Positions 1-64,000 of a DNA stretch of 64,000 nt are shown here, one piece after another (position 1 is the stretch's first letter; every line of letters begins with the position of its first letter). The stretch is from Oenococcus kitaharae (lineage in GTDB: Bacteria; Bacillota; Bacilli; Lactobacillales; Lactobacillaceae), in the NCBI RefSeq assembly GCF_025758695.1, contig NZ_JANJQP010000001.1, positions 558,001 to 622,000 of the forward strand, read 5' to 3'. The position numbers were made by a program, and so were the translations under genes. A model generated the notes under the pieces. The model ran no database searches and was not told where the DNA came from. It worked only from the letters and a program-made list of their open reading frames with translations.

Positions 1-1151
1 TCGTTGGTTGGAATCAGAAAAGCCGTAATCGAGGAATCGGGTTGTGTAATCGCTGTCTGAACCCCATGCTGATCATTAGCTTTTTCATCCAATTTGACAC
101 CAAGAAAAGCCAATTTTTCCAAAATCATCTTGCGAATCGGCACAGAATTCTCACCAATACCGGCTGTAAAGACCAAAGCATCAACACCCTGAAGCTCGAA
201 ATAGTATTGTGCAATATAATTAACAACACGATTAACGAACATATTAACAGCTAATCGAGCATGTTCATTAGTATCATAAACATCGAGCAAATCGCGCATA
301 TCGCTAGATAAAGTAGAAATACCAAGCAAGCCGGACTTATGATTCAGAATATCCAGCATCTGCTGATCAGATAGCCCTTCTTTGCCTTTCACATAATTAA
401 CCAGCGATACATCGACATCCCCTGACCGCGTCGCCATAATTAATCCAGCTAACGGAGAGAATCCCATCGAGGTGTCCAAGGATTTTCCGTCTTTGATCGC
501 TGTAACTGATGCGCCGGCGCCAAGATGCATCGTAATCAGCTTCAAACTTTCAAGCGGTTTGTGCAGCATTTGAGCGGCCTGCTCGGCCACATATTTATGT
601 GAAGTACCATGTGCCCCGTATTTGCGAACACCATACTTCGTGTAATACTCATATGGAACTGCGTATAAATAGTTTTCCTTAGGCATCGTCTGATGGAAAG
701 CCGTATCAAAAACGGCCACTTCGACAGCGTTAGGAATAATTTTAGAAAAAGCTTTAATTCCCAATGCATTGGCTGGGTTATGCAACGGCGCGTAGGCTGC
801 CAAACGTTCAATTTTCTTCAGGACTTCATCATCAATAAGGACAGACTTGTTGAACCATTCGCCACCGGCCACAATACGGTGGCCAATTCCTTTAATCTCA
901 TCAAAATCCTTCACAATACCCAAATCTTTAAATTGAGCAAGCGTAAAGTTAATCGCCTCTTCATGGTTTGAAAAAGCATGACGAGACTTATGTTTGTCCC
1001 CTTGGAATTTAATTGATACATTATCATCTTGGCTAAGATCAACACCGATACGCTCGATCATGCCTTCGGCGATGACTTTTTCTTCCGGCATGTCCATTAA
1101 TTTGAACTTTAATGACGATGAACCAGCGTTAACAGATAAAATTTTTGTCAT
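1..1151 (-). CDS. ackA: acetate kinase (3' end cut by the window edge)
   Basis: Converts acetyl phosphate and ADP to acetate and ATP, the ATP-yielding end of heterolactic acetate formation. The ATG is at 1149-1151 and 383 codons are visible; the family is about 400 residues, so only a short C-terminal tail lies outside. Family motifs seen are NAGSSSLK at the N-terminus, GHRVVAGGE near residue 90, HLGAGAS, and FTAGIGEN near the C-terminus. GAGG lies 4 nt before the ATG and overlaps the end of the upstream methyltransferase-like gene (gap 6 nt), so the two are probably cotranscribed, as in the usual ytxK-ackA arrangement of Bacillales and Lactobacillales. Confidence 0.97.
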   Translation of the reverse strand, partial: MTKILSVNAGSSSLKFKLMDMPEEKVIAEGMIERIGVDLSQDDNVSIKFQGDKHKSRHAFSNHEEAINFTLAQFKDLGIVKDFDEIKGIGHRIVAGGEWFNKSVLIDDEVLKKIERLAAYAPLHNPANALGIKAFSKIIPNAVEVAVFDTAFHQTMPKENYLYAVPYEYYTKYGVRKYGAHGTSHKYVAEQAAQMLHKPLESLKLITMHLGAGASVTAIKDGKSLDTSMGFSPLAGLIMATRSGDVDVSLVNYVKGKEGLSDQQMLDILNHKSGLLGISTLSSDMRDLLDVYDTNEHARLAVNMFVNRVVNYIAQYYFELQGVDALVFTAGIGENSVPIRKMILEKLAFLGVKLDEKANDQHGVQTAITQPDSSITAFLIPTN

Positions 1152-1157
1152 AAAACC

Positions 1158-1955
1158 TCACAAATTCTCCTTTTTCCATGTCTTTAGCTGCGAAACAAAT
1201 TTGGAAAAATCTTCTTTATTTGAAAGCTCCGGAATTTGAGCAAGCAAAATCCGGGCAACTACCTTTTCATTATCCACTTTTCGGCGAAGAATGAGAAGGC
1301 TTGAAGCCATTTCAGCATGTTTAAAAAGCCCGTTTGGCAATTTAATAATCGACAGCAATTCCAACTCCGGATGACTTTTAAGCATCAATGGCAGCACGCC
1401 TGACTGCAGATCTACATTGTCAGCCAAAATAATCGCTGCTTGTCCAGGCTGGAATTGAGACAGATAAATTAAGCTATCCAACTCTTTTGCAAAATCAATT
1501 CCCAATAATCGGCTGACAATTAATTTACTAGCATTTGACTCAGCAGGTGTAAAGTCAAAACGATAAATCTGTGCCAAATTCAATAATGCACTCAATACCC
1601 CTTCGTCGGCCGATTCAGCAAAAATAGGCCGCTGAAAATGACTGGCAAACTGGAAAATCAAATCTGGAAAATCGGCCTGCGGATCAATAATGAATTGACC
1701 TGAAAGTCCGAGTTCGGATGCCACAAGCGCCATTAAATCACCAATCACGGGTGGCGTCATTTTATTTGCAATGGCAAGATTATCAGAAAAGTGTTTGGCA
1801 AAAAACAGATTGCAGGCATTGACCAGATCAGTTTGATCGTAACCAGAGAAGTCCAGTGGTTGCATTTTTTTAACGATCTGACTAAATTTAGTTTCAGAAA
1901 CAGGGATGTGATTATCTAATGTGCGAACAATTTCGAGCAATTTTTCTGGCTGCAT
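1158..1955 (-). CDS. YtxK-family methyltransferase homologue with destroyed SAM and catalytic motifs
   Basis: 265 residues. Position between comGG and ackA and the alignable blocks identify it as the YtxK-type class I N6-adenine methyltransferase homologue: an N-terminal helical part, NKMTPPVIGDLMA near residue 64, and the C-terminal block IIKLPNGLFKH...SLLILRRK. Family members have a DPAxGTGNLL loop for S-adenosylmethionine and a DLPVGYYP catalytic segment. Here the loop reads DPQADFPDLI, losing both glycines, and the DLPVGYYP segment is absent; the protein is about 65 residues shorter than usual. It is therefore probably a pseudoenzyme with a structural or binding role. The frame is intact, so it is not an ordinary decayed pseudogene. 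Confidence 0.75.
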   Translation of the reverse strand: MQPEKLLEIVRTLDNHIPVSETKFSQIVKKMQPLDFSGYDQTDLVNACNLFFAKHFSDNLAIANKMTPPVIGDLMALVASELGLSGQFIIDPQADFPDLIFQFASHFQRPIFAESADEGVLSALLNLAQIYRFDFTPAESNASKLIVSRLLGIDFAKELDSLIYLSQFQPGQAAIILADNVDLQSGVLPLMLKSHPELELLSIIKLPNGLFKHAEMASSLLILRRKVDNEKVVARILLAQIPELSNKEDFSKFVSQLKTWKKENL

Positions 1956-1964
1956 ACTTCAATC

Positions 1965-2171
1965 TTAAGGATCTTGCTCAGATTGGACAAGTTCTTCAAG
2001 TCGTTTTTCATAATAATGATCAATATTTTGCAGTGAGGCAATTTCGTTAGCATGAATCAAAAAAATACCAAGCATGATCGAGCTAATCAAAGCAATTAAA
2101 ATTAAAGTAGAAAGCAAAACAAAGCTAGTCTTTGCTCGCGAGATGCCTTTTAAGCAGAAGATCAGTCTCAT
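1965..2171 (-). CDS. comGG: competence pseudopilin ComGG-like
   Basis: 68 residues, last gene of the comG operon. It has a short basic N-terminus followed by a hydrophobic segment (about residues 17-38) typical of a minor pseudopilin, but the conserved Glu5 of the mature pilin is replaced (TSFVLLSTL). ComGG is the least conserved ComG protein and is shorter here than the roughly 120 residues of Bacillus. The start overlaps comGF by 47 nt, implying coupled translation. Assignment rests mainly on position and the single N-terminal membrane segment. Confidence 0.7.
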   Translation of the reverse strand: MRLIFCLKGISRAKTSFVLLSTLILIALISSIMLGIFLIHANEIASLQNIDHYYEKRLEELVQSEQDP

Positions 2172-2559
2172 AGCGCTCCTTTCGAGAAAAAATAATTACA
2201 AAATGCAGTCTGCCCTGATTCTCCAGCAGTTTAAAATCACTAACACCGGAGACAATTGGCATGGTACCACCTTGATCAGTTGTTAATTGGAGAACATTTT
2301 TGTTCAGACGAAAATATACTCTTTGGTCTTCACGACGAGCTGAGACAAAATAAATTTGATTTCCTTGCCGATCCCACTCATACTGCCGATCGGGATTTTC
2401 CAGCTGCATCAAAGTACGCTGATAATTGATCAAATTCGCCGTCTTTTTTTCGTTTTGAACAAATTGTGATGCAAAATGAATCATAAATAGGATCAATGCA
2501 AAAACAGTTAGTGCAATCATAGTTTCGGCCAGTGTAAAGGCTGTTTGTTTATGGCTCAT
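2125..2559 (-). CDS. comGF: competence minor pseudopilin ComGF
   Basis: 144 residues. The N-terminus has a prepilin-like AFTLAETMIALTVFALILF segment with the conserved Glu5, followed by a soluble domain ending in FVIIFSRKERYETDLLLKRH. It is predicted to be processed by the prepilin peptidase ComC and to sit in the competence pilus with ComGC. The Gly usual at -1 of the cleavage site is Ala here, which is common in minor pseudopilins. It overlaps comGE by 11 nt and comGG by 47 nt. Confidence 0.85.
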   Translation of the reverse strand: MSHKQTAFTLAETMIALTVFALILFMIHFASQFVQNEKKTANLINYQRTLMQLENPDRQYEWDRQGNQIYFVSARREDQRVYFRLNKNVLQLTTDQGGTMPIVSGVSDFKLLENQGRLHFVIIFSRKERYETDLLLKRHLASKD

Positions 2560-2731
2560 GTCGATAATAAATCTCCGTTAATTGTTCACGATGCTGCTTA
2601 ATTTTCGTTTGTAATTCGGAAATCTGGGTCTGTTGGCGCAGCTGCAAATCAGAAATAAAGAGAATGGCCATTGTAGCTATCGTTAAAGCAAGCATCGCCT
2701 CTGCCAAAACAAAAGATTTTCTTTTAATCAC
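2549..2731 (-). CDS. comGE: competence minor pseudopilin ComGE-like
   Basis: 60 residues, consisting almost only of a prepilin N-terminal helix: KSFVLAEAMLALTIATMAILFI with Glu at the position of pilin Glu5, followed by a short polar helix. It is shorter than Bacillus ComGE. It overlaps comGD by 8 nt and comGF by 11 nt. It is called from operon position and the pilin-like signal. Confidence 0.75.
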   Translation of the reverse strand: MIKRKSFVLAEAMLALTIATMAILFISDLQLRQQTQISELQTKIKQHREQLTEIYYRHEP

Positions 2732-3146
2732 GATCAGCTACCCGACAATTACCAAAACCTAATGAATAAACGAGAGAAAACCGCGGTTTTCCACGGTCAT
2801 CTAAGAAGGCGATACTCGTGGGTGCGACATAACCATTGGCTTTCAATGCAAGGCGGCGTGACTCGGCGTGCAATCCCTTGGGAATGTCCAGCTCTCGTTT
2901 CTGCCCTTTTTGGCTAATAAAGGTGATCGTCCGATGCTTGAAAATGAAATCGACATCATGATTTTCACGTTGGGCTAAAAGCTGCGCCTGATTAAAAAAA
3001 GAGTCATAGCTTTTTAAAAATCGGGTCTGCATTTTTGCTTCAGATTCCTTCGGTACTGATAAGGCACAAAGAGCTAATGCAGCGAAGATAAACAAGACAA
3101 TCACCGATTCCAGTAAAGTAAAAGATTTACTTTGTGACATTATCAC
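2724..3146 (-). CDS. comGD: competence minor pseudopilin ComGD
   Basis: 140 residues. Prepilin signal SKSFTLLESVIVLFIFAALALCA near residues 5-27 keeps Glu5 but has Lys at -1, followed by a globular domain with YVAPTSIAFLDDRGKPRFSLVYSLGFG, matching the C-terminal GspH-like part of ComGD. It is predicted to be a minor subunit initiating the competence pilus. It overlaps comGC by 20 nt, so translation is coupled. Confidence 0.88.
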   Translation of the reverse strand: MIMSQSKSFTLLESVIVLFIFAALALCALSVPKESEAKMQTRFLKSYDSFFNQAQLLAQRENHDVDFIFKHRTITFISQKGQKRELDIPKGLHAESRRLALKANGYVAPTSIAFLDDRGKPRFSLVYSLGFGNCRVADRD

Positions 3147-3456
3147 CGTTAATCGTAATACCCAAAGATTGTGCCTTGGCCGCTTGCTTATCAGTCAAAT
3201 AACGCCCAGAAACTAAATCAGAATAACTAACACTCGTGTCATCCGTATCGTTTTCATAAAGATTGACCTGCGTTTGAATCATCGAAACCATTGCATCAGA
3301 TTGTGTATCGGCCGCTTTTTGCCTTTGCGAGTTCAAATTCGGCAATACCAGCAACATTAATAGGCCGATAATAAACAAGACGACAGCCATTTCTATTAAA
3401 GTGAAACCGCTTTCTTTACCTCTTTTTTGTTTCATTTTCATAATTAATTTCTTCAT
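3127..3456 (-). CDS. comGC: major competence pseudopilin ComGC
   Basis: 109 residues. It has a canonical class III prepilin signal: a basic leader KKLIMKMKQKRGKES followed by G|FTLIEMAVVLFIIGLLMLLVLPNL, with the Gly-Phe cleavage site and Glu5. The C-terminal region includes TDKQAAKAQSLGITING, a typical ComGC ending. It forms the fibre of the DNA-uptake pilus. The ATG overlaps the comGB stop by 4 nt. It is the only pseudopilin of this operon with the full consensus site. Confidence 0.95.
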   Translation of the reverse strand: MKKLIMKMKQKRGKESGFTLIEMAVVLFIIGLLMLLVLPNLNSQRQKAADTQSDAMVSMIQTQVNLYENDTDDTSVSYSDLVSGRYLTDKQAAKAQSLGITINGDNVTK

Positions 3457-4499
3457 TGATTCATTCCTCCTAAAGTTTGGTACATCGGCATCAGCATCGA
3501 CAAATAAAGGAAAACAATGCCAATTCCCACCACTGCAAAACTCAGCGGCTGAATTAGTGCGATTATTTTGTCGACACTCGCCAAAAATTTTCGGTAAGTA
3601 ATTTGTGAATAAGTTTTTAAATTTTTGTTTAACAACTCTGAATCAGAGCCCTGCTGGAAATAAACAGCAATCGTGCGATCCAAGAATGGCAGCTTTTGAA
3701 AATAGCCTGAAAGATTAGAACCACTCGTGAAAGTTTCAACCATTTTCTTTGCAAAATCAGCCTCTAGCGAGTCATCCTGCGATAATGCGACCTCTTCGGC
3801 TACCTGAGCCAGCTGCAAACCTGACGACAAGAGCATTGAAAGTTGGATACTGAACTCATAATTAATCAAAAAGGCAAGTGTTTTCCCAAAGATAGGAATT
3901 TTGACCAAACTTTCCAAGCGTTTAAGACGGGGTTTGTTTTTAAAACGTCGGCAGTAGTAGAACGCTAAAAACAAGCAGGCCATCAATATGCCCCCTAACT
4001 CAAAATAGAGCAAGCCGTTCTGGGAGGTGCTATCGCTCTGATCAGTTTGCCAACTGGATAGAATTGGCAGCAGAAAGATCTTGACTACAAGCGCCATGAC
4101 AGCTAACAAACAGACCAGGATAATCGGATAACGTAAAACTTGTTTAATTTTATTTTCCTGATCAAGCTGCTTTGACGAAAAATCAGCCAGTTGCAAAAGC
4201 ACATCTTCTAAATGACCGTATTTGTTTGCCATACTAATCTGAAAATTTAATGATGCACTTAAATAGGGAGCGATTGCATTAGCAAAATTTTGTCCTTGTT
4301 CCAAGCTGCTGGCTAATTTCTGAATCCATATCTCGTCAGGAGATGTTTGCTGCATAAATTGAACTGCGTGATTGATCGAATAACCAGACTGAATGAGTTG
4401 GCCGAATAGACTAAAAAATGCGACTTGTCGTTTACGAGGCAATCTTGAGATAGGCTTCATAGATTTCTTTTGAAATCCAGGAATGACGATATGCATCAT
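3453..4499 (-). CDS. comGB: competence pilus assembly membrane protein ComGB (GspF family)
   Basis: 348 residues. It is the polytopic platform protein of the competence pilus, with the GspF/PilC double domain and membrane segments near residues 130-150, 165-185 and 320-345. The start at 4499 is preferred over the internal Met (4460) because AAGGAG lies 8 nt upstream of 4499, even though this makes a 68 nt overlap with the end of comGA. The partners are the ATPase ComGA upstream and the pseudopilins downstream. Confidence 0.92.
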   Translation of the reverse strand: MMHIVIPGFQKKSMKPISRLPRKRQVAFFSLFGQLIQSGYSINHAVQFMQQTSPDEIWIQKLASSLEQGQNFANAIAPYLSASLNFQISMANKYGHLEDVLLQLADFSSKQLDQENKIKQVLRYPIILVCLLAVMALVVKIFLLPILSSWQTDQSDSTSQNGLLYFELGGILMACLFLAFYYCRRFKNKPRLKRLESLVKIPIFGKTLAFLINYEFSIQLSMLLSSGLQLAQVAEEVALSQDDSLEADFAKKMVETFTSGSNLSGYFQKLPFLDRTIAVYFQQGSDSELLNKNLKTYSQITYRKFLASVDKIIALIQPLSFAVVGIGIVFLYLSMLMPMYQTLGGMNQ

Positions 4500-5406
4500 C
4501 TAAATTCTCCTTCCATTTTGGTGTAAAGGCTGCCATCGGCTGATCCCAGCCATCTGCAAAGAGCTGCCAATCTGCTAAAGCTGCCTGGTGACCAGATTGC
4601 GTCGGAAGCAGACGCTGATAAACTGCCAAACGCATGACGTCTTTTAACAAGACTGGATCGACATTCATTTCTAATAAACGACTGATAACGCCCAAAGACG
4701 AATTGGCATGCAGAGTGGAAAAAACCAAATGACCGCTTAAAGATGCCTGTACGGCTGCTTGGGCGGTTTGAGCATCTCGAATTTCACCAATCAGCAAAAT
4801 ATCTGGATGATGTCTTAAAGCCACTTTGATCAAATCCAAATAAGACATATTTGCCTCATTATTGACTTGCAGCTGCACGATTTTTTCATCTCTGATCTCA
4901 ACAGGATCTTCAATGGTCAAAATCATTTTTCGATCACTCTGCTTATTTAGAAGCTGGTAAATGGTACTAGTCTTGCCAGACCCGGTGGGACCAGCCACCA
5001 CAACAAGCCCCTGCTGCGGTATTGCCTTCTCCAACTGATCGAATTGTTGGTCGATGAGCCAAGATAGTTCGTGAAAGGATTGATCATAAAGAATACGAAT
5101 CACCATTGTCTCCTTGTTGGCAAAATTTCCCACCGTGGAAACGCGAAGCGACAAATTTTCTTGACCGAACGCCATTATCATCGAGCCCACCTGAGGCCTG
5201 CGATTTTCAGCAATATTCATCTGGGCTTTGAATTTTAAAAAGCTGAAAAGTTGATCTGCTAGTTGGGAGCTGATAATACGATAGCCAATCGGCTGGCTGC
5301 CATTGTGAAACTTAATCTGGTAGCGTCCCTGTTCCGGCAGCAAATAAATGTCAGAGGCTCTTTGCTCGTAAGCAGCTTGTATCATGTGTTCAAAATATGT
5401 TTGCAT
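4432..5406 (-). CDS. comGA: competence pilus ATPase ComGA (GspE/PilB family)
   Basis: 324 residues. It is a secretion-type ATPase that powers assembly of the DNA-uptake pilus from the cytoplasmic face. Visible motifs are Walker A GPTGSGKTSTIY (near residue 140), the Asp box TIEDPVE, Walker B HPDILLIGEIRD and the His box HLVFSTLHAN. It is first gene of comGA-GG. The ATG is at 5404-5406, with GGGAG 5 nt before it. The operon starts just after the terminator of sepM and so has its own promoter. Confidence 0.96.
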   Translation of the reverse strand: MQTYFEHMIQAAYEQRASDIYLLPEQGRYQIKFHNGSQPIGYRIISSQLADQLFSFLKFKAQMNIAENRRPQVGSMIMAFGQENLSLRVSTVGNFANKETMVIRILYDQSFHELSWLIDQQFDQLEKAIPQQGLVVVAGPTGSGKTSTIYQLLNKQSDRKMILTIEDPVEIRDEKIVQLQVNNEANMSYLDLIKVALRHHPDILLIGEIRDAQTAQAAVQASLSGHLVFSTLHANSSLGVISRLLEMNVDPVLLKDVMRLAVYQRLLPTQSGHQAALADWQLFADGWDQPMAAFTPKWKENLDDAYRHSWISKEIYEAYLKIAS

Positions 5407-5411
5407 TTCCG

Positions 5412-5440
5412 CTCCCGAAGTAGTTATACGAACTTCTTGA
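5412..5440 (-). promoter_or_regulatory. candidate comG promoter region with TTCGTATAA box
   Basis: Between the sepM terminator and comGA the minus strand reads TTCGTATAACTA (plus 5422-5432 region), then the ribosome site GGGAG (5412-5416). The spacing would put a transcription start just before the ribosome site. The box recalls, but does not equal, the streptococcal ComX box TACGAATA. No good housekeeping -35 is seen. Low-confidence candidate for a competence sigma factor site. Confidence 0.35.
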
Positions 5441-5449
5441 GCAAAATAA

Positions 5450-5472
5450 AAAAAGCCCCGAGAGGCTTTGAG
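5450..5472 (-). terminator. intrinsic terminator after sepM
   Basis: Minus strand: stem AAAGCC / GGCTTT around a short loop, then a run of seven T and TATTTT. It lies 11 nt after the sepM stop and separates it from comGA. Confidence 0.8.
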
Positions 5473-5482
5473 ACTTTTTATA

Positions 5483-6577
5483 TTACTTCGTTTTGATAAT
5501 GGTACCGTCTTTTAAATAGTTCAGAGCATCCTGAAAATTTCGAACCGGTACCAAAACCATTTTCGGTGCGTGTTTTTTCTGAGCTTTCTGTGCTACCTGC
5601 CAATTTGTGGGTTCGCCGGTTAATTTTGCCAGTGCTTTGCTGGGCTTGACATAGGGTGCAAAAAAGACTGTCGAGCCCGCCCGTTGTGCAGCAACAATTT
5701 TTTTGTCAATACCGCCAATTTCACCAACTCTGCCCTGATCATCAATCGTGCCAGTACCGGAAATATTACGGCCTTTTTTAATATTTTCTGAAGTCAGTTG
5801 AGAATATAGCTGCAAGCTGAACATCAAACCGCCTGAAGGGCCGGAAATCTGACCGACATTGACTGCAACAGCCGGCTGTGTCATCACATCAACATTATCA
5901 ACGAGACTAATACCGATACCGCTACGGCCCTTAGGATAATCCTTGTCCTTAGTATTTGCCAGGTGTACGGTTTTCCCAGTGTAGGTCAAAATTTTACCTT
6001 GCCGCAAAACTGTCAGTTCAATCATCCTGCCCTTAGGCATATTAGCTAAATATTTTTGATAACCGCTGGCATTATTAAAGTGGCGGCCATCTATTTTAGT
6101 AATCGTATCGCCAATTCTAATTTTTTTTGCAAATCGGGAATTTTTTGCAATTGATGCTACGTAAATACCACGATAAGTGGTGTGTAGCTGATCAGCCATA
6201 CCTGCAGCTTTAAAAGCGACCTGCTCAGCTGATAAAATAGCCGTCTTCATCTGATATTCGCTAATCATTGCATAAACGCGATTCGAGACACCACCTTGAA
6301 TTTCTTCTCTAGGCGTAATTGAGTATGTATCATTCACACGGCTGATCAGCCAGTCTAAACGATTGGCCGGTGATAAATAGACTGACACAAGACGAAAGGA
6401 ACCCTTAGTCTGATCCCGTTGGCCGTCAACAGTCATGAAATTACGAATGTTATCAGCTTCTCCAGGCGTCTCAACATAGTCACTGGTCGGCAATAAAAGA
6501 AAGGCCGCGGCAGCAATGACGAGCAGCATGGTAGCGGCAAAACTGCATAAAATTGTAACTAATGTTTTTCTCTTCAT
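5483..6577 (-). CDS. sepM: SepM/YlbL-type PDZ-Lon membrane protease
   Basis: 364 residues. The order is an N-terminal membrane anchor (about 8-30), an extracellular region with a PDZ domain (about 125-205), and a Lon-type (S16) serine protease domain (about 225-330). The catalytic serine is Ser248 in GPSGG and the lysine of the dyad is in GGIDKKIVAAQRAG (K292 or K293). In streptococci SepM trims the competence pheromone CSP; in other Firmicutes YlbL has a less clear role. Here it sits in the conserved ftsW-rsmD-coaD-sepM order and overlaps coaD by 4 nt. Which peptide it cleaves in this organism is unknown. Confidence 0.92.
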   Translation of the reverse strand: MKRKTLVTILCSFAATMLLVIAAAAFLLLPTSDYVETPGEADNIRNFMTVDGQRDQTKGSFRLVSVYLSPANRLDWLISRVNDTYSITPREEIQGGVSNRVYAMISEYQMKTAILSAEQVAFKAAGMADQLHTTYRGIYVASIAKNSRFAKKIRIGDTITKIDGRHFNNASGYQKYLANMPKGRMIELTVLRQGKILTYTGKTVHLANTKDKDYPKGRSGIGISLVDNVDVMTQPAVAVNVGQISGPSGGLMFSLQLYSQLTSENIKKGRNISGTGTIDDQGRVGEIGGIDKKIVAAQRAGSTVFFAPYVKPSKALAKLTGEPTNWQVAQKAQKKHAPKMVLVPVRNFQDALNYLKDGTIIKTK

Positions 6578-7047
6578 TTAGTCTTTAACTTTATCAGTTC
6601 TGCGACATTTTCGGGAACAAAGTGACTGATGTCCGCACCAAACTTAGCAACTTCTTTTAAATTAGAGGAAGAGATATCTTGATAAACGGCTTTTGAAGGC
6701 AGCAGAACCGTCTCTATATTGCCCAAGCGGTGATTCAGCTCTGCAATGTCGCGTTCATATTCATAATCTCGGACACTGCGAATGCCGCGGACAATGACCT
6801 GTGCAGACATTTCTTTGACAAATTCAAAAGTCAGTCCGGGCATGGGTACTACCCTGACATTGCTTAAATCCATCACGTTATCTTGGATTAATTTAATCTT
6901 TTCGTCAGTGGCAAACATAGCTGCCTTATTTGTATTAATGCCAACTGCAATGATCAGTTCATCAAACAACTTAGCCGCCCGTTGGATAACATCCAAATGT
7001 CCAAATGTGAGCGGATCAAAAGATCCTGGAAATACTGCCTTAACCAT
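6574..7047 (-). CDS. coaD: phosphopantetheine adenylyltransferase
   Basis: 157 residues, the normal length. It catalyses the penultimate step of coenzyme A synthesis, adenylating 4'-phosphopantetheine. Nucleotidyltransferase motifs seen are FPGSFDPLTFGH (the HxGH-like site), RGIRSVRDYEYE, and ISSSNLKEVA (the ISSTxVKE site). It overlaps rsmD by 8 nt and sepM by 4 nt, so all three are translated as one operon. Confidence 0.97.
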   Translation of the reverse strand: MVKAVFPGSFDPLTFGHLDVIQRAAKLFDELIIAVGINTNKAAMFATDEKIKLIQDNVMDLSNVRVVPMPGLTFEFVKEMSAQVIVRGIRSVRDYEYERDIAELNHRLGNIETVLLPSKAVYQDISSSNLKEVAKFGADISHFVPENVAELIKLKTK

Positions 7048-7612
7048 TGATTTTGTCCTTCTTAAAGATCGTCAGATATGTCATACCGTAATTCTTCTGT
7101 GCTAAAACTGTAAAACCAGTCGGAAGATTGTCATTGAACGAGTGAAAGCCATGCTCATCTGTCTCAGCTACGAGCAAAGCATCCTCAGCCAGCAGCCCGT
7201 CATCCTGCAATTGCACAACATCGTTTGCAATATGCTGTTTGGCATAGGGAGGGTCAAATATCAGCAAATCGAATTTCAGTCCCTCTTCGGCCATTTTAGT
7301 CAAAGCTTGGCTGGCTGGCAGTTTCATTATTTCAAATGCCTGAGGATTTTTTGTTGCTGCCGCATTGGCCCTAATCACTTCAATTGCGGGACGAGCATGG
7401 TCAACCAAATAGGCTTTGGCATAACCTCGAGACACAGCTTCAATACCCAAAGCACCAGAACCGGCATACAAATCCAATACCAAACCAGCTTTAATATATG
7501 GTGTGATAATCGAAAAAAGCGCCTCTTTGACTTTATCGGTTGTCGGCCTTGTCAATTTAGAGGCAACCATTTTTAGACGCATACCGCGGTTTTTTCCAGC
7601 TACGACTCTCAT
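7040..7612 (-). CDS. rsmD: 16S rRNA (guanine966-N2)-methyltransferase
   Basis: 190 residues. N-terminal MRVVAGKNRGMRLK, SAM-binding motif LDLYAGSGALGIEA and the catalytic FDPPY identify RsmD, which methylates G966 of 16S rRNA during 30S maturation. It overlaps ftsW by 4 nt and coaD by 8 nt. Gene order is the usual rsmD-coaD. Confidence 0.96.
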   Translation of the reverse strand: MRVVAGKNRGMRLKMVASKLTRPTTDKVKEALFSIITPYIKAGLVLDLYAGSGALGIEAVSRGYAKAYLVDHARPAIEVIRANAAATKNPQAFEIMKLPASQALTKMAEEGLKFDLLIFDPPYAKQHIANDVVQLQDDGLLAEDALLVAETDEHGFHSFNDNLPTGFTVLAQKNYGMTYLTIFKKDKING

Positions 7613-8835
7613 ATAACAGCTCCTGCTCTGCTTGCTTGTTTCTGCCTAGCCTGCTGACGACTATATTCCCTAGAGACGGTGCAGGCAATTCCGACTGAGA
7701 TTGAGCTAATCAGAAAAGATGACCCACCATAAGATATAAACGGAAATGTCACACCGGTCATCGGCAGTGCCCCAATAATACCACCTAGGTTGACCAATGC
7801 CTGTATAAAGAAATAACTGCCGATACCATATAACATCAGACGTCCAAAATTATTTTTGATGTGAAAAGCAATATAAAACATTCTGCCAATCATCAGCATC
7901 AGAACAGCAACCACAAGAAACAATGCCAGTGCACCCAATTCTTCGGTAAAAATAGACATGATAAAATCAGTATTCGCTTCTGGCAGATAGCCCATTTTTT
8001 CAATTGAATTTCCCAATCCAACCCCAAAAAGCCCGCCATGAGCAATTGCATAAAAGGAATTAATCAACTGCATAGAGTAACTGCTCGAATAGGGCCAGGG
8101 ATTTAAAAATATCAAAAAACGGCGAGCTTGAAAATTGCCATTTAAAAAAGAGGCCGGAAGCAGATTTAGCAAAGTCGGGAGGAAGAGATAAAGTGTTGTA
8201 ATCGTTAGCAGCATGAGTGCCAGCCATTTTAAATGAACGCCGGAAGCAAAAACAATCAGCAGAATCAAGAAAAACGCAATCAAAGAATTACCCAAATCAG
8301 GCATGATGAGTACTAAAAACAAATTAGCTAACACAAAAGCTATCTGGGAGGGTAAAAATCCAAAATATCGTTTGCCGGCGGGTGGTAGTACTACCTTTGA
8401 CTGAACATTCCTATTTAACTGTCGTTCAGATTTATCCAAGCGGCGGGCAGCCAACGAAGACAAATACAAAATGACCGTAATCTTAAAAATCTCCGCCGGC
8501 TGAATATTAAAGAAAGGAAGCGCAATCCAGCCATGAGCGCCCGTGCCAGCTGACCGCGAAGAAATAAACCGTGCAAATGCTAGTAAAACAAAAGTCACAC
8601 CCAAGGCTATCGAAGCCAATTTTGGTGATGCCAGCCATTTTATTTTTATGAAAAAATCAAAGATGGCAACTGTCAGTATACCCAGCAGCGCGAACAAAGA
8701 CTGCCTGAACAAAAAACCGAAGGCCCCACTTGGAAACGCAGAAGAAGCCGAGAAAACAACTAGAATACCAATCACGCTCAAAAATAAAAAAGGTCCGATG
8801 AGCAGCCAATCTATTTGTTTTAATATTTTATTCAC
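7609..8835 (-). CDS. ftsW: FtsW/RodA-family peptidoglycan polymerase, probably FtsW
   Basis: 408 residues with about ten membrane segments; a SEDS-family glycosyltransferase that polymerises lipid II at the septum. The conserved C-terminal segment PMTGVTFPFISYGGSS and the NTDFIMSIFTEELG loop are present. FtsW rather than RodA is inferred from its place ahead of rsmD-coaD. The start is GTG (8833-8835). No Shine-Dalgarno is visible; instead an extended -10 (TG-T-TAGAAT, plus 8842-8850) lies 6 nt before the GTG, so the mRNA may be leaderless. An ATG just upstream is out of frame and closes after three codons. Confidence 0.88.
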   Translation of the reverse strand: MNKILKQIDWLLIGPFLFLSVIGILVVFSASSAFPSGAFGFLFRQSLFALLGILTVAIFDFFIKIKWLASPKLASIALGVTFVLLAFARFISSRSAGTGAHGWIALPFFNIQPAEIFKITVILYLSSLAARRLDKSERQLNRNVQSKVVLPPAGKRYFGFLPSQIAFVLANLFLVLIMPDLGNSLIAFFLILLIVFASGVHLKWLALMLLTITTLYLFLPTLLNLLPASFLNGNFQARRFLIFLNPWPYSSSYSMQLINSFYAIAHGGLFGVGLGNSIEKMGYLPEANTDFIMSIFTEELGALALFLVVAVLMLMIGRMFYIAFHIKNNFGRLMLYGIGSYFFIQALVNLGGIIGALPMTGVTFPFISYGGSSFLISSISVGIACTVSREYSRQQARQKQASRAGAVI

Positions 8836-8888
8836 CCATTTATTCTAACAATCGAATTTATCTTTTAAAACTGTGGCAAGATAAAATC

Positions 8889-9365
8889 ATGAATGATTTA
8901 CAGATTACGGTTTACACTGATGGCGGAAACCGCAACACAGGCAATAAATTAGGCCAGCATGTTAAAAATAATGATTTATCCGCTTGGGCCTATCTGATCA
9001 AATACCAGGATCACGAATTAACTGCCTCCGGCCTTCAGCTCGGCGCAACCAATAATGCCATGGAATTAACAGCAATTTTAGAGGCCTTCAAAAGAATTCT
9101 TGGCAACCATATATTTGATGATAAACCGATTCTTCTCATTAGCGACTCACATTATGTTTTGGATCCGATGTCAAAAGGCTGGCTGAACAACTGGATCAGA
9201 AAAGGACAGGATCGGCCTAATATCAATCTCTGGCGAGCTCTTTATCCGCTGTATATCAAGCTAAAACCTCGTCTAACCCTCAAATGGGTGAAAGGACATC
9301 AAAATACCTCTGGCAACATCCGAGTGGATGAGATGCTAAATAATGAGATGGACCAGTATCATTAA
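8889..9365 (+). CDS. rnhA: ribonuclease HI
   Basis: 158 residues. It cleaves the RNA strand of RNA-DNA hybrids. The DEDD catalytic set is visible: Asp in YTDGG (residue 11), Glu in NNAMELTA, Asp in ISDSHYV, and Asp in NIRVDEML near the C-terminus; the WVKGHQNTSGN loop is also typical. It is divergent from ftsW across 53 nt. No clear Shine-Dalgarno precedes the ATG. Confidence 0.93.
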   Translation: MNDLQITVYTDGGNRNTGNKLGQHVKNNDLSAWAYLIKYQDHELTASGLQLGATNNAMELTAILEAFKRILGNHIFDDKPILLISDSHYVLDPMSKGWLNNWIRKGQDRPNINLWRALYPLYIKLKPRLTLKWVKGHQNTSGNIRVDEMLNNEMDQYH

Positions 9366-9372
9366 GAGCAAT

Positions 9373-9390
9373 AAAAAAAGGCCTCAGGCC
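9373..9390 (-). terminator. terminator after the Lys/Ala-rich gene
   Basis: Minus strand: GGCC-TGA-GGCC followed by seven T. The stem is short but GC-only, and it lies 13 nt after the stop of the 9404-9961 gene, at the convergence with rnhA. Confidence 0.65.
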
Positions 9391-9403
9391 AATTCTCTGG
9401 AAC

Positions 9404-9961
9404 TTACTTTCTGAATTTATCTAGCAATCTAGCAAACCAGGACTTCGTTTCATGAACAGCTGGTTCAGCGCTTTTAACAGCCTTTTCAGCTGCTTCCTTG
9501 GCTTGATCAACAACCGGTTTAACCGTTTCGTTAACAGCCTGCACAGCTTTTTCAGAAATTCTTTCAGCTGATTTTTCAATAGCGGGCTTAACAGCTGCTG
9601 TTTTTTTGACAACTTTTTTAGCCTTGGGCGCAACTGCCTTTTTTGCAGCAGCTGTTGTTTTTACGACTGTTTTTTTACTGCTTGCAACAGATTTAACAAC
9701 TGTTTGTTTAACAGCCGTGGCAGCTTTGCTGACCGGCTTTTTAACGGCTGCGGCCTTAGTGGCTGTTTTCTTAAGAGTTGTAGATGTCTTTGCAGATCCT
9801 TTTTTAGCCGCTGCCGATGCCCTTTTGACCGTTGTTTTGGCAGTTGACGAGGCTTTAACGGCTGTCTTTTTAGCAGCAGTCTTCTTTACAGCAGCTTTCT
9901 TAACTGGTTCTGTAGTTTTAACAGCTGCTTTTTTAGCAGTCGTCGTTTTCTTCTCTGGCAT
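9404..9961 (-). CDS. histone H1-like Lys/Ala/Thr-rich repeat protein
   Basis: 185 residues. From residue 3 to about 130 it is almost only Lys, Ala, Thr, Val and Ser in degenerate AAxKKTxxK repeats, like the tail of eukaryotic H1, Pseudomonas AlgP or chlamydial Hc proteins. From about 130 to 170 it becomes a mixed-charge, probably helical stretch (EKSAERISEKAVQAVNE), and it ends with an aromatic basic amphipathic tail, SWFARLLDKFRK. It contains no cysteine. It has its own consensus-like promoter, a good ribosome site (AAGGAGAG) and terminator, so is likely monocistronic and well expressed. Nucleoid or nucleic-acid binding is inferred from composition only; a cell-envelope role via the C-terminal helix is an alternative. 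Confidence 0.75.
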   Translation of the reverse strand: MPEKKTTTAKKAAVKTTEPVKKAAVKKTAAKKTAVKASSTAKTTVKRASAAAKKGSAKTSTTLKKTATKAAAVKKPVSKAATAVKQTVVKSVASSKKTVVKTTAAAKKAVAPKAKKVVKKTAAVKPAIEKSAERISEKAVQAVNETVKPVVDQAKEAAEKAVKSAEPAVHETKSWFARLLDKFRK

Positions 9962-9985
9962 TTTCTCTCCTTGCTAACGAGACAA

Positions 9986-10014
9986 ATTTTAGCAAAAAAT
10001 GATAAATGTGACAA
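9986..10014 (-). promoter_or_regulatory. sigma-A promoter of the Lys/Ala-rich gene
   Basis: Minus strand: TTGTCA (10009-10014), 17 nt spacer, TAAAAT (9986-9991) preceded by TGC, an extended -10. It lies between prfC and the gene, leaving a leader of about 20 nt with AAGGAG. Confidence 0.7.
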
Positions 10015-10018
10015 ATAG

Positions 10019-11533
10019 TTACAGCTTTGCCTGCAGCTTGACGTTGGGATATTTATCAGCGAACCAATTCAATGAAAATTGATTTTCAAACAAAATAACC
10101 GGGTCACCCTTCCGATCGCGCATTAATAACGACCGGCTGCTATTCATTTTTTCATCTAAATCCTCAGGATCAATCCAGCGTGCAATTTTTTTGCCAATTG
10201 GTTCAAAAATGACCTGTGAATTGTATTCATTGGCCATCCTAAACTGAAAAACTTCAAACTGCAATTGACCAACGGCACCTAAAATATATTCTTGTCCCCG
10301 CCAAGATTGAAAAAGCTGAACCGTACCTTCCTGTACTAATTGATTTATCCCTTTGTGGTAAGTTTTTTGCTTCATGACATCTTTAGCAAGAACACGATTA
10401 AAGAGGTCTGGTGTAAATGTTGGCAATGGTTCGAATTCGACTCTCTTTTTACCCGAAAAAATAGAATCGCCAATCTGAAAATTACCGGTATCATACAAGC
10501 CAATAATGTCCCCCGGAACGGCGTTTTGAATGTTTTCCCGCTCATCAGCTAGGAATTCGGTCACATTACTCAATTTCAGTTTTTTTCCGTTCCTGACTAA
10601 CGTTACTTCCATGCCCTTGACAAAATTTCCCGACACAATTCGGACAAAAGCAATTCGGTCTCGGTGATTCGGATTCATATTGGCCTGGATTTTAAAAACA
10701 AAAGCCGTAAATTGCGGATCATCAGGTTGAACTTCCTGTCCATCGATCGTTGGTTTTTCTGACGGCGCTGGCGCATATTTCAGGTATTCATTTAAAAATT
10801 GTTCCACACCAAAATTGGCTAAAGCAGAACCAAAAAAGACAGGAGTCTGCCGGCCGTGCATGACTTTATCCTTATCCAACTTGTTTCCAGCCTCTTTTAA
10901 TAACTGAATCTCAGTCTGAGCTTCATCATATACCGATTGATCAAGCTCTTTTGTATGATTGTATTTAATTAATTTGTCCGCTTGCAAGTCGTAAATGCCC
11001 TGCAACAATTGACCAGATCCAACCGGCCAATTCATCGGGCAGGCTTCAATTCCTAGGGTCTTTTCAAGCTCATCAACCAAATCAAAGGCTTGGCGGCCGT
11101 CACGGTCTAATTTGTTAAAAAAAGTGAAAACCGGGATTTTTCTTTTTGCCACAATTTCAAATAACCGCCTCGTCTGAGGTTCAATACCCTTGGCAGAGTC
11201 GATGACCATGACAGCTGAGTCCACAGCCATCAATGTTCGATAGGTGTCTTCTGAAAAATCCTCATGTCCAGGTGTATCCAAAATATTAATTCGCTTGCCG
11301 GCATAATCAAACTGCAGTACTGAAGAAGTGACAGAAATGCCACGCTGCTGCTCGATAGCCATCCAATCTGAAGAAGCCATCTTGTTTGACCCGCGGCCCT
11401 TGACTGTTCCAGCTTGTCTGATCACGCCGCCATGAAGCAGCAGCTCCTCAGTCAAAGTGGTCTTCCCGGCATCGGGATGAGAAATAATCGCAAAAGTTAC
11501 ACGATTTTTGTATGCATTCGTTGTTTTAACCAT
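10019..11533 (-). CDS. prfC: peptide chain release factor 3
   Basis: 504 residues, slightly shorter than the usual 520-530. It is a translational GTPase that recycles RF1/RF2 from the ribosome after peptide release. The G-domain motifs are [12 protein letters not shown] (P-loop), the switch around [24 protein letters not shown] and [11 protein letters not shown]; the last two followed by class-II domains identify RF3 rather than EF-G. It stands alone; only a weak ribosome site (GGAA) precedes the ATG. Confidence 0.96.
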
Positions 11534-11596
11534 TTATTTGTTCCGTTTTCTATGAGTTCTCTTAATTAACTTTAACTATTCTTCTTTGATAACAGC

Positions 11597-11626
11597 AAAA
11601 AAATTCCGCTTTTGCGAGCGGAATTT
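11597..11626 (-). terminator. terminator after the BI-1 family gene
   Basis: Perfect 10-bp stem AAATTCCGCT / AGCGGAATTT with a 6-nt loop, followed on the minus strand by seven T. It is 18 nt downstream of the 11645 stop. Confidence 0.9.
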
Positions 11627-11644
11627 CAAGATAAACTAATTTCA

Positions 11645-12367
11645 CTAGTTTCTCTGATTGCCAAAAAGTCTGAGCAGGAACAAGAACAAATTAATGAAAT
11701 CAAGGTAAAGATTTAATGCACCGGCAATAGCCAACCCATTTGTGGTCTCGTTTCCTTGGCCTTGAAGCTGAAAATACATCTGCTTCAAACGATTATTGTC
11801 ATAAGCAGCATAGGCACTAAAAACAAGAATACCCAAGACTGAAATAATCAAACTAAAGCCGGGAACAAAAATGCTGATGATCAAGCCAACAAATAAAGCA
11901 ATCAGTGCACCGAACATAATCGGTGCCCAAGAAGCTAGATTCTTTTTCGTGATAAAGCCATACAAAGACATGGCACCAAAATCAACAGCTGCAACTAGAA
12001 AAGCAGATACGATTGATGACAGGCTGGTGACAGCAAAAATAACACCGAAGAAGAGGCCCTCAATAACTGCATAAACTAATAAACCGGCTAGTGCTAAAGC
12101 AGGATTCTTCAAGGCATTGCGCCCAATCATGATCACAACCGCAAATTGTGCGATTGCCAGAATAATCCAAGTCAGCATGCCGCTATTTTGGTAAAAATTA
12201 GCTATCTGTGAAGCCAGCGGATAGGCCAAAAGGTAGGCCAAACCGAAGGTAATCAGCAAGGCACCGCCCATATATGCATAAGTCCTTTGAAAGAAAGCAG
12301 CCAACCCGGCTTGTCTGGTCGAATCTGTCACATCTTTCAAAACTCGATTGTTAGAAAAATTTTGCAT
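11645..12367 (-). CDS. Bax inhibitor-1 (YbhL/YccA) family membrane protein
   Basis: 240 residues with seven predicted membrane segments after a 20-residue cytoplasmic N-terminus (KDVTDSTRQAGLAAFFQRTYAYMGGAL is typical). The family core ..FSAYAAYDNNRLKQMY with conserved Asp residues and the C-terminal ALNLYLDFINLFLFLLRLFG are present; the Asp pair forms a pH sensor in the calcium-leak channel BsYetJ. In bacteria the role is mostly unknown; YccA modulates FtsH. It is monocistronic, with AGGAGGTTAGA before the ATG and a terminator after. Confidence 0.9.
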   Translation of the reverse strand: MQNFSNNRVLKDVTDSTRQAGLAAFFQRTYAYMGGALLITFGLAYLLAYPLASQIANFYQNSGMLTWIILAIAQFAVVIMIGRNALKNPALALAGLLVYAVIEGLFFGVIFAVTSLSSIVSAFLVAAVDFGAMSLYGFITKKNLASWAPIMFGALIALFVGLIISIFVPGFSLIISVLGILVFSAYAAYDNNRLKQMYFQLQGQGNETTNGLAIAGALNLYLDFINLFLFLLRLFGNQRN

Positions 12368-12435
12368 TCTAACCTCCTTTTGAAATTAATTATAACAGGA
12401 TCTTAAAATTTTTGTCTGACTATTACTGACCTTTT

Positions 12436-13761
12436 TTATTTTTCTTGAATCTTTTGATAACCCTGAGTTAAAGCATCCTCATACTTTTCAATATCACCAG
12501 CCCCCATAAACAACAGGACGGCGCCATGCTCAGCACTCAACTCATGAAAAGCATTCTCTTCAGTCAGAATGGTTGCGGCATTAGGCAATTTTTCTAAAAT
12601 ATCTTCACTTTTTGCTTGTCCTGCTTTTTCCCGAAGAGAACCAAAAATCGGTGTGATGTAGACTTTATCAGCGGCTCTAAGCACATTAATATATTCGGAT
12701 TTAAACGCTTTGACGCGTGTATAAGTATGCGGCTGAAAGATTGCAACGAGCCGTTTGTCTGGAAATTTCTGACGTGCTGCATCAATGGTTGCCTTGATCT
12801 CATTAGGATGATGCGCGTAATCATCCACAATCGTCAAATCAGCAACTTGGCTAATAGCAAAGCGGCGTTTGGCACCCGTATAAGAAGCGACTTTAGATTG
12901 GATTTCTTCGACGGTCAATCCTAAACTGTCAGCTGCCGCAATTGCAGCCAAGGTATCCAAGATACCATGCTGCCCCTCAATCCTTGTAAAGAAACGGCCA
13001 AGTTCATTGCCTTGATTAAAGACGGTAAAATAGCTTCCTTCGGGTTTTTCTAAGATATCGCCAGCATAGATATCATCATTTTTTTCTAGGCCGTAATAAA
13101 GCATTTTGGCTCTTTTGGGCTGGAGGCGGTGAATTTCAGGATCTTCGCCATAAGCAAAAATAGTCTGACTGACACGATCAGAAAACTCCGAAAAAGCTTT
13201 TTCAACATCATCTAAGTTCTCGTAATAATCCGGGTGATCCCAATCGATATTCGTGATGATCGCAACATTCGGCGTATAGGGCTGAAAGTGACGTTCATAC
13301 TCATCGGCTTCGACGACAAAATATTTAGAGTCAGCAATACCTTTGCCAACACCATCCCCAATCAAATAACTGACACCTTCCGGCCGGCCGGAAAGAATGT
13401 GTGCTAAAAGGCTGGTCGTGCTTGTCTTGCCGTGAGCACCAGCAACAGCAATCGAAAAGTGACGGGAAATGACTTCTTCAACAGCCTCTGGATAGGTTAG
13501 CAAACGCGCCCCAAGTGCTTTAGCAGCTAAAACCTGTGGATGGTTATCGGGAAAAGCATTGCCTTTAACGACGGTATAATCGGCCTGAATGAGAGCCGGG
13601 TCAAAAGCAGTAATCCGAATCCCAGCTTTGAGGAGCGGAAACTGCGTGAAAGTTTCTTTGTCGATATCCGAACCTAGTACTGTATTGCCCTGGTCATGCA
13701 GAATCAATGCCAGGCTGGCCATACCAGTTCCTTTAATTCCGATAAAATAATATGTTGTCAT
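12436..13761 (-). CDS. murC: UDP-N-acetylmuramate--L-alanine ligase
   Basis: 441 residues. It adds L-Ala to UDP-MurNAc, the first peptide step of peptidoglycan precursor synthesis. Motifs are the N-terminal Rossmann-like [14 protein letters not shown], the ATP loop [11 protein letters not shown] near residue 108, [10 protein letters not shown], and the C-terminal [14 protein letters not shown]. It follows ytpR by 6 nt on the same strand, so the two are likely cotranscribed, an arrangement also found in other lactic acid bacteria. Confidence 0.97.
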
Positions 13762-13767
13762 AATCGC

Positions 13768-14376
13768 CTAATCAAACTCCAATTCATTTGCTCTATTAAA
13801 ATCCAAAGGATCGCCAACATTGCCAAAGTCATCCGGCAGAATAATCATACCTGAGTGATCGGGTGCGTTTTTCAGACCTAATTCTCTTGGCGCAGCCATC
13901 ATAGCTTGAGAATCAACAGAACGCAACTGGCCTGGCCAGATAATTTTACCGGATGGCAGAATGGCACCCGGTAGGCAGACAACCGTCTTAACATCTGTGC
14001 GCAGATTCGGGCTGCCAGAGACGATTTGAATGCTTTTATCCTTGGAAATAGCCACTTGAGCAATCGCCAAATGATCGGAGTTTGGATGTTTTTCAATCGA
14101 CTGAACCAATCCAATCACAAACTTCGGCTGCAAATCAGGAGATAATTCTGCCTCAAATCTAGCATCAGTTAACTTTTGATTAAGTTTTTTAATTGTGTCG
14201 GAATCTAGCGTAACAGGCCCCGGCTTAGAAAATGACAGATCAGTGAAATGGTAAGCCAGTGTCTTCCCTTCTTTTGAAATTCGTATGATATTGTCTTTTG
14301 TTTCGACAACTGAATCGGGTTTTTCTGCTGCCAGAAAAACGATCAGAGTCCCCGAATTATAGTCCGCAACGAGCAT
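13768..14376 (-). CDS. ytpR: YtpR-family tRNA-binding domain protein
   Basis: 202 residues. The N-terminal DUF4479-like part (about 1-85) is followed by an EMAP/tRNA-binding OB fold (about 90-195) with FVIGLVQSIEKHPNSDHLAIAQV, VSGSPNLRTDVKTVVCLPGA and SQAMMAAPRELGL, resembling the first domain of PheT. The function of free-standing YtpR is not known; tRNA or nucleic-acid binding follows from the fold. No Shine-Dalgarno precedes the ATG (14374-14376); an AT-rich -10-like sequence lies immediately upstream. It heads the unit with murC and is divergent from 14416. Confidence 0.88.
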   Translation of the reverse strand: MLVADYNSGTLIVFLAAEKPDSVVETKDNIIRISKEGKTLAYHFTDLSFSKPGPVTLDSDTIKKLNQKLTDARFEAELSPDLQPKFVIGLVQSIEKHPNSDHLAIAQVAISKDKSIQIVSGSPNLRTDVKTVVCLPGAILPSGKIIWPGQLRSVDSQAMMAAPRELGLKNAPDHSGMIILPDDFGNVGDPLDFNRANELEFD

Positions 14377-14415
14377 ATTTATATCTTAAAACAAAAAAAC
14401 CATATAATTATTGGC

Positions 14416-14739
14416 ATGAGTAAAAATCACAACAACTTAATTGCGGCCGGAATTGGATTTGCCCTCGCTGGTGGACTTTCCTGGCTCCTAGCTAAGAAAA
14501 TTAAAAATAACAATGCTGATCAGGTTCTAGATCAGGTTAAACAATCGCTATCGGCACAAGGAACAGTCTCTCATGCTTGGATAAACGGCCAACGGACCGG
14601 CAGTGATGATTATGATGTCAAAGCTGTCTATATGGGCGGCGCCTGGATTACAAGCAATGCTGGCGAAACAAAAAAAATCGACTTTATCGCTAATGCTGAT
14701 ACAAGCGAGATTCTTTACGTCAAAAATGCAAATGATTAA
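14416..14739 (+). CDS. small membrane-anchored protein, unknown function
   Basis: 107 residues that I do not recognise by name. There is one N-terminal membrane segment (about residues 8-24, LIAAGIGFALAGGLSWLLA), a Lys/Asn-rich stop-transfer, then a domain with SLSAQGTVSHAWINGQ and YDVKAVYMGGAWIT that looks like the small PepSY-like secreted or anchored proteins of lactic acid bacteria. A perfect -10 (TATAAT, 14403-14408) lies 7 nt before the ATG and there is no ribosome site, so a leaderless mRNA is likely. It is convergent with trmB, which begins on the next base. Confidence 0.75.
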   Translation: MSKNHNNLIAAGIGFALAGGLSWLLAKKIKNNNADQVLDQVKQSLSAQGTVSHAWINGQRTGSDDYDVKAVYMGGAWITSNAGETKKIDFIANADTSEILYVKNAND

Positions 14740-15405
14740 TTAAGACGGAAAGGATGCTTTGACCCAGTACTCCGGCTGATGCATTTCAGCAAATTTTTGT
14801 TCGTACTCACTCTCGATATTATGGGGATGTTTGGCTAATTCATGGTGCAGATCATAGCTGATGTCCTCGGCTGACCAATTCAGGCCGGCATCCTTGAAAC
14901 TGCTTAGAGAATATTGAAACAAGCCGAAATTGTCTGTTTTAAATTCCAAAGTACCCTTGGACTGCAAAATTCGCGCATATGAGGACAGAAAATTTGCTGC
15001 AGTCAAGCGCCTTTTTTCGTGTTTGGCCTTTGGCCAGGGATCGCTATGATTCAGGAAAATACCCGCGATTTCGCCATCGGCGAAATAATGGCTGACATCG
15101 GCACCATCACCGTAAATTAATTTGAGATTCGTGATTTCTGGATCTTTTTCCAGGGCATTTTTGCCAGCAATCGCCACAGCGGTCGGTTGGAGTTCCAAAC
15201 CAATAAAATTGATTTTCGGATATGCCAGGGAGTTTTCCAAAATAAATTGCCCTTTTCCCGATCCAATTTCCAGATAAATTGGATGATCATTTTTAAAGCG
15301 TGCCTGCCACCGCCCTCTTAACTGCCCAGCCTGATCATTTTCGATGACCAATTCCGGATGGCTGCTGATAAAGGGCTTGGCCCATTTTTTACTTCTTAGT
15401 CGCAT
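14740..15405 (-). CDS. trmB: tRNA (guanine46-N7)-methyltransferase
   Basis: 221 residues. It forms m7G46 in tRNA. The SAM-binding motif YLEIGSGKGQFI, FIGLELQPTAV, and the family signature FLNHSDPWPKAKHEKRRL are all present. The start overlaps the end of ecsB by 17 nt, so trmB is the last gene of ecsA-ecsB-trmB. Confidence 0.96.
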   Translation of the reverse strand: MRLRSKKWAKPFISSHPELVIENDQAGQLRGRWQARFKNDHPIYLEIGSGKGQFILENSLAYPKINFIGLELQPTAVAIAGKNALEKDPEITNLKLIYGDGADVSHYFADGEIAGIFLNHSDPWPKAKHEKRRLTAANFLSSYARILQSKGTLEFKTDNFGLFQYSLSSFKDAGLNWSAEDISYDLHHELAKHPHNIESEYEQKFAEMHQPEYWVKASFPS

Positions 15406-16447
15406 ATTTAAATCCTACCAGACGCGGCAGATAACCCTTGATAATCAACCATGCAAATAAGATAAAAGCAAAGATGGCATACGCAGATGCAGTTGTTCGA
15501 TGTGTCAGCAGCAAGGACAGGGATAAACAAAGAACCACCGGTGAATAGATTTTGACTGCAAGAAGCTGAAAATCGGCCAGTTTAGCCTCAAGATCTGTTT
15601 GATAACTTAGGACCATCAAATGGTGGTCAAAATGATGAAAAACACTTTTCAGCTGGTAAGCTAGCGCAAATAAGATAAACAGGCCGGCACAGGCAGCTGA
15701 GAAAAGTGAAGGCAGAAAAAGCGTCAGCATAATTCCCAAAAGGCTGACAAAAAACACAGGCCCAATTAATTGGCGGCTGCGGAAAAAATACCTGGTAAAT
15801 AAAATCCAGTAAAAACTCCGATTAAATTTCTGCAAACGTTTAATCAGCCAATCCCACAGGCGGCTGGGCCGGTTATCGTGTTTAATTTCTTTGACATCGG
15901 TGAAAAAGTTCAAGAAAAGGTTCAGCTGATTAACACGTCGTTTTTCTAAATCAATGGCGTAAATCCAGGCAATTCTACTGTCAGAGCAAATTTTTCGATA
16001 ACTAAGAAGCAGTAGAAAAATTTTGATAACTAGCCAAAATGCAACATATAAACAGGTTATCCAAACATTTAAAATGGCTAAAAGTGCTGGCAGCATTGCT
16101 AAATTAATCATCAGCTGAATCACAACTGAAACACAAATCGACCGAATCAGAGCTGCTTTAAGAAATTGCTTGATCTCACGAAGGTCAGAAATGAGAAAAA
16201 TCCGATCTGCCTCCTGAAAAAAAGTAGCCAATCGTCCCAGAAATAAACTAACCAGACTGATTGTTAGCAACACCGGCATTGTAAAAAAACTATGGCCGAT
16301 GGCCGAAAGATGATGCAGGTACTCGTAACCGCCAAAAACCAAGGCAATAAATAAAAACGCAACAAACTGATCGTTAAAAGCCCGGCTTAAATAACGCATG
16401 TTTCGCTGAAAAGACCTTTGCCGGCGGGATGCGAACACCCGAGTCAT
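15389..16447 (-). CDS. ecsB: ABC transporter permease EcsB
   Basis: 352 residues with about eight membrane segments, of the EcsB family. In Bacillus and other Firmicutes EcsAB loss affects protein secretion, competence and intramembrane proteolysis by RasP; the substrate is debated. Identification rests on pairing with EcsA (overlap 4 nt), the basic N-terminus ASRRQRSFQRNMRYLSRAFND, and the downstream trmB. Confidence 0.85.
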   Translation of the reverse strand: MTRVFASRRQRSFQRNMRYLSRAFNDQFVAFLFIALVFGGYEYLHHLSAIGHSFFTMPVLLTISLVSLFLGRLATFFQEADRIFLISDLREIKQFLKAALIRSICVSVVIQLMINLAMLPALLAILNVWITCLYVAFWLVIKIFLLLLSYRKICSDSRIAWIYAIDLEKRRVNQLNLFLNFFTDVKEIKHDNRPSRLWDWLIKRLQKFNRSFYWILFTRYFFRSRQLIGPVFFVSLLGIMLTLFLPSLFSAACAGLFILFALAYQLKSVFHHFDHHLMVLSYQTDLEAKLADFQLLAVKIYSPVVLCLSLSLLLTHRTTASAYAIFAFILFAWLIIKGYLPRLVGFKYATKK

Positions 16448-17175
16448 TTTTCAGCCTCTTTAGCCAACTGATAGTAAACGCCATCAATTGTCTGCTGTTT
16501 GGGAAAGGCCTGAAAAATATCCTTCAAATGACCGCGTACACGAATTTTGCCTTGATCCAATAACAAGAATTGGTCCACAAATTCTTCAGCGCCAGCAATA
16601 ACGTGTGTACTCATGAGAATTGTGCTACCGGCAGCTTTTTTTTCTTTCAATAAATCAATCAGGTCAGCAACAGCCAGTGGATCCAATCCAATGAAAGGTT
16701 CGTCAATGATCAGAAGCGGCGTATCAGCCAATAATGCCATCACGATCATAACTTTTTGACGCATTCCCTTTGAAAAATCAATCGGAAACCAGTTCCCTTT
16801 ATCCTCCAGGCGAAAAATCTTGAATAGACGCTGGGCGTCGCTTTCGGCTTTTTTCTCATCGAGATGATAGGCTGAAATTGTTGTCTGGACGTGTTCGTTG
16901 AGTGTCAGGTCTTCATAGACCACCGGTAATTCCGGAATGTAGGACAAAGCAGATTGATAACGAACAGGTTCTTTTTGACTATCAATATTATCAAAAATAA
17001 TTTGACCGGTCTTTGGCTTCATAATACCGATCAGATGATTAATCGTCGTCGTTTTGCCAGACCCATTCAAACCAATCAAGGCTGTCAGAGTGCCGGATGC
17101 CACGGTAAAAGAAATATCTTCAATTGTATTTGCTTGACCATAACCACCGGTCAAATGGGAAACTTCTAATGTCAT
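16444..17175 (-). CDS. ecsA: ABC transporter ATP-binding protein EcsA
   Basis: 243 residues. Walker A is GLNGSGKTT (about residue 37), the signature loop is FSKGMRQKV rather than LSGGQ, and Walker B is LLIIDEPFIGLDP; all are as in EcsA. It energises EcsB. The -10-like TGTTAGAAT lies 14 nt before the ATG, which would leave only a very short leader, and there is no Shine-Dalgarno. It is divergent from the hit gene, the conserved ecsA/hit arrangement of Firmicutes. Confidence 0.92.
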   Translation of the reverse strand: MTLEVSHLTGGYGQANTIEDISFTVASGTLTALIGLNGSGKTTTINHLIGIMKPKTGQIIFDNIDSQKEPVRYQSALSYIPELPVVYEDLTLNEHVQTTISAYHLDEKKAESDAQRLFKIFRLEDKGNWFPIDFSKGMRQKVMIVMALLADTPLLIIDEPFIGLDPLAVADLIDLLKEKKAAGSTILMSTHVIAGAEEFVDQFLLLDQGKIRVRGHLKDIFQAFPKQQTIDGVYYQLAKEAEK

Positions 17176-17216
17176 AGTTATTCGATTAAATTCTAACAGA
17201 CCGATATAATATAGGC

Positions 17217-17639
17217 ATGACAGATGTATTTGATAAAATCATTGCTGGCGAAATTCCCAGCTATAAAGTATATGAAGATGAGGATGTTTTAGCTTTTTTG
17301 GATCTAGCGCAATCCACACCGGGACATACTTTAGTCGTGCCTAAGAAGCATGTTGATAACATTTTTGATTACGATGACGAATTGGCAGCAAAAGTTCTCA
17401 GCAAGCTGCCGAAGATTGCCCGTGCCATCAAAGCCGCCAATCCAAAAATTATCGGTATGAATATTCTCTCTAATAACGGTGCCATCGCTGGTCAATCGGT
17501 ACCTCATTCCCATTGGCACTTAATTCCGCGTTTTGAAGGGGATGGTCTGAACCGGCCAAAAGAGGTTGATCATTCCAGTGATTACAACGACAAAAAATAT
17601 CAGGAAATTGCAGATGCAATCCGCGCCCAATTCAAATGA
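17217..17639 (+). CDS. hit: HIT family nucleotide-binding hydrolase
   Basis: 140 residues. The histidine triad HSHWHL (Q-S-V-P-H-S-H-W-H-L) is at the expected C-terminal position and the N-terminus DVFDKIIAGEIPSYKVYEDEDVLAFLD is characteristic of bacterial Hit proteins, purine phosphoramidases. A perfect TATAAT (17205-17210) lies 6 nt before the ATG with no ribosome site, suggesting a leaderless mRNA. The next gene overlaps by 4 nt. Confidence 0.94.
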   Translation: MTDVFDKIIAGEIPSYKVYEDEDVLAFLDLAQSTPGHTLVVPKKHVDNIFDYDDELAAKVLSKLPKIARAIKAANPKIIGMNILSNNGAIAGQSVPHSHWHLIPRFEGDGLNRPKEVDHSSDYNDKKYQEIADAIRAQFK

Positions 17640-17914
17640 CCGAACATAAGAAAAACAATCATTTCTTAAATGACTTGCTGGACGACTTTTCGGTTCATTT
17701 AAAAACAGAACTCGATGTCATAAAAAAAGCTGTTTCTGCCATCAAAACACTGATCAGGATCATGCCCGAACAGAAACAGAATATTCAGGATATGTCCAAC
17801 GAACTAGAGAAGGCACAAGATAAGATGGCGCAGTTCCAGTCTCAGTTGGCTAAAGACCAGCAAAGCCTGCAGGAAGAACTATCAACTGTCAAATATCCTT
17901 TTCACAAAAAATGA
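17636..17914 (+). CDS. small coiled-coil protein downstream of hit, unknown
   Basis: 92 residues, charged, with no membrane segment. Residues 20-80 are predicted helical and coiled coil with many Gln and Lys (KQNIQDMSNELEKAQDKMAQFQSQL). Lactic acid bacteria often carry a small protein of this kind between hit and prsA, but I know of no function. The ATG overlaps the hit stop by 4 nt, so translation is coupled. Confidence 0.75.
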   Translation: MTEHKKNNHFLNDLLDDFSVHLKTELDVIKKAVSAIKTLIRIMPEQKQNIQDMSNELEKAQDKMAQFQSQLAKDQQSLQEELSTVKYPFHKK

Positions 17915-17915
17915 T

Positions 17916-17944
17916 TTGAGTTACATGCTAAGTTCCGTTAGAAT
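17916..17944 (+). promoter_or_regulatory. sigma-A promoter of prsA
   Basis: TTGAGT (17916-17921), 17-nt spacer, TAGAAT (17939-17944), placed about 30 nt ahead of the prsA ATG with the ribosome site GGGGGA between. Confidence 0.65.
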
Positions 17945-17972
17945 TAAAGGGTTATAAATTAACGGGGGAATT

Positions 17973-18956
17973 ATGCGTAAATTTGTTTGGACAGCGGTCG
18001 TGCTTTTATTTTTGGCCGGCGTTACCTATCTTACTTTAAATACTTCAAAAGTCCTGGTCACCTCTCGAGGCGGTGCAGTGACAGAAGCTCAATATATGTC
18101 ATCTGTGACCGCGACGTCGACTGGCCAGCAGACATTCGTTGGCATGGTCATCAATAATTCGCTGGAGCATCTCTACGGAAACTCCGTCTCCAGCACGGAA
18201 GTCAACCGGGCCTATCAGGAGCAGAAAGCGCAATATGGCAGCGCTTGGTCCGCTTTTCTATCCCAGCAAGGCACAACGGCCAGTCAGTTCAAAAGTCAGG
18301 TTCGTACACAGCTGCTTTTGGTTGAGGCTGCTAAGAATTATCACAAAATCAGTACTTCTCAGCTTCGCAAAGCTTATAAGACATACACACCAAAAATGAG
18401 TGTTTCAGTTATCACGCTGGCCAGCAGCAAAGATGCGGATGCAGTTTTAAAGAATCTTAAGGCTGGCAAGAGTTTCGCTTCACAGGCTAAGAGCCATTCG
18501 ACTAATTCAGCCACAGCGTCGAAGGGCGGCAAGATGCCAAGTTTCGATTCTACCTCAACTGCCGTAGCATCACCCATTCTCAAAGCTGCCAAAAGTCTCA
18601 AAGTTGGTGCTTACACGACAAAGGCTGTTAAGACAGATTCTGACTATGCGATCATCAAATTGAATGCTAGAGCTAAAAAACAGCCTTTAAGCAATTATCG
18701 AATTATCCTGACTAACTCTCTGATTAATAGTTGGGTAAATAATTCAAGCAACACCACTCAAATTCAAAAGATTATCAGTAAGGTGATGAATAAAAATAAT
18801 GTTCAGTTTAAAGGCAGCCAATACCCTGCTTTAAAAAGTGCGATCGAACAATATCTCGTTAGCAGCTCATCTTCCACTAGCAGTTCATCCTCAACGAGCA
18901 GTTCATCTGCTAAGAGTAGCTCTATCAGTTCTAGTTCATCGTCCAGTAGCAAATAA
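17973..18956 (+). CDS. prsA: PrsA-type extracytoplasmic peptidyl-prolyl isomerase, transmembrane not lipid-anchored
   Basis: 327 residues. It folds secreted proteins outside the membrane. The order is an N-terminal membrane segment (about 5-22), a SurA-N-like chaperone region with YQEQKAQYGSAWSAFLSQQGTTASQFKSQVR, a parvulin-type domain (about 140-235; SVITLASSKDADAVLKNLKAGKSF), and a C-terminal tail from about 295 that is nearly all serine. PrsA is normally a lipoprotein, but this protein has no cysteine at all, so it cannot be lipidated; the N-terminal helix must anchor it or be cleaved. The Ser tail may reach through or be modified in the wall. The hit-coiled coil-prsA order is standard. 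Confidence 0.9.
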   Translation: MRKFVWTAVVLLFLAGVTYLTLNTSKVLVTSRGGAVTEAQYMSSVTATSTGQQTFVGMVINNSLEHLYGNSVSSTEVNRAYQEQKAQYGSAWSAFLSQQGTTASQFKSQVRTQLLLVEAAKNYHKISTSQLRKAYKTYTPKMSVSVITLASSKDADAVLKNLKAGKSFASQAKSHSTNSATASKGGKMPSFDSTSTAVASPILKAAKSLKVGAYTTKAVKTDSDYAIIKLNARAKKQPLSNYRIILTNSLINSWVNNSSNTTQIQKIISKVMNKNNVQFKGSQYPALKSAIEQYLVSSSSSTSSSSSTSSSSAKSSSISSSSSSSSK

Positions 18957-18978
18957 ATTTCATAATTTATCGATTCAT

Positions 18979-19017
18979 ACTAAAAGCCCGATCTCATTAT
19001 GAGATCGGGCTTTTAGT
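18979..19017. terminator. bidirectional terminator between prsA and rplT
   Basis: A near-perfect palindrome, ACTAAAAGCCCGATCTCAT paired with its complement around one central base; practically a 17-bp stem with a 5-nt loop and T or A runs on each side. It serves convergent prsA and the infC operon. Confidence 0.92.
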
Positions 19018-19032
19018 ATATGTAAGCTTGGC

Positions 19033-19623
19033 TTACTTAACTAAAGCTAATAAGTCGGCTTTCTTTGCTGATGCTGGGTATTTAATATTACTTGCATCGA
19101 GAAAAGCTTTAATGTCAGCTACTGTTGACTTTGCCGTAGGCTTAACAAGTGTGGCTACTTCTGCTTCTTCAACTTTTTTGCCAGGCTCAAGAACGACAGG
19201 TTTTGCGCCACGGTTTTCAATTCTTTCAACTTTGATATCGACAGCTAAAGTAGCAGCTTTACGTACTGGTGCTGTTACCTGCTTTTTAGCTGCGTCAGCT
19301 AGTTTCGAGAAAGTAGCAAAATCAGTAACAGCTAATTCAGCAAGCATCTTACGGTTCAAATCAATACCAGCCAGCTTCAAGCCATGCATTAACTGAGAAT
19401 ATGAGATACCGTTCATCCGGCTGGCTGCATTAATACGCGCAATCCAGATCTTACGATAATCACGTTTAACGTTCTTGCGATCACGATAAGAATACAAATA
19501 AGACTTCCAAACCTGTTGTTTGGCAACTTTAAAATTAATATGACGCTGACCACGATAGCCTTTGGCCAACTTGATCATTTTTTTACGACGAATACGCGTA
19601 ACATTTGTTCCTTTAACTCGCAT
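19033..19623 (-). CDS. rplT: ribosomal protein L20 with a C-terminal HeH/SAP-like extension
   Basis: 196 residues. Residues 1-118 are a normal L20 ([25 protein letters not shown]..., [34 protein letters not shown]), the 50S assembly and operon-regulating protein, which elsewhere ends at about 118. Here the frame runs on for 78 residues: a linker (119-165) with [13 protein letters not shown], then residues 166-196, [19 protein letters not shown]...KKADLLALV, which look like an HeH/LEM or SAP-type helix-extension-helix nucleic-acid-binding motif. No stop or frameshift separates the parts. Confidence 0.95.
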
Positions 19624-19645
19624 AGTTTCTCTCCTTGACCAAAAA

Positions 19646-19843
19646 TTATAGGGTACTTAAAACTTTTGCATAACGCTTAACGTTAATTCTGTTCATCATA
19701 GCAGTGCCGCGCAACTGGCGACGCTGTTTCTTAGTCTTACCGTGAAAACGGTGAGAAGTAAAAGCTTGTCCACTTTTAAAACCACCTGACGCAGTTTTCT
19801 TAAAACGCTTTGCTGAAGCGCGACTAGTCTTCATCTTTGGCAT
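19646..19843 (-). CDS. rpmI: ribosomal protein L35
   Basis: 65 residues, the standard small basic L35 ([23 protein letters not shown], ending [13 protein letters not shown]). It lies between infC, which it overlaps by 20 nt, and rplT, in the conserved infC-rpmI-rplT operon of Firmicutes. Confidence 0.97.
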
Positions 19844-20423
19844 CTTGATTCTCCTTTATCTTGCTTTTCTTTTCGGATTGTACTTTCTTAATAACCTCGG
19901 GCTTCGGTGAAAGCAGAAGCGACATCTGTCTGCCTAATAGCTGGGGCATCTGGTCAATATTAGCCAAGTCTTTGAGCTGGTCCGCCATCTTAAGCAGTAC
20001 CTTGCGGCCAACATCTTGGTGTGTCATCATTCGTCCACGAAAACGTAAATTCAATTTGACTTTATTACCAGCACTCAAAAACTTCGTTGCTGCCTTCTGC
20101 CGAGTCTCGAAATCGCCTTCCCCGATAACCGGGCTGAGACGAACTTCTTTGGTTTGAACAATAACTTGCTTCTTTTTGTTCTCACGAAGCTTCTTCTGCT
20201 GTTCAAACTTCACCTTGCCCCAGTCCATAATTCTAGCTACAGGCGGCTGTGCCTTAGCTTGAACAATAACCAGATCAAGACTCCTTTGACTAGCGATTTT
20301 TTGAGCATCGCGAGTACTCATAACCTTTTTTGATCCGCCATCAATCAACATCACTTCATGGAAGTGAATGTTTTCATTGACAAGATCTATTTGGCGCTTA
20401 GGCCGTTGCTGTGGTCGTGCTAT
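19824..20423 (-). CDS. infC: translation initiation factor IF-3, ATA start codon
   Basis: 199 residues with the start proposed here. IF-3 binds the 30S subunit, keeps 50S away and checks the initiation codon. An ATG/GTG-only search would begin at a GTG (20352-20354), inside the N-domain. Reading upstream in frame gives [30 protein letters not shown], which supplies the missing N-terminal start of IF-3, and leads to an ATA codon at 20421-20423, preceded by GGAGG with a 9-nt gap. Non-canonical starts (ATT, ATA, ATC) are a known hallmark of infC because IF-3 represses its own initiation. The rest ([35 protein letters not shown]) is standard. Confidence 0.93.
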
Positions 20424-20564
20424 AAGAAAAATCCTCCATTTTTAGTTAGAAAAAGCGAGTCATGCAAACATGCAGAACCCGCCTCAAAAGAATGATTTGC
20501 CAACATGGTGTTCCACATGAGGCGAGAGGCGGGTACCTCTACTTAATTCAACCCTACCATAATA
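20424..20564 (-). promoter_or_regulatory. promoter and L20-type attenuator leader of infC-rpmI-rplT
   Basis: Minus strand. The extended -10 TGG-TATTAT is at 20559-20564, giving a start near 20552. The leader holds two competing structures. ACCCGCCTC (20526-20534) can pair perfectly with GAGGCGGGT (20477-20485). The same GCGGGT also starts an intrinsic terminator, GCGGGTTCTGC / GCATGACTCGC (20455-20482) followed by TTTTT (20450-20454). The first pairing would be the antiterminator. In other Firmicutes L20 binds such a leader and causes premature termination; that role here is inferred. Confidence 0.75.
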
Positions 20565-20570
20565 CCACAT

Positions 20571-21530
20571 TTACCTTTTTGGTGCATGATCATCCGCTGC
20601 ATGTTCACTGCGGACAATTTCATCAATGGTTTTTTCAACTTGATCAAAAATTTTGTGCTGACTATCCGACATGCGGGATAGACGATCGGCACCCTGATAT
20701 TGATTGATCATTTCATCAATCCAATAATCTCCTTCAAAAATACCCGCGGAAATTTTGGGATACAACAAACTCGTCTGCATTCTAAGATTGGAAGTCAGCA
20801 TGTCGTTAGCAATTGGATCATCCGCACCTAGTTCCTCATCCAAACGTTTCTTGAGTTTCGTGTATTCGGGCAATGCCAATAGCGGCTTGATTTTGCTGGG
20901 ATTTACCTGATAAATTTTATGATCAATCCAATAAAAGTCCACCTTTTCGTCAATCTGCAGCTTTTGTGCTGTCTCTATCAGACTAGATCGGATTAAAGGA
21001 TTGATGTAAGGATCCAACAACAAAAACTTGCTGCCGCTCCACCACTCATGCAAAGGTAATTTGAACGAACTTTCAAAACGTTGACGCTGTTTGGCAAAAT
21101 CGCCATCCGACAAGTGGTAAAAAGACTGTGCCAGTTCTTTTTGAGTCACCGCCATTTGAGTACGAATAATTCTTTCTTTGTTTTCGATCTGCTCTATGGC
21201 TGTCGCAGCCCAAATTGGGTCAGCAAAACCGGCCATTTCCCGAGCATAAATAAAGTTTTGATTCTTTAAAAGAACGTTAATAGCCAGCTTGAATAAACGC
21301 TCTGTGTTCAAATAATCATCCAAAAAATCCTGCAGATAAACATTAGCCAAGCTAAACTGCTGGTCTTCATATAAAGTACCAACCAAAATACGGTTCAAGT
21401 CGATTTCCTGCTTTTGGTTGTAGGCCATCTCAAAAAAAGAGGCAGCTTGATGGAAATTTTGGTGGTCAAATTCTAGCTGCCCCTGCTGAACCAATTGATC
21501 AAAACTCAGTTTTTGAGGGTTTTCAGACAT
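20571..21530 (-). CDS. TPR-like protein of unknown function
   Basis: 319 residues, soluble, predicted all-helical. The N-terminus (about 5-110) has TPR-like helices (FDQLVQQGQLEFDHQNFHQAASFFEMAYNQ), followed by a region containing WWSGSKFLLLDPYINPLIRSSLIETAQ and an acidic C-terminus. Proteins of this type lie next to RNase J genes in lactobacilli; I do not know a function. It overlaps the RNase J gene by 8 nt at its start, so the two are expressed together. The infC promoter overlaps its stop. Confidence 0.75.
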   Translation of the reverse strand: MSENPQKLSFDQLVQQGQLEFDHQNFHQAASFFEMAYNQKQEIDLNRILVGTLYEDQQFSLANVYLQDFLDDYLNTERLFKLAINVLLKNQNFIYAREMAGFADPIWAATAIEQIENKERIIRTQMAVTQKELAQSFYHLSDGDFAKQRQRFESSFKLPLHEWWSGSKFLLLDPYINPLIRSSLIETAQKLQIDEKVDFYWIDHKIYQVNPSKIKPLLALPEYTKLKKRLDEELGADDPIANDMLTSNLRMQTSLLYPKISAGIFEGDYWIDEMINQYQGADRLSRMSDSQHKIFDQVEKTIDEIVRSEHAADDHAPKR

Positions 21531-23421
21531 TATTTTCTTCTAATTGTTTCCTTTCAGCTAATTGTGCGTTAATTTTCTCCATCGTCTCCTTCTTAGGACG
21601 AATGGAACGTGGTGTCGACTTGACACGTTGACGCGGCTTGCGGTTCTTGCTGCCAGCAGGTTTCTTGGTATCTTCGGCTGCTTCTTTTTTGGCACTAGCG
21701 CTATCGCCCTTCTTTTTATTGTTAGGACGACGGTTCTGATTAACTTCCATCACAACAGGCATCACAACTGGACGGCGCTTGGTCTTCTCATAGAAGAACT
21801 TAGATAGGGCTTCTTTAACGCCTGATTTTAGATCGTTCCAGTCAAAGTCTTCACTATTGGCCAGATACAACTCGATCTGGTCCACCATTGCTTTAGCGGA
21901 ATCATGAATCAAATCACGATTAGTCTTAACAAAGATAAAGCCGCGAGTCGTAATTCTTGGCGCTGCAACCACCTTTTTCTTCTTACGGTCAATTGTTGCG
22001 GCTGCAATGACTACACCGTCTTCAGACAACATCTTGCGATCACGAAGGACAATATTTCCGACATCAGTGTTGCCAGAGCCATCAATCATCGTGTCGTCGA
22101 CTTCAAAGGAATCCTCAAGCTTGAACTGCTTGGTCTCTGGATTTAGTTTATACTGATCCCCCTTCATTGAAAGGAAGATATTTTCTTTTTTGATACCGAC
22201 TTCCTGGGCGAGAAAATCAGCAACTGAGAAGACACGATATTCACCGGAAACCGGGAAGAAGTAAGTTGGCTTCATAAAGTTCAGCATAAACTGAAGATCG
22301 TTTTGACTAGCATGCCCAGACGAATGAACATGATCCTTAATTGAAATCACGTTGGCACCACGACGGAAAATCATATCGCGCGTCTTGGCCATAATTGATT
22401 CGCTGGCAACAGACGGTGTCGTCGCAATAAAAATCAAATCCTTATCATTAAAGGAAACATAGCGGTCATCGCCATTAGCCATCCGCCACAGATCACGAAT
22501 AGGCTCGCCCATCTTGCCCGTCTCCAAGATAACTAATTTGTTCGGCTCAACCGACTTCAAATTCTTGATGTTTGTAAACAATTTATTGTAGCTGGTTGGC
22601 AGCTGAAGACGCTTGGAATCCAAAGCTGTCTTGACAACTTGTTCTAAGTCATTGCCAGAAATAGCGATTTTGCGGCCTGTCTGAAAAGAAGCATTGATCA
22701 CTTCTTGAATCCGCTGAACATTAGAAGCAACTGTTGCAACAATAATCCGGCGATCGGCATTTTCACGAAATGTCTGGAAAACAAATTCGTCGATGGCAGA
22801 CTCATTTGCAGACTCGCCTGGTAATTCAACACCATTGCTATCAGCTAAGAGTGCCAGCACGCCACGCTGGCCGATTTGTGTCAAACGGGCATAATCGGTT
22901 TTATAAGGAACTTGTGCCGTATTATCAAACTTAAAGTCGCCAGTGTAGACAACCTGGCCGTACTCAGTCTCCAAGACAATCCCGACAGACTCCGGAATTG
23001 AATGTGTCGTGCTGAAAAAGGACACTTTTGTCTTACCAAATTCAACAACTGAATCTGGCGTGATGACATTATAATCATTAAAATCGGACAAAGAAGGCCG
23101 TTTTGCTACCTGCTCTTTGGCCAAAGCTAAAGTAAATTCCGTACCAAAGACCGGTACACGCAATGCTTCCAATAGATATGGCAGCGCACCAATCGAATCA
23201 GCATGGCCATGTGTCAAAAAGACACCAACAACTTGATCAGCATGATCAATCAGATAATTAAAATCAGGGACGACAACATCAACCCCTAAAAGATCTGTTT
23301 CAGGATACTTTAATCCAGCATCCAAAATATAAATTTCGTCATTCACGGTCACGGCATACATATTCTTTCCGTTTTCACGGACACCGCCGAAGGGAATGAT
23401 ACTTAAACTAGTATTTACCAT
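21523..23421 (-). CDS. ribonuclease J, J2-like with altered catalytic histidines
   Basis: 632 residues from the ATG at 23419-23421, chosen because GAGG lies 7 nt before it; an upstream in-frame TTG (23433) has no ribosome site. It is a metallo-beta-lactamase/beta-CASP RNase (about 1-460) with a C-terminal domain and a basic tail (SKNRKPRQRVKSTPRSIRPKK). RNase J1 has HGHEDHIGG and PVHGEYR. Here the first is H71-G-H73-A-D75-S76 and the second is PVSGEYR, so a metal-binding His is lost in each motif; FKFDNT and SGHASQNDL remain. That pattern fits RNase J2, the weakly active partner of J1 (J1 would be elsewhere in the genome). It overlaps the TPR gene. Confidence 0.9.
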   Translation of the reverse strand: MVNTSLSIIPFGGVRENGKNMYAVTVNDEIYILDAGLKYPETDLLGVDVVVPDFNYLIDHADQVVGVFLTHGHADSIGALPYLLEALRVPVFGTEFTLALAKEQVAKRPSLSDFNDYNVITPDSVVEFGKTKVSFFSTTHSIPESVGIVLETEYGQVVYTGDFKFDNTAQVPYKTDYARLTQIGQRGVLALLADSNGVELPGESANESAIDEFVFQTFRENADRRIIVATVASNVQRIQEVINASFQTGRKIAISGNDLEQVVKTALDSKRLQLPTSYNKLFTNIKNLKSVEPNKLVILETGKMGEPIRDLWRMANGDDRYVSFNDKDLIFIATTPSVASESIMAKTRDMIFRRGANVISIKDHVHSSGHASQNDLQFMLNFMKPTYFFPVSGEYRVFSVADFLAQEVGIKKENIFLSMKGDQYKLNPETKQFKLEDSFEVDDTMIDGSGNTDVGNIVLRDRKMLSEDGVVIAAATIDRKKKKVVAAPRITTRGFIFVKTNRDLIHDSAKAMVDQIELYLANSEDFDWNDLKSGVKEALSKFFYEKTKRRPVVMPVVMEVNQNRRPNNKKKGDSASAKKEAAEDTKKPAGSKNRKPRQRVKSTPRSIRPKKETMEKINAQLAERKQLEENNV

Positions 23422-23543
23422 TAATAACCTCAATATTTAATTGCGAATCTGTTTTCCGGACGCGTTAGCCGTTAGTCCAAGAGAGTTTCGTTAAATTCAT
23501 TTTACAGGACTTGACCAAGGATGTAAAATCTTTCATCTTTTGA

Positions 23544-23649
23544 TACAATGTAGGAGCTGTCTTATACAGGACAGCGATCCCTTTGCTTAGTTGTTCGCGG
23601 ACTTACCCTTACGAACAACCCGGTAATCGGAAATATTGAGGAGGTAGAC
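23544..23649 (+). promoter_or_regulatory. promoter and structured leader of rpsO
   Basis: An extended -10 (TG-A-TACAAT, TACAAT at 23544-23549) starts a leader of about 95 nt. It contains hairpin GCTGTC/GACAGC (23556-23561 with 23570-23575), hairpin TTGTTCG/CGAACAA (23591-23597 with 23612-23618), and a ribosome site GAGGAGG just before the ATG. S15 often represses its own mRNA through such leaders; a match to a known S15 leader class was not established. Confidence 0.55.
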
Positions 23650-23919
23650 ATGGCTTTAACTCAAGAAGCAAAGAACCAGATCATTAAAGAATATGCCCGC
23701 AGCGAGGGTGATACCGGTTCTATAGAAGTTCAAGTGGCTGTTTTGACTGCTGACATTAACGAACTGAATAACCACATGAGCGCTAACAAGCACGATTTTT
23801 CTTCACAGCGTGGTCTCATGAAGAAAATCGGACATCGTCGTAATTTGCTGCGTTACTTGCGTACAAATGATGTCGCTCGTTATCGTGAACTTATTTCGAA
23901 GCTCGGACTTCGTCGTTAA
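23650..23919 (+). CDS. rpsO: ribosomal protein S15
   Basis: 89 residues, standard length. The motifs [23 protein letters not shown] and [24 protein letters not shown] are diagnostic. It binds the three-way junction of 16S rRNA. A strong GAGGAGG ribosome site precedes it, and rpsT follows 18 nt later. Confidence 0.98.
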
Positions 23920-23937
23920 TATTTTTAGGAGGAAAAA

Positions 23938-24204
23938 ATGCCAATTATTGAATCTTCAATTCAGCGCGAACGCTTGACCAAAGTAGAACGTGCCGTCCGT
24001 ATCCCACAAATCAGTGCTTACCGGACTGCCGTCAAAAATTTTGAAAAAGCCGTGGCTGCTGGTGCCGACAATCTGGAAAGTTTGTACAGCAAGACCAGCG
24101 CAGCAATCGACAAAGCTGAAAGCAAAAGCTTGATCAAAAAGAACAAAGCAGCTCGTGATAAGGCTCGCTTGTACAAATTGCTCAAGTCTGCTAGCAGCAA
24201 GTAA
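23938..24204 (+). CDS. rpsT: ribosomal protein S20
   Basis: 88 residues. It is a helical basic protein of the 30S subunit, with the C-terminal block AESKSLIKKNKAARDKARLYKLL and the AAIDKA motif of S20. AGGAGGAAAAA precedes the ATG. It is cotranscribed with rpsO and ended by the terminator at 24222-24252. Confidence 0.95.
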   Translation: MPIIESSIQRERLTKVERAVRIPQISAYRTAVKNFEKAVAAGADNLESLYSKTSAAIDKAESKSLIKKNKAARDKARLYKLLKSASSK

Positions 24205-24221
24205 AGCTGTTAAGCATAAAT

Positions 24222-24252
24222 AAAAACCCGATCTCGTACAGATCGGGTTTTT
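24222..24252. terminator. bidirectional terminator between rpsT and cshB
   Basis: Perfect 13-bp stem AAAAACCCGATCT / AGATCGGGTTTTT with loop CGTAC, with T-rich sequence on both sides. It serves the convergent rpsT and helicase genes. Confidence 0.93.
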
Positions 24253-24255
24253 ATT

Positions 24256-25626
24256 TTATCTTGATTCAGAACGGCGCTCTTTGCGTGAAATACGTGCTGC
24301 TGTGCGCTGACTGACTTTTTTATCTTTTAATTGTTTAAATTTAATTGCGCCTTTAATTTGGTGACGATAACCAGGCTTAATGTGCGCCTTTTTCTTCTTA
24401 ACCAAGCCAATCATCTCAGGATCCAACTTTTCGGGGGTTAGACGACGTACGTGACGACGATTACGATCTTTGGCATCGACGAGTTCGTGATTTTTCAGCT
24501 GCTTGGCTTGAAAATGAATTCCCAATTTTTCAAGTTCAACCACTTTGCTCTCTTCGTCTGGCCCATACAAGGTAATTGCAGTTCCAGACATACCATTACG
24601 ACCGGTACGCCCAACACGATGAATGAAAAATTCCAAATCGGTTGGAATATCATCATTAATAACTTCTGAGACGCCTTGAATATCTAAGCCGCGAGCTGCT
24701 AAATCAGTCGCAACAACATATTGAAATTCCTGATTTTTGACCCGCCGCATCACGCGACGACGCTCACGTGGTTCAATATTGCCACGGATTTCAGCTACTT
24801 TTAATCCTTGTGCTTCTAAAAACTTGGCCAATTCGCGAACACGCTCCTTGGTATTAGCAAACACAATTGTCAGATATGTCTCGCCGCGTGTCAGCAAGTC
24901 ATAAATAACCTCATTTTTGTCCTTTGATTTAGTAGCCAGCAGTAAGTTCTCGACTGTATCGCTAACAACCGTTGAAACCGGAATCTCCTCGATTATCGGC
25001 TCTTTCATGTACTTTCTTAAGAACAGTGTAAGCTTGTCAGGGATTGTCGCTGAGAAGACCAGCATTTGCAAATCCGCTGGCATCGCACTGGCGATTGTAT
25101 TAACGTCCCCCAAAAAGCCCATATCCAAAGCCATATCAGCTTCATCAACAACGAAAAAACGATTATGATTCACTAAAAGCAAATTCTGGCTCAAAAAATC
25201 TTTTAAACGGCCCGGTGTGCCAATGACAACCTGCGGCTGCTTTTTTTCCAATTGATTCGTCTGTTTGACACGGTCGGTCCCACCAACGTAGTCTACAATT
25301 CGTAAAGCATCGAACCGCGGATCAAGTTTTACCAAAGCTTTTTGAAAAGCACGAAATGCTTCATATAATTGTTCAGCCAGTTCACGCGAAGGCGATGTAA
25401 TCACAGCTTGTACTTCATCCAGCGCTGGATCCAAATCATTAAAAATCGGTAGCAAAAAAGCATGTGTCTTACCCGACCCTGTCTGCGATTGTCCAACGAC
25501 ATCACGGCCACCTAAAATAGAAGGAATTAAACGCTGCTGTACCTTAGTTGGTTTTATAAAAGAAATACCGTCAATTGCCGCGACGATTTCTTTTTTTAAA
25601 TTGAATTGTCCAAATTGATTTGTCAT
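24256..25626 (-). CDS. cshB: DEAD-box RNA helicase, CshB-like
   Basis: 456 residues. The motifs in order are Q motif (FIKPTKVQQ), AQSQTGSGKT-type Walker A (GQSQTGSGKT), PSRELAEQ, TPGRL, VVDEADM (DEAD), SAT, then the second domain with ATDLAARGLD and HRVGRTGRNG. The basic C-terminal tail (HIKPGYRHQIKGAIKFKQLKDKK...) is typical of CshB, a cold-associated helicase acting on rRNA and mRNA. About 140 nt separate it from nrnA; I see no convincing promoter or ribosome site there. Confidence 0.9.
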   Translation of the reverse strand: MTNQFGQFNLKKEIVAAIDGISFIKPTKVQQRLIPSILGGRDVVGQSQTGSGKTHAFLLPIFNDLDPALDEVQAVITSPSRELAEQLYEAFRAFQKALVKLDPRFDALRIVDYVGGTDRVKQTNQLEKKQPQVVIGTPGRLKDFLSQNLLLVNHNRFFVVDEADMALDMGFLGDVNTIASAMPADLQMLVFSATIPDKLTLFLRKYMKEPIIEEIPVSTVVSDTVENLLLATKSKDKNEVIYDLLTRGETYLTIVFANTKERVRELAKFLEAQGLKVAEIRGNIEPRERRRVMRRVKNQEFQYVVATDLAARGLDIQGVSEVINDDIPTDLEFFIHRVGRTGRNGMSGTAITLYGPDEESKVVELEKLGIHFQAKQLKNHELVDAKDRNRRHVRRLTPEKLDPEMIGLVKKKKAHIKPGYRHQIKGAIKFKQLKDKKVSQRTAARISRKERRSESR

Positions 25627-25766
25627 TAACTTTATTTACTGCGAAAAAATCCGCATTTCTGATCGCTATTTAAAATTACTAAATGATGTAAAAGCGTTTA
25701 GTCTTTTCAGACCAGCACTCATAAGTCTAACAGTTTCAGAATAAATTATCAGTGATCATAAAAAAA

Positions 25767-26714
25767 TCAAGCCAAAATTTTGAAATCAGCGGCAGCCTTT
25801 TTAAGCTCGGAAACAATCTGATCAATTTCTTTTAAATCTTTCGCTTTTGCGCCACTTGCCATGTCGTGACCGCCGCCATTATGCAATTTAGCAATCTCAT
25901 TGACATTCGGCCCTTTTGAGCGTAGACGAACACGGTAAGTGCCATCATCGTTTTCGATAAAATTGGCCCAAACAAGCACCTCTTTAATCGAGCCAAACAT
26001 GCCAACAATAAAATTACTGCCTTCGCTGCCTAAATGCCCGGCTTCGATCTCGGCTCGCGACAAAGTGATCCAGCCGACTTGGTCTTCAACCTTCATATCG
26101 TTGTAGACTTTACCGGAGAAGCGTGCCTGTACCAAACTGATTGAAGACATCTGCCGATTAATCGCTGAATAATCATTATGAAAGTGATATAACTTGCTGA
26201 CGGCAATAAAAGTCTCTGGTGTCGAAGCATACATAAAGCGCCCAGTATCACCCGTAATGCCAATGTAGAGAAAACGTGCCGCCTCTTCTGTCAGTGAGAG
26301 TGGTGCATTGCCATCCAGCAAATAAACCACCATTTCTGAACTTGAAGAACGTTCCGGCTCGACCCACATTAAATCGCCAAAAGGCTCATCATTAGGATGA
26401 TGATCAATCTTGATCAGGTAATCAGCTTTTTTGTAACGATCATCATCAATGCGATCGCGATTAGCCGTGTCAATTACAATCACGAGGGCGTTTTCGTAAA
26501 CTGAATCGGCAATTTTGTCCATTTGTCCGACCCAACTCAGACCTGTGATCTCTTTACCGACAGCATAAATATTTTTTTCAGGAAAAGCCGCTTGGAGTCC
26601 GGCTTTTAAACCTAATTGAGAACCAACAGCATCAGGATCGGGTCGCTGATGGCGGTGAATAATAATGGTTTGATATTTTTCTACTTGTTTTAATACTTGC
26701 TCTTGAAAGTCCAT
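25767..26714 (-). CDS. nrnA: NrnA-type DHH phosphoesterase (nanoRNase / pAp phosphatase)
   Basis: 315 residues. The DHH domain has RHQRPDPDAVGSQLGLK near residue 20, VIDTANRDRID, and IDHHPND (the DHH motif); the DHHA1 substrate domain ends with NGGGHDMASGAKA. The family degrades 2-5 nt RNAs and dephosphorylates 3'-phosphoadenosine 5'-phosphate. It lies in tandem with the metallohydrolase at 26733, 18 nt apart. The start has only a poor ribosome site. Confidence 0.93.
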   Translation of the reverse strand: MDFQEQVLKQVEKYQTIIIHRHQRPDPDAVGSQLGLKAGLQAAFPEKNIYAVGKEITGLSWVGQMDKIADSVYENALVIVIDTANRDRIDDDRYKKADYLIKIDHHPNDEPFGDLMWVEPERSSSSEMVVYLLDGNAPLSLTEEAARFLYIGITGDTGRFMYASTPETFIAVSKLYHFHNDYSAINRQMSSISLVQARFSGKVYNDMKVEDQVGWITLSRAEIEAGHLGSEGSNFIVGMFGSIKEVLVWANFIENDDGTYRVRLRSKGPNVNEIAKLHNGGGHDMASGAKAKDLKEIDQIVSELKKAAADFKILA

Positions 26715-26732
26715 GTCTCTAGTCTATCTGAA

Positions 26733-27425
26733 TTAGAAGACAAATTCCTCATCAAATGCAGGCAATAGACCGCTTCCTGCTGGCAAATTGTCGATAAACT
26801 TCTGCGGATCGGCCTGGATAGCCGGAAAAGTATTGTAATGTGTCGGAATGACGTGTTTGGCCTGCAAAAATTCAGCTGCCACGACGGCATCATCAGCGTC
26901 CATTGTAAAATGACCACCAATGCAGATCATAGCCAGATCAACAGGCCGTTTTCTAGCGACTAATTTCAAATCGGAAAACAAGGCCGTGTCGCCTGTGTTA
27001 TAAACCAATTTATCTTCAATCGTCAGTGCCATGCCGCAGGCCGTCCCTAAAGGAACTAGCAAGCCTTTGACCAAGCGCGCATCGGTATGCCAAGCCGGAT
27101 ACATTTTCATTGTAAAATCCCGGCCGGTATACGTGCCGCCAAAATTAACGCTCTCGGCATGGCAGCCCTTGGCTTCAGGTAGAGTGTTATTAATATAATC
27201 AGCGAAATCAGTCTGAGTGATGATCAAAGCGCCAGTCCGACGTGCAATATCAAAAGCATCACCAACATGGTCGCCATGCGTGTGAGTCAACAAAATATAA
27301 TCTGGATTAAGACTATTTGGATCCACATGTGTGTGTTTATTGCCAGTCAGAAAAGGATCAATCAGAATCGTCGTCTGCCCGCTTTTGATTTGAAAAGCAT
27401 TCTGTCCAAAATAAGTAATTTTCAT
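26733..27425 (-). CDS. UPF0173 metal-dependent hydrolase (metallo-beta-lactamase fold)
   Basis: 230 residues. The metal site is THTHGDHVGD near residue 50, with further ligands in PAWHTDAR, NTGDTALFSD and PTHYNTFPA. This is the YtkL-type UPF0173 family, whose substrate is not known. AGGAGACAATC precedes the ATG, and it runs into nrnA downstream on the same strand. Confidence 0.9.
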   Translation of the reverse strand: MKITYFGQNAFQIKSGQTTILIDPFLTGNKHTHVDPNSLNPDYILLTHTHGDHVGDAFDIARRTGALIITQTDFADYINNTLPEAKGCHAESVNFGGTYTGRDFTMKMYPAWHTDARLVKGLLVPLGTACGMALTIEDKLVYNTGDTALFSDLKLVARKRPVDLAMICIGGHFTMDADDAVVAAEFLQAKHVIPTHYNTFPAIQADPQKFIDNLPAGSGLLPAFDEEFVF

Positions 27426-27464
27426 GATTGTCTCCTCAAAAAAAGCTGACTAAACGCCAGCTAG

Positions 27465-27851
27465 TTACTTCTCTTTATCTGTATCTTTTTTGCCTGCTTC
27501 ATCAGGCTTTTTAACATCAGCCGTGATTTTGGTATCGACCGATGATGCGGCAGGCCCAATTTTAGCAATCGCACGGAGATCAAAGGGTAGGAAAACGCCT
27601 TCAACATCCAGTGTGACAATTTTTTTATCATTATCAACCGAATCCACAATACCGTGAAGACCACCGATCGTGACAACTGACGCGCCCTTAACGAGACCAT
27701 TGTGCATCTCTTCTTGGCGCTGAGCCATCTGCTTGCGGCGACGAGAAGTCCACCAGAACATGCCACCTATCAAGACGGCATAGATAAGAATCATTGGCAG
27801 CCAAGATGAGAATCCTGACCTTGCCGCCAAGACGATCAAATTTTCGAACAT
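27465..27851 (-). CDS. yajC: preprotein translocase subunit YajC
   Basis: 128 residues. One membrane segment (about 15-34), WTSRRRKQMAQRQEEMHNGLVKGASVVTIGGLHGIVDSV is diagnostic of YajC, which associates with SecDF. The C-terminus is long and charged (VDTKITADVKKPDEAGKKDTDKEK). It follows tgt by 36 nt, the classic tgt-yajC pair. Confidence 0.95.
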   Translation of the reverse strand: MFENLIVLAARSGFSSWLPMILIYAVLIGGMFWWTSRRRKQMAQRQEEMHNGLVKGASVVTIGGLHGIVDSVDNDKKIVTLDVEGVFLPFDLRAIAKIGPAASSVDTKITADVKKPDEAGKKDTDKEK

Positions 27852-27887
27852 AAATTTCCTCCAGATAACAATTTTAGCAAAATTGCC

Positions 27888-29066
<1,179 letters not shown>

Positions 29067-29075
29067 TTAGAAAAT

Positions 29076-29990
29076 TCATTGAAACAGTTTTGTCTCTTCA
29101 ATAATCGACTGGGCACTCTGCTTTAATTTGGCCGTCTCTTCAGGATTTAAAGGCAGATAAACCTCACTGACGATCCCTTTTCGGCCAATAATCGCCGGCA
29201 AAGAGATGTAAATACCGAATTTTTGATTGTAACGCGACACTACCACTTCATAATGGCTATCAGTCAGCACCGACTCAATCAAACTGGCAGCAGCGCTTGC
29301 AACAGCAATATTTGTATAGCCCTTGCCTTGGACAACTTGAAAAGCATCTTTTTTTGTTGCCAGCGCTAAATCCTTAACTTCGATACCGCGTTCTTGGGCA
29401 ATTTCTAGAATAGGCCTATCCAAGATCCGAATTGATGACCAGGCCGGAAACTGAGAGTCGCCATGTTCGCCAACGACAAAGCCCGTGACTGAACGCGGGT
29501 CCAGATCAAAGCGCTGGCCGATTTCTCGCTTTAATCGCGATGTATCCAAATAAGTCCCGCTGCCAAATACCTGTTCTTTGGGCAGGCCAAGTTCTCTTTG
29601 ATAGACGCCTGTAATCACATCGACGGGATTTGTAATAGTTAAGAAAACACCGTGAAAATGGGCTGCACGAAGTTGGGCAGCCATGGACTTGATTTGTTTC
29701 AGATTAAAAGCCAGCTCGGCGAAACGATCGCTGCTTTGGGCAGTCAGATGAACATTTCCAAAAGTGCTGACAACGATATCGGCGTCGCCAAGATCTGCAT
29801 AATCGCCAGCGATAATCTTTGTATGCGACGGAAGAAAGGATTGCGCGTCCAAAAAATCCAGCAGCTCTGCCTGCAAATGCAGCTTATTAATGTCCAACAA
29901 GACAAGCTCGTCGACAAGTCCTCGGTCAGTGATAATGTGAGCCAGCGTCGATCCAACGTGCCCCATTCCAATGATTCCAATTTTGCGCAT
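29076..29990 (-). CDS. L-lactate/2-hydroxyisocaproate dehydrogenase family protein (paralogue 1)
   Basis: 304 residues. NAD-binding loop IGMGHVGSTLAH, substrate-pocket region NPVDVITGVYQ, LDTSRLKREIG, and catalytic GEHGDSQFPAW with the active-site His. The SSDRFAEL stretch resembles hydroxyisocaproate dehydrogenase more than classical LDH. It probably reduces branched or other 2-oxo acids with NADH. It is a diverged paralogue of the enzyme at 63070. The ribosome site AAGGGG and a TATAAT -10 lie upstream, in a gap shared with the divergent gene 30108. Confidence 0.85.
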   Translation of the reverse strand: MRKIGIIGMGHVGSTLAHIITDRGLVDELVLLDINKLHLQAELLDFLDAQSFLPSHTKIIAGDYADLGDADIVVSTFGNVHLTAQSSDRFAELAFNLKQIKSMAAQLRAAHFHGVFLTITNPVDVITGVYQRELGLPKEQVFGSGTYLDTSRLKREIGQRFDLDPRSVTGFVVGEHGDSQFPAWSSIRILDRPILEIAQERGIEVKDLALATKKDAFQVVQGKGYTNIAVASAAASLIESVLTDSHYEVVVSRYNQKFGIYISLPAIIGRKGIVSEVYLPLNPEETAKLKQSAQSIIEETKLFQ

Positions 29991-30107
29991 GAGTTTAACC
30001 CCTTTTTCAATTATAGTGAAAATGGTGATTAATGTTACCGCTTACTTAAAAATGATCCAACTATAATTATTGTTGGAAACAGAATGATCATATCAGGAGG
30101 TTTTGGC

Positions 30108-31022
30108 ATGAAAGTAATCGAAATTAATCAATTTGGCAATGTGGATGTTTTTTATGAAGGCAGTAAGGAACTGCCGCCGCTCAAAGCGCATCAATTATTA
30201 ATCAAAAATTACGCCACGGCTATTGATCCATATGATGTTGCCTACCGGCAGGGTTTATATGGTGGTGAAGACAAACTGCCAACGGTTCTTGGTTCTAGTA
30301 CGGCCGGTATAGTGTTGGCAATCGGGTCTGAAGTCACAAATTTTGCCGTTGGTGACCGTATCGCTGCCAGCCCCCATCTGCGTAGTTATGCAGAGCGGTT
30401 GACCGTTTTAGAAAAACAAGCAGCTATAATCCCAGACAATGTGACTTTTGTCCAAGCAGCAGCCGTCGCATTAGGCTATCAGACGGGGTATCAAGCAGTT
30501 ACAGAGGAACTGGATTTCCAAAAGGGCCAAAGCATCCTTGTCCACGGCGGGAGCGGTTCGGTTGGCTTTGCCGCCATTCAAAAGGCCAAGGAGATCGGTG
30601 CCAGCCAAATTTACGCCACAGCCAGCAGCAAGGGCAAGACATTTTTGCAGCAATATGACCCGGCCATTCATGTTTTTGACTATCATAGTGAAGACTTCAC
30701 GCAAATGACTGACAAAGTTGATGCCATTGTGGATCCGATCGGCGGTCAAACACAAGAAAAATCCCTGCAGCTATTGAAAGCGCAGGGAAAATTAGTCACA
30801 ACAAAGGATTTAACAGCAAAAGCTGAATCAGCGCCGTTTGATAGCCGAGCCTTCTACTTGAATTCAGGTCAAACCTTAGCAGATCTGCTGACCGATATTA
30901 GTGCCGGCAGTATCGTTGTCAAGATTAATCAAAGCGACAAATTTAATCTGGAAAACCTAAAAAAGTTTCACACAATTTTTCAAGAAGGACATCCTCTTGG
31001 CAAATTGGTCTTAGAATTTTAA
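30108..31022 (+). CDS. zinc-independent medium-chain dehydrogenase/reductase (quinone oxidoreductase-like)
   Basis: 304 residues from the ATG at 30108, chosen because AGGAGG ends 7 nt before it; an in-frame Met 8 codons earlier lacks one. It is an MDR-fold NADP(H) oxidoreductase: the N-terminal GroES-like domain (DPYDVAYRQGLYG, SSTAGIVLAIG, GDRIAASP) and a Rossmann domain with VHGGSGSVGFAAIQKAKEIGA (about 150). No zinc-binding Cys or His cluster is seen, so it belongs with quinone or enone reductases. TATAAT at 30062-30067 is the likely -10. Its substrate is unknown. Confidence 0.88.
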   Translation: MKVIEINQFGNVDVFYEGSKELPPLKAHQLLIKNYATAIDPYDVAYRQGLYGGEDKLPTVLGSSTAGIVLAIGSEVTNFAVGDRIAASPHLRSYAERLTVLEKQAAIIPDNVTFVQAAAVALGYQTGYQAVTEELDFQKGQSILVHGGSGSVGFAAIQKAKEIGASQIYATASSKGKTFLQQYDPAIHVFDYHSEDFTQMTDKVDAIVDPIGGQTQEKSLQLLKAQGKLVTTKDLTAKAESAPFDSRAFYLNSGQTLADLLTDISAGSIVVKINQSDKFNLENLKKFHTIFQEGHPLGKLVLEF

Positions 31023-31023
31023 A

Positions 31024-31353
31024 TTATCTGCCGACAATTTTGTCAGCCTGATCCCATAAAGAATCCCAGACCTGGTCCGCATTATTTTTAAAGTCCTGCG
31101 TGAAACTGCTGCCTTTGGCAAAAATCTGCCCTTCCAAGTTGCCTTTCAAACCAAGGATGTCGAAAGTCTTTGGATTAATTAGTTGTATCGTGAAATAATC
31201 CCCGTCTAACAATTCATCAACAATCGCTTGCAGACCTTCCTTGATAGACTGATCGATGACCTCATCTTCGGTAATTTTAAATCCGCGCGCATTCATCAAA
31301 GTCACGCGGTCTCTGACAGCTTCTATAGTTGCCGGTACTTTATTTTCATCCAT
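31024..31353 (-). CDS. hypothetical protein, 109 residues
   Basis: A small soluble protein I do not recognise. It is acidic, predicted alpha/beta, with FKITEDEVIDQSIKEGLQAIVDELLDGDYFTIQLINP in the middle and WDSLWDQADKIVGR at the end; no signal or membrane segment. AAGGAG lies about 12 nt before the ATG. It follows the esterase gene by 18 nt on the same strand, so the two form a unit, and its stop converges with that of 30108. Confidence 0.7.
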   Translation of the reverse strand: MDENKVPATIEAVRDRVTLMNARGFKITEDEVIDQSIKEGLQAIVDELLDGDYFTIQLINPKTFDILGLKGNLEGQIFAKGSSFTQDFKNNADQVWDSLWDQADKIVGR

Positions 31354-31371
31354 GAATTTATCTGGCTCCTT

Positions 31372-32145
31372 CTATCTTTTTGCGATTTTCAAGCTGTTCT
31401 TTAAGAAACTGATTGTCGCTGGCAGGGCATCTTTAGCATAGGCTTGTGCATGCCGGTCTCCAGGGAGAATAATGCTTGTAATTGGTAAACCATTTTCAAC
31501 AAAGGCCTGCTGCATCGTGTAAACCTCACTGACCGGTGCCAGTTCAGCCGCGGAATTAAGCATCAGCATTGGGCCTGTCGTTGGGCTGACCAAATGCTGG
31601 AGACTGGCACTTTTAGCACGTGATAAGTCACCGTCAAATAGACGTTCCAAGATCCATTTATAGTAAGAAGCCATCTTGCTGCCCTTATCCGGGTCAGGAT
31701 TATCCGCTGCTTTGCGCCCTTTGATTGCAGTGTGTGTGCTCAAAAAACCTTGAAAATCAAATTGCCCCGACCAAGAAACGATCGGGTACCCGTTTTCAAT
31801 TGATAGAGAAAGTGCGATATATGCGCCCGAGGATGAGCCGAATAAGGCAATTCGCTTGTGGTTAAATACATAATTGCTCTGTTTCAGCCATTTTAAAGCC
31901 AGACGTGCATCATCTAATTGAGCTGGATAAACATGTTGAGCGTCAGCTAAGCGATAGTTAATCGAAGCGATTGAAAAACCAGCTGCAAATAGTGCCTCAT
32001 AAACTTGTGTATCTTTGTTTTTGTCACCTTGCCACCAGCCGCCGCCATGAATATAGAAAATTAATGGCGCTGCATCCTTTTGCAGGTATAAGTCCATTTT
32101 TTGTTTTTCATTATTTCCGTAACTAATATCAAAAAACTTTGCCAT
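31372..32145 (-). CDS. alpha/beta hydrolase (carboxylesterase-like)
   Basis: 257 residues. Oxyanion-hole motif YIHGGGWWQGDKNKDT near residue 31, nucleophile elbow ALFGSSSGAY (Ser about residue 102), and a His near the C-terminus (LPGDRHAQAYA) match HSL/BD-FAE-like esterases. It is cytosolic, with no signal. An extended -10 (TGC-TAGAAT, plus 32152-32157) lies 6 nt before the ATG and no ribosome site is present, so the mRNA may be leaderless. It is divergent from 32186. Confidence 0.87.
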   Translation of the reverse strand: MAKFFDISYGNNEKQKMDLYLQKDAAPLIFYIHGGGWWQGDKNKDTQVYEALFAAGFSIASINYRLADAQHVYPAQLDDARLALKWLKQSNYVFNHKRIALFGSSSGAYIALSLSIENGYPIVSWSGQFDFQGFLSTHTAIKGRKAADNPDPDKGSKMASYYKWILERLFDGDLSRAKSASLQHLVSPTTGPMLMLNSAAELAPVSEVYTMQQAFVENGLPITSIILPGDRHAQAYAKDALPATISFLKNSLKIAKR

Positions 32146-32185
32146 ACGGACATTCTAGCAGACTAAAATAGAGCTTGAGGTACTT

Positions 32186-32851
32186 ATGAAAATTACATTC
32201 TATCTGATCCGTCATGGCCAGACCTACTTTAATCGATACAACAAATTACAAGGCTGGAGCAATTCTCCCCTGACTGAAAACGGTATTAGCGATGCAAAAA
32301 AAGCCGGGCGCAAACTTAGAGAAATCTCTTTTGACGCAGCTTATTCGTCAGATACAACACGTGCTATTCAGACGGCCGATTTGATTTTGGCCGAAAATAG
32401 TTCTGATAAGCAGCCAGAATTGCTTAGCCTTCCAAATTTCCGAGAAGAATTTTATGGATCATATGAAGGCACAAATATGGATGCTGCTTGGCTGGCAGCT
32501 GGTGCACCTTATGGGTTAAAAACCTATGCTGAGATCGTTGATGATTTTGGCCTGCCTTCAACCAAGGATTTTTTAAAAGCAGCTGATCCCTGGCACGATG
32601 CTGAAAATAATGATGAATATTGGGCACGTCTGGATGAAGGCTTTGAAAAAATTCTGGCAAATCCAAAGATTGGTGATCAATCCCAAGTCCTTTTGATTTC
32701 GCATGGCAATACGCTGCTTTCTTTAGCAGATCGTTACGGACAAGATAAAATTGGTCTGCATACGCGGCCAAGCAATGGCTCTGTGTCCAAATTACAATAT
32801 GAAAACGGCCATTACCGTTTCCTTACTTTTAATGACCAAGCGGTCGATTAA
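32186..32851 (+). CDS. histidine phosphatase family protein (phosphoglycerate mutase-like)
   Basis: 221 residues. The catalytic motif YLIRHGQTYFNRYNKLQGWSNSPLTENG is at the start (His about residue 10), with the acid Glu in REEFYGSYEGT and the second His in LLISHGNTLLSLA. This is a broad phosphatase family; the substrate cannot be read from the sequence. TAAAAT at 32164-32169 and GAGG give it a normal short leader. Confidence 0.9.
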   Translation: MKITFYLIRHGQTYFNRYNKLQGWSNSPLTENGISDAKKAGRKLREISFDAAYSSDTTRAIQTADLILAENSSDKQPELLSLPNFREEFYGSYEGTNMDAAWLAAGAPYGLKTYAEIVDDFGLPSTKDFLKAADPWHDAENNDEYWARLDEGFEKILANPKIGDQSQVLLISHGNTLLSLADRYGQDKIGLHTRPSNGSVSKLQYENGHYRFLTFNDQAVD

Positions 32852-33061
32852 TCAGCGCTTTTTAAGCCAATCATAAATAGCGAGTGCGGCTACAACAATT
32901 AAAATGATGACAATGCCGTGCCAAAGCAGATTAATTAGTGAAAAGATCAGGCCAATCGCCAGGATCAGAAGCAGAATTGGCAGCAGCACTGCTGTCACGC
33001 CCACAGAAATGACACCGAAAACGGCGGCCAAGATGAGTAAAAGAATAAAAAATACGAGCAT
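32852..33061 (-). CDS. small hydrophobic membrane protein
   Basis: 69 residues from the ATG at 33059-33061, chosen because GGAGGAG lies 8 nt upstream; an in-frame ATG 8 codons earlier (33085) has no ribosome site. It is nearly all hydrophobic: two or three membrane segments (LVFFILLLILAAVFGVISVGV, TAVLLPILLLILAIGLIFSL, IVIILIVVAALAIYDWL) and a basic C-terminus. It resembles small envelope-stress (Pgp/phage-shock-like) membrane proteins, but no family is certain. It converges with 32186 with no gap. Confidence 0.7.
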   Translation of the reverse strand: MLVFFILLLILAAVFGVISVGVTAVLLPILLLILAIGLIFSLINLLWHGIVIILIVVAALAIYDWLKKR

Positions 33062-33235
33062 CAGTACAGCTCCTCCGCAAAGCATAGTTATTTTTTTTAA
33101 CAGTTAATCTCATTTTAACCGTTCAGAAGACGAGTTTGGAAAATTTTTGTAATATTACATTTTGATGACAAAAATCAAATACCTTGACTTTTAATTCAGC
33201 TCCTAGTAACCTAAGTAACAACTCAAAGAGAGTAC

Positions 33236-33313
33236 ATGCGAGATAATAGTTCACAAATGAAGATGAGTGCATCCATTATTTTGGTCAGCGTCGTGTTGTT
33301 GATTACACAGTGA
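33236..33313 (+). CDS. leader peptide rich in Ile, Leu and Val (ilvL-like)
   Basis: 25 codons, M-R-D-N-S-S-Q-M-K-M-S-A-S-I-I-L-V-S-V-V-L-L-I-T-Q, ATG at 33236 and TGA at 33311. Codons 14-23 contain nine Ile/Leu/Val codons out of ten, like the control stretches of E. coli ilvL and ivbL. It sits 115 nt before the start codon of an operon ending in the branched-chain aminotransferase, with a terminator between. The ribosome site is weak (AAAGAGAG). Expected role: the ribosome's progress through these codons senses branched-chain aminoacyl-tRNA and sets termination. An alternative is a hydrophobic small protein with its own function. Confidence 0.75.
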   Translation: MRDNSSQMKMSASIILVSVVLLITQ

Positions 33314-33371
33314 CGACTGATCATTTTGTCAGCCGTCAAAAGATGGCTGGCTGGCATGGTTGAAGATTTCA

Positions 33372-33410
33372 AAACCGTTCTAGTTAGTTGCTTACTAGAG
33401 CGGTTTTTTT
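33372..33410 (+). terminator. attenuator terminator upstream of the EIIC-like gene
   Basis: A 12-bp stem, AAACCGTTCTAG / CTAGAGCGGTTT with one G-T pair, 11-nt loop, then TTTTTTT. The AAGGAGG ribosome site of the next gene starts 8 nt later. A smaller hairpin (33356-33378, ATGGTTGAA with TTC..AACCGT) overlaps its 5' arm and could compete with it. Confidence 0.88.
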
Positions 33411-33428
33411 ATTACTTAAGGAGGAAAT

Positions 33429-34700
33429 ATGACAGCAAACAACGTTCCAAAAAGCCAGGCTGATTTTTTTGATCAAGACCCCGGTTCCATGACGCCTGAA
33501 CAACGCAGCGAGGCTTATTCGCAAGCGATGTCGGCGGCAGCTAAATTCAAAAACGACCGAGCTCAGACTGAAGAGCTGCGGCCAGGTTCAGGTCCTTTGA
33601 CCCGCCCAGAGAAAAAAATGAAAATGTCTGACTGGGTCTATACAGTCAGTCAAGGAATCTCCAATGCGGTTTTGGTTATTCTTGGTATTTCCATTCTTTT
33701 GAATACAGCTGGCAATTTGCTTCACTGGGCGCCTATGCAGATGGTTGGCGTCTTAGGCCAGCATCTGCTAGCACCTGCTATTGGTGCCGGTATCGCCATT
33801 CAGCTTCGATCAACGACCTTAACAACTTTTTCAGCTATGATCGCAGCCACAGTTGGCGCCAACTCTATGTACTTTACAAGCGGCGCAATCAAAGCTGCTA
33901 CAACAGCTACTGGCTGGGTTGCACCTCAATTAGCTGGCGCCACGATCATGACTGTCGGCCAACCGATTTCCGCCGTGATTGCCGGTCTTGCAGCTGCCCT
34001 ATTAGGCAAGTGGATGACCGGTAAGACACCGCTTGATATGTTTATCGTACCTTTCTGTGCCACTTTTGTTGGTTCGGTCGTTGGCCTTGGTGCCGCAACT
34101 GTAACGACGCCATTCTTAAATTGGGTATCAAAAGGACTGGCAGACACAATGTCAGTCAACCCGATTCTTGGCGCGGCCGTCGTCTCATTTGCTTGGTTCT
34201 GGTTCTTAATGACACCCGCTTCTTCGGCTGCATTAGCCGTAGCAGTCGGGCTTGATCCAATGTCTGCCGGTGCGGCCTTAATCGGTTGCTGTGCCGCATT
34301 TTCCGGCTATACAGCAATGAGTTTTACACAAAATAATTCCGGTGCTAATATTGCCCAAGGGCTCGTAACACCGAAAGTCCAGTTTCCAAACATCATCAAA
34401 TCACCGTTAACAGCGGTTGGACCAATGATCTCAGCTGTTGTGATGGCTATATTTGCAGTAACAGTTGGCGGTTTTAGAGTACCAGCTGCCCTTGGCGGAC
34501 TTGGTTTCTCATCATTTACTGCACCGTTAAATATTCTGTCAATGCCTAAAACATCCGGCTTCTCAAATGGCTGGGGCGGTTTAGCAGTCATGCTTTTCTT
34601 CGGTTTAGTTGGCCCGGCAGTAATTTCTTGGGTTTGGTATCAGTTCTTAAAGCGCGTTGGCAAGACACGCGAAAATGATTTACACCTTGATGTTGTTTGA
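33429..34700 (+). CDS. stand-alone PTS EIIC-like membrane protein (PTS_EIIC_2 type)
   Basis: 423 residues. A charged cytoplasmic N-terminus (about 1-65) is followed by roughly ten membrane segments rich in Gly, Ala and Ser. VYTVSQGISNAVLVILGISILLNTAG, GAGIAIQLRSTTLTTFSAMIAATVGAN and FTQNNSGANIAQGLVTPKVQFPNI match the PTS_EIIC_2 family as I remember it. No EIIA or EIIB domain, and none nearby, so sugar phosphorylation is doubtful. Its mRNA starts with the branched-chain leader and probably continues into bcaT, so a role in moving a branched-chain amino or keto acid is a reasonable inference, not shown. AAGGAGG precedes the ATG. Confidence 0.8.
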   Translation: MTANNVPKSQADFFDQDPGSMTPEQRSEAYSQAMSAAAKFKNDRAQTEELRPGSGPLTRPEKKMKMSDWVYTVSQGISNAVLVILGISILLNTAGNLLHWAPMQMVGVLGQHLLAPAIGAGIAIQLRSTTLTTFSAMIAATVGANSMYFTSGAIKAATTATGWVAPQLAGATIMTVGQPISAVIAGLAAALLGKWMTGKTPLDMFIVPFCATFVGSVVGLGAATVTTPFLNWVSKGLADTMSVNPILGAAVVSFAWFWFLMTPASSAALAVAVGLDPMSAGAALIGCCAAFSGYTAMSFTQNNSGANIAQGLVTPKVQFPNIIKSPLTAVGPMISAVVMAIFAVTVGGFRVPAALGGLGFSSFTAPLNILSMPKTSGFSNGWGGLAVMLFFGLVGPAVISWVWYQFLKRVGKTRENDLHLDVV

Positions 34701-34757
34701 TTAATAATTTGTTTCACATATCAATGATTCATGTTAGAAAAGGAGAGATTTACAAAA

Positions 34758-35792
34758 ATGACAAAAGCAAAAGCGACAGATTTTGATTGGCCGAATATTG
34801 GTTTTAATTATCATGATTTGCCATATAGTTTTCATGCAGAATTTAAGGATGGCCATTGGGATGAAGGCCATTTGACTGAAGATTCGACAATCACAATGTC
34901 TGAAGCTGCCAATGTCCTCCATTATGGACAGGAAGCTTTTGAAGGTTTGAAGGCCTATCGTCGCAAAGATGGCGGTGTTAACTTGTTCAGGCCGGATATG
35001 AATGCCAAACGGATGCATAAATCAGCTGAGCGCCTTCTGATGGAACCGTTCCCAGAGGATCGATTTGTTCAAGCCGTTAAAGAAGTTGTCAAAGCCAATC
35101 AAGACTTTGTTCCGCCATACGGTTCTGGCGCAACATTGTATGTCCGTCCGTTTTTGATTGGTACCGGTGAAGTTATCGGTGTCCATCCGGCAAATCAGTT
35201 CCAATTCCATATTCTCGTAACGCCAGTCGGCCCTTACTATAAAGGCGGCATGCAGCCAACTGCTTACGTCACTAGCCCTTATGACCGTGCCGCTCATGGT
35301 GGAACTGGCCAGTCAAAAGTTTCAGGAAACTATGCTTCTAGTCTGCTCCCTGGCTCCATCGCTCATAACGAAGGATTTTCTGATGTTGTTTACCTGGATC
35401 CTCGCTTGCATGAAAACATCGAAGAATTAGGTGGCGCCAACTTCTTTGGTATCACGAAAGATGGCAAGTTCAAAACACCGAAGTCGCCTTCTATTCTGCC
35501 TTCAATCACGAAGAAATCTTTGCTGAAATTGGCTAGTGATTTCGGAATGGAACCCGAAGAAACCACAATCAGCATTTATGATTTGGATCAGTTCTCAGAG
35601 GCCGGCGCCATGGGTACAGCTGCGGTTATCTCGCCTGTTGGTTCAATTACGCATAACGGCAACAAACATGTCTTTTACAGCGAGACCAAAGTTGGTCCAT
35701 ACACACAAAAACTTTATGATCGCCTTAGTGGTATCCAAGATGGCGACATCAAGGGCCCTGACGGCTGGCAAGTTGATGTGCCTTTGGATTAA
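34758..35792 (+). CDS. ilvE: branched-chain amino acid aminotransferase
   Basis: 344 residues from the ATG at 34758, chosen for GGAGAG about 10 nt before; the in-frame ATG at 34731 has none. It is a class IV PLP transaminase interconverting Leu, Ile and Val with their 2-oxo acids. Motifs are NVLHYGQEAFEGLKAY, TLYVRPFLIGTGEVIGVHPA, the PLP lysine in GGTGQSKVSGNYA (about K187), and the phosphate-binding SEAGAMGTAAVISPVGSI. No terminator is seen in the 57 nt after the EIIC-like gene, so both are placed under the attenuator. The products can feed the hydroxyisocaproate dehydrogenases at 29076 and 63070. Confidence 0.96.
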   Translation: MTKAKATDFDWPNIGFNYHDLPYSFHAEFKDGHWDEGHLTEDSTITMSEAANVLHYGQEAFEGLKAYRRKDGGVNLFRPDMNAKRMHKSAERLLMEPFPEDRFVQAVKEVVKANQDFVPPYGSGATLYVRPFLIGTGEVIGVHPANQFQFHILVTPVGPYYKGGMQPTAYVTSPYDRAAHGGTGQSKVSGNYASSLLPGSIAHNEGFSDVVYLDPRLHENIEELGGANFFGITKDGKFKTPKSPSILPSITKKSLLKLASDFGMEPEETTISIYDLDQFSEAGAMGTAAVISPVGSITHNGNKHVFYSETKVGPYTQKLYDRLSGIQDGDIKGPDGWQVDVPLD

Positions 35793-35827
35793 TCAGCCTT
35801 TCTAGATTTCTAAGATAATAGATGATT

Positions 35828-35853
35828 AAATCGTTTCTAAATTGAAACGATTT
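35828..35853 (+). terminator. terminator after ilvE
   Basis: Perfect 10-bp stem AAATCGTTTC / GAAACGATTT with a TAAATT loop, followed by TATTTTAT. It ends the EIIC-ilvE unit. Confidence 0.88.
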
Positions 35854-35860
35854 TATTTTA

Positions 35861-35907
35861 TATTTTGTTTAGTTTTTATTGACAAAAACTAAACAAAATA
35901 ATATCAT
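35861..35907 (+). promoter_or_regulatory. promoter overlapped by a 17-bp perfect inverted repeat (MarR operator candidate)
   Basis: TATTTTGTTTAGTTTTT (35861-35877) is repeated exactly inverted at 35884-35900 around ATTGAC. A perfect -35 TTGACA (35879-35884) sits at its centre, and TATCAT (35902-35907) is the -10 at 17-nt spacing. A dimeric repressor bound here would block the -35. The next gene is a MarR regulator, so autorepression is the natural reading. Confidence 0.85.
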
Positions 35908-35935
35908 TAATGAAAACATAAGAAAGGAAAATGAT

Positions 35936-36460
35936 ATGTCAGAAGTAACAAATGAACTCATGCGAACAATTGGTGGTTTAGCTAAGAACCCAAATTTTTA
36001 TCTCATGGTCGGGTCGCGTCATGACAGCCGGCGCAGCCACCACCGCGGCCAAGCTCGGTTAATGCGTTTATTGGACAAATATGACGGCCTCTCGGTCGGC
36101 GAAATCGCCGAGATATTAGATGTGCGTCCCAGTTCCGTGACAGGACTGGTTGATAAGCTGGCAGATAATGGCTTAGTTGATCGGATCCCCGACGAGCGCG
36201 ACAAACGCATCACACTGATTAAGTTAACTAAAAAGGGCCACGACTTTTTACAAAGCAAAAAAGACGAGGCCGATGATCTGAGTGAAGAAGTTTTTGCTGG
36301 TTTGACCGACGAAGAACAAGCAACACTGCTGCACTTATTAAAACGTGTTTCCAAAAACTTAAGTGATATGGATTTTGGAGACTACATCAGCCAAATGGTT
36401 AATGATTCGATTGGCCGCCACTTTAGATTCGATGATGGCGATATTCATATCAACCTATAA
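35936..36460 (+). CDS. MarR-family transcriptional regulator
   Basis: 174 residues from the ATG at 35936; AGAAAGGAAAATGAT precedes it. An in-frame ATG at 35879 lies inside the promoter and is rejected. The winged helix is clear: LSVGEIAEILDVRPSSVTGLVDKLADNGLVDRIPDERDKRITLIKLTKKG (about 60-110), flanked by dimerisation helices. The N-terminus has an unusual RHDSRRSHHRGQ stretch. It is followed 24 nt later by the His-rich membrane protein, probably in the same operon. Ligand and targets are unknown. Confidence 0.93.
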   Translation: MSEVTNELMRTIGGLAKNPNFYLMVGSRHDSRRSHHRGQARLMRLLDKYDGLSVGEIAEILDVRPSSVTGLVDKLADNGLVDRIPDERDKRITLIKLTKKGHDFLQSKKDEADDLSEEVFAGLTDEEQATLLHLLKRVSKNLSDMDFGDYISQMVNDSIGRHFRFDDGDIHINL

Positions 36461-36484
36461 AACAAGGATAAATGGAGAAAGATT

Positions 36485-36829
36485 ATGGCAAAAGTAACAG
36501 ATGGCGATTTCAAAGATTTAGACGACGATTTTGATGATTTCGGAAACGAGGCTGATGATTTAGGCGATCGTATCAGTGAAAAAATTGATCGTAAATTCAA
36601 AAATTGGGCTAAAGACCATCCCCAGCAGATTGTTGTGGAAAACGGCCATCACCGTCACGGCCATCATGGCTATGTGATTAATAACGGTGCTGATTTTTAT
36701 AGTTTGGGGCTAATGCTCTCTGCCGGCATCACCTGGTTTGTCAGCCACCATGATGTCTGGACAACAATCTGGCATGGTTTATTGTCTTGGCTGTATTTCG
36801 GCTATTGGCTTGCACAGACTCTGCATTAA
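36485..36829 (+). CDS. small membrane protein with acidic and His-rich segments
   Basis: 114 residues, not recognised. The N-terminus is very acidic (DLDDDFDDFGNEADDLGD), then basic, then a His cluster, GHHRHGHHG (about 57-65), and two hydrophobic segments near the C-terminus (SLGLMLSAGITWFVS and WHGLLSWLYFGYWLAQ). The Asp and His clusters could bind metal. Cotranscription with the MarR gene suggests that whatever the regulator senses concerns this protein; this is inference. GGAGAAAGATT precedes the ATG. Confidence 0.78.
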   Translation: MAKVTDGDFKDLDDDFDDFGNEADDLGDRISEKIDRKFKNWAKDHPQQIVVENGHHRHGHHGYVINNGADFYSLGLMLSAGITWFVSHHDVWTTIWHGLLSWLYFGYWLAQTLH

Positions 36830-36834
36830 GGCAA

Positions 36835-36906
36835 ACAAAAAAACGGATGACTAATCCGTTTCTCAAAATCATTTTGAGAAAGTTGTAGTCACACCCGTTT
36901 TTTTAT
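36835..36906. terminator. complex bidirectional terminator with two alternative folds
   Basis: Local hairpins AAACGGAT/ATCCGTTT (36841-36861) and TTTCTCAAAAT/ATTTTGAGAAA (36859-36881) overlap. A long-range fold instead pairs AAACGG + TGACTA (36841-36853) with TAGTCA + CCGTTT (36886-36900), enclosing the second hairpin and running into TTTTTTT. It separates the convergent 36829 and 36909 genes. Confidence 0.75.
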
Positions 36907-36908
36907 AC

Positions 36909-38321
36909 TCAAACGACCGCTAGACCGCCAGCAGGATTACTCAAATCTGGTTTTTGTGCCTTAACAATCAGCTCTTCATTAACGAAGGCCATCATACCTA
37001 GCTGGCTTAACTCGCGGCCGTATCCAGACTTTTTCACGCCGCCAAACGGCTGCTCAGGCAACGAAGTCATAAAGTTGTTCACAAACATCATGCCCGTTTC
37101 CACTTTTGAAGCGACTCGTGCACCATGGTCAGGATCGCCAGAGAAGATAATCCCACCAAGACCAAAGTCTGAGTCATTGGCCAAATCAACAGCCTCTTGT
37201 TCGCTGGAAACTTTGTAAACCTGTGCGACAGGGCCAAACATTTCTTCAGAATAAGCCGGGTTGTCTTTACTGATATCAGTCAAGATAGTCGGCTGGATAA
37301 ATTGACCGGGAAGATCAACTTTTTCATTACCGTAATAAACCTTGGCACCAGCCTTGACAGCACGGTCAATCTGATCTTGGAGCTTGTCTTTGGCCCGCTT
37401 AGAATTCATGGGGGCAAAAGTTGTCTTAGGATCCATTGGATCACCAGGCGTAACAGCAGCAAAATGTGCCTTGAGCGTTGTCAGGAACTGATCGTACAAA
37501 TTATCAGCCACGATAAAGCGTTTTGACGATGTGCAGACCTGGCCAGCATTATAAAGGCGAGCCCGCCATGCAATATCAGCAACTTGATCAATATCAGCAT
37601 CATCCAAAACAATAAAGGCATCCATGCCGCCAAGTTCCATCGTGTTTTTCTTCAAATTCTCGCCAGCAGCTTTAGCAACTGCCCGGCCGCCACGCTCAGA
37701 ACCAGTCAAAGCCACGCCTTGCACACGCGGATCTGCAATAATGGTGCCGACCTGATCATAGTTAACAAAGAGATTCGTGAAACTGCCTTCTGGTGCACCG
37801 GCTTCAGTCACAATTTTGCCAAAAGCATCTGAGGATCCCGGTGTATTTGACGGGCCCTTTAATACCATTGGATTCCCGACGATAAAGTTTGGCGCAAAGA
37901 CACGCATCACTTGATAATATGGAAAATTCCAAGGTTCAACGGCCAGAATCACGCCGGTTGAATGTTTTTCTATTTGTGCTTCACCGGTCGCCCGGGTCGT
38001 GATGGGCGTCGGTTTTAACAAATCAGCACCGTGATCAGCATAATAATCAGCAATCATCGCACAAAGTTCAACTTCCCCTTTGGCTTCACCGATTAATTTG
38101 CCCATGTCGTTAACAGCCGTCTTGGCAAGCTCATCTTCATGCTGACGGAATAAATCAGCGATTTTATGTAAGATCTTAGCCCGTTCATCAACTGGTCCAT
38201 CACGCCATTTTTTATACAATCCGTACCCTAACGTTAAGGCTTTTTCAATGTCGGCTGGCGTTGAAAAGTCGTATGTTTTGATCGTTTCGTTCGTGTAGGG
38301 ATTAATCGTTTGGTATGCCAT
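36909..38321 (-). CDS. NAD(P)-dependent succinate-semialdehyde dehydrogenase family enzyme
   Basis: 470 residues of the aldehyde dehydrogenase superfamily. EPWNFPYYQVMRV, cofactor-binding FTNLFVNYDQ region, GSERGGRAVA, general base Glu in MELGGMDAF, nucleophile Cys in YNAGQVCTSSKRF, and NNFMTSLPEQPFGGVKKSGYGRE fit the GabD/YneI branch. The usual ELGGSDP is ELGGMDA here. It may handle lactaldehyde or succinate semialdehyde; the substrate is not fixed by sequence. GAGGAGAAATTAA precedes the ATG. Confidence 0.9.
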   Translation of the reverse strand: MAYQTINPYTNETIKTYDFSTPADIEKALTLGYGLYKKWRDGPVDERAKILHKIADLFRQHEDELAKTAVNDMGKLIGEAKGEVELCAMIADYYADHGADLLKPTPITTRATGEAQIEKHSTGVILAVEPWNFPYYQVMRVFAPNFIVGNPMVLKGPSNTPGSSDAFGKIVTEAGAPEGSFTNLFVNYDQVGTIIADPRVQGVALTGSERGGRAVAKAAGENLKKNTMELGGMDAFIVLDDADIDQVADIAWRARLYNAGQVCTSSKRFIVADNLYDQFLTTLKAHFAAVTPGDPMDPKTTFAPMNSKRAKDKLQDQIDRAVKAGAKVYYGNEKVDLPGQFIQPTILTDISKDNPAYSEEMFGPVAQVYKVSSEQEAVDLANDSDFGLGGIIFSGDPDHGARVASKVETGMMFVNNFMTSLPEQPFGGVKKSGYGRELSQLGMMAFVNEELIVKAQKPDLSNPAGGLAVV

Positions 38322-38448
38322 TTAATTTCTCCTCGTATCACTCTTGATTTTTGATCGCAACTGCTGTGGTCGCCTTCTATGTTAGTGCAATCATTTAAGC
38401 GATTCAATCTTAGAAAGGGCAATGATTGTGAATAATTAAACTTTAATA

Positions 38449-39981
38449 TTAACGTTCATCTGACAAAACACCACTTTGCTGCCAAGCTCGCCAAACAGAA
38501 TCAGCATCATAGCGATGAGCTGTTTGATAGGCGCCAGCAGACAAATGCTGCCATAAAGCATGATCCTGAAACACTTTAACAACAGCCGCAGCCAAGTCAG
38601 CGTAACTGCCGTTTTTGACCAAAAAACCATTTTCGCCGTTTTGAATAATCACATCCGGTCCAAAATTCGCATGATAAGCAGCTGCTGGCAGGCCATGTGC
38701 CATTGCTTCGATTAAAGACATGCTAAAGCCCTCGCCAGTCGAAGTTTGAATGACCATTTGCGCTTGGTCCAAGGATTGCCAGAGCACCGGCCCAAGGGCA
38801 TAATCAGCAAAGACAACCGCATCTGATAGGTCCTTGTCAGCCACAATTTTCTTCAGGCTGGCCAAAAAATCAGCCGAACTGGCATAACCGCGAAATTCTA
38901 GGCTCGCATCAGGAATTTTTTTTCTAATAGCTGATAAGGCATAGATGGCCTGCTCCGGATGTTTTTCTTCGGATAATCGGCCAAAATAAATCAGATGATG
39001 CAATCGGCGTCCTGTTAGAGACCGTGGTCGTGTCTGCAAAAGCTGCTGTGGGACAAAAGTATCCGGCGCACAATAAAAAGCCATCTTGGGAAAACGGCGC
39101 GCTAAAATCTTTCTTTGCGCCTCAGTGGCTGTAATCACACCCGTAAAAGCCGGGGCATCAGCCGTAAACAGTGGCGTTAAGACATCGCTTAAACGACCTC
39201 GCAGCGGATTATCGGAATCCACAGTATGGCCATCATGCAAATACTGAAATTTGGCCATCGCACCATGGATATGTGCTACCGCACCAATCATGCTGGGCCG
39301 GTCATTGATAATAACAGACGATTCTGACTGCTGCGACAAAATTTCATTCATGAAAAAGATAAATAAATCGTTTTCCGAATCAAAACGCCAATCGCGACCA
39401 TGGTAATTAAAAAGTCGATACATCGTGGGAAACAATTGGCCGCTGATGTTCATCCGAATAACTTCCATGACTTTGCGGCCCGCCGGATCAAAGAAAATCT
39501 GCGGACCAGGCTGGCCGTCAGGATGGAAATATTGTGTCGAAGACTTGAAGCCGCGCCAGTCCCAATAATCAGTCGCGACCGTGTTGCCAAAACGATCATA
39601 ATAAATCATATTTCCCATCAATCCCACTGTCAGCGGCGCGATTGTTGCACGCGCGATGATCCTGCCATGAGATTTAATCAATGAATAATTCGCATCAATG
39701 CCGTCAATATGATAATCCCGTTTGGGAATTGTTCTAGCAAAACGGACAGGTATCTGTCGGCGTGTGACTGACAAGGCGTTTTGAAAATAATCATACATAT
39801 TCAGCAGCTGATCGTCAGGCAAATCAAGTTGTTTGGCCGACTGATGAAAAGAAGGATTGTAATCACGAGCAACATAAAAAGCTTGTTGGCCCTTTGCATT
39901 GAATAACTGCACGCGCTTGGCCTGAGAAAATTCAGTACCCGAATTGAAAGAAAAAATATTTTCAGAAACAAAGTAAAACAT
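38449..39981 (-). CDS. glycosyltransferase family 4, TagE/GtfA-like
   Basis: 510 residues. An N-terminal beta-rich domain (about 1-200; SGTEFSQAKRVQLFNAKGQQAFYVARDYNP) is followed by a GT-B fold with YFGRLSEEKHPEQAIYA and the nucleotide-sugar site STGEGFSMSLIEAMAHGLPAAAYHANFGP (EX7E). This matches the paired poly(glycerol-phosphate) or Ser-rich-protein glucosyltransferases of lactobacilli. It forms a TAATG 1-nt overlap with the next glycosyltransferase, so translation is coupled. The likely target is wall teichoic acid or a surface protein; no Ser-rich surface protein or accessory Sec genes are in the window. The 126 nt between it and 38321 hold nothing I can identify. Confidence 0.83.
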   Translation of the reverse strand: MFYFVSENIFSFNSGTEFSQAKRVQLFNAKGQQAFYVARDYNPSFHQSAKQLDLPDDQLLNMYDYFQNALSVTRRQIPVRFARTIPKRDYHIDGIDANYSLIKSHGRIIARATIAPLTVGLMGNMIYYDRFGNTVATDYWDWRGFKSSTQYFHPDGQPGPQIFFDPAGRKVMEVIRMNISGQLFPTMYRLFNYHGRDWRFDSENDLFIFFMNEILSQQSESSVIINDRPSMIGAVAHIHGAMAKFQYLHDGHTVDSDNPLRGRLSDVLTPLFTADAPAFTGVITATEAQRKILARRFPKMAFYCAPDTFVPQQLLQTRPRSLTGRRLHHLIYFGRLSEEKHPEQAIYALSAIRKKIPDASLEFRGYASSADFLASLKKIVADKDLSDAVVFADYALGPVLWQSLDQAQMVIQTSTGEGFSMSLIEAMAHGLPAAAYHANFGPDVIIQNGENGFLVKNGSYADLAAAVVKVFQDHALWQHLSAGAYQTAHRYDADSVWRAWQQSGVLSDER

Positions 39982-41633
39982 TAGATTTTCTCTCCTTGTT
40001 CACCTAGTCCGTCCGTGACCGCTGGCCGATAGACAGCGAGTTTTGCCGGCCAGCTGCGTTTGGCATCGTCAAATAATGCCGACCAAGCTTGCCAGACCTG
40101 TTTTTCTGAATATCGCTGGGACAAATCATAAGCCTGATCAGACATCTGCTGCAGCTGATCGGGATTCTGAAACAGCCAGACTAATTTCTCTGCTAGAGCC
40201 TGGTAATCGCCATAAGGCAGAATACAGCCGTTTTTGCCATCAACAACCAGCTCATTAGGGCCGTAATTCACATCATAAGTCAGGCCAACATCACCTTGAG
40301 CCAAGCCTTCCATGAGCGACAGATTAAAGCCCTCCATCGCCGAAGTAACGGCAAACACCTGCGCTTGCTGCTCAATTTGATTACCTCGAGTCGTATATTC
40401 ATGTACATGCACCTGTTTTTCAAGCTGGTTCTCTTTAATGACAGCCACAATTTCACGGTAAGCTTCGTAATTATTGCTGGCATCACGATAGCCGTACAGA
40501 TCCAGCGTGATATCAGGGACTTGTTTTTGAGCAATGGCAATGGCCTTTACCAGCTGATCAAGCTGCTTTTCAGGCGCAATACGTGCCAAAGCAATGACGG
40601 AATGCGGCTGCCTTTGAGCCATCTTGATTGTCTGAGATTGAAAATGAGCGTCTGGAATCACGCCGACCGGAATAGTGAAACACGGAACTTGCGGCTTAAA
40701 ACGTGCTTGAATATCATGGCTTTGTTTGGCAGTCGCACTAATAATGGCATCATAGCTGTTAGCCTGCCAAAGCGAATATTCATAATGGTTATTCAATAAT
40801 GCATGCTGCTCGTCATTAGGATTGACAGTCTGCAAATTATGCAGATGCAGAGCCGTATAAGCCGGCTGTTTTAATTCCGTTAAAGCCCAGTCTCCTAAAT
40901 CGCTGCGGTCTAAGATAAAAATATTCGCTTCTTTTGGGCTGAAATAAGCCGCATTAATCAAATCCAAAAAATGTTTGTACAGCTGATCAAGATTATCAAA
41001 GATACGAATGCTGCCGTCAGGATCGCAAAGGCGCCATGATGACAGCGACTGTTCGCCAATGGCATTAAATTTATGAAAAGCTTCGATTACAGGCCGCCCG
41101 TCCAGTGTCTGCCAAGTCTCGTTGGCAATCTTGTTGTCCGGCGAATACCATTGCGTCATGGAAACGAAGCCACGAGTATCATAAAAATCTACCGCATACA
41201 AGTTGCCAAAGGCATCAAATAACTCCGTACTGCGAACACGCCGAGGCTTGCTATCAGCAAAATAGTTGATGCGCGCCAACAATTTCTGTTTGGCAGCGCC
41301 GCCTTGTATGTCAGGCACCCTTTGAAAGGCCAACAGCCGATTATTCGCCGGATCATCTTCATAAAAATCGACAGAACAACCCAAGTCGACTGATCTCGGC
41401 GAAACGACCTGGCCGTTCACTTTCTCCGTACCTTGAAAATAATCGAATAAGTTGATTACTTCATCATCACTTAGAGAACTATCAGCAAGATCTTGGTGGA
41501 GCGTTGGCGACCAATCACGCAGCAGAACTTTAAAAGCAGTCTGATGATGTCGAAACAAATCAGCACGTTTCAGCTCGGCGTGTTCGATGCCAGATTTGTT
41601 TTTTTGCATATTTGCATTAATAAAAAAAATCAT
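39981..41633 (-). CDS. glycosyltransferase family 4, TagE/GtfA-like (partner)
   Basis: 550 residues, same architecture as its neighbour: SGIEHAELKRADLFRHHQTAFKVLLRDWSPTLHQ at the N-terminus, ALARIAPEKQLDQLVKAI, and TSAMEGFNLSLMEGLAQGDVGLTYDVNYGPNELV (EX7E) in the donor site. Two diverged copies encoded head to tail suggest a two-subunit enzyme, as with GtfA-GtfB or the TagE pairs. It starts the unit, with AAGGAG before the ATG. Confidence 0.83.
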   Translation of the reverse strand: MIFFINANMQKNKSGIEHAELKRADLFRHHQTAFKVLLRDWSPTLHQDLADSSLSDDEVINLFDYFQGTEKVNGQVVSPRSVDLGCSVDFYEDDPANNRLLAFQRVPDIQGGAAKQKLLARINYFADSKPRRVRSTELFDAFGNLYAVDFYDTRGFVSMTQWYSPDNKIANETWQTLDGRPVIEAFHKFNAIGEQSLSSWRLCDPDGSIRIFDNLDQLYKHFLDLINAAYFSPKEANIFILDRSDLGDWALTELKQPAYTALHLHNLQTVNPNDEQHALLNNHYEYSLWQANSYDAIISATAKQSHDIQARFKPQVPCFTIPVGVIPDAHFQSQTIKMAQRQPHSVIALARIAPEKQLDQLVKAIAIAQKQVPDITLDLYGYRDASNNYEAYREIVAVIKENQLEKQVHVHEYTTRGNQIEQQAQVFAVTSAMEGFNLSLMEGLAQGDVGLTYDVNYGPNELVVDGKNGCILPYGDYQALAEKLVWLFQNPDQLQQMSDQAYDLSQRYSEKQVWQAWSALFDDAKRSWPAKLAVYRPAVTDGLGEQGEKI

Positions 41634-41728
41634 TGCCGCTCCTTATCGTGGCCTTATCGGTCAACTCCGGGTGTGCCTATGAATTGCAGATGATGATGTA
41701 TTTGCGATTCCTTTAAAAACAACGATAA

Positions 41729-42202
41729 TCAATAACTTTCGCGACTGGGGTCTTTGACATAATCATTAAAAGTCTCAATCGCGTGTTCACGCCCAATTTG
41801 ACTCATCTTCACAATCTGATCATCGTGAGCGCCATTCTCAATAAAATGGTAAATAAAATCATCGCGAAAACCGATCTGGCCAGCATCTTCAGCTGTATTG
41901 GCATAATAAATCGTCTTGATATTAGCCCAAATAGCAGCTGATAAACACATTGGACAGGGATAACAGCTGGTATATAACACACATTCCGATAAATCGTAGC
42001 TGTTCAGATATTGGCAAGCCTTGCGGATCGCTGTAATCTCAGCATGCGCTGTCGGATCGTTTTCGACGAGAACGCGATTATGCGCGGCAGCAACGACTTC
42101 CTGATTACGGACAATCACAGCACCAAAGGGACCACCTTCTTTTAAAACAATGTTTTCGTTGGCCTGCTCAACGGCAAGTTTCATATACTCGATTTCAGTC
42201 AT
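41729..42202 (-). CDS. guaD: nucleoside/guanine deaminase
   Basis: 157 residues of the cytidine-deaminase superfamily. The zinc site is complete: HAEITAIRKA (His and catalytic Glu) and SCYPCPMCLSA (two Cys). Length, GGPFGAVIVRNQEVVA, and the C-terminus ending in DPSRESY resemble Bacillus guanine deaminase more than the tRNA adenosine deaminase TadA. An extended -10-like TGT-TAAACT sits 6 nt before the ATG with no ribosome site, so the mRNA may be leaderless. Confidence 0.85.
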   Translation of the reverse strand: MTEIEYMKLAVEQANENIVLKEGGPFGAVIVRNQEVVAAAHNRVLVENDPTAHAEITAIRKACQYLNSYDLSECVLYTSCYPCPMCLSAAIWANIKTIYYANTAEDAGQIGFRDDFIYHFIENGAHDDQIVKMSQIGREHAIETFNDYVKDPSRESY

Positions 42203-42251
42203 ATGTTAAGTTTAACAATCATTCACGCGATCGTTAAGAGTGATGATGCCG

Positions 42252-42740
42252 TTAATTTTTCAGTAATTCGCCGTTTTTAAAATTTTGAGACTTTTCAATA
42301 ATGCCAGCATCAGAGAAGCGCAGCCATTTCCCATCTTTGAGGTCATCTTTTAAATGACCGATTTGCCAAAGACGGCCTGTATTTTTAAAAAACTGCCACT
42401 CACCCTGCATTTTGCCATCAAAAGATCCGCGAGCTTTGACTGTGCCATCCGAAAAATAATACGTCCGCTGGCCATCAGCATCTTGGAATTTGGCTTGGCC
42501 GTTTCGATAAAAATCATCGTTTTCGGCTGGTTTAACGCTTTTTGAAACAGAAGGAGCCGGCTGGTCCACTGTTTCAGATGTTTCGGGTGTTTCATCGACC
42601 AGCTTTAAAGCGGCTTTAGCCTTGGCTTCTCGGGCAGCTTTATTTGCCGCCATCGCGGCTTTCCGGCTTTTGCGCTTCAAAATCCCAGTAACAGGCATAC
42701 CAAGATTTTTTTCTTTTTTTATGATATTATCCTCGTCCAT
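42252..42740 (-). CDS. MORN/YwqK-repeat protein
   Basis: 162 residues from the ATG at 42738-42740, with GGAG 11 nt upstream; an in-frame ATG at 42761 has no ribosome site. The first third is Lys/Ala-rich (KRKSRKAAMAANKAAREAKAKAALK). The C-terminal part (about 80-160) has four MORN-variant repeats of the type DGTVKARGSFDGKMQGEWQFF and KDDLKDGKWLRFSD, as in YwqK-family proteins. It is cytosolic. Function unknown; the YwqK label 'antitoxin' has little support and no toxin gene is adjacent. Confidence 0.78.
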   Translation of the reverse strand: MDEDNIIKKEKNLGMPVTGILKRKSRKAAMAANKAAREAKAKAALKLVDETPETSETVDQPAPSVSKSVKPAENDDFYRNGQAKFQDADGQRTYYFSDGTVKARGSFDGKMQGEWQFFKNTGRLWQIGHLKDDLKDGKWLRFSDAGIIEKSQNFKNGELLKN

Positions 42741-42868
42741 ATTTAATCCAGCTCCAATCATTGAATCATGAGTTGCCGGTTTCGATGGCTATCAAGGTGA
42801 TAGCCTAATTGGATCAGCGACATTGCAAACAAGTTAGTTAAAAACAGGCTTCTTGCAACGATCTTAAG

Positions 42869-42896
42869 TTGACAACTCCTTACGCTTCATTTTAAT
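42869..42896 (+). promoter_or_regulatory. sigma-A promoter of the S9 peptidase gene
   Basis: A consensus -35 TTGACA (42869-42874), 16-nt spacer and TTTAAT (42891-42896). It leaves a leader of about 55 nt and a GAGGAG ribosome site. The rest of the 42741-42958 gap shows nothing I recognise. Confidence 0.8.
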
Positions 42897-42958
42897 GAAT
42901 GACTCGTGTGATTGCATGGATAAACCGCTAAAATTAAAAGAAATATAGAGGAGTAAGT

Positions 42959-44914
42959 ATGTCAGGAATCACATCACAAGATTTATTTAAATTAAAATCA
43001 GCGTCTCAGCTCACTTATGGCGATGGCAAAATTTTCTTTGTCGAGAATTTCCTTGATGCCAAGTCGAACAGTTATAACAGCACAATCAAGTCGGTCGATG
43101 AATCAGGCTTGGTACAGACCTGGGCAAACGGCAAGGGAATCAATAGCAATCCGGTTATTTTGGGGGAATCATTGTATTTTACCGCCAAGGATGATCGCAG
43201 CAAGAAAAATCAGTTGTTTACAATTAACTTAAAAGGCGGTGTTGCAACACAAGTGACTTTTGAAAAAAGGGATGTCATCGATGTTTTAGCCTTATCTGAT
43301 GGACACCGTCTGCTTTTTCAGACTAAGAAATCCGATATCCCCAGTAAATTTAAGACAGAAGATTTTCCAAAAACACGTCAAGTGAAGCGATTAATCAGCC
43401 GTTTTGACGGTTTGGGATGGATTGATGACCAAGCCGTTTATGCAACCTTTAGTTTCGATCCCAGCACTAAAAGCAGTGTTGAGCTATTTCAAGGGAAGTA
43501 TCCGATCAGTTTATTGGATATTTCATCAGATGACCGGCAATTCTTGTACAGTGCCAAAAATCTGCCGGACGATGAACAGGATTTCGGCGAAGGTATTTAT
43601 GCCTATGACTTTGCTAGTAAAAAAAGCAGTTTTATTACAAAGGATGAAGCTAAAGGCCAGTTTTTTGACGCACGTTTCTCACCGGATGCCAACAAAATTC
43701 TTTTGGCTGGCGATGACGAACATCTTAGAAATAATACGAAACAGGAACTTTATCTCTACGATGTGAGCGAACAAAAACTCACAAATTTGACGCGTGAAGC
43801 TGATTTTGATTTGAGCAGCCATTTAGCAGCTGATTTTGAGCAGCAATCCTCAGGCCGGGTACTAGCTTGGATTGATAATGCCAATTACTTTTTCACAGCC
43901 GCCTATCATGGCCATTCTCAGGCATTTACAGGGTCAGGCAGTCAGTTTCGCATTGTCTACAATGAATTAAACCAGATTTACGATTTCACCCTTTTGCCGA
44001 ATGCACAAGTGGCTTTTTCAGTTTCGGCACAAAGCAAAGCCAACGAAATCGTCAAATTGGACTTAAAAGCAAATGCCCAATTTCAGCTCTACAACCCCAA
44101 TCTGAAGTTTGAAAGCGAGCACGATTATGCCAAAGTAGACCGTTTCACTTTTCAAACTGCAGACGGTTGGGATCATGATGGCTGGTATATGCATGCACTT
44201 GATCCAAAAGATAAAGAAAACGTCCCTGTTCTGCTTTATGTTCATGGCGGCCCGCACGGTGCTTATGGCGAGACTTTCTTCCATGAATTTCAGGTGCACG
44301 CTAGCCACGGATATGCAATTGTTTTCGTTAATCCGCGTGGTTCAACAACTTATGGCCAAAAATTCGAGTCTGCTGTGATCGGCCACTATGGCGAAGGCGA
44401 TTATACCGATGTTTTGGCTGGCCTGGACTATGCTTTAGATCATTTCCCCGAATTAGACCGCGATCACCAATACATCGCCGGCGGGTCTTATGGCGGCTTT
44501 ATGACCAGCTGGGCCGTCGGGCACACTCAGCGTTTCAAAGCAGCTGTGACACAGCGGTCCGTGATTAACTGGATTTCTATGTGGGGTACTTCAGATATCG
44601 GCTGGTTCTTTAATGAGTCCGAACTTGGCCTAGGACTATATGATGAAGGCGGCTTAGCTGAATATTGGAAACGGTCTCCACTTGCCTATGCACAAAATGT
44701 CACGACACCGCTCTTGATTCAGGCTGGCGAATGGGATATGCGCTGCCCAATCGAACAATCTGAGCAATTCTACACAGCTGTCAAACAGCATGGCGGCGAA
44801 ACCAAGTTTATTCGCTACCCGCAAAGTTTTCATGGTTTTTCCCGCGACGGGCTGCCGAGTCTTCGGATGCAGAGATTGTCAGACATTGAAAGCTGGCTGG
44901 ATTCACACAAATAA
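42959..44914 (+). CDS. S9 family (acylaminoacyl-peptidase-like) serine peptidase
   Basis: 651 residues. An N-terminal beta-propeller (about 1-380) with WD40-like strands such as FDARFSPDANKILLAG covers a C-terminal alpha/beta hydrolase. The triad is visible: Ser in GGSYGGFMTSW (about 510), Asp in QAGEWDMRCP (about 590), His in SFHGFSRDG (about 623); the oxyanion region is YVHGGPHGAYG. No signal peptide, so it is cytosolic and likely trims or unblocks short peptides. It has its own promoter and terminator. Confidence 0.93.
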   Translation: MSGITSQDLFKLKSASQLTYGDGKIFFVENFLDAKSNSYNSTIKSVDESGLVQTWANGKGINSNPVILGESLYFTAKDDRSKKNQLFTINLKGGVATQVTFEKRDVIDVLALSDGHRLLFQTKKSDIPSKFKTEDFPKTRQVKRLISRFDGLGWIDDQAVYATFSFDPSTKSSVELFQGKYPISLLDISSDDRQFLYSAKNLPDDEQDFGEGIYAYDFASKKSSFITKDEAKGQFFDARFSPDANKILLAGDDEHLRNNTKQELYLYDVSEQKLTNLTREADFDLSSHLAADFEQQSSGRVLAWIDNANYFFTAAYHGHSQAFTGSGSQFRIVYNELNQIYDFTLLPNAQVAFSVSAQSKANEIVKLDLKANAQFQLYNPNLKFESEHDYAKVDRFTFQTADGWDHDGWYMHALDPKDKENVPVLLYVHGGPHGAYGETFFHEFQVHASHGYAIVFVNPRGSTTYGQKFESAVIGHYGEGDYTDVLAGLDYALDHFPELDRDHQYIAGGSYGGFMTSWAVGHTQRFKAAVTQRSVINWISMWGTSDIGWFFNESELGLGLYDEGGLAEYWKRSPLAYAQNVTTPLLIQAGEWDMRCPIEQSEQFYTAVKQHGGETKFIRYPQSFHGFSRDGLPSLRMQRLSDIESWLDSHK

Positions 44915-45208
44915 TTTTTTTAGACGATTCAATTCAGAATCGTCTATTTTTTTATCCAAAAAACGTGCCAGCGGTGTAAATTGATGACGATCTTTAAAAG
45001 GCAGATCAACCGCCTTTAAAATCACTACCGTCAATTTATTTTCAGTCAAAAAAAACTGACCGATTTCCGTAAAGCGGCCAGAAGTATGTTTCCCAGTGCG
45101 CCAGACACTCATCTCTTTGCGATTTGCAGCAAAGACAAATTGTCCCTGATCATTTTGGCTGACTGGCAACCCATAAAAAAGCTGCACTTTGTACTGATTT
45201 TTTTTCAT
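44903..45208 (-). CDS. hypothetical protein wedged between two terminators
   Basis: 101 residues, not recognised (VFAANRKEMSVWRTGKHTSGRFTEIGQFF, basic C-terminus). Caution: its ATG follows directly on the T run of the dnaJ terminator, there is no ribosome site, and its last 16 codons are the antisense of the peptidase terminator (44921-44953), overlapping that gene by 12 nt. The composition looks protein-like, but expression would need read-through from dnaJ or an unseen promoter. Confidence 0.45.
   Translation of the reverse strand: MKKNQYKVQLFYGLPVSQNDQGQFVFAANRKEMSVWRTGKHTSGRFTEIGQFFLTENKLTVVILKAVDLPFKDRHQFTPLARFLDKKIDDSELNRLKKLFV
44921..44953 (+). terminator. terminator of the S9 peptidase gene
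   Basis: Perfect 10-bp stem TAGACGATTC / GAATCGTCTA with loop AATTCA, followed by TTTTTTT. It lies 6 nt after the stop and inside the opposite-strand frame at 44903. Confidence 0.92.
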
Positions 45209-45230
45209 AAAAAAAGGCTAACGATTAGCC
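45209..45230 (-). terminator. terminator after dnaJ
   Basis: Minus strand: GGCTAA-TCG-TTAGCC then seven T. The stem begins inside the dnaJ stop codon region. Confidence 0.8.
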
Positions 45231-46160
45231 GAACAGCCCTCTTTTCTTTTGCGGCGTCACAGATTCCCCACGTGTTTCCGCGTAGTTCTGCAAGGCCTTT
45301 CTTTCCTTTTCACTCAATCTCTTCGGTACCTGCACAACAACTTTGACATAATGGTCACCGATTCGGTTGGGATTATTAACATAAGCTGACCCTTTACCAC
45401 GCAAACGGAACTCGGTTCCCGTCTGCGTACCAGCCGGCACGGTCAGCTCAACTTCACCGCGGACTGTCTTGACTGTAATCTTATCGCCCAAAGCCGCTTG
45501 CACAAAGCTGATGCCTTTTTCAGAATAAATATCCGCACCTTCTCTTTGAAAGCCGTCTGCTGATTTGCCAACAACAAAAGACACATACAAATCACCATAG
45601 GGGCCGCCGTTAACACCAGCCTCCCCTTGACCAGACAAACGCATCTGCTGGCCAGTCTCAACACCCGCCGGAATCGTGACTTTGACGGCATGTTCTTTAG
45701 AACTACCGCCTTTTTCTTGACGGACATATTTGATTTCTGTTTCTTTACCGAAAACAGCTTCTTCAAATGTTAAATTAACACGATATTGTAAATCACGTCC
45801 CTTGCGCGGTCCGTTAGGGTTGAAGCCGCCGCCAAACATTTGACTAAAGATATCACCAAAATCACCAAAATCCTGGCCATTAAAGCTGAATCCACCCTGC
45901 TGAAAGCCGCCGCCAAAACCATTCTGTCCGGCACCAGCGTTTGCGCCAGCCTTGCCGTACTGATCATAAGCAGCCTTCTTTTGCGGATTGCCTAAGGTTT
46001 CATAAGCTTCTTGTACTTGCTTATATTTATCTTCGGCACCGGGCTCGTGATTTAAATCAGGATGATATTTCTTTGAAAGCTTCCGATAGGCATGCTTGAT
46101 CTCATCTTGGCTCGCGTTTTTATCAATTCCTAGTGTGTTGTAATATTCTTCATTATCCAT
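45225..46160 (-). CDS. dnaJ: DnaJ co-chaperone without zinc-finger domain
   Basis: 311 residues. The J domain (1-70) with the HPD triad (H33-P34-D35), a Gly/Phe-rich region (about 75-115; [32 protein letters not shown]), and two C-terminal peptide-binding domains are present. Bacterial DnaJ of the dnaK operon normally has four CxxCxGxG repeats and about 380 residues. Here the sequence passes from [12 protein letters not shown] straight to [13 protein letters not shown], and no cysteine occurs in the protein. It is thus a class II (CbpA-like) J protein standing in the DnaJ position. It follows dnaK by 33 nt and would activate its ATPase and deliver clients. Confidence 0.92.
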
Positions 46161-46193
46161 AATATGTAGGCCGGGATTCCCCCGGCAGTTTGA

Positions 46194-48038
46194 TTACTTT
46201 TTGTCGTCAGGATTAACTTCTTTAAAGTCACCATCGACAGTCTTACCATCGTCGCCTGACTTGCCGCCATTATCAGGTCCGGCCTGACCAGCTTGGCCAG
46301 CTGCACCAGACTGTGGTGCAGACTGCTGATAGAGCTTAATTGCCAAAGCCTGTGCTGCCTTTTCCAAAGCATCCTTCTTTTCTTTCAAGGTCTCAAGATT
46401 GTTAGAATCCTTGGCCTTCTTCAATTCGTCCAAAGCGTCTTGAACCGGCTTTTTATCAGCATCGCCCAGCTTGTCGCCAACATCAGTCAAAGTTTTTTCA
46501 CTAGAGAAGATCAACTGATCAACTTCGTTATGCAAATCAACTTCTTCTTTCTTTTTCTTATCGGCTTCTTCGTTGGACTGAGCGTCCTTCACCATCTTGT
46601 CGATCTCTTCTTTAGAAATGCTTCCTGGATTTTGGATCGTGATCTTTTGGCTCTTGCCAGTACCTTTATCCTTAGCGGAAACAGATACAATACCATTTCG
46701 GTCAATATCAAATGTCACTTCAATCTGTGGAATGCCACGCGGTGCGGCAGGAATATCAGACAATTGGAAATTGCCCAAAGTCTTGTTATCGGCAGCCATA
46801 GGACGTTCGCCTTGCAGAACGTGAATATCAACTGCCGGCTGATTATCAGCAGCCGTTGAGAAGACTTGCGACTTAGAAGTCGGAATCGTTGTGTTGCGGT
46901 CAATCAGCTTGGTCATGACGCCGCCCATTGTTTCAATACCTAATGACAGAGGCGTCACATCAAGCAGAACAACATCTTTCACATCACCAGTAATCACAGC
47001 ACCTTGAACAGCAGCGCCTAAAGCAACGGCCTCATCAGGGTTGATTGAGTGGTTAGGTTCTTTACCAGTTAATTCCTTGACTGATTCTTGAACAGCTGGA
47101 ATACGTGTCGAACCACCATTTAAGATCACTTCATCAATATCAGAGAAGCTCAATCCGGCATCCTTCATGGCATTTTGGACTGGTGCCTTAGCACGGTCCA
47201 CCAAGTCAGCAGTCAGCTGGTTGAATTGTGCGCGCGTCAAGGTCTTATCAATGTTCAGGTTTTGGTGAATAAATGGCAACAGAATCTGAGCTTCATTGGC
47301 TGAAGACAAGGTCTTCTTAGCTTTTTCAGCTTCATCTTTCAAACGCTGCAAAGCTAACGAATCAGTTGATAGGTCAACGCCATTTTCTTTTTTGAAGTCA
47401 CTAACTAGCCAGTCAATCACTTTCTGATCGAAATCATCACCACCAAGGTGTGTATCGCCATTAGTTGACAAAACTTCAAAGACACCATCACCTAATTCAA
47501 GGATGGAAACATCAAAAGTACCACCACCCAAATCATAAACAAGAATCTTTTGATCCTTATCAAGCTTATCCAGGCCGAAGGCTAAAGCGGCCGCCGTTGG
47601 TTCGTTAATGATACGCTGAACATTCAAACCAGCAATTTTTCCAGCATCTTTTGTTGCCTGACGCTGAGCATCGTTAAAGTAGGCAGGCACCGTGATAACA
47701 GCATCGCTAACGGGTGTTCCTAAATAATCTTCCGCATATTTTTTAATGTATTGCAGAATCATGGCTGAAATTTCTTCAGGGCGGTATTCTTTGCCATTGG
47801 CCTTCACACGATAGTTGCTTTCGCCCATGTGACGCTTGATTGATGAAATCGTATCAGGATTGACGATTGCTTGACGTTTTGCAACATCGCCGACCTGAAT
47901 TTCACCGTTTTTAAATGCGACAACTGATGGTGTCGTCCGCCCGCCATCTGGATTTGTAATAATTTTTGGCTCATTGCCTTCCATGACGGCAACAGCTGAG
48001 TTTGTTGTTCCTAAATCGATACCAATAATTTTTGACAT
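46194..48038 (-). CDS. dnaK: Hsp70 chaperone DnaK
   Basis: 614 residues, full length. Nucleotide-binding domain with [67 protein letters not shown] and [12 protein letters not shown]; the substrate-binding domain starts near [14 protein letters not shown]. The C-terminal tail is Gly/Asp-rich. It lies between grpE (12 nt upstream) and dnaJ in one CtsR-controlled unit. Confidence 0.98.
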
Positions 48039-48050
48039 TTTAAGTCCTCC

Positions 48051-48632
48051 TTATTTTGTATAAACACTAACCATTGCCGGACGCAAAACCCGGTCATGCA
48101 ATTGATATCCCCTTTGCAAAACAACTGCAATCGTATCGGCTTTCTGTTTTTCCGGATCATCAATCGGTGTCTTTTGAATCGCGTTGTGAAGTTTTGGATC
48201 GAACTGGTCACCACTCTTGCCAATCTCTGTGATGCCGTTATCGCGCAGTGCATTGCTCAAAGATTTATAGGTAAGCTCAACGCCGCGGCGGATCTTTTTA
48301 GATCCCTCGTCATCATCGTCATTGCTTAAAGCCCGCTCCAAATTATCCAGCGCTGGCAAAATACTTTTTGCCAGATCCTGGCCCTCATACTTCAGCATCG
48401 TCGCACGTTCCTTGCTAAATCGCTGCTGAACATTCTGCAGCTCTGCTTCTGCACGATAAAATTTGTCCTCATAGTCAACAGCTGGTGCCTCTTTTTTAGC
48501 CGGCTGACCTGCCTCTTTAGCGGCTGCCTCTGTCTTAGGCTCTTCCTTAGACCCTTTGACGGCCCGCTCGATTTCTTCTTCGCTCGCGGATTTCTCTTGA
48601 TTCTTAGCTTGTGATTTCTTCTTTTCTACCAA
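48051..48632 (-). CDS. grpE: nucleotide exchange factor GrpE, TTG start
   Basis: 193 residues. A charged, disordered N-terminus is followed by the long dimer helix (YEDKFYRAEAELQNVQQRFSKER) and the beta domain ending DRVLRPAMVSVYTK. It releases ADP from DnaK. The start is TTG at 48630-48632, supported by GAGGTGA about 6 nt upstream; no ATG is suitable. No hrcA precedes it: the next gene upstream is divergent. Confidence 0.94.
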   Translation of the reverse strand: MVEKKKSQAKNQEKSASEEEIERAVKGSKEEPKTEAAAKEAGQPAKKEAPAVDYEDKFYRAEAELQNVQQRFSKERATMLKYEGQDLAKSILPALDNLERALSNDDDDEGSKKIRRGVELTYKSLSNALRDNGITEIGKSGDQFDPKLHNAIQKTPIDDPEKQKADTIAVVLQRGYQLHDRVLRPAMVSVYTK

Positions 48633-48658
48633 AAGTTCACCTCAATTCGTACCTGAAA

Positions 48659-48698
48659 ATAATAAACAATATTGGTCAAATAGTCAAGATTGGTCAAA
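48659..48698 (-). promoter_or_regulatory. grpE promoter with CtsR-type operator
   Basis: On the minus strand a promoter TTGACT, 17-nt spacer, TATTAT (plus 48659-48664). On the plus strand the region carries three heptads: GGTCAAA (48674-48680), AGTCAAG (48682-48688) and GGTCAAA (48692-48698); the last two, 3 nt apart, match the CtsR consensus RGTCAAA-N3-RGTCAAA with little deviation and cover the -35. No CIRCE element is seen. CtsR control of dnaK genes in an HrcA-less cell is established for O. oeni. Confidence 0.85.
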
Positions 48699-48724
48699 CA
48701 TTTTTTTTGCTATAATCGAGAATC

Positions 48725-49255
48725 ATGCCTAAGTTATCTATCAGATTAACAAAACTGGCCGATCTGCCAGAAGTTATGCAAATTATTAATCAAGCCAAAG
48801 CACGTTTGAAAGCTGCTGGATCTCCCCAATGGCAAGGCGGATACCCCAATGAAGATTCTTTCAAACATGATATTGCCAAAAATTGGTCCTATGTCCTGCT
48901 TGTCGATAGCCAGATAGCTGGCATCGCTGCCCTGATGCAGGAAGCTGAACCCAGTTATGCCGAAATCGAAGATGGCAGTTGGCGGAAGGCAAACAATTTG
49001 CATTATACAACAATACATCGGATTGCCATTTCCGATCAATTCTCCGGCCAGCATCTGGCAAATTCCTTTTTTGACTTATTAATTAAAGAGTCTGAACGGC
49101 TTGGATTTGATCAGGTCCGTTTCGATACTCATCGTTTGAATTATGCCATGCAGCATTTAGCTGCCAAATTTGCCTTTGAAAAACGCGGCATTATTCGCGT
49201 TCAAGATTATCAGGATAACGCGCGTTTTGCCTATCAGCTGATCTTGCGCCCCTGA
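48725..49255 (+). CDS. GNAT family N-acetyltransferase
   Basis: 176 residues with the GNAT fold: RLTKLADLPEVMQIINQAK, SYVLLVDSQIAGIAALM, and the acetyl-CoA region HRIAISDQFSGQHLANSFFDLLIKESERLG followed by VRFDTHRLNYAMQHLAAKFAFEKRGII. The substrate is unknown. An extended -10 (TGC-TATAAT, TATAAT at 48711-48716) is 8 nt before the ATG and no ribosome site is present, so the mRNA is probably leaderless. It shares its upstream region with the grpE operator, so CtsR binding could affect it too. Confidence 0.87.
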   Translation: MPKLSIRLTKLADLPEVMQIINQAKARLKAAGSPQWQGGYPNEDSFKHDIAKNWSYVLLVDSQIAGIAALMQEAEPSYAEIEDGSWRKANNLHYTTIHRIAISDQFSGQHLANSFFDLLIKESERLGFDQVRFDTHRLNYAMQHLAAKFAFEKRGIIRVQDYQDNARFAYQLILRP

Positions 49256-50221
49256 TCAGACTGGCGAATTAGCGGCCAGAATTTTTTTGATCACAGATTG
49301 ATCCTCGTGCAGTTTGTCGACTAGCCCTCTGACCGAATCGAACTTTTGCTGGTCGCGGACATAATCAATCCAATCAACTGCAATCGTTTCATCGTAGATA
49401 TTGCCATAAAAATCAAATAAATTGATTTCGACTGTCATCGGATTATTGTCTCCGAAAGTGACGTTGTGCCCGATCGAAGCCATGCCGTTCAGCATTTTCC
49501 CTGCAAACTGCCCAGTCAAAATCTTCACTCTGACGGCATAAACAGCGGCTTTTGGAAGCAGCTGCGGCTCAATTAACTGCTGGTTCGCGGTCGGAAAACC
49601 CAAGGTCCGGCCGATTTGATTGCCTAAAACAACTCGCCCGATCGTCCGATAATCATATCCCAAGAGCCGGTTTGCATCACTGACTTTACCGGATTGGATC
49701 AAATGGCGAATACGCGTGGATGAAATCTTACCATCAGCGTCATCTTGTTCGGAGACCGAGACTATCTCAAAGCGCTTCTTCGCATAAATGGGTAAATGAG
49801 CCATATCAGCCTTTTCTTTGGCTGACCCGTATGTATGGTCAAAACCGGCAACAAGCACCGCCAGGCCCATTTTTGCAAGGTAATGATCGACATAAGTCTG
49901 CGCGGGTTGTTGACCGAAAGCCAAACTATAATCAATCAGAAAAACTGTATCAACTTTCATCTCGGCAAACTTTTTCAATTTTTCCGGTAATGGCAGAATT
50001 GGTGCTTTTAAACTAGCATCGTCCTGATAAAAACTAGCAGGCGATTGTCGATAGGTCAGCACAGCCAGTTTCAAAGATCTCTGCTCGGCAATTTGCTGAG
50101 CACGCCGAATAACGGCCTGGTGGCCCAAATGAAGCCCATCAAAATAACCCACCGCTAAAACAAATTGATGATCTTGGTCCGATTGATAAATATTGGGAAA
50201 TTGTAAATTAATGACTTTCAT
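49256..50221 (-). CDS. ribF: bifunctional riboflavin kinase / FMN adenylyltransferase
   Basis: 321 residues. The N-terminal FAD synthetase domain has VGYFDGLHLGHQAV and AGFDHTYGSAKEKADM and SSTRIRHLI; the C-terminal flavokinase domain has GRVVLGNQIGRTLGFPTANQ and NGMASIGHNVTFG. It makes FMN and FAD from riboflavin. It overlaps truB by 14 nt (truB-ribF order as in Firmicutes) and converges with the acetyltransferase with no gap. Confidence 0.96.
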   Translation of the reverse strand: MKVINLQFPNIYQSDQDHQFVLAVGYFDGLHLGHQAVIRRAQQIAEQRSLKLAVLTYRQSPASFYQDDASLKAPILPLPEKLKKFAEMKVDTVFLIDYSLAFGQQPAQTYVDHYLAKMGLAVLVAGFDHTYGSAKEKADMAHLPIYAKKRFEIVSVSEQDDADGKISSTRIRHLIQSGKVSDANRLLGYDYRTIGRVVLGNQIGRTLGFPTANQQLIEPQLLPKAAVYAVRVKILTGQFAGKMLNGMASIGHNVTFGDNNPMTVEINLFDFYGNIYDETIAVDWIDYVRDQQKFDSVRGLVDKLHEDQSVIKKILAANSPV

Positions 50222-51104
50222 GAAGCAGCATTTTTTCAGGCCGGTACAGGCCTTGATCCTTTTTATAAATTGCCTGCAGAGATTGATTATAAAAAATTCT
50301 CACAAGCGGTGCATCCGTTTCCAAGTCCCTTAGCCAAGCACCATGCTGGACTAATTGCCAATCAGCCTGCTTAATTGCCACCATTGGCAGCTGTTTTAAC
50401 AACTTTTCCAGGGGGATAACGAATTGATCCGGAGACGGATTTTTCAATAATTCTTCTAGCGGCACAGCATGGTCAACACGATAACCATCAGCAGCTAGCC
50501 GACGCAATTTTTTCATCACGGCCGGTACAGCCATGCTGGCACCAATATCTTCGACCAGTGTACGAATGTAAGTCCCCTTTGAAACAGTTGCCGTAAAGCT
50601 CAGGTACTGCCGGCCAGCGCCTTGATCAAAATGCGACGCGCCAATCTGGTCGAGCTGGCTGATCGTAATACTTCGAGCCTTCCGTTCAACAGTCTGCCCT
50701 TTTCTAGCAAGATCGTAAAGTCTTTTGCCATTGACTTTAATCGCTGAATACATGGGCGGTACCTGGAGACTTTGCCCAAGAAAAGTAGTCAGAGTCTGCT
50801 GGAGCTTCAGCTCGCTGATCGGCTCTTTTAACGGCAGCGTTTCAATAATTTGACCATCAAGATCCTGCGTATCGGTTTTGATACCCAAAATCATATCAGC
50901 ACAATATTTTTTTTCGGATTGCTGAAGAAAATCGATCAATTTAGTCCCTTTTCCCAAAACAATGACTAACAGCCCAGTGACCGAGGGATCTAAAGTCCCA
51001 GTATGCCCAACTTGTTTCTGATGAAAAACCTGCCGCATTTTTGAAACGACATCAAAGCTCGTCATGCCGGCAGGTTTATCGATTAAAACAATTCCGTTGT
51101 ACAC
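50208..51104 (-). CDS. truB: tRNA pseudouridine55 synthase
   Basis: 298 residues. It makes pseudouridine-55 in the T arm of tRNA. IDKPAGMTSFDVVSKMR, the catalytic Asp in VGHTGTLDPSVTGLLV, MYSAIKVNGKRLYDLAR and SKGTYIRTLVEDIG are present. The start is GTG (51102-51104) with AAGGAG about 11 nt upstream. Cotranscribed with ribF. Confidence 0.96.
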   Translation of the reverse strand: MYNGIVLIDKPAGMTSFDVVSKMRQVFHQKQVGHTGTLDPSVTGLLVIVLGKGTKLIDFLQQSEKKYCADMILGIKTDTQDLDGQIIETLPLKEPISELKLQQTLTTFLGQSLQVPPMYSAIKVNGKRLYDLARKGQTVERKARSITISQLDQIGASHFDQGAGRQYLSFTATVSKGTYIRTLVEDIGASMAVPAVMKKLRRLAADGYRVDHAVPLEELLKNPSPDQFVIPLEKLLKQLPMVAIKQADWQLVQHGAWLRDLETDAPLVRIFYNQSLQAIYKKDQGLYRPEKMLLHESH

Positions 51105-51178
51105 GCGGTCTTTCTCCTTGATGATCTAAAAATGATCTACGATACAATATTACTTCAAAAGCGAATTCAGCCAAAGAA

Positions 51179-51203
51179 AAAAGCGGGAATCAATCCCGCT
51201 TTT
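51179..51203. terminator. terminator between fusA and truB
   Basis: Perfect 10-bp stem AAAAGCGGGA / TCCCGCTTTT with loop ATCAA, followed on the minus strand by TTTTTTC. It ends the str operon. Confidence 0.92.
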
Positions 51204-51216
51204 AATTTGGAAAAAG

Positions 51217-53328
51217 TTATTCTTTTCCAGCATTCTTAATGATATCTTCTTGCACATTACGAGGTACGGCTTCGTAATGGTCGAAGAACATCTGGAAAAC
51301 ACCACGTCCTTGAGTTGCTGAACGCAAAGTCGTTGTATAACCGAACATTTCGGCCAAAGGCACTTTAGCAGTCACAGTCACTGAATTACCGTGTGTTTCC
51401 TGGTCTTCAATCATGCCGCGACGAGCTGAAACATGGCCCATCACATCACCCAGATTGTCAGTTGGTGTCACAATCGAAACCTTCATAATCGGTTCAAGAA
51501 TTACAGCACCGGCAGTCTTGGCTGCTTCACGCAAAGACATGGAGGCAGCAATCTTAAAGGCAGCTTCAGAAGAATCGACTTCATGGTAACTTCCGTCATA
51601 GAGCTTGGCTTTCAAATCAACCAATGGATAACCGGCCAAAGGACCAGACTGCATGGCTTCTTTCAAACCTTGTTCGACAGCTGGAATGTATTCACGCGGC
51701 ACAACACCACCGACAATGGCATTATCAAATTCAAAGCCCTTGCCTTCGTCATTAGGACCAAATTCGATCCAAACATCACCATACTGACCTTTACCACCAG
51801 ACTGGCGGATGTACTTGCCTTGCGCCTGAACAGTCTTTGTAAAGGCCTCACGGTAAGCAACCTGCGGCGTACCAACATTGACATCAACATTGAACTCACG
51901 ACGCATACGGTCAACCATAATGTCCAAGTGCAGTTCACCCATACCAGAAATCAATGTTTGACCAGTCTCTGGATTAGTCTCGGCATGGAAGGAAGGATCT
52001 TCTTCAGAAAGCTTCTGCAGGGCCTCAGCCATCTTTTCCTGATCAGCCTTTGTCTTTGGCTCAACAGCCATTTGGATAACGGGGTCAGGGAAGTCCATTG
52101 ATTCAAGAACCAGCGGATGGTCAACAGCCGTAAGTGAATCTCCGGTAGATGTTGACTTCAAGCCAATTGCAGCAGCAATATCACCGGAAAAAACCTCATC
52201 AATCTCAGTACGGGTAATGGCATGCATCTGCAACAGACGGCCGACACGTTCACGTGTATCTTTGGTCGTATTTTGCACATAAGAACCAGACTTCAAAGTT
52301 CCCGTGTAGACACGCAAGAAAGTCAAACGGCCGACATAAGGGTCAGTCATAATCTTAAAGGCTAAAGCAGCGAAAGGCTTCTTATCATCGGCGATTAAGT
52401 CGACTTCTTTGCCCGTTTCAGGATCAGTCGCCGTATAAGGACGGACTTCCAACGGTGATGGCAAATAGTCAACCACCGCATCCAGCATCAGCTGAACACC
52501 CTTATCTTTATAAGCAGAACCAGCAAGTACTGGATAGAACTTCAAAGCCAAAGTGGCGCGACGGATAGCAGCTTTCAGATCGGCAACAGAAATTGTTTCC
52601 TCGCCAAGGTACTTCTCCATCAATTCATCATCAACATCAGCAACCGCTTCAATTAACTCTTCACGCTTTTCTTCAACTAGATCCTTCAAATCATCAGGAA
52701 TTGGGCGGGTCTCCCACTCCGTTCCCAATTTATCATCCGGATACCAGGCTTGACGCTCGATTAGATCAATCACACCAGCAAAATCATCTTCGGCACCGAT
52801 TGGCCACTGAATAGCTTTGGCATTAACATCCAGGCGTTCCTTTAAGGAATCGACAGACATCTGAAAGTCGGCACCCAATTTGTCCATTTTGTTAACAAAC
52901 ACAAGACGCGGTACCGAATAAGTCGTTGCCTGCCGCCAAACTGTTTCAGTCTGTGGTTCAACACCGGCCGCACCATCCAAAACAGCGATCGCACCATCCA
53001 AAACACGCAGAGAACGTTCAACTTCAATCGTGAAATCAACGTGTCCTGGTGTATCGATAATGTTGACACGGTAAGGCGTATCCTTCCATTGTTCGTGGAA
53101 ACCATGCCAAATGGCAGTCGTGGCAGCGGATTGAATCGTGATACCACGTTCCTTTTCCTGATCCATGAAGTCCATCTGTGAAGCACCATCATGGGTTTCA
53201 CCAATTTTATGAATTTTACCCGTGTAATAAAGGATACGCTCGGTCGTTGTCGTCTTACCGGCATCGATATGAGCCATGATCCCAATATTGCGGGTCCTCT
53301 CTAGAGGGAATTCGCGAGTAGCAGCCAT
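51217..53328 (-). CDS. fusA: elongation factor G
   Basis: 703 residues, full length. GTPase motifs are [19 protein letters not shown], the switch-[21 protein letters not shown] and [11 protein letters not shown]; the later domains contain [14 protein letters not shown] and [11 protein letters not shown]. It drives translocation on the ribosome. It is third gene of rpsL-rpsG-fusA, 16 nt after rpsG; tuf does not follow. Confidence 0.98.
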
Positions 53329-53343
53329 ATTATCTCCTTTTAA

Positions 53344-53814
53344 TTACCAACGATAATGGGCAAAGGCACGGTTCGCCTCGGCCATTTTATGCGTGTCATC
53401 GCGCTTCTTGACTGAAGCACCGGTGCCGTTGGCGGCATCTAGAATTTCTTTGGATAAACGCTCTTCCATTGTCCGCTCAGAACGCAAACGCGCATACTGC
53501 ACAATCCAGCGGAGTCCTAAGGTCGTACGCCTTTCTGGACGAACTTCGATAGGTACTTGATAGTTAGAACCGCCGACACGGCGTGCTTTAACTTCCAAGA
53601 CAGGCATCACATTTTCCATGGCTTGCTGGAAAACTTCGACTGGGTCGTTACCAGTCTCAGCTTGGATACGCTCAAAAGATTTGTAAAGAATCGATGAGGC
53701 CGTACCGCGCTTTCCATCAAGCATTAACTTGTTGATCAAACGACTAACAAGTTTTGAATTATAAATTGGATCTGGCAACACTTCTTGTTGCTTTGTATAA
53801 GCTTTTCTAGGCAT
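53344..53814 (-). CDS. rpsG: ribosomal protein S7
   Basis: 156 residues, standard: [40 protein letters not shown]-type sequence, and [42 protein letters not shown]. It nucleates the 30S head. It follows rpsL by 13 nt. Confidence 0.98.
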
Positions 53815-53826
53815 TGGTCTACTCCT

Positions 53827-54240
53827 TTACTTCTTTGGACGCTTTGCGCCGTATTTAGAGCGTCCATTCATACGGCCGTCAACGCCGGCAGTATCAAGGG
53901 CACCACGAATAATATGATAACGGACACCAGGAAGATCCTTAACACGTCCGCCACGGATCAGAACAACAGAGTGTTCCTGAAGGTTGTGGCCGATTCCTGG
54001 AATGTAAGCTGTCACTTCATACTGGTTGGAAAGACGAACACGAGCGTACTTACGCAAAGCAGAGTTCGGCTTTTTTGGCGACATGGTTCCGACACGTGTC
54101 GCAACACCGCGCTTTTGCGGCGCAGTATTTCTAGTTTGCTTTTTGGACATTGAGTTATATCCAAAGTTCAAAGCTGGGACCTTAGACTTGAATGTCTTGG
54201 GCTTACGAGGCTTGCGAACTAATTGGTTAATAGTTGGCAT
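53827..54240 (-). CDS. rpsL: ribosomal protein S12
   Basis: 137 residues, standard. [37 protein letters not shown] and [32 protein letters not shown] include the PKKPNSA and PGxxGH loops at the decoding site. It is first gene of the str operon. Confidence 0.98.
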
Positions 54241-54377
54241 ATATTTCTCCTAAAATAATTGAATAATACTGGGTATTTCTTGCTTTTTTAAGTGCCTGTC
54301 CACAGTACCAGGCGTGTCCTAACTTGGACTTTAAAAAATGCTTTAAACCGCACAAAAGCGCAAGAAAGCACGGAATT

Positions 54378-54407
54378 AGTATATAACACCCGGCCTTCAG
54401 CCGTCAA
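54378..54407 (-). promoter_or_regulatory. str operon promoter
   Basis: Minus strand: TTGACG (54402-54407), 18-nt spacer, TATACT (54378-54383), leaving a leader of about 130 nt before rpsL. The rest of the 54241-54478 gap has no feature I can identify. Confidence 0.65.
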
Positions 54408-54478
54408 CCGTTTGTTTCCATTAAACATTAGCAGACCGCAAATTTTTCATAATGACCCATTTCCACTAAAATAGAGCT

Positions 54479-55768
54479 ATGAATACACAACCATTGGCCT
54501 ATCGCATGCGGCCGGAAAAAATCGAAGAAGTTGTCGGCCAGCAGCATTTGATCGGGCCAGGTAAAATTATCTGGCGCATGGTACAGGCACATCGTCTATC
54601 TTCTATGATACTATATGGCGCTCCTGGGACTGGAAAGACTTCTATCGCTTCGGCGATTGCCGGTTCTACAGATCTCTCCTTTCGAATTTTAAATGCTGCC
54701 ACAGATGGCAAAAAAGAATTGCAGGAAGTGGCCGAAGAAGGCAAAATGTCTGGATCGGTCGTGCTTTTATTGGACGAAATTCATCGTTTGGACAAGACGA
54801 AACAAGATTTTCTGCTGCCCCATCTGGAATCCGGACGAATTATCTTAATCGGTGCGACTACAGAAAATCCTTATTTATCTGTCACGCCGGCCATCCGCTC
54901 CCGCTGTCAGATTTTCCAAGTCCAGCCTTTGTCTGAAGACGACATTAAAAAGGCCGTCGATCGTGCTTTGACCGATAAACAAAGAGGCCTGGGCAATTAT
55001 AATGTTAAATTGGATTCTGACGCTGAAAACCAATTGGCTACCGCCACAGACGGCGATCTGCGAAGCTCGCTCAATGGTTTGGAACTAGCTGTGCTTTCAA
55101 CTAAGCCCGTTGGCGATAAGAAAGAAATTCACATCACTCTGCCAATCATCGAAGAAACGATCCAACGCAAATCAATGTCAGGTGATAAAAACGGTGATGC
55201 CCATTACGATGTTATTTCGGCCTTTCAAAAATCAATACGAGGTTCGGACGTGGATGCCGGCATTTATTATTTAGGTCGAATTTTAGAAGCCGGCGACTTG
55301 GCCATCGCAGCCAGACGCCTACTAGTTATCGCCTATGAAGATATCGGCTTGGCTAACCCCAATGCAGCTGCCCACGCCGTTCAGGCCGTTACCGCTGCTT
55401 TGCAATTGGGTCTTCCCGAAGCGCGCATCCCTTTGGCAAACGCGGTCATCGAGCTGGCCTTGTCGCCTAAATCAAATTCCGCTTACATGGCGATTAACCA
55501 GGCGATGGAAAAAATTGAAAGCAGCAGCACTGGCGATGTGCCGATTCATCTGAAAAACACACGTAATTGGGGCAAATCCAAAGACGAACAAATCGATTAC
55601 CTCTATCCGCATGATTTTCCCAATGACTGGGTGGCCCAACAATACCTGCCTGATAAGATCAAAAACCAGCAGTTTTTCCAAGCTAAAGGCAATTCCAAAT
55701 TCGAACAAGGACTGTTTGATACCTATAAGCGCTTAAAGGAAAGCCAAAGCAAGGGTCTGAAACAGTGA
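54479..55768 (+). CDS. rarA: replication-associated recombination protein RarA
   Basis: 429 residues, an AAA+ ATPase of the RarA/MgsA/WRNIP1 family acting at stalled forks. RPEKIEEVVGQQHLIG, Walker A YGAPGTGKTSIASAI, Walker B LLDEIHRLDK, sensor TTENPYLSVTPAIRSRCQIF and the C-terminal AYEDIGLANPNAAAHAVQA are diagnostic. A TAAAAT -10 lies 6 nt before the ATG with TTTTCA 17 nt further up, and no ribosome site is present, so the mRNA may be leaderless. yigZ overlaps its stop. Confidence 0.95.
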   Translation: MNTQPLAYRMRPEKIEEVVGQQHLIGPGKIIWRMVQAHRLSSMILYGAPGTGKTSIASAIAGSTDLSFRILNAATDGKKELQEVAEEGKMSGSVVLLLDEIHRLDKTKQDFLLPHLESGRIILIGATTENPYLSVTPAIRSRCQIFQVQPLSEDDIKKAVDRALTDKQRGLGNYNVKLDSDAENQLATATDGDLRSSLNGLELAVLSTKPVGDKKEIHITLPIIEETIQRKSMSGDKNGDAHYDVISAFQKSIRGSDVDAGIYYLGRILEAGDLAIAARRLLVIAYEDIGLANPNAAAHAVQAVTAALQLGLPEARIPLANAVIELALSPKSNSAYMAINQAMEKIESSSTGDVPIHLKNTRNWGKSKDEQIDYLYPHDFPNDWVAQQYLPDKIKNQQFFQAKGNSKFEQGLFDTYKRLKESQSKGLKQ

Positions 55769-56400
55769 CGGAACTGCTGACGGTCACAAGCCACAATAGT
55801 TTTGAACTCATCGAAAAGAAATCACGTTTTATAGCCGAAATCTTTCCGATTGAAAGTGAAGAAACAGCTAAAAATGCAATTACAAATGTACAGCAGAACA
55901 ATCGCGAAGCCAACCATGTCGTCTTCGCCTATACATTAGGCTTAAAATCAGAAACCCAAAGGGAAAGCGACAACGGTGAACCCAGCGGCACAGCCGGCAA
56001 ACCCGTTTTGGATGTTATTGCGAAAAATAATTTAGTGAATGTGTTAATAACCGTGACGCGTTATTTTGGCGGGATTAAATTAGGCGCCGGCGGATTAATT
56101 CGCGCTTATTCAGGAGCTGCTGCCAAGGTCGTTGAACAGACAAAGATTTTTCAGTTAGTGCTGCAAGACAAGCTAGCTGTTACAGCTGATTATGCATCTT
56201 TGGATCGTTTGCAATATTTTATCCAGCAGCATCACGCTGAAATAACTAAAAGCGATTATGGTCAACAGGTTAACGTCACTTTATTGATCCCGACGGCAGA
56301 CAGCAGTCGTTTTCAAGAGGAACTGACCAATTTGTTTTCGGCTAGAATAGGTATTAAAAAAATAGCTGAAATTTTGTCCCCCACGCTGATCAAGCACTAG
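55765..56400 (+). CDS. YigZ/IMPACT family protein
   Basis: 211 residues. KKSRFIAEIFPIESEE, VFAYTLG, the family signature SDNGEPSGTAGKPVLDVI and TRYFGGIKLGAGGLIRAYSGAAAKV identify the UPF0029 N-terminal domain; the C-terminal ferredoxin-like domain follows. The function is unknown in bacteria; eukaryotic IMPACT binds GCN1. The start is GTG (55765-55767), overlapping the rarA stop by 4 nt, so the two are translationally coupled. Confidence 0.92.
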   Translation: MTELLTVTSHNSFELIEKKSRFIAEIFPIESEETAKNAITNVQQNNREANHVVFAYTLGLKSETQRESDNGEPSGTAGKPVLDVIAKNNLVNVLITVTRYFGGIKLGAGGLIRAYSGAAAKVVEQTKIFQLVLQDKLAVTADYASLDRLQYFIQQHHAEITKSDYGQQVNVTLLIPTADSSRFQEELTNLFSARIGIKKIAEILSPTLIKH

Positions 56401-56443
56401 TTCTGAGAAAACATTTGTCCAAACAAGCTGATATAATAGAACA

Positions 56444-56653
56444 CGTGCTTGGCTGTACGCGTCTGGCTTAACTATCAGTTTTTGCCTTACAACTACTGAC
56501 CCGGGAACAGCGGTGATTGTCCAAGGCAGGCCTTTTCACTTGGAAACCTGCAGCATGAACTTAGTTCCCACTTTTCAATTAGGGGTCAAAATCTGCAAGC
56601 CGGCTAACGGCAGCATCGGTGCGGCATTCGTCTATGGACGGGTGCTTTTTTTT
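56444..56653 (+). ncRNA. ssrS: probable 6S RNA
   Basis: A free-standing transcript unit of about 210 nt with no reading frame: extended -10 TG-A-TATAAT (56432-56437), start near 56444, and intrinsic terminator GCATTCGTC/GACGGGTGC (56624-56645) with eight T. The RNA folds as a long rod: GCTGT/GGCAGC and CTGGCTT/AAGCCGG close it, a large asymmetric bubble follows (about 27 nt on the 5' side, 8 on the 3'), then TGACCC/GGGGTCA, GGGAAC/GTTCCC and a tip GCAGG/CCTGC. A rod with a central bubble that mimics an open promoter is the 6S shape, and in Bacillus 6S-1 RNA lies beside the rarA homologue. No SRP, RNase P or tmRNA motif is present. It would bind sigma-A RNA polymerase. Confidence 0.75.
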
Positions 56654-56677
56654 ATCTGAAAATGTAGAATCAGAGTT

Positions 56678-56959
56678 ATGATTATTGTCGGTATTATTCT
56701 CGTATGCATCGATTTGGCTTTGGGCGGTTATCTGGTTAGCCAGCAGAAAAAATTATTCATTTGGGATGTTGAACAGTTTCCGCAAATTAAAAGAATCACC
56801 TTGCATAATGGTATCCCTTTGCTTCTCTTAGCACTCGTGGCTATCGTTGGCGTTTTAACTAACAATCGTATCCTGCTGCTATTGACGGCAATTGCCAGTA
56901 TGATATTTGCCTGGGTTTTTCTCTATCAACTAAATAAATTAATCAATACGCCAAAATAA
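56678..56959 (+). CDS. small membrane protein, unknown
   Basis: 93 residues with three predicted membrane segments (about 3-21, 46-62, 66-85) and a short loop KKLFIWDVEQFPQIKRIT. I recognise no family. The ATG is preceded by TAGAAT 7 nt upstream and no ribosome site, so a leaderless mRNA is possible. It ends just before the terminator shared with secA. Confidence 0.65.
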   Translation: MIIVGIILVCIDLALGGYLVSQQKKLFIWDVEQFPQIKRITLHNGIPLLLLALVAIVGVLTNNRILLLLTAIASMIFAWVFLYQLNKLINTPK

Positions 56960-56960
56960 A

Positions 56961-56985
56961 AAGAAGCCCTAAGGCTTCTTTTTTT
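56961..56985. terminator. bidirectional terminator between 56678 gene and secA
   Basis: Perfect 8-bp stem AAGAAGCC / GGCTTCTT with loop CTAA and T runs on both strands; on the plus strand TTTTTTT follows. It overlaps the secA stop. Confidence 0.85.
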
Positions 56986-59353
56986 ATGACCGCAAATTCT
57001 GGCGAATCTGGGCTTTCATGAAGAGACGGGTGGCATCATATTCGATATCATCGATCATCTTGTTATAAGTACTGAAAGCAGCTGTCTGATACTCGATTAA
57101 TGGGTTGTACTGGCCATAAGAACGCACCATGACAGATTGGCGCAGACGATCCATATCATCAATATGCTGCATCCAATGCTGATCAATGGCACGCAGCATG
57201 ATCGTCTTTTCAAAATTGACCATCTGCGTCTTATCGGTCAGTGTATCTTGCTTAGCAAAGAATTCACGATTAGCCAGTTCATATAGCAAATGCTTAATCT
57301 GGTCAGCTGTTTTACCATTCAAATCAGGTACCGTAACTTGGCCTTCGTTATCCAAAGCATTATCAACAAAATCAACAATCGCCAACAAATCCCAATCTTT
57401 TTCGGCACCAGTCGTATGAGCATTCACCACGCGGTCAATCGTCCGATAGACCATTGGCAGGAAAATCCCCTTCAAAGATTCAGTGGACTTCATAATCTGA
57501 GTTCTTTCATCATAGATGATTTCACGCTGCTGGCGCATGACATCATCATATTGGAGCACTTGTTTACGTGTATCGTAGTTATTGCCTTCAACACGCCGCT
57601 GGGCGGATTCGACAGAACGTGAAATCATCGGATTTTTAACAACTGAGTCATCATCATCCATGTTCATGCGCTGCATCAATTTCTTGATACGGTCGGCACC
57701 GAAACGAACCATCAAATCATCTTCCAAACTCAAATAGAAACGGGAAAATCCTGGATCCCCCTGACGGCCGGAACGGCCACGTAGCTGATTATCAATTCGA
57801 CGGGATTCGTGACGTTCAGTACCGATGACAGCCAAACCACCTAATTGCGCAATGCCGGGACCTAATTTGATATCAGTACCACGACCGGCCATGTTGGTCG
57901 CAATCGTCACAGCACCGCGCTGGCCGGCTTGAGCAACAATTTCGGCTTCCCGAGCGTTATTTTTCGCATTCAGCACATTATGCTGAATACCTTTTTTAAC
58001 AAGCATCTGAGAAAGCAGCTCTGAAGTATCGACTGACACAGTCCCAACAAGAACAGGCTGTCCTTTAGCATGCAAACGCTCAATCTCATCAACAACAGCC
58101 TTAAACTTGCCTTTCAAACTAAAATACAGAACATCTGGTTCATCAACACGACGGACTGGTTCGTTGGTCGGAATCTGAACGACATCCATGTTATAGATCT
58201 CTTTCAGCTCTTCTTCTTCAGTCTTAGCTGTACCGGTCATGCCGGAAATTTTCTTATACATTCTAAAGAAATTCTGCAGTGTGATTGAAGCCAGCGTCGT
58301 ACCTTCGCCTTGAATCTGAACGCCTTCTTTAGCTTCAAAAGCTTGGTGCAGGCCGTCTGACATACGTGTCCCTTCAGAGATACGGCCAGTAAACTGATCA
58401 ATTAACTTAACTTCGCCATCACGAACAACATAATCCTTATCACGGAAGAAGGAATAGTTGGCCCGCAAGGCCGTCTCAATAAAGTGAGCTAAGGCAACGT
58501 TATCGTCCCCATACAGATTGTCCGTGTTGAAAAATACTTCGGCCTTGTGAATACCTTGATTCGTCAGCATGGCAGTCTTTTGTTCTTCGTCGACTGTGTA
58601 ATCCTGATTTTCACCTTCATCCAGAGTCTTGACAAAACGATCGGCACGCTGGTAAAGCAGATTTACATTATCAGATGAGCCACCGATAATCAGAGGTGTT
58701 CTAGCCGAATCAATCAAAATCGAATCAGCCTCATCGATCAGAACATAATTCAAAGAACGAATGACACGCTCGTCCAAAGACTGTGCCATATTATCACGCA
58801 GATAATCAAAACCAATCGCAGAATTGGTCGTATAAGTGATGTCGCAGGCAAAAGCGGCACGTTTTTCTTCTGGCGACATATCGTTTAAATTGACACCGAT
58901 CGTCAAACCAAGCCACTTATAGACTTGCCCCATTTCTTCAGCTTGATACTGTGTTAAGTATTCATTGACCGTGACAACGTGCACGCCTTGAGCCGGCAAA
59001 GCATTCAAATAAACCGGCATCGTGGCTGTCAGCGTCTTTCCTTCACCAGTCTTCATTTCAGCAATGTTGCCGCCGTGAAGGACGGCACCGCCGATGATCT
59101 GAACTCTAAAGGGATAAAGACCCAAAACACGTTTGTCAGCTTCGCGCACAACTGCAAAAGCCTCTGGCAAGAGCTGATCCAACGTCTCCCCGGAAGCCAG
59201 CCGCTGCTTGAATTCCGTTGTCTTAGCCTGCAGCTGCTGATCGGACAAAGCTGCCATCTGATCAGCATAGGCCTCTGTCAAATCAGCCAAATGCTCGTAT
59301 TTGCGTAACTGGCGTTTTGGATTTTCAATTATTTTTCTAACTGGATTTACCAA
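56984..59353 (-). CDS. secA: protein translocase ATPase SecA
   Basis: 789 residues with the start proposed here. SecA drives preproteins through Sec[23 protein letters not shown] (Walker A), [23 protein letters not shown] and [10 protein letters not shown] are present. The C-terminus ends in [12 protein letters not shown], with no Cys-rich zinc motif. Start: a GTG at 59380 gives nine extra residues and has no ribosome site; TTG at 59351-59353 has AGGGGGG 5-6 nt upstream and yields [11 protein letters not shown], like other SecA N-termini. A perfect extended -10, TG-T-TATAAT, lies upstream at about 59395. prfB, the usual neighbour, is absent. Confidence 0.95.
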
Positions 59354-59422
59354 ACTTGCCCCCCTGCCAAAAATTGGCACAATTTCACTGATAAATATTA
59401 TAACAAGACTTGGCTGATTATC

Positions 59423-60106
59423 CTAACGCGCTAGGCTGATCGTTGATATTTTCTTAGCGCCAGCTTCATATAAACAAGCTGCAGCCTGATGCAGCGTCGT
59501 CCCTGTTGTGTAAACGTCATCCAGTAGGGCAATCTCACGGCCAACACAGTCTTTGCTTTTCAAGAAAAATAGATTGTCTTTGTTCAAACGATCACGACGG
59601 CCTAGTTTTGAAGTCTGTGCTTTATCGGCCACGCACAAGATATCGCTTCGCATCTTTTTTTCCGCAAATGAAAACAGCCCCGTCACCTGATTGAAGCCGC
59701 GATCGCGCATCGTTTGACGGCTGACCGGGACCGGTATGACTAATTCTGATTGTGAGATTTGTTTGCCGAATTTCTCTTTGAGTTCTGAAGAGAACGCGCT
59801 TCGAAGGCGATAATCGCCAACAAACTTATATTGATGCATAAAATCTTTGAGAAAACTGTCGTAACTTAAAAGCGCGCGATTGGTTAAAACAAAATTGTAT
59901 TTTGTCCGCCAAATCCGGCAATCAGTGCACAATTCAGCCTGATTGGGACGGCCGCAGTCTTGACAAATTGATCCCTTAACATATTGGCAGCGGTTTTTAC
60001 ATGGCGAACATAGCGGGTCAATCACGCTGTTTCCAAATAGCCAGTCTGAAAAACTGCTATTGGCCTGATACGTGTCGCCGCAAAGCAGGCAACGATTACT
60101 GGCCAT
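59423..60106 (-). CDS. comFC: competence phosphoribosyltransferase-like protein ComFC
   Basis: 227 residues. An N-terminal zinc ribbon (CLLCGDTYQ, CSPCKNRCQ, CQDCGRPNQAELCTDC) is followed by a PRTase-fold domain with VIPVPVSRQTMRDRGFNQV and the phosphoribosyl loop IALLDDVYTTGTTLHQAA. ComFC is needed for transformation; in Helicobacter it binds DNA with ComFA-type motors. It overlaps comFA by 11 nt. Confidence 0.93.
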   Translation of the reverse strand: MASNRCLLCGDTYQANSSFSDWLFGNSVIDPLCSPCKNRCQYVKGSICQDCGRPNQAELCTDCRIWRTKYNFVLTNRALLSYDSFLKDFMHQYKFVGDYRLRSAFSSELKEKFGKQISQSELVIPVPVSRQTMRDRGFNQVTGLFSFAEKKMRSDILCVADKAQTSKLGRRDRLNKDNLFFLKSKDCVGREIALLDDVYTTGTTLHQAAACLYEAGAKKISTISLAR

Positions 60107-61439
60107 CGCGCTGTGCCTGGCCTTTTCGATTCATGAAAACAATCTGAGCAGCCGCTGCCTTCAAAGCACGCGTCTGTTCTTCTATAAAAGCTAGCACGAG
60201 GCCTGTTGGGCGATCATTGTTGCGCCCAACACGGCCGGCAATCTGTACAATTGCATTGGTCGAAAAAATCTCATCATCAGCACCAAGAATTAACACATCA
60301 ATACCAGGAAAAGTCACACCGCGTTCTAAAATCGTCGTTGTGACAAGAAACTGCACGCTTTTATCCCGCATCTGCTGCACTTTTTCCTTGCGTTGCGGGT
60401 CGGCTGCATGTACGGCCAAGCCTTTAATATCAGTAATCTTGCTAATCGCTTTTAAAACCGGTGCTAAATCTTTCACCCGCGGCAAAAACAATAGAAAACG
60501 CTGGCCGCTGCCTGCGTAAAGCAGAATTTGATCAACTAATTTCTTGGGAAGCCGGCCCTTGGTTAATTGTTTGTGCCAATCTCCGATCCGAGTAAAAGTT
60601 AAAACTGGCAATAAGTGGCCATGAAAACGCAGAGGCAGAAAAGAAGCGGGCAGCCGCTGTTGACGATAATCTTTGATCAGTTGTGCAGTCGGTGTCGCTG
60701 TTAGATAAACCGTCGAGGACTGATGTTTTTTAGCTTTTTCAGCGGCAAAAGCCAGCATCGGGTCGCCGCGAAAAGGAAAAGAATCAACCTCGTCTATAAT
60801 CAGCAGATCAAAGGCTTCTTTGAACTTTAGCAGTTGATGAGTTGTCGCCAGAACAAGCTTTGTATAATGATATTTTTCGGGTGTATCACCATATAAAAGC
60901 AGGAGATCCAAATCCGAAAAGGCAGACCGCAGGCGCGGAGCCAGTTCTAAAATCACGTCAATCCGTGGGGAAACCATGGCAACTCGTTTGCCTTGTTTTA
61001 AAGCGTGGTTAATAGCCGGAAAGATCATTTCCGTCTTGCCTGCGCCTGTCACCGCCCAGACCAGCCTGTCCTGCCCTGAATCAATTGACTCAATAATTTC
61101 AGAAGCGACCTGCTGCTGCTTATTCGTTAAAGTTCCCTGCCAAGTCAGCCAGCTTTGACCATTTCGGGCATCAGCTGCAGGTTCTTGGGCCCAGTGAAAA
61201 CAGGCCAAACTGCTATTGCGACCCATCTGCAGACAAACTGTACAGAAAAATTCGCCATTGGGTAAATCAGCATGATTTTTTTGGCCGCAGCGATAACAAT
61301 GTCCCTGTTTATCAAAAGGCGGTAGAACTTGGATTTTAGCGTCCTCTGCTGAATCAAAACGCGATTTCAAACATAAACGGCCATAATAATCTGAAATATC
61401 TGTCACAATCTTTAGTACGCAAAAAAACGCCGTAGACAA
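60096..61439 (-). CDS. comFA: competence DNA helicase/translocase ComFA
   Basis: 447 residues. The N-terminal zinc finger (CYRCGQ and CTVCLQ) precedes a superfamily-2 helicase: VTGAGKTEMIFPAI (Walker A), LLIIDEVDSFPF, LTATPT, TTILERGVTF and QIAGRVGRN. It pulls transforming single-stranded DNA into the cell. The start is TTG (61437-61439) with GGGAG 7 nt before. Notably this ribosome site lies in the 3' arm of the nox terminator and the TTG in its T run. It begins the comFA-comFC pair. Confidence 0.93.
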   Translation of the reverse strand: MSTAFFCVLKIVTDISDYYGRLCLKSRFDSAEDAKIQVLPPFDKQGHCYRCGQKNHADLPNGEFFCTVCLQMGRNSSLACFHWAQEPAADARNGQSWLTWQGTLTNKQQQVASEIIESIDSGQDRLVWAVTGAGKTEMIFPAINHALKQGKRVAMVSPRIDVILELAPRLRSAFSDLDLLLLYGDTPEKYHYTKLVLATTHQLLKFKEAFDLLIIDEVDSFPFRGDPMLAFAAEKAKKHQSSTVYLTATPTAQLIKDYRQQRLPASFLPLRFHGHLLPVLTFTRIGDWHKQLTKGRLPKKLVDQILLYAGSGQRFLLFLPRVKDLAPVLKAISKITDIKGLAVHAADPQRKEKVQQMRDKSVQFLVTTTILERGVTFPGIDVLILGADDEIFSTNAIVQIAGRVGRNNDRPTGLVLAFIEEQTRALKAAAAQIVFMNRKGQAQRDGQ

Positions 61440-61465
61440 AAAAATCTCCCAGTTTCGGAAGATTT
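61438..61465 (-). terminator. terminator after nox, overlapping the comFA start
   Basis: Minus strand: AAATCTTCC / GGGAGATTT (one G-T pair) with loop GAAACT, then seven T. The GGGAG of the 3' arm is also the comFA ribosome site. Confidence 0.78.
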
Positions 61466-61473
61466 ATCTTAAA

Positions 61474-62835
61474 TTAAGTCATGTCAACAGGTGTCTTTTT
61501 GTCGGCGTCAGCAACAGCTGCCTGTCCTAAAAGATTCAAATAATGGAAAGGACGGTCGAATTGTGGCTGGAACAGCATATCGAGGAAAGCCAGATCATCG
61601 ATCGTATTCTGATTTTGAATCATCGCAGAGATCGTGTTAGCCGACTGTGAGACGTCATAATCACTCATCAGCTGTGCGCCTAGGATGCGCCGGTTCTCCG
61701 GATTGTAGACTAATTCCATCAAGACAGGTGTCGTTGACGGCATAAATTCTGGCCGATAATTATCCTCTAAGACAACAAAGGCGGCCGGAATGTTCAGCGC
61801 TGACGCCAATTCCCAAGTCATGCCGGAAGATACGATTGTTTTATCAAACAGCATCAGGCCCGACGTAGATTGAGTACCCATGTCTTTTTTACTGTTGCCA
61901 AATAAATTAATGCCTGCCAGAATGCCTTGGCGAACAGCATTAGTTGCTAGTGGAATATAGGCTTGGCGGCCGCTTGGATTATAGCGGACAGCCGCAGCAT
62001 CCCCGGCTGCATAAATGTCGGGATCCGATGTCTGCATGTAGGCATTTGTGACAATCGAGCCGTCTTGATTCATGTCGACCAGCCCTTTGACCAAAGCGGT
62101 ATTTGGTCGAAAGCCAACACACAGAATCACCATGTCGGCTGCATAACGACCTTGATTTGTTTCGACAACAACTTCTTCGCCATTGTCAGAAAAAGATTTC
62201 ACCATTTGGCCAAGCGCTAGTCGAATGCCATGTGCTTTGAAATCTTCTTCAACACGATCCGTGATTTCGGAATCAAAATATTTATTTAAAATCCTTGGCA
62301 GGCCATCAATCAGTGTGACTTCATGGCCGGTCTTATTGAAGGCTTCGACCAATTCAGTCCCAATATAGCCGCCGCCGATCACGACGATTCTCTTAGCGTC
62401 CTTAGCTTTTTCCCAGAGCACTTGGGCATGTTCCCAGTTTTTGCACAAATAAATATCTGGATGATCAATACCGTCAATTGGCGGCACAATTGGCCAAGAG
62501 CCTGTAGCAACGACCAATTTATCATAATGGTCCTCAAAGACTTCACCGGTCTGCAGGTTTTTAACTGTGACGGTATGCTGACTGTTATCAACAGCCAAGA
62601 CATCGTGCCGCAGTTTCATATCTGCACCAAGTTCAGTCAAAGCTTCCGGGCTTGAATAAAAAAGTCCTTGCGGATCTTTAATCTCACCGCCCAAATATAA
62701 GGCAATGCCGCAAGACAAAAACGACACATTATCATGGCGCTCATAAACAGTTACTTTTGTTTCGGGGTGATCTGCAAGTATCTGTTCAACAACTGTCGTT
62801 CCGGCATGCGTACTGCCAATTACGATTACTTTCAT
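61474..62835 (-). CDS. nox: NADH oxidase, flavin-dependent (CoA-disulfide reductase family)
   Basis: 453 residues from the ATG at 62833-62835, chosen because GAGGAG lies 7 nt upstream; an in-frame start six codons earlier has none. FAD motif VIGSTHAGTTVVE with His10, redox-active Cys42 in SFLSCGIALYLGG, NAD motif VIGGGYIGTELVEAFNKTG, and second FAD motif DIYAAGDAAAV are all visible. It reduces O2 with NADH, probably to water, and so regenerates NAD+ in heterofermentative growth. It is divergent from the hydroxyisocaproate dehydrogenase. An imperfect inverted repeat (62852-62873) lies just upstream. Confidence 0.93.
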   Translation of the reverse strand: MKVIVIGSTHAGTTVVEQILADHPETKVTVYERHDNVSFLSCGIALYLGGEIKDPQGLFYSSPEALTELGADMKLRHDVLAVDNSQHTVTVKNLQTGEVFEDHYDKLVVATGSWPIVPPIDGIDHPDIYLCKNWEHAQVLWEKAKDAKRIVVIGGGYIGTELVEAFNKTGHEVTLIDGLPRILNKYFDSEITDRVEEDFKAHGIRLALGQMVKSFSDNGEEVVVETNQGRYAADMVILCVGFRPNTALVKGLVDMNQDGSIVTNAYMQTSDPDIYAAGDAAAVRYNPSGRQAYIPLATNAVRQGILAGINLFGNSKKDMGTQSTSGLMLFDKTIVSSGMTWELASALNIPAAFVVLEDNYRPEFMPSTTPVLMELVYNPENRRILGAQLMSDYDVSQSANTISAMIQNQNTIDDLAFLDMLFQPQFDRPFHYLNLLGQAAVADADKKTPVDMT

Positions 62836-63069
62836 AGCGATGCTCCTCAACAAAATCGCTTAACGATTTGTTATATCTTCGTTTGTGTGCGTTTTCCCAA
62901 CACAGGTCAATTTTCTCATAGTCATAATGAAATCGCAAACATTCTAACTCCGGCCTGCTAAAAGCACAAGTTTGAAAAAACTCCCAAAAAGCCTTTAACC
63001 AAGCGATTAAAAGTGTTAGTTTAATACTACTTACATAAAAATAAGTGAAAAAATTAACTAGGAGGTCAT

Positions 63070-63999
63070 ATGTCACGTAAACTTGCAATCATCGGCGTTG
63101 GTCATGTCGGTTCAACGGTCGCTCATCAGATCGTTGCCGGCGGATTGGCTGATGATTTGGTCTTGATTGATACGAATGAAGCCAAAGTCCAAGCAGATGC
63201 ACTGGATTTTGAAGATGCTATGGCAAATCTGCCATATCATACAAATATTTTTGTGAACGATTACAGCCAGTTAGAGGATACAGATATTATTATTTCGTCA
63301 TTGGGCAAAATCAGTTTGCAAGACAACAAAAATGACGACCGTTTTGCAGAGCTGCCTTTCACCAGCCAAGAAGTGATCGGTGTTGCTAACGAAATCAAAA
63401 ATTCCGGTTTCAAGGGCTTAATTATCACAATTACCAACCCTGTTGACGTAATTACGTCTATTTATCAGCAAGTCACTGGACTGCCGAAAAATCATGTTCT
63501 CGGCACTGGTACCCTGTTGGATTCATCTCGCATGAAACGGTCTGTTGCTAAAAGCCTGAAAATCGATCCACGTTCCGTTGTTGGCTATAACTTAGGCGAA
63601 CACGGTAACTCGCAATTCACAGCTTGGTCAACTGTCCGCGTATTGGGCAAGCCGATCCTCGGTATCGCTGAAAAAAGCCATTTGGATTTGGATGCTATTA
63701 ACGATGAAGCCAAACATGGCGGTTTTACAGTTTTTCGTGGAAAGAAATACACGAATTATGGCATTGCCAGTGCAGCCACAAGGCTTTATTCTGTCATCAT
63801 GAGTAACGCTTTGACAGAATTGCCGGTCACTAACTACCGTGCTGAATACGGATCTTATTTGTCCTACCCGGCAATCGTTGGACGCGATGGCATCGTGGCT
63901 CAACTTCAATTGGATCTGACTCAAGACGAGCTGGACAAGCTGCAAGTTTCTGCTAACTTTATCAAGTCGAAGTATAACGAAACAATGAACACAAAATAA
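63070..63999 (+). CDS. L-2-hydroxyisocaproate dehydrogenase (paralogue 2)
   Basis: 309 residues, complete. IGVGHVGSTVAHQIVAGGLADDLVLIDTNEAKVQADALDFEDAM, DDRFAEL, NPVDVITSIYQQVTGLP, GTGTLLDSSRMKR and GEHGNSQFTAWSTVRV closely follow the Weissella confusa enzyme, including Asn in GEHGN where LDH has Asp. It reduces 2-ketoisocaproate and other branched 2-oxo acids with NADH. AGGAGG stands just before the ATG. The 234-bp gap to nox has AT-rich promoter-like sequence near 63010-63030 but no certain promoter. Confidence 0.9.
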   Translation: MSRKLAIIGVGHVGSTVAHQIVAGGLADDLVLIDTNEAKVQADALDFEDAMANLPYHTNIFVNDYSQLEDTDIIISSLGKISLQDNKNDDRFAELPFTSQEVIGVANEIKNSGFKGLIITITNPVDVITSIYQQVTGLPKNHVLGTGTLLDSSRMKRSVAKSLKIDPRSVVGYNLGEHGNSQFTAWSTVRVLGKPILGIAEKSHLDLDAINDEAKHGGFTVFRGKKYTNYGIASAATRLYSVIMSNALTELPVTNYRAEYGSYLSYPAIVGRDGIVAQLQLDLTQDELDKLQVSANFIKSKYNETMNTK

Positions 64000-64000
64000 G

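Follow-up and report, generated by a model that had tools for sequence, protein, structure and literature searches.

A candidate ribosome-mediated attenuator for branched-chain amino acids precedes an EIIC-fold transporter gene and ilvE in Oenococcus kitaharae and related Lactobacillales

Introduction

Enterobacteria provide the classical cases of ribosome-mediated attenuation of branched-chain amino acid (BCAA) genes, and related arrangements have been described in Firmicutes. In Staphylococcus aureus, the ilv-leu attenuator contains a peptide of 26 codons in which Ile and Leu abound, with a terminator located 52 nt after the stop codon, and genetic evidence of attenuation is available (PMC5794164). 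BCAA-rich leaders followed by a terminator are also present in Lactococcus lactis, Streptococcus and Listeria, for which ribosome-mediated attenuation is proposed or supported (PMC6123439), and a survey of terminators reported a His leader in bacilli (PMC2965389). Amino acid transporter genes can be regulated by T-boxes, through which tRNA charging controls gene expression, and this relationship has been used for substrate prediction (Wels et al. 2008, PMC2494555); that paper contains none of the words EIIC, Oenococcus, Leuconostoc and ilvE.

Here we analyze a leader in a window of 64 kb (the whole stretch of DNA considered) from the 1.75 Mb genome of Oenococcus kitaharae, which belongs to the same genus as Oenococcus oeni. 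The leader stands before a gene for an EIIC-like transporter and ilvE. We found no account of leaders on EIIC or EIIC-ilvE genes in the open-access literature searched, in keeping with the initial annotation, which had been made from the DNA alone and knew of no description of a "bare ilvE plus EIIC" operon. While the mechanism is already known, the regulon formed by such leaders appears to be undescribed.

Results

An ORF of 25 codons on the forward strand (33236–33313, ATG to TGA) encodes the peptide MRDNSSQMKMSASIILVSVVLLITQ and includes a run, codons 14–23 (33275–33304), that reads I I L V S V V L L I, i.e. nine of ten codons specify Ile, Leu or Val. The frame and its codon run were thus found where the initial annotation had placed them. 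Among the 483 ATG frames of 12–40 codons on both strands of the window, this ORF alone reaches nine of ten, and when the window was copied 30 times by a first-order Markov model, only 1 of 24,418 comparable frames reached nine Ile/Leu/Val codons. The ribosome-binding site of the Oenococcus leaders is weak (AAGAGAG, 3–4 nt upstream of the ATG). A putative promoter can be read upstream on the same strand (33184–33212), consisting of TTGACT (33184–33189), a 17-nt spacer and TAACCT (33207–33212); TTGAC and the -10 region are conserved across the four Oenococcus leaders compared below, the -10 matches poorly, and the element is absent from the list produced by a consensus promoter scan. Divergent from the operon, the reverse strand (32852–33085) encodes a strongly hydrophobic protein of 77 residues that has no match in Pfam or NCBIfam, and relatives have a sequence resembling this region at the corresponding position ahead of their leaders.

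The initial annotation had also claimed that a strong intrinsic terminator follows the ORF and precedes an operon of an EIIC-like gene and ilvE, and this arrangement was recovered. A terminator hairpin with seven T residues (33371–33410, about -19 kcal/mol) lies between the leader ORF and the gene for the EIIC-like transporter (33429–34700, forward strand), which matches PF13303 (Pfam E-value 6.5e-66) and whose product is predicted to have the fold of glucose-type EIIC proteins of the phosphotransferase system (PTS). The second gene, ilvE (34758–35792, forward strand), encodes a branched-chain amino acid aminotransferase with matches above cut-off to PRK13357 and TIGR01123, and a scan of the sequence placed a terminator-like hairpin at the end of this two-gene operon (35828–35853, forward strand).

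All five near-complete genomes of the genus have the leader at strong E-values, and two incomplete genomes (65–68%) do not show it. Because the leader of one genome (G029) is identical to that of the window, four distinct Oenococcus sequences were compared, with the peptides MRDNSSQMKMSASIILVSVVLLITQ, MRSNCSQMNMNASIILISVVLLITQ, MLNNCQQMNMSESIILISIVLLITQ and MLNNCKQMNMSESIILISLVLLIRQ. By the standard that the initial annotation had set, close relatives that had kept the terminator and lost the frame or the codon run would have refuted a regulatory leader; no such relative was found among these sequences. In all four sequences the 25-codon frame, its length and its stop codon are kept, there are no indels, and AAGAGAGTACATG at the ribosome-binding site is unchanged.

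The leader of 216 nt folds much better than its shuffles (z = -5.5), and folding of the forward strand revealed six segments that can enter two mutually exclusive sets of helices, as judged in silico from the four sequences. In the terminator set, segment A (33282–33299), located within the codon run, pairs with segment B (33305–33323), which overlaps the leader stop codon (helix A:B, -17.5 kcal/mol); segment C (33328–33338) pairs with segment D (33342–33361; helix C:D, -17.2 kcal/mol); and segment E (33371–33389) pairs with segment F, which together with the T-run (33391–33410) provides the 3′ arm and tail of the intrinsic terminator E:F. In the antiterminator set, B pairs with C (33311–33321 with 33328–33338), and D forms 16 pairs with E (33345–33361 with 33373–33389), such that E is both the 5′ arm of the terminator and the 3′ arm of the antiterminator. 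Across the four sequences, 94% of the cells of the terminator set are paired, versus 25–47% when the partners are slid, and five pairs changed on both sides, with compensatory changes in four pairs of E:F. The corresponding values for the antiterminator set are 96% versus 15–46%; every B:C cell is paired, and the D:E pairs include G-C, A-U and G-U types. Covariation in the antiterminator was not above that of column shuffles, 138 of 500 of which reached the same level, four sequences being too few for this comparison. A shorter antiterminator considered first (33349–33361 with 33373–33385) could coexist with C:D and was replaced by the extended D:E helix together with B:C.

Because the complete leader at equilibrium always favours the terminator, the switch must be kinetic, as is usual for ribosome-mediated attenuators. 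When the nascent strand was folded from the leader stop to segment E, before F, the combination of B:C and D:E was the best fold in three of the four species and lay within 0.1 kcal/mol of the best fold in the window. Covering segment B, to imitate a ribosome that has reached the stop codon, led to formation of C:D and to a shorter D:E or none, the exclusion of D:E by C:D being only partial in the window and in one other sequence (G065).

Matches to the EIIC protein were found in 32 of the 40 family genera sampled, a count that includes weak, distant matches, and close relatives often adjoin ilvE. Upstream of many of these relatives is a short ATG frame with a terminal Ile/Leu/Val run, followed by a terminator (e.g. 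MSYLNANNFTAIIVVNIIVIII, MKSLSSTNFTQVIKINVVIII and MTKNVQAHQNNALLLNLLLI), with clear ribosome-binding sites and comparable alternative folds. In a tree of 97 EIIC (PF13303) proteins from Lactobacillaceae, the leader-bearing genes constitute two well supported clades: based on labels that were partly assigned by eye, leaders precede all 20 members of clade I, which includes Oenococcus, and 25 of the 26 members of clade II, where 19 are Leu-type and six Ile-type, in sister groups. A strict automatic test, requiring six Ile/Leu/Val residues in nine near the C-terminus and a terminator 55–140 nt after the stop, recovered leaders at 18 of the 20 clade I genes and at 14 of the 26 in clade II (32/46 together), as compared to none among the 51 other EIIC genes and none on reverse strands. 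A looser criterion was dropped on account of chance-like matches in two of those 51 genes. As far as these sequences indicate, leader type follows the EIIC tree, and in several genomes a clade I gene under an Ile/Val-type leader coexists with a clade II gene whose leader is Leu-type. In other families of the Lactobacillales, leaders were found at three loci with ilvE downstream (L132, L133, L135) and at three further loci (L130, L131, L134), and none was found in the sampled families f3 and f8. The pairing of EIIC with ilvE is not a local oddity: pair and leader recur in many genera of the Lactobacillaceae and in other Lactobacillales families.

Two further features of these leaders were observed. 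The six non-family leaders (L130, L131 and L134 of f2, L132 of f9, and L133 and L135 of f7) share a stem after the stop codon, AGGATTC...GAGTCCT, which seems better conserved in sequence than are the Lactobacillaceae leaders. In the Leu-type leaders of clade II (e.g. L108, L111, L114–L118, L120), CTC accounts for 41 of 79 Leu codons, versus 3% in the downstream EIIC genes, and in the Ile-type leaders of this clade GTC accounts for 20 of 28 Val codons, versus 20% downstream. This bias may reflect tuning of sensitivity by isoacceptor or, instead, RNA pairing.

A hydrophobic codon run followed by a terminator is also what might be seen if the ORF encoded a small membrane protein, its hydrophobic stretch being a transmembrane helix and the terminator ending its own short transcript. 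We consider this very improbable: the N-terminal half of the peptide is not conserved even among Oenococcus; the runs of relatives are broken by Asn, Ser, Thr, Lys or Arg (e.g. ITINVVIII, ALLRNLLS); the run always stands directly before the stop codon, about 60–115 nt upstream of the terminator and ahead of the same gene family; and the region of the stop codon pairs with the run.

The position of segment A within the run, and its pairing with B in all four Oenococcus sequences, raise the alternative that the Ile/Leu/Val codons are simply a by-product of this RNA helix in a frame that is not translated. The substitutions among these sequences make that alternative even less credible than a membrane protein. 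All of the substitutions in the nine Ile/Leu/Val codons retain the Ile/Leu/Val class, as the initial annotation had anticipated for relatives of this leader, and variable codons outside of the run mostly alter the residue. Codons 14–15 lie outside of A:B, yet they are invariant. Codon 22 alternates between TTG and CTA, which differ at two positions and both encode Leu, and codon 19 has changed three ways while remaining within the class (Val, Val, Ile and Leu in the four sequences). Furthermore, other genera retain the codon class on unrelated nucleotides, downstream of clear ribosome-binding sites. Judged by sequence comparison, the Oenococcus pattern is that expected for a sensor of codon class and is difficult to obtain from RNA pairing alone.

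Although T-boxes are in use in this genome, which gave 14 hits with the T-box model (none of them above the Rfam cut-off), the likelihood that the leader is itself a T-box, or another riboswitch binding tRNA or a metabolite, is negligible, there being no T-box match at the locus, no Rfam 15 match in the window and none upstream of EIIC in relatives. The T-box matches adjoin pheS, tyrS, metE and other genes, named from their translated proteins. Two of the T-box leaders are nearly identical (L058, G000:C2:445849-446110; L059, C2:199463-199724); one precedes a gene for a MetQ-like lipoprotein, and no ORF of at least 120 codons starts within 250 nt of the other. CodY had no match in the genome, and none of 201 family genomes contained a match above cut-off. 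Loss of CodY was rejected as the reason why certain genes have leaders, since none of the 201 passes the cut-off, with leaders or without. No ilvD gene was found in the genome, and for this reason the cell probably cannot make BCAA de novo.

A search of the EIIC-like protein against solved structures by sequence gave no match, and comparison of folds gave matches. The predicted model (mean pLDDT 86.6) aligned with the IIC domain of E. coli PtsG at Z 17.5 (310 residues, rmsd 4.7), with MalT at Z 16.9 and with ChbC at Z 14.0, well above unrelated proteins, and its eight best fold matches are PTS permeases. According to this model, the protein has a true EIIC fold of the glucose superfamily. It matches EIIC only and adjoins ilvE, with no EIIA or EIIB partner, adjacent or fused, at the locus; EIIA domains are located elsewhere in the genome. 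The O. oeni DSM 20252 EIIC gene (L032:4001-5335; same as G121:C8) contains an in-frame tandem duplication of 66 bases, which falls at about residues 201–223, in the middle of the transporter, and leaves the frame open throughout.

Discussion

By computation, the leader has the design of an attenuator: an ORF whose codons are conserved and two sets of helices that exclude each other, a design that recurs on related genes. It is highly probable, in our view, that the leader acts as a transcription attenuator of the ribosome-mediated type, reading the level of charged tRNA for Ile, Leu and Val and governing the operon for the EIIC-fold transporter and IlvE. We infer that the ORF is translated and that stalling and read-through would occur in the following way. 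When charged tRNA is ample, the ribosome would reach the stop codon and cover segment B, whereupon C would pair with D and the terminator E:F would form. Conversely, when any one of Ile, Leu or Val is short, the ribosome would stall in the codon run and mask A, permitting B to pair with C and leaving D free to take E; with D:E formed, the terminator would not form in time and the operon would be transcribed. If there is no translation, A:B, C:D and E:F would form and transcription would stop.

In a cell that lacks ilvD, the operon may serve to supply BCAA. Without de novo synthesis, induction by starvation would fit import and transamination better than breakdown. Sugar EIICs probably rely on a histidine and a glutamate to bind and phosphorylate the sugar, and the invariant columns of 48 relatives of the EIIC-like protein include no histidine or glutamate; as judged by alignment column, this would fit a substrate other than sugar. 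A branched-chain substrate is plausible, because the leaders would respond to BCAA and ilvE is the neighbouring gene of the operon. IlvE also opens the route to the branched-chain flavour compounds of fermented foods. More tentatively, we suggest, as an idea that may well prove wrong, that the substrates of orphan EIIC-fold proteins of PF13303 across the Lactobacillales are not sugars but branched-chain compounds, whether amino acids, 2-oxo acids or small precursors, and that the leaders of these proteins tell which, Ile/Val-type on one paralog and Leu-type on another. BCAA leaders stand before transporters that are annotated as sugar carriers; their codons provide a testable prediction of substrate, and paralogs with Leu- versus Ile-reading leaders make specificity directly testable.

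The leader resembles the enterobacterial attenuators of ilvGMEDA (ilvL), his, trp and leu in the regulatory codon run carried by a short ORF, in the opposition of A:B, C:D and terminator to B:C and D:E, and in its proximity to genes for the same amino acids. The description "ilvL-like" in the initial annotation accordingly suits its mode of working, the attenuator layout being present in all four sequences, and does not extend to ancestry: the enterobacteria belong to a different phylum, Rfam gave no match at the locus, and the likeness is one of design only. In addition, ilvL precedes a biosynthetic operon, whereas the Oenococcus leader precedes a transporter-like gene and ilvE in a cell without ilvD. 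T-box regulated transporters differ in that the RNA itself reads tRNA (PMC2494555), while in the Oenococcus leader, as proposed, the translating ribosome does so. The leaders of L. lactis, Streptococcus and Listeria are described for biosynthetic genes, and the parts of that source considered here mention no EIIC and no bare EIIC-ilvE operon (PMC6123439). The S. aureus ilv-leu attenuator likewise belongs to a Firmicute and combines a short peptide rich in Ile and Leu with a terminator; unlike the Oenococcus leader, it controls a full ilv-leu biosynthesis operon together with CodY, and the poly-U tail is one partner of the antiterminator proposed for it (PMC5794164). In Firmicutes, accounts of ribosome-mediated attenuation have concerned BCAA biosynthesis operons; in the present case, such attenuation would be exerted by short leaders, probably unannotated, that form a family of their own on transporter genes of one family across lactic acid bacteria that lack CodY.

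Follow-up and report, generated by a model that had tools for sequence, protein, structure and literature searches.

An EIIC-type permease and ilvE behind a predicted branched-chain leader-peptide attenuator in Oenococcus kitaharae: a candidate importer of 2-oxo acids

Gene content of the locus

We have analyzed a stretch of 64,000 nucleotides (hereafter the window) from Oenococcus kitaharae, a relative of a wine bacterium. Between positions 33184 and 35853 a promoter, a leader peptide, an attenuator, a permease gene, ilvE and a terminator follow each other in what appears to be a single unit. The permease (33429-34700, + strand, 423 amino acids) has a single-domain match in Pfam, to PF13303 "PTS_EIIC_2" (E value 6.5e-66, 223 bits for a cut-off of 28.9), and matched no NCBIfam model. 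The next gene (34758-35792, +) was recognized by TIGR01123 with 405.7 bits (cut-off 250.05), which identifies it as a branched-chain aminotransferase, IlvE type II, and it likewise matched NF009897 well above the cut-off. An earlier note on this DNA had described an EIIC-like permease and ilvE behind a shared leader, and both matches, together with the conserved attenuator presented below, confirm it.

The probable promoter (TTGACT, 17 nt, TAACCT; 33184-33212, +) was read off the sequence and is absent from the picks of a consensus scan. At the same position, two of the other Oenococcus loci (L003 and L004 in our numbering) have TTGACA..TAATCT, closer to the consensus than the window. The gap between permease and ilvE is 57 nt, and a simple scan listed no terminator-like site in it; a terminator-like hairpin that would close the unit was found by the same scan at 35828-35853 (+). 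The arrangement suggests that the two genes are co-transcribed. A promoter-like match (10/12) was also picked where the permease gene ends (34679-34708), so that a second promoter for ilvE is possible. Around the permease the window encodes a phosphatase-like protein, IlvE and a MarR-type regulator; the last of these (35936-36460, +) comes directly after the unit, and its own promoter-like site, a strong one, is located at 35879-35907 (11/12).

The leader and its alternative structures

The leader ORF (33236-33313, +), with a AAAGAGAG site upstream, would code for a peptide of 25 residues (MRDNSSQMKMSASIILVSVVLLITQ) that ends in ..SIILVSVVLLITQ, with a run of branched-chain codons near its end. 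Its richest stretch of 10 residues contains 9 Ile, Leu or Val. As a comparison set we took 736 upstream regions of other genes from the same loci: 121 of them had a small ORF with at least 7 such residues, and the value of 9 was reached by a single small ORF. Downstream lies an intrinsic terminator, hairpin plus T-run (33372-33410, +, -17.4 kcal/mol), preceded by a putative antiterminator element (33347-33362, +) that can pair with the 5' arm of the terminator; the duplex in the window has -13.3 kcal/mol, equalled by 0.6% of the shuffles. The fold of the whole region 33200-33428 was estimated at -75.6 kcal/mol against -50.7 (sd 4.2) for shuffled sequences (z -6). Leader peptide and terminator are also present in the Oenococcus genomes that we read (L002, L003, L004 and L061), and the same leader architecture was found before the permease in Oenococcus, Leuconostoc, Weissella, Periweissella, Fructilactobacillus and others.

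From 24 leaders located, 19 belonging to several genera entered the covariation alignment, once L065 and L077 (near copies) and L078, L087 and L092 (in which the scripted choice of terminator was apparently wrong) had been excluded. In the terminator, 94.6% of the cells were paired and double changes affected 10 of the 11 pairs; none of 500 shuffles reached this, and slid versions gave at most 56%. The antiterminator helix, which joins the upstream element to the terminator's 5' arm, was paired in 91.4% of the cells over the 19 loci (slid, at most 52%). Covariation was weaker here than in the terminator, double changes affecting 2 of the 8 pairs, and taken locus by locus the duplex was better than shuffles at the 5% level in only 5 of 21 loci. 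A hairpin located upstream, by which the antiterminator would be sequestered, was paired in 69.6% of the cells (slid, at most 42%).

One arm can thus pair both ways, making terminator and antiterminator mutually exclusive, and the short ORF is, in its predicted translation, rich in codons for the amino acids presumed to be regulated. Judged from the sequence, the leader has the layout of a ribosome-mediated (leader-peptide) attenuator, one that would respond to shortage of branched-chain amino acids (BCAA). The proposal of a branched-chain-sensing leader holds in this form, an Ile/Leu/Val-rich leader peptide kept in relatives, and not in that of a T-box. Rfam reported no family at the gathering score in the whole window, RF00230 included, nor any T-box ahead of the permease in 22 more loci, where the sole T-box (in L110) lies on the opposite strand; T-box control of the permease was rejected for this lack of RF00230 matches.

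Linkage to ilvE and probable control of the permease in other genomes

The earlier note had proposed to look in other genomes for association of this family with ilvE or with attenuator leaders, and both were found. Among 80 named homologue loci, ilvE was adjacent to the permease in 28, with the permease first in 16 and ilvE first in 12, and the linkage occurs in three gene arrangements. Weissella (L063-L065, L068 and L069) has the leader between ilvE and the permease. In Liquorilactobacillus, ilvE and permease are followed by an L-LDH/HicDH-type gene, and a BCAA leader precedes ilvE in 4 of 7 loci. An ORF of the window, likely the LDH/MDH-like gene at 29076-29990 (-), shares its sequence cluster (15) with this L-LDH/HicDH-type gene.

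A leader was also found before the permease with no ilvE in the fetched flanks (L073, L074, L077, L078, L087, L092, L117, L127 and L138; L074 is Fructilactobacillus lindneri). These cases, and those of Weissella in which the leader follows ilvE, argue that the permease itself is apparently under BCAA control. Judged by eye, a real BCAA leader precedes the permease in 26 of the 80 named loci. The script filter had flagged 38 permease genes, to be compared with the 121 of 736 other genes given above, and several of these were due to overlap with the upstream gene at its 3' end.

Linkage to ilvE reaches other families of the order and class (L021, L247 and L270). We have also checked 151 Lactobacillaceae genomes for ilvE and the permease of the window clade: 49 had both, 10 the permease only, 37 ilvE only and 55 neither (p 1.4e-7, a statistic that ignores kinship). 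Where both were present, they were at most 1 kb apart in 19 of the 49. The 10 genomes, of 59 with the permease, that had no ilvE at the threshold used count against import on behalf of IlvE. In Apilactobacillus and a related genome (L130, L133, L134 and L135) the window-clade permease is a tandem duplicate and adjoins a cyclopropane fatty acid synthase-like gene.

A predicted EIIC fold without PTS partners nearby

The AlphaFold2 model of the permease (pLDDT 87.7, pTM 0.78) matched glucose-superfamily PTS EIIC chains well above other folds. Residues 62-421 gave Z scores of 19.8 (3.9 A over 300 residues) and 19.7 against PtsG models; the values were 16.7 for MalT (5.0 A over 318) and 9.5 for ChbC. 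The Pfam name is therefore correct as to fold. By sequence, the permease had no match among PDB chains at E 1 or better.

The partners that a sugar PTS would need were not seen nearby, as the earlier note had claimed for the window. Neither EIIA nor EIIB is fused to the permease or located beside it in the window, and none appeared in 34 small same-strand neighbour representatives of PF13303 homologues or among the 25 families listed, of 109, for 85 neighbour representatives, although a partner encoded elsewhere in the genome is possible. In the sugar site, a His and a Glu have a role known from MalT, ChbC and PtsG. The three sugar EIICs of the same genome have H338 and E401-P402 invariant, whereas 250 permease homologues showed no acidic or His column conserved at 60% or more. 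This loss of sugar-site residues was argued from column conservation rather than from a residue-level alignment, because comparing the profile of the permease family with those of two or three of these sugar EIICs gave no meaningful match (probability 0.4 and 5).

That we are dealing with an ordinary sugar EIIC served by EIIA and EIIB from elsewhere, or with a PfoR-type regulator, standing before ilvE by accident, is accordingly a reading to which we give very little credit. It has in its favour the Pfam name and the Z scores to MalT and the better PtsG model, but the neighbourhoods examined contain no PTS partner, the invariant His and Glu have no counterpart among the homologues, and both the repeated linkage to ilvE and 2-oxo-acid enzymes and the BCAA attenuator speak against it. 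Nor were the homologues linked to sugar PTS genes in those neighbourhoods. The suspicion that the annotation misleads is supported as regards PTS and sugar function and not as regards the fold, which is predicted to be that of an EIIC.

The conserved polar columns of the 250 homologues include Ser265, Asn302, Lys316 and Asn321. Conserved Lys316, Asn302 and Ser265, with no acidic or His column, would suit an anionic substrate. Residues 314-316 (TPK) fall at a helix break (model helices 304-313 and 315-324), and it is plausible from the model that Lys316, beside this break, contacts a carboxylate.

Neighbourhoods of the PF13303 family

The strongest clue to the substrate is, in our opinion, found in the gene neighbours of the whole family. 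We counted as 2-oxo-acid enzymes IlvE, class I aminotransferases, 2-hydroxyacid dehydrogenases, PanE-type reductases, amino-acid dehydrogenases and the bkd complex, by means of mechanical ORFs and HMMs made from the neighbour clusters themselves. Such an enzyme was the immediate neighbour of 113 of the 249 distinct PF13303 genes (among 279 hits), against 3 of 114 control genes from the same loci (p 2e-19). The figure was 3 of 20 for BrnQ genes and 0 of 7 for the sugar EIIC loci of the same genome, two of these seven being pieces of one gene region. By sets, the neighbour was present in 29 of 83 genes of the named relatives, 59 of 82 of the Lactobacillaceae and 16 of 66 of the class. The remaining 136 of the 249 genes had no such enzyme beside them, which counts against a 2-oxo acid as substrate.

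The enzyme varies with the clade, taken from a FastTree tree whose long branches meet and which we have used for broad clades only. In the window clade it is IlvE; in a second clade there are D-2-hydroxyacid dehydrogenase, PanE/ApbA reductase, amino-acid dehydrogenase and bkd operons; in a third, class I aminotransferase appears with D-2-hydroxyacid dehydrogenase. These enzymes have 2-oxo acids in common as their substrate class. In the window genome, each of the three PF13303 copies adjoins one of them: ilvE in the window, a class I aminotransferase 44 nt upstream (L177) and a D-2-hydroxyacid dehydrogenase 45 nt downstream (L178). The last is closest to D-lactate dehydrogenases, and therefore pyruvate or lactate would suit the L178 member equally.

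Several individual loci deserve mention. In other families of the order, the PF13303 gene is in or beside a bkd-type operon with E1, E2 and lipoamide dehydrogenase (L231, 4989-6032 and neighbours; L233; L234). An ELFV-type amino-acid dehydrogenase adjoins it in L235, L151, L152, L154 and L161, that of L235 being nearest to the tryptophan dehydrogenase ScyB, under its cut-off. A deep Bacilli clade (L250-L263), nearly devoid of the 2-oxo link, adjoins M42 aminopeptidase, thioredoxin and DUF1444 instead, and likewise counts against the 2-oxo acid reading.

The dehydrogenases bring in the possibility that the permease carries 2-hydroxy acids or exchanges them for 2-oxo acids; export of 2-hydroxyisocaproate or phenyllactate, for instance, would then serve as a redox sink. 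D-2-hydroxyacid dehydrogenase adjoins many homologues, and the L-LDH/HicDH-type gene after ilvE and permease in Liquorilactobacillus fits too. Against it, the gene of the window clade is apparently induced by BCAA shortage, when losing BCAA carbon would do harm, and hydroxy acids are not touched by the IlvE, bkd and amino-acid dehydrogenase partners; we regard this as improbable.

BCAA synthesis and BrnQ

No ilvC, ilvD or leuA was found in the window genome (98.5% complete), which keeps ilvE. Branched-chain 2-oxo acids should thus not be made there by the usual route, and an aminotransferase induced by BCAA shortage makes sense in such a cell if they arrive from outside. Among the 19 genomes with permease and ilvE adjacent, ilvC was not found in 17; its presence in the other 2, and that of ilvD in 3, counts against this view.

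The main rival is that the permease imports the BCAA themselves, ilvE being in the operon since both serve BCAA homeostasis. Starvation control is usual for BCAA importers, and in Oenococcus brnQ has the same kind of leader, with a BCAA-rich small ORF upstream in all five genes read; the genomes with permease and leader and no ilvE also fit. However, BrnQ is already found in 14 of the 19 adjacency genomes, that of the window included, so that the amino acids have a carrier of their own. Besides, the bkd, PanE and hydroxyacid dehydrogenase neighbours of the family have a 2-oxo acid, not an amino acid, as their common metabolite, and BrnQ genes have such neighbours only in the 3 of 20 cases mentioned. 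We consider amino acid import rather unlikely. In L283, L284, L285, L286 and L290, the Ile/Val/Leu-rich short ORF (such as MYQNKTLVSQIVISLVIII) is located ~200-270 nt upstream of brnQ, and in Oenococcus it possibly belongs to a second BCAA attenuator. This suggests a BCAA salvage regulon in Oenococcus, brnQ and permease-ilvE, under leader-peptide control.

A proposed role in BCAA salvage

We infer transport by the permease, its substrate and its direction from sequence and gene context. Apparent induction by BCAA shortage together with ilvE indicates that keto acids, and not a sugar, are probably carried, and induction by starvation rather favours import. The explanation that we prefer, and hold to be somewhat probable, is a PTS-independent importer of branched-chain 2-oxo acids that supplies IlvE. 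Permease and ilvE would form a two-gene unit for BCAA salvage. With too little charged tRNA for Ile, Leu or Val, the ribosome would stall in the branched-chain codons near the leader end, the antiterminator would replace the terminator and both genes would be transcribed. The permease, working on an EIIC-type fold without EIIA or EIIB, would bring in ketoisocaproate, ketoisovalerate and ketomethylvalerate, to be aminated by IlvE to Leu, Val and Ile. A cell without ilvC, ilvD and leuA would thereby have a second route to BCAA alongside BrnQ. The earlier note had argued for a substrate of the branched-chain type (amino, keto or hydroxy acid) and against a sugar, which the linkage to ilvE and 2-oxo-acid enzymes and the permease's own leader support; the 2-oxo acid as the metabolite common to the neighbour enzymes and the direction of import are what our analysis would add.

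A wider proposal, for which we see the case as evenly balanced, is that PF13303 as a whole, a large family, carries 2-oxo acids on the EIIC fold independently of the PTS, and that in auxotrophic lactic acid bacteria one of its clades, under leader-peptide attenuation, imports the external keto acids that IlvE converts to BCAA. If true, a widespread transporter family would have to be renamed, lactic acid bacteria would gain a candidate gene for the uptake or release of keto acids, a step that bears on the flavour and hydroxy acids of fermented food, and the membrane domain of sugar PTS would be reusable for anions without phosphorylation.

Comparison with known systems

Searches that left subscription journals mostly outside found no literature linking PTS_EIIC_2 to branched-chain compounds, none joining leader-peptide attenuation, branched-chain and Leuconostoc, and none that by its title dealt with a keto-acid transporter. 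PF13303 is presumably linked to COG3641 "PfoR". For the family by name these searches gave only PMC6952197, which reports Pfam hit counts and nothing further on it. The gene pfoR was formerly considered a toxin regulator, a role later contradicted according to PMC4448169, and the family neighbourhoods described here suggest 2-oxo acids instead.

With PtsG, MalT and ChbC the permease shares the predicted fold of the glucose-superfamily EIICs, and it differs from them in that there is no EIIA or EIIB seen beside it, no conserved Glu or His column and no PDB match by sequence. The leader resembles attenuators of the trp/ilv type, among them the Leu-rich one of the Staphylococcus aureus ilv-leu operon (described in PMC5794164), in its short codon-rich ORF and its exclusive antiterminator and terminator. 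Unlike them, it has no Rfam match and precedes a putative permease-ilvE salvage unit in organisms mostly lacking the biosynthetic pathway. The BrnQ/LIVCS importer (PF05525) has in Oenococcus, like the permease, a BCAA-rich small ORF upstream, but is a separate protein family and moves the amino acids.
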